NCBI GenBank assembly: GCA_949318235.1
Contig: OX439137.1
Coordinates: 14,521,291 to 14,585,290 of the forward strand
DNA: 64,000 bases
Origin: Ecdyonurus torrentis
Lineage: Eukaryota > Arthropoda > Insecta > Ephemeroptera > Heptageniidae
Direction of reading: 5' to 3'
Below, piece after piece: positions 1-64,000 of the stretch; the stretch's first letter is position 1, and each line of letters starts with the position of its first letter. Under the pieces are notes generated by a model. It was given only the letters and a program-made list of their open reading frames with translations, made no database searches and was not told the DNA's origin. A program made the position numbers and the translations under genes.

Positions 1-295
1 AAACACAAAATGGGATCTACAAAGCTCATGATAATTTTTACCACAATGTAAATGTGGCCCCACAAGAAAGCGTAAAAAAACTGTAAAGTATGCAATTTGC
101 GTGAATATTTCTGTTTATGGGCGAACACTAGTATGAAAATGTTGTGCGGATTGCATAAATTGAAATTTTCTGATCACTGCTACGGTGTTACAGTTGGGTT
201 TTGAGACCAATTAATGTTATTTATGTACGTCCTATCAAGTGTTTTGTGATATGCTAATGATTTCATGTTGCCTATATACCTTTAATTTTACCGCT
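1..295 (+). mobile_element. MITE family A, copy 1 (cut by the window start)
   Basis: The same sequence as the copies at 11742, 19045, 24218 and 29135, recognised by GGGATCT..AAA, TTTTTACCACAATGT, GTATGCAATTTGCGTGA and GTTGGGTTTTGAGAC in order. It ends at TTAA (292-295). There is no coding capacity. Confidence 0.8.
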
Positions 296-1211
296 AAGTA
301 TAAATCATTTCATTCAACATTCATTCAACATTCATCAACTTCATTCATCCTCCCGAATAAATCTGATCGGTCTGAAGTTTCCCCGTATATTTAACATTGG
401 GAGACATGAAAGCTGCGGTGAGATTCATTCGAGTAGGAATATATACATAAAAATATGACTGGCACTTTTAGATTTAAAAAAAATGTAAAAAATATTTATT
501 ACTGATATTATTATTATTTATTATCATTTCTGTAATGAGTTATTTAGTTCCGAAAAATCAGTTTTTCAATCTATTTACTTTAATTTATGTACAGTTCTGG
601 CCAAAAGTTTCAGAATGATATGCATTATAGGCAACCCCCAACCGCCCTTTGCTATCTTTATGAGAACTCACAGCAGACTCAGTTGTCTCATTTTAAGGTA
701 ATGACCTACGCTAATGTATTTAAATTGTGTTATGAATGTAGGATGAAAGAAATGAATAAAAAAATTGAAATTAAATTAATTTTCTCGTATGCAAAATGCA
801 TCTTTAAAGTTTGAAAAAAAAATTATCAGAATAAAAATTAAAAAAAAAACAAACAAAGTAATTACCTGGATTATTAGGCACCAGGATTATTGCACCATGT
901 GCAACAGGATTCCTGCAAAAAAAGAACATATATATATATATATATACAAAATACATCATTAAATCAATAAAATGTGCTTTTTAATTTAAAAACTATGTAT
1001 AAACCCTAGTATAGTAATAATTTTAATATATTATATGCTTATACGCAAAATTCACACTATTTTTTACTTTGAATATAATAATAAGGTCAAAAATGCAAAA
1101 TATTAATAAAAATGAAAACATTAAAAATAGTCACTGTATCGATTTGTTCCTAAACCTGTTTTCCTGACCGAAAAAATGCACAATCTTACTCAAAAAGCAT
1201 TATTAGGGGAC

Positions 1212-1247
<36 letters not shown>

Positions 1248-1840
1248 ATTTTTCTGAACGGTTGATGATAAAAGAAAGGCATGGTCTATGAAAAAGCTGA
1301 TTGTGTAAAACTGCAGCAACGTGAAGTTTAAAATAGAGTACTGTATAATTTAAATTGGCATCTTTTTAAATTTCAACAAAATCTCTTCTTTCATTTTCCT
1401 TACGATTTCCTTTCAATATTTTATTTCAAATCAAAGTCTTTTAATGCTCAACCTAAAAAAAAAATCCTTTTTATCCATAACAACGAATTATTAACAAAAA
1501 AAAAAAAAAAAAAAAAATCTTAACTTTTATTATTCAACTTGCAGCCCAACAATGAAAAAAAAAAATGATGATGATGATGATTGTAAGAACTCGATTTTAA
1601 AGGCTTTTAAAAGGTTGTAGTAAAGGCTAGAAAATTTATTTAAATTATACTTTTAAGGTGTTATATTATAGTAGAGAGACAATTAAAGATATTTCTGAAT
1701 AATAATATACTGTTACATAATTTAACGGTTTGATTTTTGCTTTTTATATTCAAGTTTGTAATTAAATGTGTTGCAAACATGACTCAGGTTAAACTATAGT
1801 ATTCAGTACACATTTATATTTTATACTATATGGAGATTAA
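296..1840. other. AT-rich stretch, no gene seen
   Basis: Holds a (CT)n tract at about 1214-1243, a poly(A) run near 1495-1517 and a short (GAT)n near 1566-1582. A 75-codon open frame at 587-814 has no recognisable domain. Confidence 0.6.
1214..1243. repeat. (CT)n microsatellite
   Basis: About 14 uninterrupted CT units. Confidence 0.9.
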
Positions 1841-2089
1841 ACTGAAGGGTTATACCCCCCATGGGTTATACCAATACAAGGACCATCATAATATGGTTTT
1901 TGGTTATACGTACCCAACTTTAGAAGATTTAAATGGCAGTTATTGGTAAGGCTCGTGAGGCGTGCCGGAATTTTATAAGTCCTTTTAGTAAGGTAAAATG
2001 CTTTGACAAATTGAGTTTGAATTATATATATATCGGACCATTCATTTAAAACATTTAAAAAAGTGAGATTAATTTGTTACATTATAGAT

Positions 2090-3105
2090 CTCAATGCCAA
2101 CCCACACAACACAGACTGAGATATAATACATATAATATATATGTATTTTATATACGTATACCAATGGAATATATATGTATAATATCCATTTGAAAAAGGG
2201 ATGTTGATGGTATGAGAAACGTTCAAACGTCCTATATCGTGCGTATATCAAACGTTTAAATGTAGATCAAAAATAAATGTATACCATACATATAATATAC
2301 GTATGGGTGGTAGATGCTTTTTTAAGCAAAATTTTAAAATATTAATTGTATTTTAATTTATGTGGCTCTAACTCCAAGTCCAATACGTATACCCAACACA
2401 TATCGTTATAGACAACGGATCACTCATTGTTTAACACTTACCATTCTGCAGCGGACTTTTATATTACTATATTTTAATACAGTATGTCAAGTTGAGTATA
2501 TAAGCTTCAAGCTTTGTGGTACCTGACGGTAGTGAGTTCTCTACATTCCTAGCCATAAGGTTTATTACTACTATAGCAGTTTTAAAAACAATACAAAATA
2601 AAATATCCATTTTATAAAAAAGTTATCACACTACAAATTTATATTTATAATATTTTCTAAAAGTCACTCCAAACTTTTAGTTAGCAATCCTAATTACATT
2701 TTATATTTGTTATTAAAGTTTTAAAGGTAGAGCTTTTAAAAGCATTTTGATTCAAAGATAAAGTGAAAAAGAAGCAAATTTTGTTAATTTCTAAAATTTG
2801 ATAATTAAAATACGCTGTAATTAGCACTTTTAATGAACATCTACAAAACGTTTGGAGGTATACATTTAGTAAATGTATATGAATATGAATAGTATTGTGT
2901 AGATGTAATTTTCAAAAAAATTGCGTACCAATTCTATACGTATAATATACATTTACACTCCATATGTAAAATATACGTATAGCAGTATACCAAATGAATA
3001 CATATATTATATGTATGAAAATAATATACACCTGGTATATATGGTAGATGAAAGGTATATATTATGTATAATATCTCATTGTGTGCTGTGTGGGAAGCTC
3101 CTGAT
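2090..3105. repeat. Inverted-repeat element rich in TATACGTATA words
   Basis: CCCACACAACACAGACTGAG near 2100 is matched on the other strand near 3077-3105 (CCCACACAGCACACAATGAG). Both ends then run into similar TATA/TACGTATA-rich arms (to about 2170 and back to about 2930). The core around 2300-2830 is unique. It looks like a degenerate foldback transposon; open frames on both strands at 2921-3160 arise from the palindrome. Confidence 0.5.
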
Positions 3106-3582
3106 ATATAGTTATGCAACTATGTTGTATCCCTTTATTATTACTTCTTATTATGGTTAGTTAGCCCCATAGTTATCGTTATATGCAACTTTACTTGCAA
3201 CATTAAACCCCTAACAAGTAGGTAACTTATTCAAAATTTCTTTTTGTGAATAGCGTACAACCGTCACACGAGTATCCACATGGAAATTATAATTCACCAA
3301 ATTTAATAAAACAAAATATCCTTTATATATAATTTAGAATAATAAACTTAGATTGTGACATAAAAAAAGCCTGTCATGGCATAAATAGTGAAATAGTTTT
3401 TCACATTAAGACACGAGGAGGGACAGATCAATAGTGAGCCACTGAGGGTCTTTATACCAACACGACAGACTCTTGGCAGGTGGTTATATTAAATTAAAAA
3501 TGTGTATGTATTTTGTTATTTGATCTAATAATTATCACCTATATACACTTTTCAAATGTAACCAAAAGTTATTTGATTTTAC

Positions 3583-3838
3583 TATAGGGTGTATCCGCAT
3601 GACATTATATTTAACGTGTTTGAAAGCCACTGGAGTAGTAAATAACATTGCTGAGCATAGGAAAAACTTCACTTAAGCCAATTTTGTATGGTAAATTGGT
3701 TAGTTTTTTTGTTATTAATTTTTTTTTCGCATGTTTGAGATACTAATTCAACATTTTTATAGCATCAATGCTCTAAAAATATTGCATAGTGATTTTAAAC
3801 TGGCAAAATGAGTTATTTTCCTATGCCACCCTATATAT
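3583..3838 (+). mobile_element. MITE family E, copy 1
   Basis: Starts TATAGGGTGTATC and ends CACCCTATATATT. It shares GCTGAGCATAGGAAAAACTT, GAGATACTAATTCAAC and TTTTCCTATGCCACC with the copies at 27865 and 32141. Confidence 0.7.
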
Positions 3839-4730
3839 TATTGTGCAATACCTTTGCCGCAATTTTAGTTAAATTGTTAAAAATTTAATTACACAAAGTT
3901 TCATTAATAAAATATAATAAAAATAATAATAAATTCTATAATTATTAAATTGGCAAAATTCCATTAACATGCTTATAATTATAGCTAATAAAATATAAAA
4001 ACTTTAACTAACGTAGGATTCTCATGGTCTTCGTTTCCATCGCAAAAAGGAATCGCCATGGTGATGCTTAGGTTTTGTTATGCAATCAAGATCTGCCACA
4101 GATATCTGAAACAAAATTACAATTAAATTATTAATAATTTAGGTCAAATAATTAATTTAATTTGGATTAAATAAATTCAAAAATATAATTATTTTAAATG
4201 AAATCAAAACATGCAACACAAGTCAGGTATAGTACATTTCTCAGTCAAATAAATCAAAATGTATATAATGCTGCACATATATTATAACTTATAAGGAACA
4301 AAAATATTAAATTTACTACATCAGCAAAACTACGTACCAAAACCAATATGCAAATTATTATGCATGATGTCATTGAATTACAGTTACGAATGTAAAAATC
4401 ATACATTTAATAAAATTCATTAATTTATTACCTAAAATTTTATGTAATATTAAGTTTTGTTTAAATTTTCTTATGCTTTTCTATTGAAATAATAATATTA
4501 TATAATAATAAAATATTAACATTGATACTTTTATATTTAAAAAAATTAACTATTGAATTAATATATTTATATATAAATAAATAATAATAAAAACTGTTAC
4601 AATAAACCACCTTTTTAAATATTCTTTTGCACGATCGACTATGCTATTTATATTACTATTTTCAACCTATATATTGCAGTTGAAAATTAAAATTTGCACT
4701 ATTTACTGCAACATTATCCTTATAATATAT
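3839..4730. other. AT-rich stretch, no gene seen
   Basis: No open frame of note and no repeat family recognised. Dispersed AATAAT/TTATTA words only. Confidence 0.5.
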
Positions 4731-4733
4731 ATG

Positions 4734-5693
4734 TGTTTTTTTATTAATAAAAAATAAATATATACACATACATTACATAAGTCCCACCAAGACAATGAAG
4801 TCTTATCGGTGGGTGCTTAATCAACAGTAGTAATTAACAATGAGTAAAAAAAAAAATCATAATAAAAATAAAATAAACCTAAATCTCGATGCCACTAACA
4901 TATCAATGTGAACATAAAACTTAAAGATGAGCCTCAAAAACAAATTTCCTTTCAATGATAAATCATGAGATAGGACTTTTATAAATACACATATTTTGTG
5001 CCTTAGCCCGTCAGAACTCTTACATACTAGTAGGGAGAAAACTTGTAATGTAAGCAACCCTTGCTACAATTTCTATTGTAGACCCGGAATTGATGACGTC
5101 ATAAAGTTGTCTACTTTACAGTTTTTCAACCCCAGTTTGTGAGGCTACAGAAGGGTTGAAGAATATAATATGTTATTAATAATAGTCTCATCTTATTTTT
5201 ACGTTTTTGATGTAATTTTTTGATGCCAGGAGCTCTTTAAAAATATATTATATCTGCTATTACACCCAACTCTGTATAACAGATCTGAATTCTGTTGTGA
5301 ATTCGATTCTCACAATACAAGACAACAGCTTTTTGAGCAGATTATTATACCCAAATTTGAAAATAGATATGGTGAGAGGACACTGTGAGTGTTCATGCAA
5401 CTACCGCTAATTTGCAATGCCATTCCAAAATTTATCAAGGATGAGAAGAATAAAAAAGGAATTTAAAGCAAAAGTAAAAAAATGGTATTTATGTAAATAA
5501 TATATATGGTTTTTGTTTCTTCTAAATATAGTAACAATATTTTAAAATTCTTATGGTTTAAAAAAAATGTGGAATGTTTATTATTGTACATTTTTAAATT
5601 TTTTATGCTTACTAACATTTTTATGTTACATCCAACGATAAGACTTCATTGTCTTGGTGGGAATTATATGTTTGTATTGATTTTTTATTAATA
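4734..5693. mobile_element. Inverted-repeat element with ~60 bp ends
   Basis: The left end ATTAATAAAAAATAAATAT followed by CCCACCAAGACAATGAAGTC (4782-4805) is repeated in reverse at 5638-5693. About 840 bases of non-coding DNA, with one TGACGTCA at 5094, lie between. A single copy is seen in this window. Confidence 0.6.
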
Positions 5694-7270
5694 TAAAAAT
5701 AATATTGATATGTAATTTTTAATTGAAGAAAACCAAATAATTAAGTAATTACTTTTTTTCCTGCAAACTTGATTTAAAGCGGCAATTTGAATCAAAATTC
5801 TGTATGACACAATAGCACATTGGAGAACGAGTTAGACTTTATTAAAATATTATTACATATCAAATAATTTTTCAATTCAAATATTCAGTATAATATTCTG
5901 AATTAATAAAATTGCATTTTGGTTAAATTATAATATCACTTGTCATGCAAATAAATTAAATTTTGAATATGATTTTTAAGTCTAGATCAAGCCATTTTGG
6001 TTCCACGCCATAACTTTAAATTTAATAGTTAAAAAATAAAAAATAAATTGCCAAAATTTGAAAAATATGGTAATCATACATTTACGTACCTGTTATAGAT
6101 TATATATTTCCACTTTTTGTATAATATGTTTGATGAAAATGAATATTTCTGAGGACAATACGAGCCGGTAGATCTTTGCTGTGTGCGAAGTCTCTGCATG
6201 TGAGTGATTTGCAGATTTATGATGCAGGTTGGCCAATTTTATATATCTTAATAAAAATTAAATAATTAATAATTGATAAGACCACAGAAATTGTCATTGA
6301 ACAACAATTGAATTTTAAAAATTTGTTGCGCACTTAATTCTTTTATACACAGATAATTAAATAATATAACCGAATGTACAATTAGGCATCAAGGCTCATA
6401 TGATACGTCACATGGTATACATATGATCAGTTTTTTTTTTTCGTGTGTACGTGTCAATTCCGTTTTCTTAAGAGCTTCAGTCACATAATTCTCATTTTAA
6501 TTAAAATTGTAACTAAATGAAAGTATGTAAATTATTTCTATTAATAGGTGCTAAATATTTCCAAGAGAAGGTATAATTAATGTCCTATAAAAGAGATATA
6601 AAAATTGTTTATTCTCTCGCATATAGTCAGCACAGTTTTGCATGTCAACAGAAGAGAAAATATTAAACTATATTAGTGCCCCCCAAAAAAATTTGTACGT
6701 TGTAATTCATCACATCATTGTTTCCACCTCAAGTATTACTAGTTAAAAAATACATATTTATCTTCATTAATTTAAGATAAAATATAACGCAGAAAATACA
6801 CAAAAAAATGTATTCAATGCATTATTATTTTTAGTGTGAAGGAAGGTGTGACATTTATAAAAATATTAATCAATGCTTGCTCATTTTCATCACATTTTCA
6901 TCAATACAGCATAATCTATGCCATACTGCCCGATTAATGATACGAAAAAGATTGAACCAAACGATACAGCCTTGACTTTGGTTGGGTTATAAAGATGAGT
7001 TTTATTTAATTTATAAAAAAAAAGTGTCACCACATAATTTCAAAGGCGCGCCATAGTCAAGGAACGCAAGGCTAAAACTCATATGACAAAACCATTGAAT
7101 TGTGACTTAGGAAGCAAATTCACGGCCGGAGTCAATATCCTCTCAACAGCTATCATCTGTATGTATGTCATGCGTGAGTTTTTTTAATTTTAGTATTGAT
7201 AACAGAAGCAGCTAACACAGTAAGGCACGTTTAGTAAAGAATTTGATTTTTTTTTTAAATTTAATAAATA
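5694..7270. other. AT-rich stretch, no gene seen
   Basis: No recognisable gene. A short TCATTTTCATCACATTTTCA motif near 6880 resembles the start of the AT-rich hairpin family seen at 25687. Confidence 0.5.
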
Positions 7271-7274
7271 TTAT

Positions 7275-7580
7275 TACAGCCATAGAACACCTTGAACACA
7301 AGACTTGCCTAATATCCTCTACCGCAGAATATCAACGTTGATTTGGCTGGAGTCATTGATTTCTAATTTATTTTCTATTCCAAAAAAGGCGACTGCGGAC
7401 TGTGACGTCACAGCTCGCTTGTTTTACGCGCGCGTGAACCAGGTGAGCTGTGACGTCAGATTCCGTATTTGCCATTTCTTTAATGGAAAAGTAAATTAGA
7501 AATTAATAATTCTGGCCAAATTAACGTTGATATTCCGGTATGTTAGGATATTGGGTAAAAATTTTGTTCTACGCCTTTAT
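7275..7580. mobile_element. MITE family B, copy 1
   Basis: Palindromic element with ends CCATAGAACACCTTGAAC and GTTCTACGCCTTT. Inner arms AACGTTGATTTGGC and GCCAAATTAACGTTGAT flank a core with two TGACGTCA octamers (7403, 7451). The left TTAA is mutated to TTAC. Confidence 0.8.
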
Positions 7581-7830
7581 ATGTAATACACAGTATAATA
7601 TTAACTTATTGACCAAGAAAGTTTTCCTATAATTTCTATTAAAAATATGAGGAGTCAGATTGAAATTATATTATAAGGCTATATAACGTTTTGGATGAAA
7701 AGAAAGAGAGAAAAAAACTGATTCCCTTTATTCATGTAAATATTCTTATTTAGCTACATTAAAATACTATTACATACAAGGCCTGTAGTAGGGACGAAAA
7801 GGCGCACTCTAGGATACAGGGTTATAAAAG

Positions 7831-8162
7831 GGAAGTTTAGGAGTTACAACATATATTTTTTAGATGTTAGATAATGAGATGAACTGTTCATTGACTCACA
7901 TATGATGCCCCAAAGACGTTCCGTAGCCCCATGGTAGCCCCGCAAACTTGCTCTCATCCTGCGAGATATGCAACCCGGTACAACCTTTTCTATATTAAAC
8001 CCGTAACTATATGACGTAAAAGATACAGGACAGGATTGTATATCTCGCAGGATGATCACGCATTTGCGGGGCTACGGAAGGGCTTTGGGTTATCATGTGA
8101 GTTCATGAACAGTTCTTCTCATTATCTAACAGAAGAAGCTGTGTTGTAAACTCTGAACTTCC
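7831..8162. mobile_element. Hairpin MITE
   Basis: Ends GGAAGTTTAGGAGTTACAAC and, reversed, GGAAGTTCAGAGTTTACAAC. The arms include ATAATGAGATGAACTGTTCA and GGGGCTACGGAAGGGC with their complements. Open frames here are products of the palindrome. Confidence 0.7.
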
Positions 8163-8519
8163 TCTTTAAAATAACTCGCTGTACAGTTATGGTTATCGAC
8201 AACACACTTTGGGAGGAGGGTCAAAGGGGTGAAGGTGAAGCCCCTTGCGAGGGGTAAGCAGCACAGAGCCCACTCTGCCGTATGTAGGATTTTTTAATGT
8301 TATATAATTCCTGTTTATTGACTGTTTTTGTGTTTTTTTTTCTATTAAAATATGGTATAGTAAAATAAGAAATTGCATGTCTTGTAAATAGTAACTTTAC
8401 AGTTTATATGTGTAATTTTCTTGAAATATTATATACATAAATGATTTAAGTCTGGATAAAAAAAAAGCTTTTATTTTGCAAAAAAAAGCATCTAAAAAGC
8501 AAGCATAATAGGGTGTACT

Positions 8520-9178
8520 ACACGCAAAAAAAAAAATAATAATAATATACTTATACGGCAGGTATTAAATCCTGTAAATGCAATAGGTAGATATATACCC
8601 TAGAACAGGTATTATTATACTACAATAATACCTAATGCAGGTGCAATATGCTACAATAAAGGTGTGACTTACTTAGATTAAGGCGGTGGGGGACCGACTT
8701 GGACCGGAAATCGCTAAAAGAAGAACTATATTTTCCTAATAATTTCTGTACATGATTTAATTCCAATAAAACAAACACTATAATTTTTAAATAAAATCAA
8801 GTAAATTTAAAAATTTTTTTTTTATACCAAAAAAAATTTTCATTATATTTTTATTTGTAAAAAAGTTTTTAATATGACTAAAATTTCCCGCTCAAATTTA
8901 AATTTCCACATTTACATGTTATCTATAAAGTGTAATAACTTAAATATTTGATCGTGTTTTCACATGTTTGACATAACTAAATTCTTAAGTAACATTTCTT
9001 CTTTACTTTGTGTTATTATTATTATTCGCAACCGTCCTAGTTTGCGAGATATCAGTCGGTCACCTACCCCCTTAAGTGGTATTGTAGTTTATAACTACCT
9101 GTTCCAAATTAAAGTGTATACCTATTGCAAAATACAGGATTCATTTACCTGCCATAGGTAGTAATTTTTTTCCGTGTA
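8520..9178. mobile_element. Inverted-repeat element H
   Basis: The left arm ACGGCAGGTATTAAATCCTG ... GAACAGGTATTATTATACTA pairs with the right arm TAGTTTATAACTACCTGTTC ... AGGATTCATTTACCTGCC, with a CGACTTGG / AGTCGGTCACCTACCCCC inner boundary. A fragment of the same family lies in reverse at 51950-52165 in lin-7 intron 5. Confidence 0.65.
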
Positions 9179-10139
9179 CATTTCCCAAGCTATTTTTTCC
9201 ACATAACCTATGAATAAATCAATTTAAAATTTGGTATACGTACTATTGAAGGCAACTTGGCAATGTAAACTTATTCTGAATCTTTAAAACAAATCTAATA
9301 TTAAGAAGAAGCAGAAGAAAAAAAGCGTCACGTCTGAGGTTAATCATAAATTGTTTTGACATTTTTAAAAGGATAAGGATTAAGTCCCCAGACTTTAAAG
9401 TTATCCCACCTTTAGTCTGTTTTGTACACTCTGATATAATATATTTTACTCTAACAATACTTATACTATATAAGGACATATTTATGCCAAAGTAAAATTG
9501 GCATTGTGCTAAAAACATTTTATTGCATTCAGATTAAATAACTGTAACTGCAGTTTTTAATCTATAACTTATTGATTGAGAAATATTTTATATAATATTA
9601 CATTGTGTTAAAAAGCTCTGAAAATAGACAAAAGTTAAATTACAGAAATGAATGAATTTTGCAAAATAAAATGCAACTACAGGAATTAAAAAAAAAGTCA
9701 GTAAATTGAGTTTTCATTCTTTATTTATAAAAAGCAATACAAAACATAAAAATAGGAAATTTCATATCTCGTAATAAAATAATAATTTAATATAAAAATT
9801 CTACAGAGATAACTATTTTAATGCAAGATAATTATTAATTAAAACACACATGACCGAAGATCCATCAAATTAAGAAATCTTATATAAGTTAGGTCAGGGT
9901 AGCGAACTGCAGTATACTATGAACTCAGGGCCATTAACTTGAAACCCAAATAAAATGCAAACTACGTGTACATAATTAAATGTTTTGTTTTAAAGTTAGT
10001 ATTTAGCAAGAGTAAAAATATAATTAGTTATTATTACTTATTACATATTTATAAATTAATATATGAGTTTAGTAAGAAAAATAAATAATTGTCTTTATAA
10101 ATTGTGTAATTTTTATAGATATGAAACGGACATACCATA
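9179..10139. other. AT-rich stretch, no gene seen
   Basis: A 91-codon minus-strand open frame at 9243-9518 has no recognisable domain and composition like its surroundings. Confidence 0.5.
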
Positions 10140-10152
10140 CATATATATATAT

Positions 10153-10434
10153 GCTAGCATCAAAACCCGAAATTGACCCAAACTAGGTATTTTTGCTCAG
10201 TTCGGCTTTTGGTTTGTCGCTTTTTGCCAAAACCCGGAATGCTAGTTTATTTCGGCTTTTGGTCACGAAATTTTGATCCATACTAGTTTTGAGCATTTCG
10301 CAAAAAGCAAAACCCGGTGTTAACATTTATATCTAGTTTTGGTCATTGAATTTTGACCAGAACTAGTTGTGGTCAAAATAGAAAAAACAAAAGCCGAAAA
10401 GTGAACATTTCTCAACTCAATTATTTGATATAAG

Positions 10435-10495
<61 letters not shown>

Positions 10496-11575
10496 TAAAC
10501 ACGACACGTTAAATAAAAAAAAAGTAAAAAAAATATTATTTTAATTTACAGTAAGAGTGATATATTATGACTTATGACTAATTTCCCTTATATTGGTTCA
10601 AAGTTCAAGTCCACCTTACTTTATCCACTGATAACGATTTATTTTAAAATATTTCTTGTGCGTATATTCAGTTGACTGTTTGTCTCTGTGCTGAAAACAT
10701 GGTTTATATAATTTCATAATATTCGTTAGAAACAGGATAAGAAAGTGTTTGAATTTAAAAATTTCTCAACACGTATATTGTTGGTGCGCAAATTATAAGT
10801 GAACATGGTTAGTGGTTTTATACATAGCTCTTAATTTATATTTAATTGTAAGTATTCCCTTAAAATTATAATAATATACTCTATTACTACTATATTACTG
10901 AAAATGAACCACTTGCAATAAACTGTTTGTAATTGTTGCAACAAGGGAAAATGATTTTTTATTATTATTATTATTTTTTTTTTTTGTAAGAAATGCATTA
11001 AGAAAATTTCAAATTATTTTAAAAATTAAGTTCACTCATTGCAAGTGGTCCATTGCTAGACCAAACAGTAAGTTTATTTTTCGTACTGTCTCAATTTATA
11101 TTCCGTATCTATAGCCATAAGATTTAGAGATTATGGTCAGCGCATTCTAATCAAATTAATCTTTCAGACCATATATTTTGCATTTCAAGTAAAAGAATAA
11201 AATATATTTTTTTAACGCCTAAATTATAAAATCAAAACATCATGCATTTATAATTATTATTATTATTATATTTATAATTATTATAGTCTTTTATCATTGC
11301 ATAAAATTCTGAGTTGAGAAATGTTCATTTTTCGGCTTTTGTTTTTTCTGTTTTGACCACAACTAGTTCTGGTCAAAATTTAATGACCAAAACTAGATAT
11401 AAATGTTTACACCGGGTTTTGCTTTTTGCGAAATGCTCAAAACTAGTATGGATCAAAATTTCGTGACCAAAAGCCGAAATAAACTAGCATTCCGGGTTTT
11501 GGCAAAAAGCGACGAACCAAAAGCCGAAATGAGCAAAAATACCTAGTTTGGGTCAATTTCGGGTTTTGATGCTAA
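10153..11575. mobile_element. 1.4 kb long-inverted-repeat element C, copy 1
   Basis: Both ends read GTTAGCATC/GCTAGCATC then AAAACCCGAAATTGACCC. The inverted repeats run about 270 bases (10153-10425 and 11310-11575). The arms are built of recurring words such as AACCAAAAGCCGAAAT and CTAGTTTTGGTC. The interior holds a (GA)n tract and no coding frame. It sits inside an AT dinucleotide array, as does copy 2. Confidence 0.85.
10440..10492. repeat. (AG)n microsatellite inside element C
   Basis: About 26 AG units just inside the left inverted repeat. Copy 2 has a shorter tract at the same place (41573-41609), so it is part of the element. Confidence 0.9.
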
Positions 11576-11741
11576 CATATATATACGAAGAAGTAGATAT
11601 AAAAATTGGAACACATTTATAAAACAAAAGCTAAAGGTGGCAGTGAATAGTTGTTTGTGTTTCTTAAAAATCTTTTATAAATACACTGCTGTATGTTCAA
11701 ATAATTTATATTTGAAAAGAAATACAAAATTTATTTATAAC

Positions 11742-12132
11742 TAAAAGGCATAGAAAACATAAAACAACACGTTATTTTTAATCATTAATAAACACATAGC
11801 AAAATGGGATCTACAAAACTGATGATAATTTTTACCACAATGTAAAGCGATTCACAATTCACATTCACAATTCACAATTCACAAGAGAGCGTGAAAAAAA
11901 TAAAAAAACTGTAAAGTATGCAATTTGCGTGAATATTTCTGTTTTTGACGTCAGAATTAACAGACAAAATTTAGTATGAAAATTTTGTGCGGGTTGCATA
12001 AATTGAAATTTTCTGATCACTGCTATACGGCGCTACAGTTGGGTTTTGAGACCAATTAATGTTATTTATGTAAGTCCCATCATGCGATTTGTGATGTAAA
12101 TGCTTATGTTTTCTTGTTGTCTATGCCTTTAA
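11742..12132 (+). mobile_element. MITE family A, copy 2
   Basis: Begins AAAAGGCATAGAAAACATAA and ends GTCTATGCCTTTAA. It carries a small (ATTCACA)n insertion near 11850-11882 and TGACGTCA at 11946. It lies just downstream of the P450 stop codon. Confidence 0.8.
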
Positions 12133-12168
12133 ATGTTATTCGAAATTAAAGAAATTAATAATATATAG

Positions 12169-12207
12169 CACCAGAGTCCCCTCCTATTCGGAGGAGCCTC
12201 TGATAGT
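12169..12207. repeat. Short GC-rich hairpin downstream of the P450 gene
   Basis: CAGAGTCCCCTCC and GGAGGAGCCTCTG form a stem with a five-base loop, GC-rich against its surroundings. Its role is unknown. Confidence 0.5.
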
Positions 12208-12213
12208 ACTAAC

Positions 12214-12340
12214 TAAAAAATTGATTTCTATTTATTGGCATATGGAAATACATGGAATTTTGGTTCAACTGAAATCTCCATCTGATTTTATTGTATGGCC
12301 ATAATACCAATAGTTTTTTTTTTTCTTAGTAAAAAGACTT
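12214..12340. mobile_element. Small palindromic element, copy 1
   Basis: Contains AACTGAAATCTCCATCTGA and TTGATTTCTATT...CCAATAG ends. It matches, in reverse, the copy at 13607-13747. The two copies flank the last P450 exon. Confidence 0.6.
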
Positions 12341-12446
12341 TACATATGATTGTGATAATATTATTTGTATTACAAAATTACGCTCTAATCTTATAAAAAT
12401 ATATATTTAAAAACCTTCACCCATGTTTATAACAAATAAATAGTAA

Positions 12447-12460
12447 TTTATTAATTTATT
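12447..12460 (-). terminator. P450 poly(A) signals
   Basis: Two AATAAA hexamers on the minus strand (12460-12455 and 12452-12447) lie 27-40 bases after the stop codon and imply a short 3' UTR. In such AT-rich DNA the hexamer is common, so placement near the stop is the main support. Confidence 0.5.
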
Positions 12461-12486
12461 TACTTAATATACATGCAAATTGAATA

Positions 12487-12570
12487 TCAATATGGGATCA
12501 ATTCACTACGAGGATTTCTCTCAAAGATGCGTACAGGATGGCCACTGTCTGGGTACATCAGCAACCGAAA
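12487..12570 (-). CDS. P450 exon 12: C-terminus and stop
   Basis: Codes residues 476-502 and the TGA stop at 12489-12487. Acceptor [17 protein letters not shown] is the usual C-terminal strand. Two AATAAA signals follow within about 40 bases. Confidence 0.92.
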   Translation of the reverse strand, partial: FRLLMYPDSGHPVRIFERNPRSELIPY

Positions 12571-12771
12571 CTGAAAGAAAAAATAGAATAGTTATAGTTA
12601 GTAATAATATGAAGGTTGCAGTCATTTATATATAGATTTCGATTGCATTATCCAGTAAAAAATAGTAATAATGCAGCTACATTTTTTTTCTAAAATATTA
12701 GAATAGAAATTTTTTCGAAGAATATAAAATAATATACATACACAACACACATAATATTCAGTATATATACA

Positions 12772-12842
<71 letters not shown>

Positions 12843-15800
12843 ATATATATATATATATGTTATATATGTTATATATTAATTGTATATATAAAAAAGTTGC
12901 AGTTAAAGCTAAATGCCCTATCGCAAAATCTTAAGGTTATTTCTTTGCATTTCTTATAATGCAAATAATTATAATAATATTAAATAAATAAATTTTGCCA
13001 CAAAAAATTGAAATAAGTGGAAAATTATTTACAAATAGGAATAGTATTATTATTTATTACATTACAATGATTTTTATGTTCTATGTGGATTTTATTACAT
13101 GCAAAACAATTTCTAATTTTTCATGATTCATATAACCATGAAGTCATTCAATTACTAAATAGCCAATAGGCATTTTTATAAAAGTCAATTTATGGGTGTT
13201 TACGAAATAAAAATGTTTGATTAAATTTTTGCGAATAGCCAAAATATTCACTTTATTATTATTTTATGGCCTATTGTTATCTTTCAGCTATTACATTTCT
13301 ATTGGATTTTATTTTAACATAACTTTTTTATGTTTATTTAGGATTATTAAAAAAAAAAAATCAACCGAGTACCGTGTAAACATAACTTTCTAAATATGTA
13401 CTTCTTAATGTTTAAAACTATTACAGCACTTAAGCCGACATTATTACTCTAGGACATGTACACATGATTATGAATGTTTTTTTTTACCATTTATATCCAG
13501 CAAGTGTTTTTATCATAACAGAATAACATTGCAATTTGGCGAATGGTAAAAAAAATGATCATAATCATGTTTGTTAATTTAAAAAGTGTAAACTATAATG
13601 TACAGTCATTTCATTTTACTTAAAATTAATTTCTATTGGCTTATAGCAATACAATGCATTCAGATGGAGATTTCAGTTAACGCAAAACTCTATCTAAATA
13701 CACGTTATTCCCATAATGCCAATAGAAATTAATTTTTTATAGTAAAATGAACGTACAGTACATACTTATTGCCAAAAGAAAAGTCATAAAAACCATTTAT
13801 TATTATCATTAAAAGAAAAGTGATGTTTTTGTGATGCAAATTTCCAAGTACATTGTGCTGCAGAAAACTTTTTATTATTATTATTTTACCATGTTGACAC
13901 AAACATGTGACAAGTACTTGACCATGAGTTACATAAAAACATGGGTCATGTTTTACCATTCCAAAACTTAGAATAAATTTACATTGTTATACTTATGAGA
14001 AAATAAGGCACTATAGATTTTGAATGATCACAGTCGTGTGTACTGTACATACATTGTGGAATTTAGAAATTGTACTGCACGTGTACTGAACTTAACGAGA
14101 AAAATTGTACTATATATATATATATATATATATATTCGTTCAAATTTAAAGCTGCAACTGCCTGCACTGTGTGTACTATACAGAATACTGTAAAACAGTT
14201 GGGTTAAGTTGAGAGGTTTGTAACCTTATTTCGTCCGATAAAAACCTATATAATAATTATTATTATTATATTACTTCTTTTACCTTAGTTTTGAGTTGAG
14301 CTCTCGTAACTGCAGATTCCACTCTGAAGTCACGTAATATTGCACTCAGCACCACTTTCATCGTCATAATTGCAAATGCTTGGCCTGCAAGGAATACAAA
14401 CAATAAATCTATTTGATAAACTTAAACAACTTTTAACTTTAACTAAATTACATGATGTCTTTACACATAAATAATCTACTAAAATAATTTTTTCCCGTTT
14501 TAAATTTTAAAAACTTTCTCACTGACAAGAGCATTTAGAAAATCAGTATTAATATTATAATCATTAAATAAATATAAATATAAGCAAATATTAAGGTAAA
14601 TAAAAGAAATAAGAAATTTTCGTATAATTTGAACAACTGATTGCACTTTACAATACTTCAAAACGTATAAAGTTCCTAAAAAGTAACTTTTAGAACTCTA
14701 ATAATAATTACCTTATTACAAATTTCTGTAGCTCAAAGTATCATTAATTTTTACTATAATAAAGCAAAAAAAAAAAAAAAAAAAAAAAACAAACTTAATT
14801 CAACAAAATTCATATCGTATACATTCTTACCGATGCAATTCCTAGCCCCAACACTGAAAGGTAGATAAGCGTAAGGGTGTCTATTCTTGCAATTTTCAGG
14901 TAAAAATCTATCAGGATCAAAGGCCTCAGGGTCAGGCCACACCTCAGGGTCACGGTGCAGATGGTATATAGAAACTATGACGTCACATCCGGCAGGCACT
15001 TCGTAATTCTCTGAAAATAAAGCAATTATTTGAAGTATTATATTTATTAGTGTAAGACAAAAATTATAGAGTCTGTAATTTTGAAATTTCCTATACCTAA
15101 GACCTAAGAATACAAACAATACAACAACACTAAATAAAACTGTCTGTTCAATTTAAATTTTTTTTTTGTAAGGCGCGAAGGAATTGTGGGATCATTCTTA
15201 TTTAATAAAACTGCACTGCATCGAGGCCGGAAATATTTAAATGAAGGATACGATAAGTTTTATTATAATTATACTATATATATTGTACGTACTGAATGAC
15301 TGATGAGGGATAATATTTACAATTTACGTATTTTAAGTTTAAACTAATAGACCATCTTAACAATTGTTCACCATACAACCATTGTTCTACGCACTGTAAA
15401 AGCCATGGAACGTAATAAAATCTTTAACCTCCATTTACGTTACAGGCACCAGACATTTTTATGACTAAAACATAAATAATACTTCTAGCCGTCAGAAATG
15501 TCTAAAAATTACTACATATCTTGGCTGAAAATGTTGAGTTTCTATAAAATATTTTATCAGAATTACCACCACCATAACAACAACAAGCAAGTTGACTTTT
15601 TTTTTATTTTTATTATCATTTACCTAGTTTTGCCTTTTCCATGGTATGTCTTTCAAGGAAGGGTACTACGGGATATATTCTCAGAGTCTCTTTGATGAAC
15701 CTGTCCATATAGCTCAGCTCGGACAGTTGTTTGGCGGTAGGTTCAGTGTCTCCAATCACATCATTTACCTCCTGATATACTTTCTCCTAAAAATTAAAAT

Positions 15801-18800
15801 TTATATTGAAGTAAAATAAGAATAAAACCAGTTTAAAAATCTTAAATATCATCATTTAAATAAACAATACCCAAAATTACATTTATATAAAGGGTTATTT
15901 GCACAGTGGAAAATTTTTCATGGCAATATAAATTTATTGCGTAAAAATGTAATGCTTTTTTAATAAGAAGATTGGTTGCAATCAAATTTATTACATAAAT
16001 TTAAAATATTGCACTGTACACAGGTCATTAGGTTGATTTCAATACCATTTATAACGTTGTGATCAATAATTATAGTTGGAAAAGTCTTTGCATTACGTAT
16101 GCTTGTAAGTAAAGAAGAAAGTAATAAAAGATTATAAGTATAGTATTAAGTTAACATGAAATATAAACGTATTAACATACCGTATTAGCTGTTAAAAATA
16201 TTCAGATAAAAGAGACGTGTCAACACATGCATCATTTAATCAGGCAATAATACTAAAACAATGGCCTGTTCATTTGGAGCAATTTTTCCACTAGTTAATA
16301 AATCTGACTGTAAAAGGAAATGTCATGGTTTTAAATGGATATTGCATGCAATAAAATTTATTGCACATTGAAATATTGCACAGTTTAAACACAACTTAAG
16401 ACAATTAAAATCATGTCTACTATATAAATAATTGTATCATCAGTTAGTAACGTAGCAGAATTTTGCGACGGGATGGGGCCAGTCTATGTAGTGAGCACCC
16501 CCTTTTGCCCATGCTTCTTTCAGACCTAACGTAAGCCCCCCTCCCCCCTGGATACACCCCTGCAGCTTTTTTATATATAAAATAAGCTTAAAGGCAGTTC
16601 ACTCTAAGGGCTGCTATGACTGCAGTACTTTTGTTTATAAATTTGAACAAAGGTATTTTTATTATTATTTATTTAGAAGTGTAATTGTTAATTGTCCTCA
16701 ATTTGAAACTTGATATACCTGTAGATCTGGGTGAAGTCCCAACATAAAGAGAACATTGCTGCTTGCAAATGACGTTGTTTCAACTGCCTGTAAAATTAAT
16801 ATAACACTTTAAATTACATGAATATAATATGTTACACTTTTTTTTTTACTTTCAGAGATATAAATTAATAATTAATAAACAGTATAAATATTGTATTTAA
16901 AGCTTTAAACAATAAGCTTGTAAATATAAAAAATGAGACTCAAAAGATAGTTATACGCACTTTTTTTTTAATAACGACAAGAAAATATTATAGTTGCTCC
17001 CCTTTTCTTGCAACTTTTGTAACTTTTATACTTTGTTGTAAAGCATTTTTTGTACTCCTATTGTATATAAAAACAAAACAAACAAATTATCTGCAACCTG
17101 CCTGGAAGGTATGCAACCTGCCTAACAGTAAAGCGTAAAAAGTTGCATACGTTTCAGGCGCAACTTTAATTTAGTTTTTTATTATAATATTATAATAAAT
17201 TGTTTGATTTGTATTATTATTTTTACATCTTCGCAAAAAATAATAATAAAAATAAAAATGATAGATGCTACATTTTTGTACGTTTAATTTTGTATATTTT
17301 AAATTTATTTTTGCATTTTTAAAAAAAAAATTAACAAACACGAGAAATTTTGAATTTTTAGAATCAATTTTGCAAAGAGTTAGTATTTACGTTATTCAGA
17401 TTCTTTGAGAAATCACTAAACATTGTCGGTTTGTCTTTATAATAATAATATTAATAAAGTTTCATAAATCTGAATAAATCATAAAAATGTTGAATTAATT
17501 TTGGAAATAAGAAATAATTGCTTTCAAAAGACATTTAAAAGTCACATTTTTGAAATTTTTTTATTTATCATAATGACATATACCAATAATATTAATAATA
17601 GTATATACTATAATGCAGATAGACACTGCAATATCTGATTTTTTTAATGCCTCGGCATAGCATTGCCTTGTTTTTAAATGGAAGATTACATTTTAATTAA
17701 AATATCTCCATATTAACATATATGAACAAAAATATGCTTAATATCCTAATATGCCTAAATATCAACGTTGATTTGGCCGGAGTAATTTATTTCTCATTTA
17801 TTTTCCATTCCTAAAATGGCAGCTGCGGGTTTGTGAATGGAAAAATAAATAAGAAATCAATGACTCCAGCCAAATCAACGTTGATCTTCAGTTATGTTAG
17901 GGTATTAGATATGTTTTGTTTTTTTGTTTAAGGTGTTCTACGCCTTTAATGTATTTTACGATAGTACACTTGTTATTTTCTCATCACAACTGTATGTACT
18001 GTATACCAACTTACCGCGGTGATAATGTTTTTAATTTGATCCCTGAGTTCTTCCTCAATTTTAGAGTCACCTGAGCCGTGAGCTAAGATCAGGTCTTTAA
18101 GTGAAAGCATCAGTTCATCCCCTGAAATTAAATTATAGAACAAAAATAGTATACTGCATCACTGAAAAAATGTTTAAAATCTGATGGCCTTATCACACGA
18201 GTAATATTTGAACTTTTGTAATACATTTTATTGCATATGAAATTTAATTATTTTTATTGGAAATTCAATGCAATAAAATTAATTAAACGATGTAAATATT
18301 ACACCATGTGTGTAAACTGTTAACACGTATGGTGAAAAAGAGAAATACTATTTTAGAAAAGAGTTTTATTGCACATTGAAAATATTGCTTCATATGTAAA
18401 AAGAAAAAAAAATGAATAAAAGTTAACAGTTGTGACGTTGCGTAATTTTCTAAAATAGAAAAAAAAATTCTAAAAATAAAATAATAAAAAAAATAAAATA
18501 GATTCCGCAAAATACAATAATCCGAAATTCTTTCGTTTATTTCTTTTTCAAATTTCTTTGATGTAAACTTTAAAATTCAAAACATTACGCTTCAAAAAAT
18601 CCTTACTTCAAAGTGCTCATCTTTTATATATTATAGAAAAAAATATCTATATACATGTATTTAATAATCATTTGACTTTATTTGTTCTATTCTTGACACG
18701 TACCAAATTCATTTATATTTGCATTATCTTCATCTATTTTCTTCAGTCTATCTTTCCAATATACAATCACCTAAAATCATAAACAAAAATATCAATTAGG

Positions 18801-21800
18801 CGATATTTAATATGTTACGTAATTTTAAGTATTAAATCACAAGAATAGTGAAAAATATGTTTATTGTACACATAACTTTCAAAATATTTAAATATCTTTA
18901 AACCAAAAAGGGCAACAGAATAATGAGGAAGAATCTCTTATTTCCTATTCTTTAGCAATGCGGGGCGTTCTACTTTTGAGAAAAACTAATGCAGTGATGA
19001 CAGAGCAATTTATATGACACCCAATTGAACAAAATTTTACACCATTAAAGCCATAGACAACATAAAACAACATTGTGCTTTTTAATGAATAAACACGAAA
19101 TGCGATCTTCAAAACTGATGACAATTTTTACCACAATGTTAATGTAGCCCCACGAGAGAGCGTGAAAATACTGTTAAGTATGCAATTTGCGTGACTATTC
19201 ATGTTTCTGACGTCAGAAACATGACAAAATTAGTAAAAAAATGTAGTGCAGGTTGCATAAATCGAAAATTTCTGATTACTGCTACAGAGTTGGGTTTTGC
19301 GACAAACCAAAGCTATTTATGTAAGTCCTATCAAGTGTTTTGTGATATAAATGCTTGTGTTTTCTTCTAGTCTATTCCTTTAAGAAACATTAGCAAATAT
19401 TTCACATTCATATAACAGTTTCAAAAAGGAATTATATAATAGTTACTGTAGTGATATCTTTTCACCTTATCCGCATAATTATTGAGCAGAGTTCTATTTC
19501 TTTCCATTTGTTTCTTGAGTGGATGCAGAGCGTAAACCCAATCTAGGGTTAGGGCTGTGATAGCACGTTGAGCCATAATCTTATTGGCGCTGTAGAAACA
19601 TTTAATATGATTAAGTTATTAACATTCGTTTAATGAGAAAGCTAAGTAATCAATAAACCAACAATAATGAATGACCTTTTATTATTATTATTATTATTAT
19701 TTTTTGCGTTGTAATAACTTGGAACATTAATGTCAAATATTTAAAATAATTAAGAGAGACTAAGTACAAAACTTTGTAATTGTTTTGAAATTTTAATCAT
19801 ATAAGGCCAATAAAATTAAATTTAATAATGGATAGTTTTCTCCATATATTTATTCAATTAATAATTGTTACCTTTATTCTGGAATGAGGAAGATTACACA
19901 AATCTTTAGGTGGTAGTTTTATTACCTGATTCGATACAATTGTGAATTTCTCATTTTTTTAGTTCATGAAGTATTTTTAAATAACTTTTGAAAGTCACGA
20001 AATGACGTCACAGGCTGCAAGTTATGCATGTGGAGATAGGAAAAAGTTGCAGAATTAAGAATTAATTAAAAATACTTAATGAACTCAAAAATGAGAAATT
20101 CACATATGTATCGATTCAGGACAATGTACTCGTTTAGAATATGAAATAAAATTACCTCCTAAACTTTTGTAGTTTTCCTCATTATGTCAAGATTGTAAGG
20201 CTTGTAAAATGAGTAAATGTAGGTGGAATTAGCAAATACAGAGATACAGTTTCCAATACTCTCAACTTATCATACATTTACATCTCGAAAGTTGCCCTAA
20301 AATTAATTAAGAGGCTGTTTTGATACTTAAATAATATAATTAACATTTTTAGTGTTATATAATTTGTACTTTTTTCCATTAGGCTCATATACGTACCTCA
20401 TAGAAGCTCGGCAAAGCTCTTTATTCATTTCACTTTGTCCAGCAACTTTCTTGTAACCTAAAAAGCTCTCTAAACACGTACAAATATTATTAAAATTTCA
20501 TAATGAACGTACTGTTTATAATTGTTTATTTTATTCCTTTGCAATATAGTCCTTATATTTAATTAAAATTGTATACAATCTTATTGAATATTAATATTTG
20601 ACAAAACATTGAGTATAATATTTAAAATTGCTATCGAAAAATTCAGAAAAGAAAATTCAAACAAGAAAAGGAAATCAAATATAAAATTGAAAAAAAGACA
20701 ACAACTAATTATGTTTATTCATATTCAAACAAAAAACCCAGCAAACACAGTCTCTCACACACTATTGTGATTATACATTTTACATTTTAAATTAATCGCA
20801 TAGTACTATTCTCATGAATACTATTACAATTTAAGCAAAGATTTTCAATGGTAAATTATTCTATCTCAATCAAGTGGACACATGCCTAATTAATTAATGC
20901 CTTTCGCACAGTTTGGCAACTTGTTATGCAATTCTATAAAAAAACGTAATACACTTGATAATAATGTTGCAACATTATGCATTATATCAAAATAATTTAT
21001 ATATGCTATATAGTGAATTGATTTATACTATATATCATAATATAAGATAAGTTCAGCATAATTATATAATATATTATTACAAAATCTAGCAACATTCAAC
21101 AATTATGCTCTATACAATACAGTAAAGTAATCGTCCAATGCATTATAAATTGCGTGCTTAATTTTTTAAGTGCACAAATTGTATATGCACTTTCAATATG
21201 GCAGATAAGTGCATTTTTTTGTCTTTATTTGAAAAATATATTGACACTGTAATATAGAATTTAACTCTATTACCTAAATACCCTACGTTTAAGTATTTGA
21301 AATATTACGTGAAAAAAAGTCTTTGTATACATTGTATTTTCGTAATACCATTATATGAATTAGGTGTAAGAGTGGGTCAGACAAAAAACTTGTAAGGCCT
21401 AGACTTCAACCTTTCAATTGCAATTTTTTTTTAATGTTTTTAAAAGCACGATGATTATAGTTAATACTGAATTATATAGTCATCTATTAGGTAGTTTTAA
21501 ACGTTATATCACAATGTTTGTATTTTCTATTTGCATTAACGCATATGTTTATTATATAGACACGGGCAGTTTAGCCATTTAATTTAGCTTACATAATATT
21601 CACTGTATAGTTACTGTGTTTTCTGGGTCGTTTATTTTCCAAAATAATCTCTGTAACCTTTCTATAATATTTCTTTTACATTGGAATGGTTGCAGCAATT
21701 ATCTGCTTCGATTATCAAAAGTAAAAAATATATTTCCTCTAATAGTCTAATATTATTTTATGAAAATTAATTTTCTTTCTAAATAATATAATTCTATCAA

Positions 21801-22566
21801 AAACATGTACAAAGATTTTTTTTTTTTTTTTTTTTATAAATGATTTATAAACAAAACATCAATATTTTTGCATTCAATTTACATATATGATTGAGTGTCG
21901 AAATTCTGTAACTTGCTTACCATACACGATGTCGGAAACGCAGTCGTGAACTTCCTCATGTATGACAAACACTTGCGCGGTCAGTTTGCGCAATGTGTCA
22001 CTCAAGCAGTGCACGTGTTTGTGCATTATGGGTAGAGAGCTCAACAGATTATTGCGGCTAAAGATAGGGTTCAGTAATTTTCGATCTGTGTGCCATTTTT
22101 GTCCTAAGGATTAAAATAATGTAAAATTAGGAATTAAATATTAATGTTCTTAGAAAAAAAACATCGAGATTAAAAGTATTAGGGGTAAATGAAATTAAAG
22201 AAATATATAAATGCATGTTTATTTATGGCAAGGGTAGGATATAAATGCCCTTTCTTATCTCTTTTAGAGTACTCCATGACCATGAATGAAAAATTAACAT
22301 GACTTTTTGCAATTGTATCACACGAGATACAAAGATACTAACGATATTATATATTATACCATAAAAATGTTAAATTTTTTAATTTTTTGCATGTAAAATA
22401 TATATGAATGTGAATAATGAATACCGCAAGCTTACTGCAAGAGAAAATAAGAGAGAAAAATTAACTGTATGAGATCAACTATTCTGTGTACAGCAAAGAT
22501 ACTCTGCAACACTAAAAAAAAAGTAAAGTTTATCTCTTATCTGCATTATATTAATCTATTCTAAAC

Positions 22567-22615
<49 letters not shown>

Positions 22616-23990
22616 AGAAGTGACTTATATATTACAGTACAACGAATTCATATAATTGCAGCGTTTCAGCCAAGTTTTGTTTTTTATTATTATTTTAATG
22701 TGATTTGATACTATCGGTTTTGAATTGTTCTGTATACTCAATAATTCTGTACTGTACATATCTATAAAAATTTGAATGATTCATCTTTGTATTATAAAGT
22801 GGGAAAATGCTGACCACATTATAAATTATAATATGAATGCTTACCGCTAGCCGTAATTGCAGTATTCCCCGTATACTCAGCGAGATAATGATATGAACCA
22901 CTCTTGTGAATATGAGCACGACCTTGCAGGATTGGCAATGCATCCTCTGCCTTACATAGCACCACCTTTACGTCACTGAACATCCAAAAGCGAAAGACAG
23001 GTCCGTATTTGCGGAATAACTTAGGCATTGTCTTGTGCAAGGCATCTGTAATGACGTCATTGTAATAAAATACATAATTATATTATAATAAATTAGATAA
23101 ACATTAAATATAAGAATTTTAAAATAATCATTCCTCACATATTCATTTTTTTTTTCTTCAGAATATCCAAGCTAATTCCATGGACTAGAAAATGTATATC
23201 AGTTCCTACATATTATATTTACTAATTATAATAATATATTGACTAAACTCTAAAACGAAACAGCAATGCAATAATAAATAATAATATAGTAACACAATAG
23301 CGTATTAAAGAGGGTTTGATTGTATATCATGAGATAGAATTAAACGTTTTTAAATTTGTAATACTGGAAAATAAAAAAACTAATGATCAACTGTATGAAT
23401 GAACGAAAGAACGAATGCATATTTTTATTTTATATCATAGTAATTAATAATAAATTAAAAATTGAAAACCTTGCACTATTCAGTTTTAACTCTCAACTAC
23501 ATTTTACTGAAACTTCATCTACCAACTTCAATCACTTTACTTAAAAATTCTGATGTTTTATGTTATGGTCATCATATCATAAGCATATCATTAGCTTTGT
23601 GAAAAGTTAAATGGAAAGAAAATCACACAGGAAATCAGTCAGGAAATCAAAATTGAAATCATCCTGGATTTAAGCGCCCAACCCTGTATTATAAATAAAA
23701 CAATTAGCAGATAGCCTTATAGGCTTTCAGTTAAAATTTAGAATTTCATGGAGTAATATACTTTCTGCCTCATCATCCTGATGCATTATACCATTGAGCA
23801 ATATTATAATATCATACTCACTGGTAGCCGTAGTTTGGAATTGCAAAGTATTTCCAAAAATTGGCTGGGCTTGAGGACCCGGTATTTTCTCTACCATATT
23901 TATAAACTCTGCACTGCCTCGAAACTTGAAAAGTCCTCTAAGTAGCAGAAGAAGTAAGCAGCACAGTAGTACAAATGTAATTACCTCCAT
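12487..23990 (-). CDS. Cytochrome P450, CYP4-clan type, complete 12-exon gene
   Basis: Heme-thiolate monooxygenase, expected to be anchored in the endoplasmic reticulum and fed electrons by P450 reductase; the substrate cannot be told from sequence. Coding exons (minus strand, in order): 23990-23822, 23045-22845, 22103-21921, 20457-20397, 19589-19466, 18770-18704, 18121-18015, 16787-16719, 15786-15624, 15010-14831, 14384-14284, 12570-12487. They total 1509 bases (502 residues plus TGA), every junction is GT-AG and in frame, and the length is normal for a P450. Visible motifs: hydrophobic anchor about residues 4-18, hinge IPGPQAQP at 36-43, C-helix W127xxxR131, I-helix AAVETTS from 304, ExxR at E360-R363, FDPDRF at 412-417, and heme loop [10 protein letters not shown] at 433-442 with C440 as thiolate ligand. 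The RHPYAYLPF lead-in to the heme loop is typical of the CYP4 clan, but the family's I-helix Glu is replaced by A304. The start at 23990 is chosen because the upstream in-frame ATG at 24023 lies inside a strong acceptor tract. No other gene is adjacent. Confidence 0.95.
12765..12858. repeat. (TA)n microsatellite
   Basis: Long TA tract with minor interruptions, in P450 intron 11. Confidence 0.9.
13607..13747. mobile_element. Small palindromic element, copy 2 (inverted)
   Basis: Ends TTTTACTTAAAATTAATTTC and, reversed, TTTTACTATAAAAAATTAAT. It carries TCAGATGGAGATTTCAGTT, the reverse of the motif in copy 1. Located in P450 intron 11. Confidence 0.6.
14284..14384 (-). CDS. P450 exon 11: L-helix
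   Basis: Codes residues 442 (split) to 475. [20 protein letters not shown] follows the heme cysteine as the L-helix does in CYP4 proteins. Acceptor CTTGCAG, donor GTAAAAG. Confidence 0.93.
14831..15010 (-). CDS. P450 exon 10: PERF region and heme-binding loop
   Basis: Codes residues 382 (split) to 441 plus one base of G442. It contains [21 protein letters not shown] and the heme loop FSVGARNCI with C440. It also contains one TGACGTCA octamer, at 14978-14985, within the codons for C-D-V-I. Confidence 0.96.
15624..15786 (-). CDS. P450 exon 9: K-helix ExxR
   Basis: Codes residues 328-381 plus one base. [12 protein letters not shown] carries the invariant E360xxR363 pair of the K-helix. Acceptor TTTTTAG, donor GTAAAT. 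Confidence 0.94.
15787..16718 (-). other. P450 intron 8 with repeat fragments
   Basis: Contains palindromic ATTGCAATAAATT-type words (15900-16030, 16270-16390), also seen at 18180-18400 in intron 6. Near 16450-16565 is a GC-rich block ending CTGGATACACCCCTGCAG, which looks like the end of a DNA transposon whose reversed terminus starts CAGGGGTGTATCCAG. Confidence 0.5.
16719..16787 (-). CDS. P450 exon 8: I-helix oxygen-binding motif
   Basis: A 69-base, phase-0 exon coding residues 305-327. It begins [10 protein letters not shown], the counterpart of the I-helix motif (A/G)Gx(D/E)T(T/S), and ends GLHPDLQ, the usual join to the J-helix. Confidence 0.92.
16788..18014 (-). other. P450 intron 7
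   Basis: 1227 bases of AT-rich sequence containing the family B MITE at 17740-17949. No further exon is needed or seen between exons 7 and 8. Confidence 0.8.
17740..17949. mobile_element. MITE family B, copy 2 (left end lost)
   Basis: AACGTTGATTTGGCCGGAGT and its complement near 17865-17885, ending GGTGTTCTACGCCTTTAA. The core is shortened and lacks TGACGTCA. Confidence 0.75.
18015..18121 (-). CDS. P450 exon 7: start of the I-helix
   Basis: Codes residues 269 (split) to 304. [18 protein letters not shown] leads into the I-helix ([11 protein letters not shown]). The intron that follows interrupts the I-helix in phase 0, just before the acid-Thr-Thr oxygen-activation motif. Confidence 0.92.
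18704..18770 (-). CDS. P450 exon 6 (short)
   Basis: A 67-base exon coding residues 247-268 plus one base. It is lysine- and aspartate-rich ([12 protein letters not shown]), corresponding to the loop between the G- and H-helices. Acceptor ATTTTAG, donor GTACGT. Confidence 0.85.
19045..19383 (+). mobile_element. MITE family A, copy 3
   Basis: Bounded by TTAA at both ends: TTAAAGCCATAGAC to GTCTATTCCTTTAA. The centre has the palindrome CATGTTTCTGACGTCAGAAA. Lies in P450 intron 5. Confidence 0.85.
19466..19589 (-). CDS. P450 exon 5: F-G region
   Basis: Codes residues 205 (split) to 246. It contains [13 protein letters not shown], corresponding to the CYP4 segment of the form LWYLxxxGxxxKK before the G-helix. 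The acceptor is TTCTACAG and the donor GTGAAAAG; the exon ends in phase 0. Confidence 0.9.
19875..20189. mobile_element. Hairpin MITE in P450 intron 4
   Basis: Arms AATGAGGAAGATTAC ... GTGAATTTCTCATTTTT and their reverse complements near 20080-20185. The centre has TGACGTCA (20003). Confidence 0.6.
20397..20457 (-). CDS. P450 exon 4 (short)
   Basis: A 61-base exon coding residues 185 (split) to 204 and two bases of codon 205, in the variable E-F region. It is placed by its acceptor (TTTTTAG), its donor (GTACGT) and the only frame that joins exons 3 and 5 without a stop. Confidence 0.85.
20458..21920 (-). other. P450 intron 3
   Basis: 1463 bases of AT-rich sequence with short TATA-rich palindromes near 20990-21075 and a poly(T) run near 21820-21835. 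No repeat family recognised. Confidence 0.6.
21921..22103 (-). CDS. P450 exon 3: C-helix WxxxR
   Basis: Codes residues 124 (split) to 184 plus one base. It opens with [15 protein letters not shown]: the C-helix W127 and R131, which contact the heme propionate, followed by the usual RKLLxPxF. It continues through the D-helix. Confidence 0.93.
22104..22844 (-). other. P450 intron 2
   Basis: Contains a 41-base poly(T) tract (22570-22610) and nothing else I recognise. Confidence 0.7.
22570..22610. repeat. Poly(T) tract
   Basis: 41 consecutive T in P450 intron 2. It could be the poly(A) tail of a minus-strand retro-insert, but no attached element is recognisable. Confidence 0.85.
22845..23045 (-). 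CDS. P450 exon 2: A-helix to B-helix region
   Basis: Codes residues 57 (split) to 123 plus one base. It contains [11 protein letters not shown] and [10 protein letters not shown], which match the early beta-sheet and the B-helix/BC-loop of CYP4 proteins. The acceptor TTACAG and the donor GTAAGC are both clear. Confidence 0.93.
23046..23821 (-). other. P450 intron 1
   Basis: AT-rich, with a TGACGTCA octamer (23052-23059) only a few bases inside the acceptor of exon 2. Otherwise featureless. Confidence 0.7.
23822..23990 (-). CDS. P450 exon 1: signal anchor and proline hinge
   Basis: Codes residues 1-56 plus the first base of codon 57. The ATG at 23990 is followed by a leucine- and cysteine-rich membrane segment, a basic stop (RGLFKFR) and the PGP hinge. 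The donor is CA|GTGAGT. A pyrimidine tract ending in AG lies five bases upstream of the ATG, so a separate upstream non-coding exon is likely. Confidence 0.93.
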
Positions 23991-23994
23991 AATG

Positions 23995-24023
23995 CCTGGA
24001 AAGAAAGAAACAAAAATAAACAA
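23995..24023 (-). other. Predicted acceptor of a 5' UTR intron of the P450 gene
   Basis: On the minus strand a pyrimidine-rich tract ends in TTCTTTCCAG directly before GCATTATGG, five bases ahead of the start codon. This is a strong 3' splice site and argues for a non-coding first exon upstream, which I could not locate. Confidence 0.5.
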
Positions 24024-24217
24024 ATGTTTTCAAGAATAGTTTTGTAATTTTTTTTTTCAAAATTATAGAGAACTATTATTATGGTCAATAATATTTCACA
24101 ATAATTTGTTAATTTTTTCTATACTCTACAGTCTACAATGTTACGATCTTTATTTCTTTAAAACTTGTTTACATAACGTTGTTAAGGTATAAAATATTTG
24201 ACTAATCTAAAAGTGAC

Positions 24218-24562
24218 TTAAAGCCATAGACCATGCACATAAAACAACATTGTGCTTTTTAATGAATAAACACGAAATGGGATCTTCAAAACTGATGACA
24301 ATTTTTACCAGAATGTTAATGTAGCCCCTCGAGAGAGCGTAAAAAAAAATGTAAAGTAATTTGCGTGAAAATTCATGTTTATGACGTCAGAAACATGCAA
24401 AAATCAGTATGAAAATGTTGTGCGTGTTGCATGAATCAAATGTTCTGATCACTGCTACGGGGCTACTGTTGGGTTTTGAGACAAACTAATGTTATGTATG
24501 TAAATCCCATCAAGTGTTTTGTGATATAAATGCTTATATTTTTCTCTGGTCTATTCCTTTAA
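24218..24562 (+). mobile_element. MITE family A, copy 4
   Basis: Intact TTAA at both ends (24218-24221, 24559-24562), with ends TTAAAGCCATAGACC and GGTCTATTCCTTTAA and TGACGTCA at 24382. It lies about 230 bases upstream of the P450 start codon, so it may sit in the promoter or 5' UTR intron. Confidence 0.85.
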
Positions 24563-25609
<1,047 letters not shown>

Positions 25610-25686
25610 CATTCAAAGACCTCATCACCTGTCATGAAAAGTGAACTGCACTAACTGAGCATACCATTGAACATAGTGAACTGTAC

Positions 25687-25911
25687 ACTGACAAAAAAAT
25701 AAATACGTAATAATTATGCTAGCTCATTTTCAGCACAATTTGTTCAATACAGCATAATTTATACTATATTGCATAATAATTATGTTATATATAGCATAAA
25801 TATTATAAATGTTATACAGCATAATTATTTATGTTACTCTAATTTAGCATAATTTATGTTATAATGACATAAATGCAGCATAAATTACGTAATTTATTAT
25901 TTCCGTGAATA
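25687..25911. mobile_element. AT-rich hairpin element L, copy 1
   Basis: Ends ACTGACAAAAAAATAAATAC and, reversed, CGGAAATAATAAATTACG. The interior repeats GCATAATTAT and its complement. Related copies lie at 33500-33755 and 42700-42895. Confidence 0.6.
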
Positions 25912-26596
25912 TAGCCATGCACATTATAATAATGAGAATTTATTAATAACAAATCTTTTTATTAAGATTTTATTATTAATATATTATTTTAGTTCGGGTC
26001 TACATTATAGGACTACGGGTATTTGAAAATTTATTAGTAAAAGAGAATACATGTTTTGATTTTTGATTTATTTTTTTATTATGTAATTATATGCATAAGA
26101 AAATACCATGATATTGTATATTTGTATTGAAAAAAAATCATTAAAAATTATGCATAGCCATCAGGTGATATAATAATTACTATATGCGTGCAATATGTAA
26201 AAAAAAAAATACATCGCATCAATTTTTTTTTAATTATTTAGTTTACATTTACAAAAAAAATTGCATTCGTAGAGTTACATAGGTTTAACGTTTCACAATT
26301 TTTTTTTTAAAGAAGATAATAAAGGAAAAAATAAACGAAAGAGGAAATTTAAAAAAAAACTAATTTATTTTTTTACAAGTGCTCTGAAGCAAAAAAAGAG
26401 AAAAAAAAAAGAAAAATAATTGTTTTTCTATTTCAATTATTAAATAAAAACTTTCTCAACGTGATGTTTTATATTATATAGATAATATTATGAAGATGCT
26501 TATCATATATACCTCTAATTTTAAGTACTTCTATTTGCAATAAAACAAAAAATGTCATGTAATAATTCTTGTTAATCCTATATTGGGTTTATAGTC
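25912..26596. other. AT-rich stretch, no gene seen
   Basis: Homopolymer runs only. Confidence 0.5.
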
Positions 26597-26891
26597 TATA
26601 GACCCCTTTCACATCCTTGCGCTTTGTCGCCATGTTTGTGGTGCCTAATGCATTGTCCAGCATAGGGGAAACATCATTTCTCCTAATTTTTCACATAAAA
26701 AGAGTTTATTTCAACTGAACGAATTTTTCTCATATTCTCCGAGCTTATTAGAAGCTAGAAATAAGTCTTTGATTGAGGTTTGAAGCTTCCTTTGCTATTA
26801 AAAAAATAAAAATGACGTTTTTCCTATGCTGGCCTATGTATTCCTGACCAGCAAAATGGCGGCTCTTAAATATGAGTGCAACCGGTCTATA
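26597..26891 (+). mobile_element. MITE family D, copy 1
   Basis: Bounded by TATAGACC and GGTCTATA. Contains CACATCCTTGCGCTTTGTCG and CAAAATGGCGGCTCTTAAAT. Nearly identical to 43093-43388. Confidence 0.8.
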
Positions 26892-27314
26892 TACCAAGAT
26901 TCTTTTATTATATACGAGTAGATTATGTTAAAGGAAAAATTATAGATAAAAATAAAACGGTAATTACAAGCAATTATGTTTATATTTTTGCTCAATGTCA
27001 AATTAAAGAATTATGTTGAAATTGTGTGCACCTAAGGTTAAACGTCCTAAACAAAAACTGGAAAAAAAATGTTTTCAATATTTTAAATACTAGAGTTTAT
27101 ATGTAAACAATATAATAATAAAAAATTTCATTAAATGTCTGAAGACGCAAATGTTGGATGAACTTGGAATTATTTACTTAATTAATTAACATATTTTTTT
27201 TACGCATAGACGTTGATGGTATTATATAGATACTGTTAATATAACTCATGAATTAAAAATAAATAAAAATATTAAAACTTCACTAAGGTCTTCTTCTTTG
27301 CCTTTTATTTTCTA

Positions 27315-27375
<61 letters not shown>

Positions 27376-27864
27376 GCTACTTTTTCAATCTTTATCTGAC
27401 AATGTTATAGTTATCACTTATGAAATAGCACTCAAAAAGATAGTTCCATATGATACTGTTAAATTTGCAACACAGTACAGTGCGGCAAATTTAAAAAAAT
27501 GACATAATGTGAATGCAACTTCATACTATGCTGTTTGATATTTTACCCCTTATTTATTTTACTTTTTTATAATATATAACCATGGGACATTCTAATGCAT
27601 TTGATATAACAGTCACCTTCTAATGAAGAAGGTCTAGTAATATATACAACCATAAATATAATATCTAATTATACTAAAACTATAAATATAATTCATTATT
27701 TACGAAGTTATGTTATATTATACTAACAGTAAACTTCTGGTTATTTATTAGCAAAGGCCCTACCTATATATGATATTTATAGGCGGTATTTATCAGGGCC
27801 GTTTTCTGATAATTTAAAAGAATTTTGCTACCTTTATCATCTTGATGAAAGAGATTTAATGATG
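26892..27864. other. AT-rich stretch with a (CT)n tract, no gene seen
   Basis: (CT)n at 27317-27373. No gene or repeat family recognised. Confidence 0.5.
27317..27373. repeat. (CT)n microsatellite
   Basis: About 28 CT units. Confidence 0.93.
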
Positions 27865-28180
27865 TTATAGGGTCTATGCATTCATGTTAAAGTCAAAGTA
27901 ATGTTGGATAACTCAATAACATGGGTGGCATAGGAAAATAACTCATTTAAGGAGTTTAAAAACACTAATGCAATATTTTTTAGAGCATTGATGCTGTAAA
28001 TATGTTGAATTAGCATCTCAAGTATGTGAGAAAAACAACAATATAAAAATATTGACAGATTTTCCAAAGAAAACTGCCTAAAACAAAGTTTGTCCTAATA
28101 TGTTCAGCAATGTTATTCACTACTCCAGTATGGCCTTCAAGCGCATTAAATATGACGTCATCTATATACACACCCTATAT
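27865..28180 (-). mobile_element. MITE family E, copy 2
   Basis: Ends TTATAGGGTCTATGCATTC and ACACCCTATA. The sequence is the reverse of the 3583 copy, with GGTGGCATAGGAAAATAACT and TGACGTCA at 28153 near the end. Confidence 0.75.
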
Positions 28181-28521
28181 AGGGTTATAGGGTGTATGCT
28201 CATAATAATAATAATAAATATTTATTGCGCTTAAGCAGTTGCACAGACATGAAAATAGTCAACGTCCAAACATAGGGAGTTGTTCAAAAAGGACAATTAA
28301 AAAGGCGAAGCTCATCTAGTTAATTATCGATAATTAATTAAAACAAAACTCTAACTATAAAACATGTTTCATAAACATAGAAGAAGGTATTTCTTTTACA
28401 TTGCTGCTTAGCTTGTTATATACAGATCAACACTTCTGTAGGGAAAAACTAATCATTATAATAGTTTGCGTCGATTCTTTGTGTTGGACGACATACTGGA
28501 GAATTGAATAACATTGTTCAG

Positions 28522-28850
28522 TATAGACCAGTTGCACTCATATTTAAGAGCCGCCATTTTGTTGGTTAGGAATACATAGGCCAGCATAGGAAAAACGTCA
28601 TTTTTTTTATTATTTTTTTTTAATAGCAAAAGAAGCTTCAAACCTCAATCAATATTATTATTTTACTTACATACTTGAGATACTAATTCAACCTAATTAA
28701 CAATATATTAATACACTCTCAAAAATTATTGCTTATAGTATTTTTAAATTGCCAAAATGTATAATTTCCCTATGCGGTCCATGTTATTGAGTGATTCAAC
28801 ATGGTGCCGACTTTAACATGCATGCATAGATCCTATACAAATAACTAAAT
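28522..28850. mobile_element. Chimera of family D and family E ends
   Basis: 28522-28654 is the reversed right half of family D (TATAGACCAGTTGCACTC, GAGCCGCCATTTTGTTGG). From about 28670 it continues as family E (CTTGAGATACTAATTCAACC, ending GCATGCATAGATCCTATA). Confidence 0.6.
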
Positions 28851-29134
28851 CTAACACTTTATAATTTACATAAATATTTTAAAATGCTCACAAATTTTTA
28901 CGACATATCATAATATTTATATAGTACTCAATATTTATGTTTTATTAATTTTAAACAAATTAATTAACATGTATAATACAAATATCACCTTGTACTGTAT
29001 ATTGTAATTTGCACATTATATATTATTATTACTAATTAACAGTCGCTAATTAGATATTGCAAAGAAAGTTGTTACAACTAATAAACATAAAATTTATAAC
29101 AATATTGGTAATAGACTTGCGATATTAACAGACC

Positions 29135-29481
29135 ACAAAAAGGAACAGACCACAAAAAACATAAGCATTTATATCACAAAACACTTGATGAAACTTACTT
29201 ATCAAATACCTTTTGTTTGTCTCAAAACCCAACTGTAGCTCCGTAGCAGTGATCAGAAAATGTCGATTTATACAACCGGCACAACATTTTCATACTAAAT
29301 TTTGCATGTTTCTGACGTCAGAAACATGAATAGTCACGCAAATTGCATACTTTATATACAGTATTTTCACGCTTTCTCGAGGGGCTACATTAACATTGTG
29401 GTAAAAATTGTCATCAGATTTGAAGATCACATTTCGTGTTTATTTATTAAAAAGCACATGTTGTTTTATGGTAGGCTTTAA
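29135..29481 (-). mobile_element. MITE family A, copy 5 (reversed)
   Basis: Reverse of the family A consensus: AAGGAACAGACC at the left, TGACGTCA at 29313, and GTAGGCTTTAA at the right. Confidence 0.8.
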
Positions 29482-29544
29482 GTAGTCGCATACACGTAAA
29501 CAAAAAATTACGTAAACGTGAGGTTAGTGAGAAGATAAACAAAC

Positions 29545-29910
29545 TCAGTGCTATAACAAAGTGCTAGCAGATGAGACTTCGTGTTTCACTGTCTCAATTT
29601 AACATGATTTCTTATGGGAGAATGAAGCAGCTATAATTCGAGTTATAGAATTTCTTCTCGGTGTTAAAACTTTTTATTGTAGCTTACTGAACCTCAATGC
29701 TTTCCTGGCGAGTTTTAAGTCAATTGAATGAAAAAATAATTTGTAACCACATTGGTTGAAATTCAAGAAAAAAACAAACAAAAACTTTAGGCTCAATAAG
29801 CTGAATTAAAAATTTCAGTATCGGAAACTTATTCTAGCTCCTGTTATAGCTTCCCTAAGAAATCATGTTAAATTACAGCAGAAACACAAAGTCATCTGCT
29901 ATATAGCTTT
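29545..29910. mobile_element. Hairpin MITE
   Basis: GCTAGCAGATGAGACTTCGT ... TTTAACATGATTTCTTATGG pairs with CCTAAGAAATCATGTTAAAT ... AAAGTCATCTGCTATATAGC. It is an imperfect inverted repeat with ~110 bp arms. Confidence 0.6.
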
Positions 29911-30410
29911 TTAGCCCTTATAAAATATTTGACTCAGCATTTATAGACTATAAATGCGTATGTACTGTATAGTATATTATAGTAAACATGTCGATTTTAT
30001 AGTTATTAAAAAAAAATGTAACAATACATTCAAAAACTTGCAACATTATATTTCAATGTATTTTATATTTTAGATTGTCAACCACTACATTGTTTTGTAA
30101 TTTGAAATTTTAAAAAGTGATTATTTTTAAATAATTCTTCCAAAATGTAATTACATTTTAATTTAATACTTTTAGGTTACTTTCTAAAATAAATTTAAGG
30201 AAAATAGATTGCATTGTACTTTTAAACTTTTTTATTACTTTTATCTTTATTACTTTTTTATGAAATCAATATACTTTTTTTTTACCTACTTTTGAGGTTT
30301 TGGTTCATTTTTTTCCCCAAGTCAATATCCACGCTACTAACCGACTAGTTTCGTGAGCGCTGACTGATGATGCGCATTTTATCAAGATTTTAAATATACA
30401 AAAAATTAAT

Positions 30411-30520
<110 letters not shown>

Positions 30521-30669
30521 TTAGGTAAAGCAAATTTTATTTTTTATTTTGCTCTAGGAACTCTAAATATTTTATTAGCAATTAAGTTACAAATATTTAT
30601 ATATTTGAAATGAATAATAAAAATTATTAGTTATAGTTAATTATTATCAACGCTTGTAGCATTGTAGCA

Positions 30670-30990
30670 TTAAAGGCGTAGAATACCTTGAACAAAAAAA
30701 AAAAAAAAAAAAAAAACTGTCTAATATCCTAACATACTCTGGAAAATTAACGTTGATTTGGCCAGAGTCATTGATTTCTAATTTATTTTCCATTCACAAA
30801 ATAGTGCGTGCGGATTATGACGTCACAACTCACCTGGTCCACGCACGCGTAAAACAAGTGAGCAATGACGTCATATAGTCCACACGCACCATTTTGTGAA
30901 TTGAAAATAAATTAGAAATCAATGACTTCGGCTAAATCAACGTTGATTTTCAGGTTTGTTAGGATATTAGACAAGTTTTTACTCTTTTAA
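30670..30990. mobile_element. MITE family B, copy 3
   Basis: Bounded by TTAA (30670, 30987). Left end TTAAAGGCGTAGAATACC; AACGTTGATTTGGC arms; two TGACGTCA (30818, 30866). The right terminus has diverged. Confidence 0.8.
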
Positions 30991-31492
30991 TTGTACATAA
31001 AACTAAATATTAAATACATTGCGTATAATAAATGAAAAGATTACAATTTTTAACATTCACTTACATTATATAAAATAGAATTAATACATTTTATAAAATT
31101 AACATTAATTATTTATACCCTGTAAAATTAAATTAAGTAAAAAATAAAAACATCCCCTGAAAGTACGTTTTTTTTTTCTCTATGTGTACCAAGTTTCGTT
31201 GCGCTACCTTTAATTAGGAAAATAATGGCAAACCATCGCAGCCGTTACACGAGTTATGGAAAAGAGAGTAGTTTTTTATTTCCTGAGTAGCAAAAAAATA
31301 TTTAAAATATCTCACATTTCAATTAGATTTTTTTTTTCTTTTTTTTTTTTTTCAAAGTTTAAAAATGATCAAAGAAATTAAACCATGAACCCACCCATTA
31401 AAGATGAACCCACTCTTGTAAATTATTTGTACCACGCAAATTTTTAAATTATTCATAGATGTTGCGAAGGTTATACTAGTCTCAACTTCCCT

Positions 31493-31602
<110 letters not shown>

Positions 31603-32047
31603 CGGTTTTGAAATCATATAGCTCACCACTTTTATCAATAAACTAAATGAACCGGCAGTTCAAGGTTGATACTAAATTTTTTGGTTATGTGTATTGTTTT
31701 CCTTTGTTGCTCTAATAACATAACATAACCACAAAATTTCTTAAATCAAAACTCTCCTTTTTTTTTTTTTTTTTTTTTCTTCTTCTAACATAATATGAAA
31801 ATTATACGTATACAAGTATACATGACTGATCTTAAACTCATTGTTTAAAAAAGTTGTTTTATATAAGATAACTAATATTGTATAACAATTAACGTTATAA
31901 TAATAGAGAAACATTATTCTTTGCTTATAAAAAATGGTGAAAGTAAATTGAAAAAGAAATAGTAATTATTTTTTTTATGCTGTCGGAAATATGTAAATTT
32001 ATACGATTCTTGTGAATCGTTTTATTTAAATGTTATGCTACCTATGC

Positions 32048-32051
<4 letters not shown>

Positions 32052-32144
<93 letters not shown>
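32052..32144. repeat. (TA)n microsatellite
   Basis: About 46 TA units ending against the family E element. The open frame of alternating Tyr and Ile across it is an artefact. Confidence 0.93.
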
Positions 32145-32146
<2 letters not shown>

Positions 32147-32433
32147 TGTTAAAGTTGACACCAAGTTGGATCATTCAATACATGGGCCAGTCATTTTGCC
32201 AATTTAAAAATACTAAACAATATTTTTGAGAGCATTGATACTGTTAATAAGTTGAATTAGTAACTCAAGTATACGAGAAAAATATATAATAATAACACAA
32301 AATTAACCGATTTCCCAAAGAATACAGTATAGCTAAAAACGAAGTTTGTTCTATGCTGAGCAATATTGTCCATTGATCCAGTATGGCGTTGAAGCGCATT
32401 AAATATGACGTCATGTGGATACACTCTCTTTAT
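32141..32433 (-). mobile_element. MITE family E, copy 3
   Basis: Reverse-orientation copy with AAGTTGAATTAGTAACTCAA, GTTCTATGCTGAGCAATATT, and TGACGTCA at 32406 near GTGGATACACTC. Confidence 0.7.
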
Positions 32434-33495
32434 TTCATGCAATTAAATACTTAATTTTAAATCTATTGTCAATTTTAAGTCATAAATGATTGGTTGAGCT
32501 AGGTATAAGAATAGGCCAAACATGCAGTAGACCTATATCGATCTCGCTCTATATTATATTATTTATTAAAGATGAATATTGATTAAAAGCTAATTACTAT
32601 TTTTGACCTTGAATACTAACTGGTATTATAGTTTTTATACTTGAAGAAAACAAGAAAATTATACGAAAAAAAAAGTAATAAAATAAAATTCAAATTTGTA
32701 ACACACAACAAATTAATACGATGCTCGCTATAAAAATAATTATATACATAGACCAAACTGACCAAAGTATTAATTTTTAACACAAAAACTGTGTTGAAAT
32801 GTGATATTAAATTATAGAGAGTTGTTGTTGACGAGATGTGATTTCTTCAAATTAATTTATTCAGAACTTTTTTTTATATTTAATTAGTAATCACATAATA
32901 GAGTCACACGTGATCTCATTTTTGACGTGACCTTTAAAATCTTTCCTTGTTACTGTTATTTAATGTAATGAAGTTCGTGCTAAAATTTAATGGCAAAAAT
33001 CAAACCAATAAAAAGAAAGTTATATAAAGTTGCAAACACGTGCACATGTGACTTCTATGATTTTTTTTTTAACATTTTTTTAGATATTTCTTTTCATTTT
33101 TCTCCTTTCCTTCTTCTTTTTTTTATATTATTTTTTATTTTAGATCCTAAAGGTTATAATAGAGATATGTAATATTAAATTTATTTTATACGTAAACATT
33201 TTAAAAATAAAATTGTGTAAGTGATAAAATAAATTATAAAAACAATTAAAAAAAATAAAAATGTGTGAAAAAATTCTCAAGTTTATTTGTATGCTAATTT
33301 GCATTTAAATTTTTGCTTGACCTTAGATTTTTATTGCAATTTTGTGTTGTCTAAAGATTTTATCGTAAGTATGGTATGATTCTTACTTTTTTTCTTTTAC
33401 ATTTTTGTATTTTTAATTGTTCATTTTATTTTAAGACAAAATTTTAATAATTGTAATAATTCATTTAAAAATATAGCAAACGAGGATATTTTTTT
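32434..33495. other. AT-rich stretch, no gene seen
   Basis: A 60-codon open frame at 32990-33172 is low-complexity and not recognised. Confidence 0.5.
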
Positions 33496-33499
33496 GGAC

Positions 33500-33755
33500 T
33501 TTTCGTGAAATAATTATTATACATAATAAAGTAGAAATTACGTAACTTATGCTGAATTTATGTCATAAAGCATAAACAATACTAACAAGTAAGAATTGGA
33601 ACTGCATAAATAATTATACTGTTACAAATAATATTTTTAATATATAACACAATTATTATGCAGTTGTAATGCTAATTTAAGTTGAATGCATAAAAAAATG
33701 TCTTGGAAAATGTGCGCGCATAATTATTACGTATTTATTTTTGTCCTTGGATGAG
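33500..33755. mobile_element. AT-rich hairpin element L, copy 2
   Basis: Right end GCATAATTATTACGTATTTA then TTTTTGTCC, the reverse of copy 1's left end. The interior alternates GCATAA and TTATGC words. Confidence 0.5.
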
Positions 33756-34940
33756 AAATTAATTTAATTATTATTAATAACACTTAAATTTTTTTTATTA
33801 TATTACACTTTAGGCTTACTGTATTACCACATTAATTAATTTCACACTGTCCGTAAATTAATTTTATAATGATAATAAAATAAATATTTATGTGCCAGTA
33901 TTTTTTTATATACAATATAAATGTGATTAAAAAAAGTAATGAAATATTTCGTTAATTAAAGTCTCCACTATGTATAAGTATTGTAAATTATAGCAATTGC
34001 AAGAAAAGTAACAAAGGAGTGAAAAAAATACAAAAGATTGATTTTTTTTTCTTTTTACATTTCAATGCTATGGCGTATTTTCAAACATTTTCCATACATT
34101 ATTATATACACAATTAATTGTAAAAATGTTATTTTATAAGTATTTTTATTTTTTAAAAAGAAAATAATATTGTGTTTTTAAGCAAACGGTAACATTCTAA
34201 TAGAAAAAAAGGGTCAATCAATACTGCATTTAGATTAATTATAAACAAATTTTTTTTTTGAATTAGTCAATTAATTTTTTCTTATATTTCATTATATCAA
34301 TTAACCATAACATCTATGAAATTTGCATTAAAATTACGTAATAGAGTTAAAATCAATCAAAAATATATAGTTTAAATTTATAAATTTTTTTAATCGTATA
34401 ATAACACAGATAAAATTAATCACATAAATATATTATTTGCATAACTAATTTTTCTGTGTGAATTTTTAAACCGGGTTGAAAAATTTATAATTCAATATTT
34501 TAGAAATTATTTCGTTATGAATAAATATTTGTAAAATTGGTCTATCATATCGTGAATTTATATTTGTATAATATGTACTGTATGTACGTACATGAATAAA
34601 TACATAATTAAAATAACAATAATAATTGTTATTGCGCATTGTGCGAGTACATTAGCGCATACGTTTAATTTATTTTTATGATATAATAATAATGAAATGA
34701 AATAGTTTTCATTATAATTATTTTACAAGTAATTTTTCGAAGAATTATAAAGCTATATAATTTTTTTTCCCCTCAATAATACAAAGAAAAAAATTCAATT
34801 TAATACCGTGACAAATCAGCATAAATAATTATCTTTGATTGAACACCTGCATCGATCTGCCATTTAGTTTTCTTTTGTCATCATACATCTTAATAAATTC
34901 ATCATTATTGATTTTATTTAACTGTAAAAATATATATAAA
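33756..34940. other. AT-rich stretch, no gene seen
   Basis: No recognisable gene or repeat family. Confidence 0.5.
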
Positions 34941-34945
34941 GAATT

Positions 34946-35256
34946 ATGTACTTTGTCTTTGTATTTAATTATAGAGGGCTCTCAATACCTTTAGGTAAAA
35001 TTGCATGGAAAAGTATCCCTAAACAGATACAATACCATAGTAAGTTTTTTATTTATTTATTTATTTTTTTAACTTATATTATTATTATTAAAAAAATTTT
35101 TAATGTCTATGTTACCTCTTTTTACTTCGTCTATTTGGATATCAAATTTTGTATGGGCTTTGCCTTTTTTGATCTACTGTGGAGCAACCTCCTTTGATTA
35201 TGTGCAATGTTTGTATTGTAATAATTTGCTCAGTAAAATCTTTATTATTATTATTA
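34946..35256 (+). pseudogene. Possible decayed non-LTR retrotransposon 3' end
   Basis: The open frame reads GKIAWKSIPKQIQ, which resembles the W-N-S-L-P-x-x-I-R motif at the C-terminus of CR1/Jockey-type reverse transcriptases. About 180 bases later the sequence ends in a (TTA)n tail (35239-35256), as many LINEs do. The rest of the frame is too decayed to assign. It could be chance. Confidence 0.3.
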
Positions 35257-36724
35257 AATATGGCAAGTAATGAACCTTAATATTTATATATAAGAACTGA
35301 ATTCTTCCCATACTTTTCTTAGGTTAATATTTTGTTATTTTTAGGTAATTCGAGTATATGTCAATAATTGTGCTTTCATATTTATTTTTAGTAAAAGATT
35401 TTAATTTTTGTGATAAAATATAATGTTATTTTTGCAAATGATGATATTTTGAGTAAAAAAATGTATTTTTTTAGTTTCAATTTTCAATACAACATTATAT
35501 TAGATGATATTGTATGCAACATTATTAATATTATTGATATTATTTTAAAAAATTGACATTATTTATCAATAAAATAATTTTAATATTTGCCTTTGAACAT
35601 AAAAAATTGAAAGTTTAATCCATGAGCATCATAAAAGTTACGGAACAATGTGAAATTAAACGAACGAGAGAGAGAGAGAGAGAGAGAGATTATCTTCAAT
35701 GTCAAATTTCAATTATTTTCTCTGATAAAAATACACTGAAAAATGAAACAAATATTTTTTAAAATTTTTCATTTTATATTCATTTCCATTGTTACAAAAG
35801 TACAAAATTAAAATAGGGTTTCACGTATTCAAATTCAAAATATATTATATAACTATAATAAAATAATTAAAATATTACACTAAAATAGTTGCACTGATTT
35901 TTGCAAACTAAACATATATGTAGTTATTAAATCTAACAATGTGGTATTTTTCCCCCCTCTGGGAAAAAGGTTTAAATATTGGCAATAAAATTATCTCTTG
36001 TCTATTATTTACTCAATTAATTTTAATCTATTTGCAATATATAAAATCTTAAAATTGGCTAATTTAATAATATAATAAATAACAACGCTAAATTGTTATA
36101 TTAATAATAATTTAACACACTAAATTATTAAATTAATTTGTTAATAATTTTAACACTTGTAATAAAAAAAATCAACCAATTAAATATATAGCATTAAATA
36201 ATAGCTGAATTATCGGTATTTATAAAAAAATAATTATCTCTTACCTCAATAATTAAGTAAAACAATACTTTATGATGATGCCTGGAAAAAACCACACATC
36301 CACACACCTCCGATTTCAAGTAGAAAGAGTGTGTTGAGTTTGTATATTATAAAAATATTGTATTCGCTTTCTCCCTCTTCTTTTTTATATTTGATTTTTT
36401 CCCCCCTGTCTTTAAATGTTATTGTTAAGTAACTATATACAATGCCCAAGGCACGATATACTATAAAATTAAAAAGAAGAAGGGGTTATTTATTTATTTT
36501 TTTACTTTTTGGTAAGAAAATTAGAATTAAAAGTCTTGGATGTTCGTGAGCGTGATCTTCATGTGGGATTAAAATCTTTTGTCAAATAAGGTGTCAAGAG
36601 CGGGTGGAAGTCATGCATGGTTAAGAGATTTTTTTTACAAGGTTATTTACTTTATAGTTTACACGCATTTTTGCGGTAGGTTATGGTCTTTTAATAATGC
36701 AAAAATATAGAGATAAAACTAGAC
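35257..36724. other. AT-rich stretch, no gene seen
   Basis: (GA)n at 35663-35689. Otherwise nothing recognised. Confidence 0.5.
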
Positions 36725-37490
36725 TTGCGGTCAAGTTACTGATTTTTTATAAATTCGTTACGTTACTCACTACTTCCCGAAAAAGTAATGACACAACGTT
36801 ACACATTAACATTACAGTTTTTAAAAGTAATGACACTACGTAGTGACACGACTATACATTGCTCACTACTCTTAAAAGTATAGTGAAGTTACTTTTAGCG
36901 TTACTTTACTTCACTTATTATTTCAAATATTTTCAAAAACATGTTAAAAATAGTGTTGTTGTGGTTTTTTCCCGATAAATTATAAATTATTTATGATTAA
37001 ATATATATGTTTCAATAATACTATTCTATTATTTAAATATGATATGCCTATAGTTATTTTCTTTGTTTTAGATGTAATGTATAAAAGTGCAAGTTGTATA
37101 ATTTTGTTCATTATATTATTAATGTACTTTATTGATAAGAATCTATGTATTAAGTTTAACGTGATCATGTATTTATGCCACTGATTGTAACAAAAATAAA
37201 TAAATAAAAATAATAAGATTTAAATAAAAATCATAACAGTTATTTTGTTCTATATTATGTCAAACGCATATTTATGTACTTAGAGATTTAGAATCATGCC
37301 TCTTTCAGTGCTTGAAATATTAGAAAATAGTGACATAACTTGACAAAAATTACATAACAAAGTAACGTGCTACTCGTTATTACTATCAAAGAGTAATGAC
37401 ATGACGTTACGTTATTTTTTAACAAAAAGTATAATATAGTGAAATTACGTAATATCGTTACTTAGAAACGTCATTGCTGCCCAAATATGG
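36725..37490. mobile_element. GTAACG-rich inverted-repeat transposon remnant
   Basis: Both ends are dense in AGTAATGACA, CGTTACTTT and GTAACG words in opposite orientation (36730-36930 and 37320-37480). This is a pattern common in hAT-type non-autonomous elements. The middle is AT-rich and non-coding. Confidence 0.5.
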
Positions 37491-38359
37491 AAAAAACTGA
37501 ACCGTGAGCCTCATAGACATATGTCTATGGTGAGCAAATAAATTAATACTGCAATCAAGGCGAGCGGTATATAAGCATTCGTGCGTAACACGGTCGATTA
37601 TCATTTTCCAACTTTAGATCTTAGAAAACATCAGAGACAATATAATTATTATTATTATTATTATTTTTTTGCCTCATCAATTTAATTTTTACTTAAATTA
37701 TAAATTATTGTAATTAAAATCAATTTTACGCTACATGAAATTTTTAAGTATCGGGAAGTAAAATTAACATTTGCAAAGTGTAAACATATTTACTTTATTA
37801 TTATTTTTTTTTTTGACTGAAATTAAGTTAATTTAAGTGTATATTAAAAATGTCAAGGTTCTTTCTGATCATCTAGAAATTTAAGAAATTTTTCATGTAT
37901 GGAAGGTGAGATTTTCAACTAAAATGAAATCTAACAATTTAGAAGTGTACAAAGCATTGTAATTATTTTTATTATCATACTTTTCAATGTCATTTGCATA
38001 GTGATAAATTTAAGTTTTACAAAGAATATTCACTTCATGGTATTAATCATATGCTCATAGGGAAGCCGTTGGTAATGAATTCCACGAGGTATTAGGCGTA
38101 TTTTGAATGAAAATTGGTTTTTGGCCTTCAGTCTTTTCCCTGTTTTAAGATAAAAGGGTAGAGAAAACCTGTATGGAGGAAACTGTCGGGACAAAGAGGG
38201 CATAAGCATGCCTTGGCATGGTGCCTACCATCAGGTACCATGGAATACTACCAATTTGTTATTATTTATTAAGAGGGAGTTTGTTTGTTTGTTTGTTTTT
38301 TTTTGTTGTTGTTTTTTTGTTTTTTTGTTTTTTTTTGAGATATTTTTGGAGTATTATTG
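37491..38359. other. Intergenic stretch, no gene seen
   Basis: A (TTA)n near 37647-37665 and poly(T) runs. Around 38040-38240 composition is more balanced, with GCATGCC/GGCATGG inverted words, but no frame is convincing. Confidence 0.4.
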
Positions 38360-38559
38360 NNNNNNNNNNNNNNNNNNNNNNNNNNNNNNNNNNNNNNNNN
38401 NNNNNNNNNNNNNNNNNNNNNNNNNNNNNNNNNNNNNNNNNNNNNNNNNNNNNNNNNNNNNNNNNNNNNNNNNNNNNNNNNNNNNNNNNNNNNNNNNNNN
38501 NNNNNNNNNNNNNNNNNNNNNNNNNNNNNNNNNNNNNNNNNNNNNNNNNNNNNNNNNNN
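38360..38559. other. Assembly gap (200 N)
   Basis: Exactly 200 undetermined bases. The true gap length is unknown. Open frames crossing it are meaningless. Confidence 0.99.
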
Positions 38560-39237
38560 CGTTACTTTGAAAACAATAAAAATACAGAAAAATTCACTAC
38601 CTGAATAAGTAAATGTATGATTCTCGTAAAAATTTTGATAATCCTTTAGTAAAAATTGACTTAAAATCCTCTAAGAAAAAAAAAAAATCAAAGAATTTTA
38701 AAAGCTGTGAAGTACAAAAAAAAAAAAAAAATGAAGCACCTGAATTTTCTCTCTTCCCCTTAATATTTAAATTAAATATGAAGAAGAAGGGATGAAAAAG
38801 AAGGGGCTATTTTAATTTTCCCCCATTTTTTTTTTTTTTTTTTTTGCAAGTAGCACCACTTCAGTATTCACTAGTCAGTTTTTAGTGCTGGAGGATGACC
38901 CATAGTAAACAGTCAGTGACATTTTAGTGCAGCATTATACTACAAAATAATATGTACATTAGCATACTTATATTCAAGTCCATTATTTTATATTTCTGTT
39001 GCCAAATTCATAAAATATATATATACTGTATTAATTAAGTTAAATATGATATTTCTATATTTATAGATAGTAATATTTTTTTTAATAAAAATTTAAGTAC
39101 AAGGACCTTGAATCAGGTAATTAATAGCACTGAATGTAGCAAGTGAATTTTAATTTTAAAAAGTGCATCAATGAAAGATGACAGTCCCACTAGCATCGAG
39201 GTCGAGCATAGCTACTTTTGGGGTAAGTGAATGTGCA

Positions 39238-39650
39238 CAGGGGCGGATCTTAGGGAAAATGAGGAAGATATCAATATTTTGTATTTTTATTATTATTTAA
39301 TTTTCAGATATTCAATATTTTTGGTAGAATTTGAAATTTAGCTACAAAAATTCATGAGACGAAAAAAGAAAGAAAAACTTTTTATTATCATAATTATTTT
39401 TTATTCACTATATATGTTCAAACTTTAGGAATAAATTTATAGAAACTATATAAAAAAGTATCAAAATTGAATGTCCAATAATTTTAGCAACAGTTTTCCA
39501 AGTATACTAATTTTGCGTTTTTCCCAAAAAAGGGTGTGTCCCGGAAAAAAATTTGCGCCTGCGGCGGGCTACCCCCCTACCCCCCGTCTAAAGGGTAAAC
39601 CTTCCGCCATACTTCGTTAATTTTTAGGACTACACCCCCTGATTATAATT
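39238..39650. mobile_element. Possible DNA transposon remnant with CAGGGGCGGATC end
   Basis: The left edge CAGGGGCGGATCTTAGGG and the right edge GGACTACACCCCCTG have complementary terminal bases, with a C-rich block (GGCTACCCCCCTACCCCCCG) near the right edge. The interior is AT-rich and non-coding. Confidence 0.4.
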
Positions 39651-40627
39651 ACTAATGATTTATTGTGTATATGATATGCATACATATATTTTTTATCATG
39701 TAATCGATTACAAATAATCTCAATGGCAAACAATATAAAATAATAAATAAAGTACAAATTGAAACTGTATATATAGCTACAATACTATGCAAACTTTATA
39801 CACTGTGCCTGCATGGAAATAAACTAAATTGTAAAATATTAAAATCTATATATAATCAATATAAAATGCATCAAGCTGAAATCATGATTTCTACATGATT
39901 TCTATCAGCATCCTATATAGTTTTATAAAAAATTGTTGTGTGTGATTATTTATATTTATTTGCTTATATAATTTATATTTTTACCCTTAATTGTTCGTTA
40001 AAACATTAAAATAATAATTAACTCCACGTTGCCATACTAAAAGCCTGATTGTCGCGATATTTACCATTCTGTCCATTCATTGCTCTGGTTGTATAAAATT
40101 TGCATTATTCCAAGCTTTTCTTGTCCGTGGAGCGCCTTCGCTCAGCTCAACATCCACGCGTCCTAATACTAGGCGCGCAGAAACATATAGGAGGTTACTC
40201 ACATAATTTTCTTTTATCGTTAATTTTTTTTTTTTAATAATAATACTTAATTGCCTTGCCAAGTAAATTAATTATAGTATATGTGTACCTCGTTCATCTT
40301 ATTGCAATTATATAATAAGGTTTTTGCCTGGCAGAGGATTAATATAAATTAAAATATATACTATTATGCAAAATAATAATCAAATATTGTCTTATATTAA
40401 ATATTTAGTTAATTGTTAGTTTTCCTATCGTGTTATAAGCTGAGGGATAGTTATAGGGATTAAAAAATAATAAAATATCAAATTTTCATTATTCATTACA
40501 TTCATTATACCATATACCTTTAAAATTTTAATATATTAATATACTGTATATGTAAAATAATTTTGCATATATTTATATCTTACATAAGATTATTTTAATC
40601 TACAGATTAGTGAGATTAGAAATAACG

Positions 40628-40908
40628 GGCTCCAATTAAAGGAATGCGTTGAAAACTGCCCACAAACTTGACTCTCAGTGAGGGGTTATATATTGAGTTA
40701 TATTAATATACAGTATATAGGTTCAATTTCAGTTCCTTGAAGCTGAATTTTTGAAATATAGATCAAAATTAAATATGACATTTTATTAAAATATTTGAAA
40801 GGTTGACAATGAGAAACTAAAATTTCTGGTTGAACCCTTACCCTTATTTAGAATGGAATTTGAGCGCAGTTTTCATCCCGTTTCTTTTACTGAGGCTCGT
40901 TCATGTCC
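40628..40908. mobile_element. Short inverted-repeat element
   Basis: GGGCTCCAATTAAAGGAATG followed by GTTGAAAACTGCCC at the left is mirrored by GCAGTTTTCATCCCGTTTCT then TGAGGCTCG at the right. About 35 bp imperfect ends, AT-rich core. Confidence 0.45.
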
Positions 40909-41282
40909 TAAATACTTTTTGAGTTATATAAAAATATAATGCTTTTTACTTTATGATGATGCGCGATGTGAACCGAGAAATTCAAATCTTAAAATTCTCA
41001 ATTTAATTTTGGTAAAAGCCAAGCCCTACCAGACCAAAATTAACATAATAAAACTAATGATGACCCCTTGCCAGTGATCAACCTGATGAATGATGATCCT
41101 TGCCAGTGCCGTGTCCTGATTATGTGAAGTTGTCTATTGGCTTCTTGATTAGTACGTTACGTGCATAATATAAAAAATAATTAAATATACAAATAAAGAA
41201 TGTATACAGAATACAGTACGTGTTATACCATCTATGCAGGAGGTTTTATCTTTATATATTATATATATATATATATATATAT

Positions 41283-41569
41283 GTTAGCATCAAAACCCGA
41301 AATTGACCCAAACTAGGTATTTTTGCTCATTTCGGCTTTTGGTTTGTCGCTTTTTGCCAAAACCCGAAATGCAAGTTTATTTCGGCTTTTGGTCACGAAA
41401 TTATGATCCATACTAGTTTTGAGCATTTCGCAAAAAGCAAAACCCGGTGTAAACATTTATATCTAGTTTTGGTCTTAGAATTTTGACCAGAACATAGTTG
41501 TGGTCAAAATAGAAAAATCAAAACCCGAAAAATGAACATTTCTCAACTCAATTATTTTATATAAGAATA

Positions 41570-41612
<43 letters not shown>

Positions 41613-42650
41613 ACGACACGTTAAATAAAAAAGTAAAAATGTTTATTTTAATTTACAATAAGAGTGATATATTATGATATGACTTATGACTAATTTCCCT
41701 TATATTGGTTCAAAGTTCAAGTCCACCTTCCACCGTACTTTATCCAGTGATAACAATTTATTTTAAAATATTTCTTGTGCGTATATTCAGTTGACTGTTT
41801 GTCACTGTACTGGAAACATGGTTTATAGTTTCATAATATTTGTTAAAAATAGGATAAGAAAGTGTTAGAATTTAAAAAGTTCACAACACACGTATATCAT
41901 TGGTGCGCAAATTATAAGTGATCATGGCTAGTGGTTTTATATATAGAGCTCTTAATTTACATTTAATCGTAAGTAGCCCCTTAAAATAATAATAATATAC
42001 TCTATTACTACTATTACTGAATGGACCACTTGCAATAAAATGTTTGTAATTGTTGCAACAAGGGAAAATTATTTTTTATTTTTGTAAAAATGTAATAAGA
42101 AAATTTCAAATTATTTTAAAAAGTTCGCTCATTGCAAGTGGTCCATATTGCTAGGTCAAACAGTAAGTTTATTTTTCGTATTGTCTCAATTTATATTCCG
42201 TATCTATAGCCATAAGATTTAGATATTTTGATCAGCGCATTCTAATCAAATTAATCTTTCAGACCATATATTTTGCATTTCAAGTAAAATAATAAAATAA
42301 TATTGTTTAAACGCCTAAATTATAATACCAAAACATCATGCATTTAAAATATAATTATAGTCTTTTATCATTGCATAAAATTCTGAGTTGAGAAATGTTC
42401 ATTTTTCGGGTTTTGATTTTTCTATTTTGACCACAACTAGTTCTGGTCAAAATTCTAAGACCAAAACTAGATATAAATGTTTACACCGGGTTTTGCTTTT
42501 TGCGAAATGCTCAAAACTAGTATGGATCATAATTTCGTGACCAAAAGCCGAAATAAACTTGCATTTCGGTTTTTGGCAAAAAGCGACAAACCAAAAGCCG
42601 AAATGAGCAAAAATACCTAGTTTGGGTCAATTTCGGGTTTTGATGCTAAC
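41283..42650. mobile_element. 1.4 kb long-inverted-repeat element C, copy 2
   Basis: Same ends (GTTAGCATCAAAACCCG) and interior as copy 1, in the same orientation and again embedded in an AT dinucleotide array (41256-41282 and 42651-42673). Interior differences are mostly small indels, so the two copies are not a recent assembly duplication. Confidence 0.85.
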
Positions 42651-42699
42651 ATATATATATATATATATATATAATACTCTGCTAATGACAGGTGTCTAC

Positions 42700-42895
42700 A
42701 CGAAAATAATAAATTACGTAATTTATTCTGGATTTATGAAATGCAATAGCCTTAATAATGCTAAATTAGAATGACAAAAATAACAATATGCTGTACATAA
42801 CATAATATATGTAGTTATATGCTATAATATATATTGTAACATAATAATTGTGAAGTATATGACATAAATAATGCTGAATAAAAAAAATGGCAATA
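42700..42895. mobile_element. AT-rich hairpin element L, copy 3
   Basis: Starts CGAAAATAATAAATTACGTA and carries repeated ATAATAT / GCTGAATAAA words resembling copy 1 reversed. Confidence 0.45.
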
Positions 42896-43092
42896 AAAAT
42901 GGTTTTGAATATATTAACTATAATGTATTTATGGTGGCTCGTGTACTACTGTACTATAATGCGGTGGTAACACAATGTAGCTATTATAGGCTAACTAATT
43001 ATTTATTACACAGGTTTATTAGTATATGATGCTAATATTCAACAAAAAAGAAATTGCCATACTCTGCGTGACAGTATAATTTTTACTATATA

Positions 43093-43388
43093 TATAGACC
43101 CCTTGCACATCCTTGCGCTTTGTCGCCATGTTTGTGGTGACTAATGCATTGTCCAGCATAGGGGAAACTTCGTTTTTCCTAATTTTTCACATAAAAAATT
43201 GTTTATTTCAACTCAACAAATTTTTCTCATATCCTTCGAGCTTATTAGGAGCTAGAAATAAGGCTTTGATTGAGGTTTGAAGCTTCTTTTGCTATTAAAA
43301 AAATAAAAATGACGTTTTTCCTATGCTGGCCTATGTATTCCTGACCAACAAAATGGCGGCTCTTAAATATGAGTGCAAGCGGTCTATA
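43093..43388 (+). mobile_element. MITE family D, copy 2
   Basis: Bounded by TATAGACC (43093-43100) and GGTCTATA (43381-43388). The same interior as copy 1 with few differences. Confidence 0.8.
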
Positions 43389-44190
43389 GATGTTTATATA
43401 TATGCTGATATTAATTGCGAATTCAATTTAAATGCGTATATATGTATTTCAGAGTTAAAAAAAAAAAAAACTAAATTTATAAATTATGTATTGCGTATTT
43501 TTTTTTTTCTTTTTTTTTGTTTTTACAGTTACTAACATATTATTACTATATTATACTGTATACTTTGAGGCTTTTCACGGACTACAATAAATATTAAATA
43601 TCAAATATTATCAAATATTATTGAAAAAAAAAAAAAAAAAAAAAAATTAAGATGGGAGTAGCGTGGGTAAATTAATATAGATTTATAAATCTTTCATTCA
43701 TATTTCATCCCCATCTTCTGGCGTTAAATTACATCAATCACGGTGCTTGTAAGAAACATCGCAAATATATATTTATAATATATAATCGAACCTCTTTTCC
43801 TATTATTTTTGTTTTCCCCATCATTGAATTTGATGGCTATTCTGCTCCAACGCATGATCTACAAGTTTTGAATATCTTTTTGTATCCTTTTATTTTTTGC
43901 CTCTCTGTGTTCATTCGCACCCTGGTATCTAAAAGACGGGGATGAAGTAAGTAATATTGGAGGATTCTAAATTAACATGCAAAAATGTGATTACTTTAAA
44001 TCTATAAGTTTTAATAATAATTTAAATAATGCATGATTTTCTCCATTTATATCCACTTTTTATAATCTGGAATTATACTTTTATAAATCATTAAAACATT
44101 TATTAATTTTAGCAGCAGAAATCAAAACCATCGAAACTTTTATTCTTCATCCTTATATATGGTTCCAAAGAAAATAGCCCAAAACAAAAA
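43389..44190. other. Intergenic stretch, no gene seen
   Basis: A poly(A) run near 43624-43646. Nothing else recognised. Confidence 0.5.
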
Positions 44191-44199
44191 CAGCGAAAC

Positions 44200-44292
44200 T
44201 ACATTTATTTGTCCTCTGTTGACGAGAAATGTTCTTCATTGCTCAAGAAGAGCATCAAAAAGCATTCAGAATGACGTCATACGTACATACCC
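44200..44292 (-). mobile_element. Family E terminal fragment
   Basis: AAGCATTCAGAATGACGTCA then ACATACCCTAT resembles the TGACGTCA-containing end of the family E copies at 27865 and 32141. Confidence 0.4.
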
Positions 44293-44962
44293 TATGAATA
44301 TCAACGATTCTAATTTCTAGAATCGTTGATGAATCATAAAAGAGAGATTCAAATGGTTTTTACTTTTTACGTTTTTTTTTTTTTTTTTTTTTTTTTTCCT
44401 ACCGTGACCTTTAAATTGTATACATTGATTTTTCAGCGAAATATAAAACCGGGACATTGACGATTTTTGCAAAATCTTGCCGGGACTTTAGTGTTGAAAC
44501 TGGCCTAATCCGCGGGACGGATATGGTCAGCCTCAGATGAATGCACCCAAAAGTTTTAAATGTACTGTATATTTTAGCGCGCACCATGATGGCGCTCACA
44601 TTTTGTAAGTTCTTAACTTTGCCACTAGATAGCGTAAGCGTACAATATATATTTTTTTTCACCTTCAGCTCAGCTGAAAATTTTGTCAATTTTTTTCCCC
44701 TAAAATTGTGAAACAATCGTCATACCGCAAACTCTGAGACAAAGTTTTGGTTGACCAAACTGCCGGCAGATGGCACTGCAATAGCGTACCTCAGATATTA
44801 TAGTTAAGAAAAGACGCACACATTTTTTTATCGGGCCTATATATATTCTCTGGCGTCCGGCGAGCTGGGCAAGTTCGGATAATTTTATATGCGGAAAAAA
44901 CAGATAACCGTTTATAAAAACGGTTAAAAATTACCACCATAAAAATGATATATATCAATTTA

Positions 44963-44995
<33 letters not shown>

Positions 44996-45000
<5 letters not shown>

Positions 45001-45549
45001 GATTTCGGCAGCACTAATATATATAATATATATATATTAGTGCTGCCGAAATCCGGATAAAATTAAAATCCGAATTTTGGAGAAAATTATCCGGATTCAC
45101 TGATCCGTTTTAAATCCGGATCACGATCCGGATCAAATTATCTATTCATGTATCCGGATCGAGATCCGGATAGAAAATCGGATAACGGATAATTTTTTAT
45201 CCGGATATCGAAATCCGGATTTTTTTTCGCTTAATATTTATCATAATTATATGAAATCGTGATCTGGGTCATTAATGTAGAAAAAATTAAACGGATCACG
45301 ATCTTGATCAAATTATCCGGATCAATATTATCCGAATATAATCCGGATCTCGATCCGGATCAAAATTATCCAGATTATATACGATCCGGATAAAATTAAA
45401 ATCCGTATTTCGGATAGAAAGTTATCCGGATTCACTGATCCGTTTTAAATCCGGATCCAATATATCCGCCGCGCGGATCGTGATTCAGATATAAAATCGG
45501 ATATAACGGATCAATAATTTTTTATCCGGATTTTTTTCGACACCTCTGA
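44996..45549. repeat. ATCCGGAT-rich palindromic repeat cluster
   Basis: Opens with a near-perfect palindrome (44996-45057, CCGGATTTCGGCAGCACTAA and its complement around a TA core). It continues as about 490 bases built from TATCCGGAT, GATCCGGAT and CGGATAA words, and ends TTTTTTTCGACACCTCTG. The CAGAGGTGTCGAAAA terminus on the reverse strand resembles hAT-type ends. Confidence 0.6.
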
Positions 45550-46677
45550 CTGCAAGCAGTAGGGGAATAGGGAATAGGTATATTGAAAACAATATAGCAC
45601 GTACGTCACGTACGCACTATATTCAAAAAATCGCAAAAAAAAAAAGTTGCCGCGCGATGTTTGTGAAACTTAAATAAAATGTAACCTACATTATGATTCA
45701 AACATGTGTTTGCCTATAATAACCTCCACCCACCCCGAAATAGACTTAACATCCGGTTGTTCTTCAAAAATTATAAAAAAATGCTGGTTTTAGGGTCCCA
45801 GTTCAACTGGTAATAGGATTTGGGGCTTGGAAGTTGGATTTTCAGAATCAGCGAGTTCGATTTGGTCTACGTAGACATCAACTTTGCCAAAATCTGACAA
45901 AAAGTTTTTTCTTAAAAAATAGGAAGGGTACCCCCTTGGTAATCTTGTCATTTTTATAAAAAAGAACGATCTTTTGCTATTTACTTCCGTTTAAAACGTC
46001 TCATGGCCATGAAACTTGAAACATTGTTGTTAAATATTTTTTTGGTTGCTTTCCAAAATTAACATTGACTTTATGTTGATTTGGCGTCGACTTATTGCCA
46101 AAAACGCCAAAAATTTTCAAAAAATGATAAAAATTAGAACTTATTTGAAAATCGCAGTTTTCTCGACGCAAACAGTCACAAATACCTAGGTACTACCTTG
46201 CATAAAAATTTTGATGATCTGCTACTGTAACTTGCCGAAATATGGCGATTACTATTGCTTCCGTGTCGAAACGTGGCCAGAATGGGTGGTTTTGGTCAAA
46301 ACTGAACAAAAATCATTTATCTCACGCACGTGTCAAAGGATACGTCCATAAATCGATTACAGCAGTCAGATTGCCGAAAATCGCCATAGCCGATTTTTGG
46401 CGCCACTTTGAACTTTAAAAAATCGGTAAAACACAGTTTTTGGACGCATTTTTTATTTTTTTTTTAGTAAGATGTCTTTATTTTCGGCATCCCCGCGGTC
46501 GTTTTCCGTGGACCCTGTGATTCTGTGTCGAAAAGTGCCGACGGATACACGCAGCGCGCTATTTTCGGAAATATTTTAAAAATTTATACATAGATATATA
46601 AGTAACACACATAGCGAGACATTTCTGAGACGTCTATAGGCACCACCCGCGATGTATATACCCATCTCTATTCTATG

Positions 46678-46709
<32 letters not shown>

Positions 46710-47542
46710 ATATACATATATACACACAAACAGCGGCCTTCATATTATAAAAGAGACTCGCGCGGGTCGAACAGAGGCGGTGTTTTATTTTTTTATTTTA
46801 TTATTATTTTTTTTTTTGAGCAGATCGCGTATTTTTAGTAATGGAGAAGAAAAACTTTTAGACAGTGCTAAAGCGGCCATGCCCATATATGGCCAAAAAC
46901 GATAAAAAAAAAATAAAAAAAATTTATGTAGATAATTTATTTGACATATTTGACTGCATATAAGCGGCCATGCCTTCAAACAGTTCTGTGGCCCACCACA
47001 TCGGATTTCGATCCGAGTAACGAGCGCGCGCAGCGTGTGAGGAAAATGGAGATTGGTAGGCCGTACGGACGCCTTGGCGTCATAGGCCTACCCATCTCCA
47101 TTTGACGAACACGTGAGCACGTTCTCGGCTACTCTAAAACGTATAAGTGTATCGCTTTTGTAGTTATATTGGTTATGTGAAAGCAAAAAAAAAAAAAAAA
47201 AAAAAAAGTCCAAGAAATCGAGTTTTAAGAGAGGGCAAAACACCTCTGTGCGGGTGTAAATTTATATAAAATGCAGTTGTCACTATTAATTGTTCTCAAA
47301 AGAGATCATGGCAAATGCCGTATCGTATAATAATATATATTTAAATTAAAAAATATATATTATAATTTGAAAATTCGAATAAAAAGGTTGAACTACCCCC
47401 AAGGGTTTTTTGGCATTTGTTAACAAACAAACTATATATTGCGTTCGCACGCGATATATCACGCAAGCGCGCGCGCTTAGCAGCAAAATTTATTTTTAGA
47501 TGAAAATAAAAGTAATTCGAATTTTTTTAAGGCTATATCCGC

Positions 47543-47585
<43 letters not shown>

Positions 47586-48283
47586 CCACACCCCTTGGGT
47601 GCAGGGATGGATTTAAAACAATATTTTTGTGCAGGTACCGCGTGGTCACCATTGCACTTACGAGGTCGAAGTTACCCTAAAATTAACGTTTTTTTGTACT
47701 ATCGATACCGGAGAGAATTTTAAGGGTGAACCATCCCCCGGCGAGAAATTATTATAAGTGTAGAAAATTTAATTGTCACGCGTTATATATAGATAAATTA
47801 AGATTCCACCAGTAAGAGTTTCATCAAATACGGAAACTTATTTTCAAGTTTTGGGTGTTTTTCACCCCCAATAAACTACCCCCCAGGTATTGGTCAAAAC
47901 TTTCACCCCAAATATACCAACTCCATTGTTTTTCTACCCCCCCCCCCCCTCCGAAGGGTGATCTTTAATTCCCCCTCAAAAACTCGGTGACAAATATTGA
48001 AAAGTGTTCAATATAATTTCTATATTTAAATTTCGCGCGACTTCCCAAATGCCGATAAAGATTCAAGTCTAAATAAATAATAGGATCATTGCTTGACTTC
48101 GGCCATTTTTGCTCCGATTTGCTCTTCACAGAGTCAGCCAGAAAGTAACAATCTCGGAGGAATTAGAGACGACACGTTTGTCTCATTTGCGGAAATCCGA
48201 ACCACCCTAAAATTGTCAACTTCACTTTTTGTACAATTTTGTGTCAATTTATTAAATTTTATTGTAACTTTTCATAGCTAAAA
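45550..48283. other. Less AT-rich region upstream of lin-7
   Basis: GC content rises visibly (many CG and GCGCGC words, e.g. 46490-46560, 47010-47060, 47460-47480), with (TA)n tracts near 46677-46712 and 47548-47583. It includes the lin-7 promoter, which I could not pinpoint. No coding frame is supported. Confidence 0.5.
47044..47103. repeat. Stable GC-rich hairpin
   Basis: AAATGGAGATTGGTAGGCC pairs with GGCCTACCCATCTCCATTT around a 22-base loop that itself contains GCCTTGGCG. Function unknown. Confidence 0.6.
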
Positions 48284-48323
48284 ATGTCTGCGGCTGTTGC
48301 CGAACCATTAACTCTCGCAAGAG
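48284..48323 (+). CDS. lin-7: lin-7 exon 1
   Basis: Codes residues 1-13 plus one base of D14. The ATG context is AAAATGT and the donor is AG|GTAAG after the AGA codon. Confidence 0.94.
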
Positions 48324-51300
48324 GTAAGAAAACTTACTTAGCAAAGCGTTAAATTTTCAATTTCTTTAAACCATTGTATGGTGGGTGTGGTATCAATGGT
48401 ATTAATTCTTTTATTTATTATTTTTTTAAATGTTCTCTTTTGCTTAACAATTTTCCTCATAATGAAATTGTATATAAATTAAATTATGTCCATATTGTAT
48501 ATTTTTGTTGCAGATGTAAAAAGGGCGGTGGAGTTATTGGAGAAGCTTCAGAAAAGTATGTTATTTCGTTGAGAAATAATATTTGAACATGGCCCTTTTA
48601 CAGTTTGTTTTTATTTTAGGTGGTGAAGTTCCTGCAACAAAATTAGCAGCTTTGCAAAAAGTTTTACAATCCGATTTTCTAAATGCAGTTCGTGAAGTTT
48701 ATGAACATGTATATGAAACTGTGGACATTCAAGGATCTCAAGATATTAGGGCTTCTGCAACTGCAAAGGTAAAGTAAACAAAAAATTTGTATTTTAAATG
48801 CTTCTTGGTATATACATACATACCAGCAGATAAATTTTTTGCTAAATCTACTAAATTTTGCAAAATACTTAAAAACTTGGAAAGGGGGCGCCCAGGTAAA
48901 AAAATAAAATAAAAAATAAAAGAGGGGTCCTTTTCTTGGAAAGCCAATCTCGAGGCCACAGGACCCCTCTTTTCGGAAAGCCACTATATCTTTCAGAACG
49001 CTTCTTAAAAGTTACCTCTACTTATTTTTTTTTTACCTGAGGGGGAGGGGGGAGAAATAATTGACCACCAATAAGATAAATATTTCGAATCAGTTTTAGG
49101 TACATATAGTATGTACTGGGTTATCTTCATGGTTGGGTCATTATTTTGTTCAGGGGTCATAATGCATGCCATATATTCTCTTGTAGTTCTGAAATTTTGT
49201 GACCAAGATCAAGACATCGTAGAAGTTTATTTGAAGTTGATAGACTTACCAGGGAGGTGATCAATGAGCCCCAAATGAGTGTGCAGAAGTGCCATTTAAA
49301 ATACTTATTGCACTCGCAATGTTAAAGCCCTTGTCAATTTACTTTTTTAACATTTAGAATACTAGATTGATAATTACCATACCTTATTATCCATGAATTA
49401 GACACCAACAAGTTGATTTTGTATTTATTTTTGTTTATTTTCCTTTTTGCGGTTATATCACGTATCTGACGTCACAATGTACCGATGGGGCCGTGATGGG
49501 GGTAAATAACTTGAGGGAGGAGCTTAAATTTATCTCGTGTCCACAGCGGTGACTGTGATTGGCGGTGGTAAATTGTGATGTCAGATACGTGATATACCGC
49601 AAAAAAGAAGATAAATGAAAATAAATTCAAAATCAACGTGATGGTGTCTAATTCATGGATATTAAGGTATGGTAATTATCAATCTAGTATTCTAAATGAT
49701 AAAAAAAGTAAGTTGACAAGGGCTTTAAAAAGTTCCTCAAACGAGAGAGTGACTTCGTATGTGATACTTGTATGGAGTATAAAAAAAAAAAAAAAAAAAA
49801 AAAAAATAGTTTCCATCTAAAAATAAACAGGTTCAAATTACAAGTTAATTTTTCAGGCTACAGTTGCTGCATTTGCTGCTAGTGAGGGTCACGCCCACCC
49901 CCGTGTTGTAGAACTGCCAAAGACAGAAGAGGGACTTGGTTTTAATGTAATGGGAGGTCGTGAACAGAATTCTCCAATTTACATTTCTCGTATCATCCCT
50001 GGAGGTGTTGCAGACAGACATGGTGGACTAAAGAGAGGAGACCAACTTCTTTCAGTTAATGGAGTGGTGAGTATATTAACTTAACATAAAGTTGAATCAC
50101 ATTTTTTATTCATTTGTTGTAACTTTGTGTTTCAAAATAATTACTCCCATTTACATACATTTTTTTATTTTATTATTATTATTATTGATAAATTTGAAAG
50201 AAAATAATAAGAGAAACCAGCAAGGGTCTTACCATAGTGAAGAGAGCCCCATAGTTTGGCGAAAATCTTGCTAGCACAAATGTAAAAAACTAACACATTG
50301 GAAATATTTTGGCAATAAACTCCAAGAGGGATGGAGTGTGTTATACCTTCATCAGTCCCTACAGACTTAGAGAGAAATATCATTTATAGTTTCTCTCTGA
50401 GTCTGTAAGGACTGATGAAGGCATAACACACTCCATCCCTCTTGGAGTTTATTCCGAAAATATTTCCAATTTGTTAATTTTTTATATCTGTGCTAGCAAG
50501 ATTTTCACCAAACTATGGGACTCTCTTCACTATGGTAAGAGTAAGACCCTTGCTGGTTTCTCATATCCTTTTCATTCAAATTTATCATAGATACCTATAA
50601 ATGCCTGCAATGGTTTATTTTCCTTAACATATTTTATTATTATTATTTTTGCTACCAGTACCCAAAGTTACAACATATAAGTGCAACTTTGTTTTCTTAT
50701 TATCAATTTATAAGTGTTAAATTTTTATAAAAATAAGTACATAGTTGGTACCAATGAAAATAGCAAAATGATTAGAGCATGTTAAAATGAAAATTAATTA
50801 TTAAAAGCAAAGATTTTCTAATTTGTTGAAATTAGACCCCATTTCCCAACAATCAACAAATTTGAGAATCCTCCTGTTTAATTAATTAAAGGGGTACTCA
50901 ACGATTGCTTTTTTTTTTTTTTTTTTTTTTTAATTAGCACCCTCCCAAAAACGTGATCTTCAATTTTTAATTATTAGCAAAAGTCGTTACAGCGACCTTG
51001 AACCTATATCACAACTAAACTTGCTCTTGCTAGTTTGGCACAAGAGTGAGTTACTTTTATTTTTGCTCATGTTATTTGACATATTTTACATACATATATA
51101 ATTTTTTTTTTTACGGCTACAGTAAAGTATGGTAGTTAAATAATTTATTCAATATACCTAATAATAAAATAAAATATATAATTTATTAATATTTATACCC
51201 ATGGATATATACTGTATATATCTGCGGCTGAGCAGCCAGAGTTACCATTTCTCTTCCAGCCTTCTAGGAGGCTGGAGGTAGGGCATGGAGCTTCTCTCTC

Positions 51301-54300
51301 CTCGCCATGCTGATGAGTCCTAGCAAGGATGAAACAGCTGTCCATGACTAGAGATGAGGTGCTGAAAATGACATCATGCTATGCAAAATGCTGACACTGT
51401 CTAAACCAATACACAAGCCAAAATTTCCCCTTTTTATGAAGATCGCTTTCTACAGATCAATATGAGCCACTTACATATGCGTATATATTTCTTTTCGACC
51501 TGTGTTAGAATATTTTCTCTACCACGCGTCCTTGTAACTGTAAGCTCATACTATCTTCCATTCCCCAATTTTTCCTAATCTATCTATGTGGTTTTCTACC
51601 AACTCTTTTAATTTGTAAAACTTTAGACCATAGTAAGTCTCCAAGGTAATTTCATTTGTTTCCCCTCTCTAATCTGATGGTCATGACGTGGACCATTTTC
51701 TAAAGAAAGTGGCATCACTTTGATGGGTCTGACGAGTTTTACTGATTTGTAAGTCTTAATTGTTAGAGTCTGTTGAATGTACACTGTGTGTTTAATGATT
51801 AAAATAAATTGATTGCTGTATCAATTTTCAGTCTGTGGAAGGAGAGAACCATGAGAAAGCTGTGGAGTTGCTGAAACAGGCTCAGGGATCAGTGAAGTTG
51901 GTCGTCAGATACACACCCAAGGTACATATAAGTCTTTTTTGTTTTCTACTTAAGGGAGTAGGTGACCGACTGATATCTTGCAAATTAGACGGTCGCAAAA
52001 TATAATATTAACACAAAGTAAAGAAGAAATGGTACATAATGTACTTAAAAGTTCAGCTGTGATGAAAATGTGAAAACATTATCAAATATTGAAGTTATTC
52101 CACTTTAAAGATTACATGCAAATGTGGAACTTCAAATTTTAGTCGAATTAGAAATTTTTTCAAATAAAAAATGTCATTACAACTTTTTTCGGAACGGAAA
52201 AAAAAAAAAAAAAAAAAAAAAACGCGATTTCATTTGAAAATTGTAGTACAATATTTGTTTTGCTGGAAATAAAGAACATACATACTCCATCATGTAAAAT
52301 TTTACTCTATTGCCTTAGGAGCCCATATTATATAAATTATATTACAGCAAAAATGTATGATGGTCTATCATGAATATTTTGAAATTTAAATAAGTTTACC
52401 ACACACTCAAATTTGGAACATTTTACTTGAATACTAAATTATCACGTCTTGCATAAAACATTGTTAATGTTGTAAAATGAAAAGACTGTACAGGAACTTT
52501 ATTGAAACTATATTATTGTAGTCATAAATTTGTTTATTTATTATTATGTAATTAATTAGGAAAGATTAAAACCATTTCGGTTTGAATTAATAGTCAATAA
52601 TTAATAATCAAAGAAAAGGATAGGAGAAACCAACAAGTGCTTTACCATGATGAGGTCTGTAGCTTGGTGAAAATCTTGTGGCACAGGTTACACAAATATT
52701 TACAAGTTAACTAAGACACCGTAGTGTAGTCTACACTCTAAGCAACTGAAGAAGAGGGTTGTTGCCCTCAAAATGTCTTAGTTAACTTGTAAATTTTTGT
52801 GTAACCTGTGCCATCAAGATTTTCACCGAGCTACAGACCTCATTGTGGTAAGGCGCTTGTTGGTTTCTCCTATCCCTTTCTTTGATTATTTATTTATTTA
52901 TTATTATGTTAATATAATATAGGAAAAAACCATCGCGGTTAGTATTAATTACGTTTAAAAAAATAATTAGAAAATAGTTGGTAGAGATTAGAGCACGTTG
53001 AATTGAAAATTAATAAAACGCGAAAATTCTCTAATTTAAATAGTAAATTGGGACTAGGGATGCAAATCATGCTAGCTTGCGCTAGATAAAAATAGACGTT
53101 AAAAGGGATGAGGGGTATAGTGTCAATGTAAAATACGATATACATACCTAACATCTCACGTTCTCACACTACATCAGAGGCACAACATTATAAAACAGCA
53201 TCAGACTTACTCTTGGCCTTAGACCGGTTTCGTCCTTTACCTAGGACTCATCAGTAAGGCTCGGCAGAGAGCTCTGTACAGCTAGAGATGGCTCACACCA
53301 CATCTGCTAACTGACTGAGCTGAGGAAGCAAGTGGCAGCCGCGTTTTTATACGCGATGCCCCCGCAGCTGCTCGCGCTGATTGGTTGAACAATCGCGCGC
53401 GCAAACCCGGCTTGCTATTTAAAACCTCTCATCCTCACACTGTAATATAATATTGTGCACTAAGAGGGATGCAAGACTGGCTGCCAGCAAGCCACATGTG
53501 TCCTCCCTCACTTCCTAGAGTTCCCCAACTCCAGAAAGTTCGCGAGAGCAATGCGCCTGCCGGCCGCCTGTATCGTGATTAAGCTAGTTATATCGTTTAA
53601 ATTGACACCGGGGTAGGAAAAGTAAAAAGATGATAGAAATAGGAGAGATAGGATAAAAATATATGCGCTTTAGCATATTTTTAATTTAATTAATTTAGTA
53701 CGTGCTCTTATTGGCGTTGGCAAGTAAAAAGGGCCGAGAATACAATATAAATGAAAGAATCTTATTTACAAAAGCTTTCTCGGCCCTTTTTACTTGCCAA
53801 CGCCAATAAGAGCACGTACTAAATTAATTAAATTAAAAATATGCTAAAGCGCATATATTTTTATCCTATCTCTCCTATTTCTATCATCTTTTTACTTTTC
53901 CTACCCCGGTGTCAATTTAAACGATATAACAAGCTTAATCACGATACAGGCGGCCGGCAGGCGCATTGCTCTCGCGAACTTTCTGGAGTTGGGGAACTCT
54001 AGGAAGTGAGGGAGGACACATGTGGCTTGCTGGCAGCCAGTCTTGCATCCCTCTTAGTGCACAATATTATATTACAGTGTGAGGATGAGAGGTTTTAAAT
54101 AGCAAGCCGGGTTTGCGCGCGCGATTGTTCAACCAATCAGCGCGAGCAGCTGCGGGGGCATCCCGTATAAAAACGCGGCTGCCACTTGCTTCCTCAGCTC
54201 AGTCAGTTAGCAGATGTGGTGTGAGCCATCTCTAGCTGTACAGAGCTCTCTGCCGAGCCTTACTGATGAGTCCTAGGTAAAGGACGAAACCGGTCTAAGG

Positions 54301-55757
54301 CCAAGAGTAAGTCAATTTAAACGATATAACTAGCTTAATCACGATACAGGCGGCCGGCAGGCGCATTGCTCTCGCGAACTTTCTGGAGTTGGGGAACTCT
54401 AGGAAGTGAGGGAGGACACATGTGGCTTGCTGGCAGCCAGTCTTGCATCCCTCTTAGTGCACAATATTATATTACAGTGTGAGGATGAGAGGTTTTAAAT
54501 AGCAAGCCGGGTTTGCGCGCGCGATTGTTCAACCAATCAGCGCGAGCAGCTGCGGGGGCATCGCGTATAAAAACGCGGCTGCCACTTGCTTCCTCAGCTC
54601 AGTCAGTTAGCAGATGTGGTGTGAGCCATCTCTAGCTGTACAGAGCTCTCTGCCGAGCCTTACTGATGAGTCCTAGGTAAAGGACGAAACCGGTCTAAGG
54701 CCAAGAGTAAGTCTGATGCTGTTTTATAATGTTGTGCCTCTGATGTAGTGTGAGAACGTGAGATGTTAGGTATGTATATCGTATTTTACATTGACACTAT
54801 ACCCCTCATCCCTTTTAACGTCTATTTTTATCTTGCGCAAGCTAGCATGATTTGCATCCCTAGTCCCAATTTACTATTTAAATTAGAGAATTTTCGCGTT
54901 TTATTAATTTTCAATTCAACGTGCTCTAATCTCTACCAACTATTTTCTAATTATTTTATTATTATGTTAATTGTAAATAATGACTATACCAATGCTTGTA
55001 GTAACAAGGTTATGTTAATATGAACTGCCTGGGTCAATAAAATTTCTTATTCTTATTAGAGTAAAGGTAAAGAATAAATTTTTCTATGACAGAGTCTGTA
55101 TAAAGAATTATTGTGAAAATATAGATCCTCTTTTAATGATTTCTGGTCCAAGTCGGAGACTCTCTTTGGTAAAATTTGTAGGCTTGTACTTGTAGTGCCT
55201 TCACATACAACTATTCATTATTTTCTTGTAACTTTGTGTAGCAGGTTTTTAGTTTGTATGACAATAAAAAGAGTTGATATGTACTTTGATGTAGTAGTAG
55301 GTTAGGAAAAATTGGGGAATGGGAGATAGTATTGAAAAGTAAATTTTTCATTAATATTTATTAGGTTTTTAGTTTGTGTAATTTTTTGCATAACAAAATT
55401 CAGTTCTACGTACTTAATTGGTTTAACTCAATATTTTCCTTTTAATTTTATCTTATAATAACCATAATTATTATTTGAAATAAATTTGTATTGATTATGT
55501 ATAGGCCTATAGTAAAAATAAAACTACTGGAGTTGTGGTAACATTAAAAATTACATTTAACTTTTATACATAATTTTGTGCAGGAAAAAAAAAAAAAAAA
55601 ATGCACTCAGATTCAACTGCCAAAATCAAAATGTCTAAAATAAAAATGAAGGTTTGCAGAAATTGATTTGTTACATTTTGCTTCACAGGTTCTTGAAGAG
55701 ATGGAAATGAGATTTGACAAACAAAGGGCAGCACGACGCAGGCAACATTACCAGTAA
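48284..55757 (+). CDS. lin-7: LIN-7 (Veli/MALS) L27-PDZ scaffold protein, complete 6-exon gene
   Basis: Small polarity and synaptic scaffold. In the known family it joins the CASK/LIN-2 and Mint/LIN-10 complex through its L27 domain and places receptors and channels through its PDZ domain. Exons: 48284-48323, 48514-48555, 48620-48768, 49857-50066, 51832-51921, 55689-55757. They total 600 bases (199 residues and TAA) and every junction is GT-AG and in frame. The L27 domain covers about residues 10-65 ([13 protein letters not shown] ... [20 protein letters not shown]). The PDZ domain covers about 93-175, with carboxylate-binding loop G103-LGF-106, RIIPGG at 122-127 and [10 protein letters not shown] at 137-146. 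The C-terminal tail ([11 protein letters not shown]) is basic and coiled-coil-like, as in insect homologues. The start has A at -3 and an N-terminus, [13 protein letters not shown], typical of the family. Introns 4 and 5 hold ribozyme-bearing repeats. Confidence 0.97.
48514..48555 (+). CDS. lin-7: lin-7 exon 2 (42 bases)
   Basis: Small exon coding D14 (split) to K27 plus one base, the first L27 helix ([13 protein letters not shown]). Acceptor TTGTTGCAG, donor GTATGT. Confidence 0.94.
48620..48768 (+). CDS. lin-7: lin-7 exon 3: rest of the L27 domain
   Basis: Codes S28 (split) to K77. It contains [18 protein letters not shown] and [13 protein letters not shown], the second and third L27 helices. 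Acceptor TATTTTAG, donor GTAAAG. Confidence 0.96.
48768..49856 (+). other. lin-7 intron 3
   Basis: The intron runs from 48769 and holds a small inverted repeat (AGAGGGGTCCTTTT and AGGACCCCTCTTTTC, 48920-48977) and a 407 bp TTAA-ended MITE. Confidence 0.8.
49322..49728. mobile_element. 407 bp palindromic MITE with TTAA ends in lin-7 intron 3
   Basis: TTAAAGCCCTTGTCAATTTA at the left is mirrored by AGTTGACAAGGGCTTTAA at the right. The arms continue through TTCTAAATG / CATTTAGAAT, GATTGATAATTACCATACCT and CACGTATCTGACGTCACAAT. The loop at 49480-49570 is GC-richer and non-coding. Confidence 0.85.
49857..50066 (+). CDS. lin-7: lin-7 exon 4: start of the PDZ domain
   Basis: Codes residues 78-147 in phase 0. 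It contains [18 protein letters not shown] with the GLGF ligand loop, and [20 protein letters not shown]. Acceptor TTTTTCAG, donor GTGAGT. Confidence 0.97.
50186..50587. mobile_element. Foldback element with hammerhead-like core, lin-7 intron 4
   Basis: Nearly perfect inverted repeat: left GATAAATTTGAAAGAAAATA ... GAAACCAGCAAGGGTCTTAC, right mirror ending AAATTTATC. Each arm carries CTGATGAAGG ... ACTCC/GGAGT ... with CCGAAAA on the plus strand (50412-50460) and a mutated counterpart on the minus strand. This is the arrangement of hammerhead core strands CUGAUGA and GAAA. Confidence 0.7.
51304..51348 (+). ncRNA. Type I hammerhead ribozyme, divergent copy, lin-7 intron 4
   Basis: Core CTGATGA at 51310-51316. 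Stem II is GTCC/GGAT (51317-51320, 51327-51330) with loop TAGCAA; GAAA at 51331-51334; stem III ACAG/CTGT with almost no loop; cleavage triplet GTC at 51340-51342. Stem I is CATG/CATG (51306-51309 with 51343-51346). All invariant core bases are present. It lies within a less AT-rich block at about 51225-51420, probably a relic of a Penelope-like or retrozyme element. Confidence 0.75.
51832..51921 (+). CDS. lin-7: lin-7 exon 5: end of the PDZ domain
   Basis: Codes residues 148-177. [17 protein letters not shown] is the second PDZ helix, and [10 protein letters not shown] the last strand. Acceptor AATTTTCAG, donor GTACAT. Confidence 0.96.
51950..52165 (-). mobile_element. Element H fragment in lin-7 intron 5
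   Basis: GGAGTAGGTGACCGACTGATATC and the following AT-rich 200 bases match, in reverse, 8890-9070 (GATATCAGTCGGTCACCTAC, CTTTACTTTGTGTTA). Confidence 0.6.
52603..52890. mobile_element. Foldback element with hammerhead-like core, lin-7 intron 5
   Basis: The arms AATCAAAGAAAAGGATAGGA ... AGTTAACTAAGACA and their mirror share the same terminal plan (GAAACCA.CAAG, CTTACCAT, TTGG.GAAAATCTTG) as the element at 50186. The loop has CTGAAGA (52746), a GAGGG/CCCTC stem, AAAA and TGTC: a hammerhead-like core with the seventh-position changes U to A and GAAA to AAAA. Confidence 0.65.
53207..53606 (-). repeat. 400 bp ribozyme unit 3 (inverted)
   Basis: The same unit on the minus strand in the left arm, with its own CCAAT, TATA and hammerhead motifs. 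Confidence 0.88.
53216..53260 (-). ncRNA. Type I hammerhead ribozyme, unit 3 (minus strand)
   Basis: Identical core and stems on the minus strand. The predicted cleavage site is after the C opposite 53222. Confidence 0.9.
54133..54208 (+). promoter_or_regulatory. Promoter motifs in ribozyme unit 1
   Basis: CCAAT at 54133-54137, TATAAAAA at 54166-54173 and an initiator-like TCAGTC/TCAGTT at 54199-54208, about 35 bases after the TATA box. Together they resemble an RNA polymerase II core promoter about 90 bases ahead of the ribozyme cleavage site. Unit 2 has the same set at +400, and unit 3 on the minus strand (TATA opposite 53344-53351). Confidence 0.55.
54257..54301 (+). ncRNA. Type I hammerhead ribozyme, unit 1
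   Basis: Stem I GCCTTA (54257-54262) with TAAGGC (54296-54301). Core CTGATGA (54263-54269). Stem II GTCC/GGAC (54270-54273, 54282-54285) with loop TAGGTAAA. GAAA (54286-54289). Two-base-pair stem III CC/GG without a loop. Cleavage after the C of GTC at 54295. Every conserved core base is present. Such a short stem III in known elements usually means the RNA works as a dimer. Confidence 0.9.
54311..54710 (+). repeat. 400 bp ribozyme unit 2 (direct tandem)
   Basis: Exactly 400 bases after unit 1 and nearly identical. After its end the sequence continues GTCTGATGCTG into the outer arm. Confidence 0.9.
54657..54701 (+). ncRNA. Type I hammerhead ribozyme, unit 2
   Basis: Identical to the unit 1 ribozyme, 400 bases downstream. 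Cleavage here and at 54295 would release a 400-nt RNA. Confidence 0.9.
54958..55688 (+). other. 3' part of lin-7 intron 5
   Basis: Begins with GGGTCAATAAAATTTCTTAT and a CTTATT-type tail near 55033-55060, resembling the 3' end of a retrotransposon. The rest is AT-rich and unremarkable up to the exon 6 acceptor. Confidence 0.4.
55689..55757 (+). CDS. lin-7: lin-7 exon 6: C-terminal tail and stop
   Basis: Codes residues 178-199 and TAA. It begins [19 protein letters not shown], the conserved tail of arthropod LIN-7. Acceptor GCTTCACAG, 3767 bases after exon 5. Confidence 0.95.
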   Translation, partial: VLEEMEMRFDKQRAARRRQHYQ

Positions 55758-55880
55758 TTAACTAACATTATAATCAACCTTAATTAACTCAAGTTGTCAC
55801 TGCATGTTAACCCACCTTGTGTATCAAATCAACATATTTATCTATGTATTATCTTTGATACCAATTCAAGTTTCAGTTTG

Positions 55881-55886
55881 AATAAA
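55881..55886 (+). terminator. lin-7 poly(A) signal AATAAA
   Basis: The first AATAAA after the stop, about 125 bases into the 3' UTR. A family B MITE begins at 55924, just downstream, so the transcript probably ends before or in it. Confidence 0.5.
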
Positions 55887-55923
55887 ATTTTAAATTAAAG
55901 AAATTAAAAAGATTTAAAAAATC

Positions 55924-56287
55924 TTAAAGGCATAGAACACATTGAACAAAAACTTTTCTAATAACAAGTAATATCATAACATACCTGAAAATCATTGTTA
56001 ATTTGGCCAAAGTCATTGATTTCTAATTTATTTTCCAATCACAAAATAACAAATGCAGATTATGACGTCACAGCTAGTTGGTCCATGATTGCTTAAAACA
56101 AGTGAGCTGTGCATGTCATATACCACATCCTCCATTTCGTGAATAGAAAATTAATTTAAAATCAACAACTCCGTCCAAATCAACGTTGATTTTCAGGAAT
56201 GTTATTTATTAGGATATTACCTGTCATCGTTAGACATTATTTATTTATTATTATTATTTTTTTGTTCAATGTGTTCTATAGCTTTAA
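55924..56287. mobile_element. MITE family B, copy 4
   Basis: TTAA at both ends, TTAAAGGCATAGAACAC to GTTCTATAGCTTTAA. TGACGTCA at 56063. It lies about 40 bases after the lin-7 AATAAA signal. Confidence 0.8.
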
Positions 56288-56548
56288 CAATTTCAAAGTT
56301 TTTACTTTTTTTTTCTTTTTAATTAGAAATAAGTAATTGAAAAATTGCATTAGAAATTTTTGTCACTGCCGCTAACTTACGTAATAACTTATTTTCCATA
56401 AGAGGAAAAACAGCAATAAAAATAATAGAACCTGCCCTTTGAGTTTGCAACAGCAAAAAGCTTCTATTGCAAGTTGTCATTCAATTACCTATAAAAATTT
56501 GATATATAAAACAATGTCTTGCATAACATACAAAATAGTATTTGGAAT

Positions 56549-56595
<47 letters not shown>

Positions 56596-57240
56596 GCCAT
56601 AAAAATTATTTAAATATTGAGGATTAAAAATGTACCTATTTAAAAGCACCTATTAGTTAAGTAGATTATAATTATGCTTACTTCTATAATTCCAAATGTG
56701 CAGCTATAGTTTATTTATAGGTATAGATCAATAAAAAGTGCTATAATTTTTTCTCATTTTGAAATTTCCAGAAATGACTTAATAAAATAATTTAGTTTTG
56801 CTTAAATAACTTTTTGTTTCTTTAAGCAGCTTTGTGTTCAAATTTATTACAGTATATTATATTTTTTAATTAAAATTGTAAATTAATGTATTACTATTAT
56901 TTTCTGTATTCAAAGCTTGTTACACTTATAATTAGGTCCTAATTTTTTGTTGTTGTGGTTTTGAAAGATGTTGTTAATTTTAAAAACCTGTTTTACTGTT
57001 TTTAAAATTATTGCTACTTAAATAATATTAATTCTTTGTATATTTTGTACATCATGGCATGTGTCTCAGTATAAAGTACACTAAAATTTCACAGATGTAT
57101 TCACATATTCATTTATTTGGCATAACAGATTGTAGGAGAAAGTATAATGAATAAACAATTTAAAATTGAAATATTAAATAGCACTGTTTTAGATGCAATT
57201 AATTATTTTACTGCATAAAGTTACAGCAAATAAATGAATA
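56288..57240. other. AT-rich stretch downstream of lin-7, no gene seen
   Basis: Poly(T) tract at about 56550-56591. No repeat family or gene recognised. Confidence 0.5.
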
Positions 57241-57245
57241 TATGC

Positions 57246-57442
57246 AATGTCCCTCACATGTTTTTCAACTCCAGACACTTTTTTGTAGTCCACGCAACAC
57301 TAGCGACACCGCACACGACACCTGAACTACAATGTTAAGCTTACAAAGCTTTGTAGTTCCAGGTGTCACTACTATTGGCAAAGCGTCGTTTCTATTGGAC
57401 TACACGCTAGCATAGGGAGTTGGAAGACATGTGAGGGACATT
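57246..57442. mobile_element. Hairpin MITE with nested inner hairpin
   Basis: Outer arms AATGTCCCTCACATGT ... CAACTCC and GGAGTTGGAAGACATGTGAG. The inner arms GTAGTCCACGC and GACACCTGAACTACA mirror each other around AAGCTTACAAAGCTT. Confidence 0.7.
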
Positions 57443-58205
57443 GGAATATATGTATATTATGTTTTTTGAACTATTAATTTATCTCTCAGTTTCCGACGCA
57501 TGCACAGTATGCTTTCTCTTGTGAAAGGTGCAAATTTGTTTAATTGTCAATATTTGTTTACAGTTGTCAAAATTACGTGCCATGTGAATGATACATTAAT
57601 GATATTTAAAATAACAAACAAAATTATTTCAAAGTACTGAGGAAAAATTAAAATGTAAAATTTTCCACGTAAAGTAATTCTAAAAATAATAATCACAGGA
57701 CCTAATTTTCTTGCCTTGTTATTATATGAAAATGTCAGTATATGATTATTATTCTTTATTATGCATATTTATATTTTATTATTATTATTATTTTACTACT
57801 AATGCACATGCTTCCTATATTAGAAAATTAGTGCATCAGATAAAGTAATTGTTAATTTTTAGAATTGTTGTCTTCATTATTAAATATTAATAATAATGCA
57901 TTTGTATAACTTTCGAATGTAAGTCTCAAATTATTAAAATTTGATTTTTAATCATCAAGTTTGTATAATAGATAATATCTTGTAATTAATATTTTCAATT
58001 TTTTTTCTTTGTTGCAAATTTTATTACAATATTTTTTTATATGAGAAAACTATTGTATTTGACAAGTAAGTAAAAGTCAGCTCACAAGCTGCAGACTATA
58101 TATTTTTGCCTATATTTGCTTCCGATGTAACTTAATCTGCATGTGCAGAACATAGAACAGGAAGTTAGACAAGCAAAAATATTTAGTTGGTAGCGTGTAA
58201 GTTCT

Positions 58206-58206
<1 letters not shown>
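57443..58206. other. AT-rich stretch, no gene seen
   Basis: Nothing recognised apart from (ATT)n words. Confidence 0.5.

Positions 58207-58254
<48 letters not shown>
58207..58254. repeat. Poly(A) tract
   Basis: About 48 A. A retro-insert tail is possible, but no attached element is identified. Confidence 0.85.
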
Positions 58255-58258
<4 letters not shown>

Positions 58259-58460
58259 TCACTTGTTTCAATTTTTGGCATTCAAAATTAAAGCCATTTA
58301 AGACAAATTATCTTTATAATAGGTAGTAATAACAATAAATCCTATAATGTGTGAAAACTTTGTTACTTATCAATTACTAAATTTGCAACAGTTAAAAAGT
58401 ATGAGACATAATTAATTCACTGCATATACATTTTATAAATAAGATTTAATGTTAAAATCC

Positions 58461-58617
58461 TATTGACTAATAAAGAAACAACTGTTTTGAGGCTGACTAT
58501 GAGCAATTTCGATTACACCCTCTTCTGTTTTAACAAACTGAGCATGCGTAGGTCAAAAAGGAAATGGTTGTGAGCGAAATTGCTTATAGTCGGCCTCGAA
58601 ATAGTTGTTTGTCAATT
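58461..58617. mobile_element. Palindromic MITE family P, copy 1
   Basis: ATTGACTAATAAAGAAACAA and GTTTTGAGGCTGACTAT at the left, mirrored at the right (ATAGTCGGCCTCGAAATAG). The core has GAGCATGCGTAGG. Confidence 0.8.
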
Positions 58618-59002
58618 ATTAAATTCATATAACATATAACCAACTTTTGTAAGCTTGCCTTTCATTGCAATAAAATTTAATGTTTGAATATAATTGGGCA
58701 TTCTTGTAATATTATAACGAGTAATAAATTATTAACAAAAATTTTCATGAGAAGCTCAAAATTCAGGAAAACAAAAATTTCTTCAACTACATACATAATT
58801 GTGGATAATTGAACTTTAAAATTATAGAAGTTCACACTAATTCTTGCTATTTAATAAATTCATTGTATCAATTTTGTTGTAAATTTGACATTTCATGTAT
58901 TGTATAACAGGTAAAAAAAAAAAGTATTGTACAAGTACATATTGTAGGAATAAAATAAATAAAATTACATTTTTCTCTGATTTAAATTGGTTTTTTATTT
59001 CC

Positions 59003-59169
59003 TATTGACTAGTAAAGGAACAACGGTTTTGAGGCCGACTATAAGCGATTTCGGTCACATCCGCTTCCGTTTCTCCTACTACGCATGCGCAGTAAGACGA
59101 AACGGAAGCGGATATGAGTGAAATTGCTTATAGTCAGCTTCAAAACAGTTGTTCCTTTATTAGTCAATA
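59003..59169. mobile_element. Palindromic MITE family P, copy 2
   Basis: Same arms (ATTGACTAGTAAAGGAACAA, GAGGCCGACTATAAGCGATT) and a better preserved palindrome. The core is CTACGCATGCGCAGTA, a binding-site-like GCATGCGC palindrome. Confidence 0.85.
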
Positions 59170-60030
59170 ATTTTTCATACCATGGTTGATCTATTAAAAA
59201 TAATGTTATTTATATGTATTTAAGAGTAAATGGGGGGGAAAAAAAGCAGTAGGCCTATATTTATAGAAAATTCAATTAAAAAATTAAAAAGAAAAAGGGG
59301 GGGGGGGGGGGGCTAGTCTTGCACAAGATACATTATTTCGCCTGTAAAGTAGGCATACCTTTCTGCATATATGTACAACAAGTTGCATACTTATAAAATG
59401 CCCCATTTTCAACCCAAATATCACAACTAAAAATAGTTTAGGATATATATAAACATGTCAGATGCAAAAGAAAATATCCGACATTGGCTGTGTCTTTTTT
59501 TCTTATTAGGCACGAGAAATGAACAAAAAAGTGAATGTTTAATGTCTGCTTTTGCATCTGATCTAATGCGTTAAATTCTTATATGCTAAATTATATAGGA
59601 AAATATGCATCTATAATATGCATTCAAATACTGGTATTCATATATTTTCTATAACTTTGTGTAGCAAATTGAAATGGCATCATTATTTTGCTGCCAATGA
59701 TTCATTGTCTTTTTTTTTTTGTTTTTTTCCTTCTTCATAACAATTTGCAAAATTTAGCCAAGAAAAATCAGGTTATGTGAACACATCTATAAATGGTTGA
59801 AAACCCCTCCCCCTCTGTGTAAACCACATTCTGCTGGATAAATGATCTACCAAAGGACTGAAAAATTGGACCATAATTTATGGACATTATTTTAATTATA
59901 CAATACCTGAATATCCAACTTTCTTTGACCTATATCCTATATCTTGCACTCATTGATTTAAATCATTGAGAGCCATATATCTCACATATGAAAATACTGG
60001 CAAAGTCTATCTCAGAGAGATACACTTTGT
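59170..60030. other. AT-rich stretch, no gene seen
   Basis: Contains a 16-base poly(G) at 59297-59312. Nothing else recognised. Confidence 0.5.
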
Positions 60031-60034
60031 TTCA

Positions 60035-60232
60035 GGATGGATTGGCCGTGGCCGCAGAGATGTCGAGGATTTCTCGGTGGGCTGCAGCTAAAGTGGGTTA
60101 CCCATGTGCCATAACAGCTATGCTCCCCTGAACCCCGATAGGAGGGTGGGTCGTCTCTCTTGACTATATCTCGATAGGCCATAGCAAGCCAAAATCTGTC
60201 CCTGCTGTTGCTTATTACTTCTGTAAATTGAA
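60035..60232 (+). other. Island of balanced composition, possible SINE relic
   Basis: A ~170-base GC-richer block (GGATTGGCCGTGGCCGCAGA to GATAGGCCATAGCAAGCC), followed by an A-rich tail (GAAAAATAAAAACC). No A/B box or tRNA fold could be confirmed and no second copy is seen. Confidence 0.3.
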
Positions 60233-62535
60233 AAATAAAAACCAGTTTTGATTCAAACAGAAAACTCTAAAATAAAAAACTTTTTATATAATTTTATAAT
60301 ACTTATTGTTTATTCCTATTTTTGTTACCTTATAAAATAAAATCGGAAACATATTATGTAAAAAAAAAAAAAAAAAAAAAAAATAATAATAATTATAATA
60401 ATAATATATATAGAGGACTGAAATTTTAAGATAGATAGGCACAACAAATATAATTATAAATAAATCTAGATGATAATTAAGAATATTAAGATATCTAGTA
60501 CATATATATTATAATCATAAGAATGCAGCATAGACCTGATTTTTAATATATATATAATAGTGTAAAATAATCACTCGATCCAACAAACAGTTGGAAAAGT
60601 TCGTCATAAAAAATTCTTTCATTTTTGTTGTTCACAAAGCTATTTTTATATGACAGTCATACTATACCATAGTAATTGATATAAATTATATTATTTACTA
60701 TAAACTTTGTAAATTCAATGGTTGTTAAATGCAAAATTAGCTATATAATAGAATGTTAAGTAAATAGCTTTACCTTTTTGTTGATATTCTTGTTACGCAC
60801 ACTTTTTGTTTTGACGGCAAAAATGTCTATCTGCATGGTGTCGCTAACTAGTGGAAATCTTGTGAAGCACAAGTCAGTATTATATTTTTTAAAAGTGCGC
60901 TGATTTTTAATCTCTTTTTATTAGTTTTTATAAATTCTGATTTCGTTATTTCACCAGATTTTTAGTTTTTTGAACAGATTAGAAGAAAAATAATTTATAA
61001 CTTATGAGTTAAAAAAATTATGAATAATTGCGCAATTTGCGCGCAGACAGGAATTAAAAAAAAAGTTTTTCTTTTTTAATTTCACATCTTTATTTCATTC
61101 GTTAATAATCGATAACATCATTAAAACACAAGCATGCAATACATATTATTTCCAGATCTCTTATTTATTATTATTTTTTTGTTAGCATTATACGGCTTAA
61201 GCGTAAGCGGGTATTTTCTTTTTTCAAGTTCATCATAATATTATTTTAAAACATTATTCTTTATTTTTATTTATTTATTTTTTTTTGCTAAAGCTTGATT
61301 ATTGCAAAATATATGGCTCATATATGAAATTAAATATAATAAAATAAAATGAAACTTAGGAATAATTGACAGAAATTTTTATCTTAAACCTTATATTAAT
61401 TTAATATTAACGATAGGGCAAACAAATAAAAATTAGGCCGGTTTAGGTTCACACAAAAAAAACTCAATAAATATAAAATACTGCAAGATAATAAATTAGT
61501 ATTTAGAATTAAAAACTATATATCCTAGCATAAATTTTTTATTACATTTTCTCTGAATAAGCCTATATTTATTTAAATTATATTATGCTATTTTTACCCG
61601 TCTTCCTTACTGATTTTTGTGTCACATTATTGTTTATAAGTTTAACGTAAGGGATGTGCTCCTTGCAATATTTAGCTATTTTACGGGTTAAACTGTATTT
61701 TTAGGTGATTAAAAGAAAAAAAATTTAATCTATGTACCAGAAAATTACGATATAGTAAAAAAACTGAATTAATATTATGTGCGAGCGCTCGGAGAAAAAT
61801 TAATATTATTTGCATTTGCAATCAAATTTGAGCCTCCATATAGAATGTAATTTTAAAAAAAATGCTAGGCTAAGTCCTTAATTATTTTAAAAATACAATA
61901 ACAACCAAAATGAAAATAAAATAAAAAGGTGATAAAAATGCATATTTTTTAAAGGTAGGGTGTACTTTTTTTTTTTTTTTTTTTCATTTGAGATATTTGA
62001 CATAATACAGTATTGGCAAGTAAATATGAACAAAATGAACGAACTTAATGAAAACTTAATTTTAAATATTATTTTTAATTGTATACTGAACCTAGATGAA
62101 AAAAAGACTTATTTGGAAAGAAAATAAAAAGAACAAAATTAAAATAAAACATAAAATAGTGTAGAGTATGTTTTGGGTTGAAAAGTTTTTTTTTTTTTTT
62201 TTTTTTGTAAATAAAGTCCTGAAAATTGCTGTTTTCTTAAAGTACTTTTAATCATTTATTTAACTAGTTTTGATTTTTTTCCCCCCTAATAATGAGATGA
62301 GACATTTTTAGATTTTTTCTTAAAATTTGATTTCAAAAGACATATTATATTTTTATAATGAAATGCTTATTTAAAGAAATGTCAGCTTTTTAAAATTAGC
62401 ATTTCCTAACGTGTATACTGTATAATAATACTGAACATCTTTCCAAATAAAAGTAAAATAATTCCCCATGAGCGGCCCATAGCTATATGTATAATTATGC
62501 AGTAAAGTACGAGTAATAAAGTTAAAAATATAAAT
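60233..62535. other. AT-rich stretch, no gene seen
   Basis: Homopolymer runs (for example poly(A) at about 60359-60383) and short TA tracts. No gene or repeat family recognised. Confidence 0.5.
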
Positions 62536-62538
62536 AAT

Positions 62539-63758
62539 CGATGCTGTTGCGGCTAAACCACGGATCTACACCTCTGCCGTGCTAGCTTACTTTCACACAA
62601 CTACGTTTATCGTGGCAGCCCTAAAAACGCGTATCTACATTTAGCGCGGCAACTCGAATTCGCGGTACTACATTTATCGGATATTTGCTTTTTCACGTTA
62701 CTACGTTTAGCGTGAAAGTGTGTTTTCACATATCTACGTTTTTTAAAACACGTATCTACAAAAAAGTGTTTTTATTGATATAATGCAAATAATAATAATT
62801 TACGTATGCATTGAAATACCCAAAATAATATTTTGAAATAAAATAAATATTATTATTGTGATTTAATGTGCTTAATTTATTAATATTATGCATTTTTTAA
62901 AATAAGTATTCAAAAAGTTTCATAAAGTGAAACAAAAAACGCTTTAAATAGTATAAAATTATAAAACTGGTGCATTAAAAAGTGAAAACTGAGACTAAAT
63001 TTTTATTTTGCTAGTTTTGAATATGTTAGGTGGTGGCGGCCTTATTATTGATTCTTCTTTTTTAATAAAGTAACACTAATAAACAATAAAATAACTATAA
63101 TTCTTTGAAATATGGTCTACATACCTATCTAAATAACGTTTGATACAAATACTAACCTTTTTAAAAATTATTCTTAATGTTATCCTGGTTATTGCTAGTA
63201 TTTATAAATGACTGAATTGAATAATTTTTAGCACTTCTTTATGTTATATAATACAATAATGACACTTAATTTCCATTTAAACTTTACTTATCACGTAATA
63301 ATTTACAATAACTCGTACAAACACAAAAAACATTGAATAATATTATATTATATAACTATTTATTTAAAAATTTAAAACACAAATCACTAAATCACACCAA
63401 CAAAGAGATTTTTCACTTTTAACTTCTATGTGGAGCAAAAATAAAACTCGACTTTACTAAACAGATTTACAGCTTAAACTAAAAATTAGAGGGGAAGTTT
63501 GTTAAATAGGAATATTTTACCTTCTTATCAATGTTAACTTGGACTGGAGTTTAACCTGTTATGCATCGTACGTTTATATACACTTATACATCCCGTCATG
63601 CTTACAAATATATATAATATAGCAATAAAATATGTTTTATATTTATCTAAAAATAATAAATTACTATTTTAAATATTTATATGCCACGATAAACGTAGTT
63701 GTGTGAAAGTAAGCTAGCACGGCAGAGGTAGATCCGTGGTTTAGCCGCAACAGCATCG
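62539..63758. mobile_element. 1.2 kb inverted-repeat element with subterminal TCTACGTTTA repeats
   Basis: ~77 bp near-identical inverted ends: CGATGCTGTTGCGGCTAAAC ... ACGTTTATCGTGGC at 62539-62617 and its reverse at 63683-63758. Inside the left end are at least five variants of TACTACGTTTA(T/G)CG(T/C)G spaced over 62600-62770. The interior is AT-rich without an open frame of note. Confidence 0.8.
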
Positions 63759-63877
63759 TATAATGTTAAATACTTTATTGCAAAAACTTTAAATGTAAGG
63801 AGTTCCAGCTATATCATTTTTCAACTTCATAAGAAATTAAATTTATAATGATTTATAGTGTATAATTCTTACACAGC

Positions 63878-63879
63878 TT

Positions 63880-63914
<35 letters not shown>
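63878..63914. repeat. (TTG)n microsatellite
   Basis: About 12 TTG units. Confidence 0.9.
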
Positions 63915-64000
63915 CCCTTCAGTACAGATTATAAGTGCAAATTAAGTAATAAGAAAAGTACTTTAAGAAATTTGAATACAGGACTTTAGTTATTTCATTG

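Follow-up and report, generated by a model that had tools for sequence, protein, structure and literature searches.

Head-to-head arms of a young non-coding hammerhead element in a mayfly intron suggest Penelope-type copying

The window, a stretch of 64,000 nucleotides from the genome of Ecdyonurus torrentis, contains a young non-coding hammerhead element with two head-to-head arms, which appear to be products of Penelope-type copying. The element probably (at roughly 0.8) belongs to a non-autonomous, non-coding family of Penelope-like elements (PLEs) that is copied in trans, with both target strands each priming once.

One insertion of the element is situated at 52914-54954 inside a putative lin-7 intron, between two 17-bp target duplications, with a PDZ exon on one side (49857-50066) and a protein-like frame downstream, near 55698. 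The naming of the host gene as lin-7 and of this intron as its last are assumptions. The two arms were mapped by blastn to a natural monomer of the family (L017:5883-6786), and the tail ends were classified separately. The features of the insertion are:

52897..52913, no strand: left target-site duplication TTTATTATTATGTTAAT, a 17-bp match to 54955-54971
52914..53776, minus strand: left arm, 5'-truncated, monomer ~83-904 and the long tail, which reaches ~49 nt beyond 904
53207..53606, minus strand: unit 3, an inverted promoter-hammerhead module
53216..53260, minus strand: type I hammerhead of unit 3, Rfam Hammerhead_1 (RF00163), 30.0 bits
53777..54954, plus strand: right arm with short tail, monomer 120-660 joined to 255-904
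53911..54310, plus strand: unit 1
54133..54204, plus strand: core promoter motifs of unit 1 (CCAAT 54133, TATAAAAA 54166, Inr-like TCAGTC 54199), at motif level only
54257..54301, plus strand: type I hammerhead of unit 1, RF00163, 30.0 bits, predicted cut after 54295
54311..54710, plus strand: unit 2, which meets unit 1 at a GTC microhomology
CCAAT 54533, TATAAAAA 54566 and TCAGTC 54599, plus strand: core promoter motifs of unit 2
54657..54701, plus strand: type I hammerhead of unit 2, RF00163, 30.0 bits, predicted cut after 54695
54714..54954, plus strand: 3' region common to family copies, which stops near the short 3' end
54955..54971, no strand: right target-site duplication TTTATTATTATGTTAAT, a 17-bp match to 52897-52913

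Since the whole structure lies between the two copies of TTTATTATTATGTTAAT, a single event is the simplest origin for both arms. The end of the left arm carries an extra tail of about 33-45 nt, which the right arm lacks. The sequence-only reading had described three near-identical 400-bp units, each with CCAAT, TATAAAAA, a TCAGT-type site and a hammerhead, and all three are present (53207-53606, 53911-54310 and 54311-54710). As it had also stated, units 1 and 2 are exactly 400 nt apart, with 2 differences between them; unit 3 is identical to unit 2. The proposed tandem arrangement applies to units 1 and 2, which are direct repeats, but unit 3 is inverted and the inverted repeat is larger than the units, with 248-nt flanks and a 134-nt body repeated too. 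The near identity of the arms would fit an assembly artefact, in which a chimeric read produces a palindrome or duplication. This explanation is hardly credible, given that the same architecture is found at many places, each with separate target duplications, and that units 1 and 2 differ at those 2 sites.

Other repeats are present in the window. A palindromic, MITE-like repeat at 50227-50540, with arms 93% complementary over 151 nt, has many relatives in the fetched loci, and an interspersed repeat at 55915-56227 has relatives near 7265, 17830 and 30670. Matches to miRNA, sRNA and scaRNA models in palindromes were rejected, as all are below the gathering scores and reflect long hairpins.

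Each of the three unit hammerheads matches the covariance model over its full length, from position 1 to position 45, with an E value of 3.6e-4 for 10 kb. The earlier claim of a complete type I hammerhead therefore stands as to length, but the 30.0 bits fall short of the RF00163 gathering score of 34. Read from the sequence, stem I pairs GCCUUA with UAAGGC, stem II pairs GUCC with GGAC, and stem III consists of A-U and C-G only, around the self-complementary ACCGGU; this is the two-base-pair stem III that had been proposed, and the predicted cut positions, 54295 and 54695, come out the same. The units have the conserved core and the stem I and stem II pairing of a type I hammerhead. A relaxed-threshold Rfam search returned the family hammerhead at 29.6-30.0 bits in 14 places in 7 loci, and no RF00163 match over the gathering threshold was found in 12 further loci. 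Plain folding of the ribozyme region is no better than that of shuffles (z -1.28). The exact 39-nt hammerhead occurs in 1,001 copies in the 503-Mb genome and a reversed control pattern in 0, so the hammerhead repeat is not due to chance. All 46/46 hammerhead positions are unchanged in the two arms of a subfamily at 89% identity, but a copy at 75% identity has lost the hammerhead, in a region-by-region comparison biased by the choice of loci for their similarity to the unit. Minimal hammerheads in PLEs are reportedly the subject of work by Cervera and de la Pena (2014) and by Lunse and colleagues (2017). Passages of PMC7229834 and PMC7761336 describe minimal type I hammerheads for PLEs.

The repeating unit of the family is larger than 400 nt. 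A genome search with the 400-nt unit gave at least 47 matches (the best 40 of 1,268 candidates were scored), and the mapping of 20 + 12 loci identified a monomer of ~904 nt (L017:5883-6786) that is often partly tandem. Among the first 100 of the 1,001 hammerheads, same-strand neighbours are 886-904 nt apart in 12/12 cases, and none are at 400. The junction of units 1 and 2, allowing at most 1 mismatch, occurs once in the 503-Mb genome, at the window locus, so the 400-bp tandem is private to that locus; its GTC junction suggests an origin by a jump or duplication from monomer 660 back to 255. The 400-nt unit as the repeat of the family is thus not borne out, and because the tandem is private and the monomer is 886-904 bp long, a 400-nt circle is not the unit of the family; such a circle is conceivable at the window locus alone.

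Most copies read share one common 3' end region and have variable 5' truncation, and some insertions contain 2-3 tandem monomers per arm, with an in-locus spacing of 888 throughout or of 901-904. A cluster of 5' ends lies at monomer 240-258. A tie of the 5' ends to the hammerhead cut or the promoter was considered and rejected, as arms with 2-3 full monomers speak against any general limit; we note that the L041 arm begins at monomer 643, the first base past the predicted cut, and an L026b arm at monomer 547, at the Inr-like site. Divergence has a median of 0.8% within insertions (38 comparisons, some of them between tandem monomers within a single arm and 2 involving an old fragment in L022) and of 2.2% between loci (870 comparisons, excluding L026a). 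The L026a arms differ from each other at 4/762 positions, though both are about 11% from the reference. At L026b, one arm joins monomers that differ at 13/356 positions, while its opposite arms differ at 5/653; this arm also spans an intact hammerhead (L026:5171-5215), so that uncut multimeric RNA appears to be copyable.

The sequence-only reading had left the choice between a retrozyme and a Penelope-like terminal repeat. In a metazoan non-LTR retrozyme, a tandem-repeat transcript is cut, ligated into a small circle and reverse transcribed by rolling circle. Like such elements, the family is a non-coding repeat with a type I hammerhead that may occur in tandem, and the near-equal spacing of the 2-3 tandem monomers within a locus would suit this origin. 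We nevertheless regard it as unlikely. The monomer of 886-904 bp exceeds the 150-450 bp reported for retrozyme tandem monomers in passages of PMC7229834, the hammerhead is minimal, the arms are head-to-head with long and short tails, and one circle would not give an arm whose monomers differ more than the opposite arms do, as at L026b. The family also has promoter motifs of its own, whereas retrozymes are said in part of PMC7761336 to be without promoters; this argument is weak because a plant retrozyme promoter is reported in the abstract of PMC9695139. The Penelope-type idea, on the other hand, was largely right. The family lacks the ORF with PLE RT and GIY-YIG of an autonomous PLE, and it has the features of a non-autonomous one: promoter motifs and a type I hammerhead (at motif level, the latter below the Rfam threshold), a 30-40 nt tail on one inverted end, a short target duplication, 5' truncation, and head-to-head or tandem copies.

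The monomer is non-coding, the longest frame in the doubled monomer being 90 aa. No RT match was found in the flanks of L009-L028, L031-L041 or the window, and a single match, of 56 residues, links L010 to the N-terminal part of the frame of L042, an ORF-bearing PLE described below. The ~900-bp monomer could belong to a larger autonomous PLE as its terminal repeat, the copies then being solo terminal repeats; it is non-coding and carries promoter motifs and a hammerhead as PLE terminal repeats do, and only 150 of 467 RT candidates were scored. We consider this rather unlikely, because tandem monomers adjoin without an intervening ORF and the fetched flanks contain no RT.

Evidence for Penelope-type copying by two primed strands comes from the arm ends. 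Family copies have two alternative 3' ends ~33 nt apart, long and short. Both outer ends are readable in 18 head-to-head pairs: the window, L007, L017, L019-L022, L024, L026 (twice), L027, L032-L036, L039 and L052. An automated classifier assigned a long tail to one arm and a short tail to the other in 17 of the 18, and at least 17/18 such pairs would have a P of about 5e-5 if the arms were independent; L052 was bound to carry at least one long tail because it was picked via a tail-containing query. The exception, L036, has two short tails and no target duplication, with only 7 bp common to its ends. Dropped before this count were two duplicates (L028 of L027, and L012b, which is the L007 insertion), two insertions whose second arm stops inside (L012a and L016), L041 (stretch reads N), L051 (a local duplication with host flank, fetched for tandem copies), and those with one readable arm (L009, L010, L011, L013, L014, L015, L018, L023, L025, L037, L038 and L040); by eye, L013 and L037 have a second arm of only ~10-13 nt. 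The second arm of L012a and L016 stops at monomer 826-829 rather than at the tail, which counts against the rule. In the match list for the tail query, three opposite-strand neighbours of long-tailed arms end at 255-258, the short end, and three others, which also tell against the rule, stop before reaching either end, at 211, 234 and 236. Among the first 100 of the 1,001 hammerheads, all 21/21 neighbours that lie on opposite strands no more than 3 kb apart are head-to-head. Self-folding of the tail gave z -2.11 and -1.17.

Family insertions have target duplications of ~14 bp. The two ends have a sequence of at least 12 bp in common in 14/16 pairs versus 5/238 mismatched controls, although two of these 14 (L019 and L027) are uninformative because of their position in AT repeats. 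By eye, L007 has a 14-bp duplication with one mismatch, and L039 and L052 have duplications of 14-15 bp.

Palindromic head-to-head Penelope copies were attributed in 2013 to self-priming, in a proposal contained in a passage of PMC3846280. Head-to-head arms would then arise from one cDNA rather than from two primed ones. The 5' ends of both arms are within ~12 nt of each other in 5/17 long/short pairs, for which independent truncation does not account and which would fit self-priming. Self-priming is nonetheless quite improbable: the tails of the two arms differ in 17/18 pairs, where snap-back copying should presumably give the second arm the same tail as the first, and the 5' ends usually differ. 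Two separately primed cDNAs fit the tail counts better.

The same genome contains ORF-bearing PLEs. A PLE RT query yielded 467 candidates and at least 150 scored matches; many of the matches sit in 800-900 aa open frames, and some are arrayed in tandem at intervals of about 2.77 kb. The open frame of L042, of a family that we call PLE-A, is 873 aa long and contains RVT_1; its GIY-YIG match, at 20 bits, stays below the cut-off of 22.6. All 4/4 PLE-A insertions read (L042; L043/L044; L045/L046; L047) have a short 3' end at 142-144 and a long one at 174-177, 32-35 nt apart, and PLE-A thus shares the insertion geometry of the non-coding family. It differs from that family in coding for RT and a GIY-YIG-like domain, and has no detectable nucleotide similarity to the monomer. 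Comparison of the monomer with the sampled ORF-bearing PLEs L042, L048, L049 and L050 revealed no nucleotide similarity beyond chance, and the match of the monomer tail to the same four is not above shuffles.

The genome search for GIY-YIG gave two matches, both over the cut-off; the PLEs escaped it, since at 20 bits their domain does not reach that cut-off. One match is presumably a host SLX1-like exon. L030, a 1496-aa frame with a GIY-YIG score of 28.7 bits, was rejected as a PLE, as it shows no recognised PLE features and is apparently not one. By eye, a hammerhead-like core (CTGAAGA...GAAAC) overlaps the start of the PLE ORF at L042:200-260, as in PAc of Anolis carolinensis. The PLE arrays L048 (C12:32149032-32157905) and L049 (C4:3644716-3650800) have a period of about 2.77 kb and frames up to 846-850 aa; L049 has a hammerhead-like core directly 3' of the stop codon, and L048 a similar one by eye.

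The Penelope/Poseidon-type PLEs PAc and Pen2a (of Adineta vaga) resemble the family in having a terminal repeat with promoter motifs, which in PAc also carries a hammerhead. Their copies, like those of the family, are tandem or inverted and 5'-truncated, with short target duplications and AT-rich target sites, and they share the optional tail of about 31-40 nt, which in A. vaga is found on one inverted end. In contrast to them, the family has no ORF and a ~900-nt monomer; where PAc has its ORF start, the family has ~244 nt of non-coding sequence between hammerhead and tail. Its target duplications of ~14 bp compare with 8-10 bp in the portion of the literature on A. vaga that gives them. Passages of PMC3846280 describe a 31-bp tail that one of the inverted terminal repeats (pLTRs) may or may not carry in A. 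vaga, and a TATA and Inr-like sequence in the pLTR; the tail counts reported here make that remark on an optional tail a near-rule. In part of a 2024 study (PMC11167929), the protein of a PLE is described as cutting and extending the two target strands in vitro, starting at two internal RNA sites that bound the tail and accepting unprocessed RNA. Among open-licence titles and abstracts matching the terms used, neither the rule of one long and one short tail nor a non-coding hammerhead PLE family of such build is stated.

The reading that we prefer, trans-copying of a non-autonomous PLE family, can be put as follows. Each ~900-nt monomer combines core promoter motifs of the Pol II type with a minimal type I hammerhead, and its 3' tail would be recognised by a PLE protein. 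A resident autonomous PLE would supply the RT/GIY-YIG protein that acts in trans on a transcript through one or more monomers; ORFs of such PLEs are observed in this genome, and their proteins would be the partners of the monomer RNA. The target strands would be cut ~14 bp apart and each would prime one cDNA, one beginning at the short-tail site and the other ~33 nt further 3', after which the two 5'-truncated cDNAs would be joined head to head. The pattern of ends is observed, and this order of events is the one we infer from it. The hammerhead presumably trims multimeric transcripts to monomers, and cleavage and circle formation are likewise presumed.

A second hammerhead family is found at 51246-51614. 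Its hammerhead in the window (51304-51348), which the sequence-only reading did not include, scores 35.3 bits, over the Rfam threshold. The family looks non-coding and has at least 59 matches (the best 40 of 1,990 candidates were scored); the near-full-length matches listed, the window's own aside, are 81-88% identical. Two insertions, L053 and L054, are head-to-head with one long and one short end each (2/2, by eye), and contain TATA and CAGTCAGT motifs and hammerheads of 39.2 bits. The hammerhead of this family has a longer stem III with a tetraloop, yet the insertion geometry is that of PLEs. We lean slightly towards the view that PLE integration is intrinsically asymmetric, with an inner and an outer RT start on the respective strands, and that both non-coding hammerhead families are inserted in this way.

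If true, a shared asymmetric reaction would tie retrozyme-like elements to PLEs. The element in the window gives genomic evidence on the route by which PLEs insert and on the frequency of their head-to-head copies. A family with about a thousand exact hammerheads in one genome permits the tails to be counted insertion by insertion, and the proposed link of PLEs to hammerhead-bearing non-coding elements becomes directly testable.
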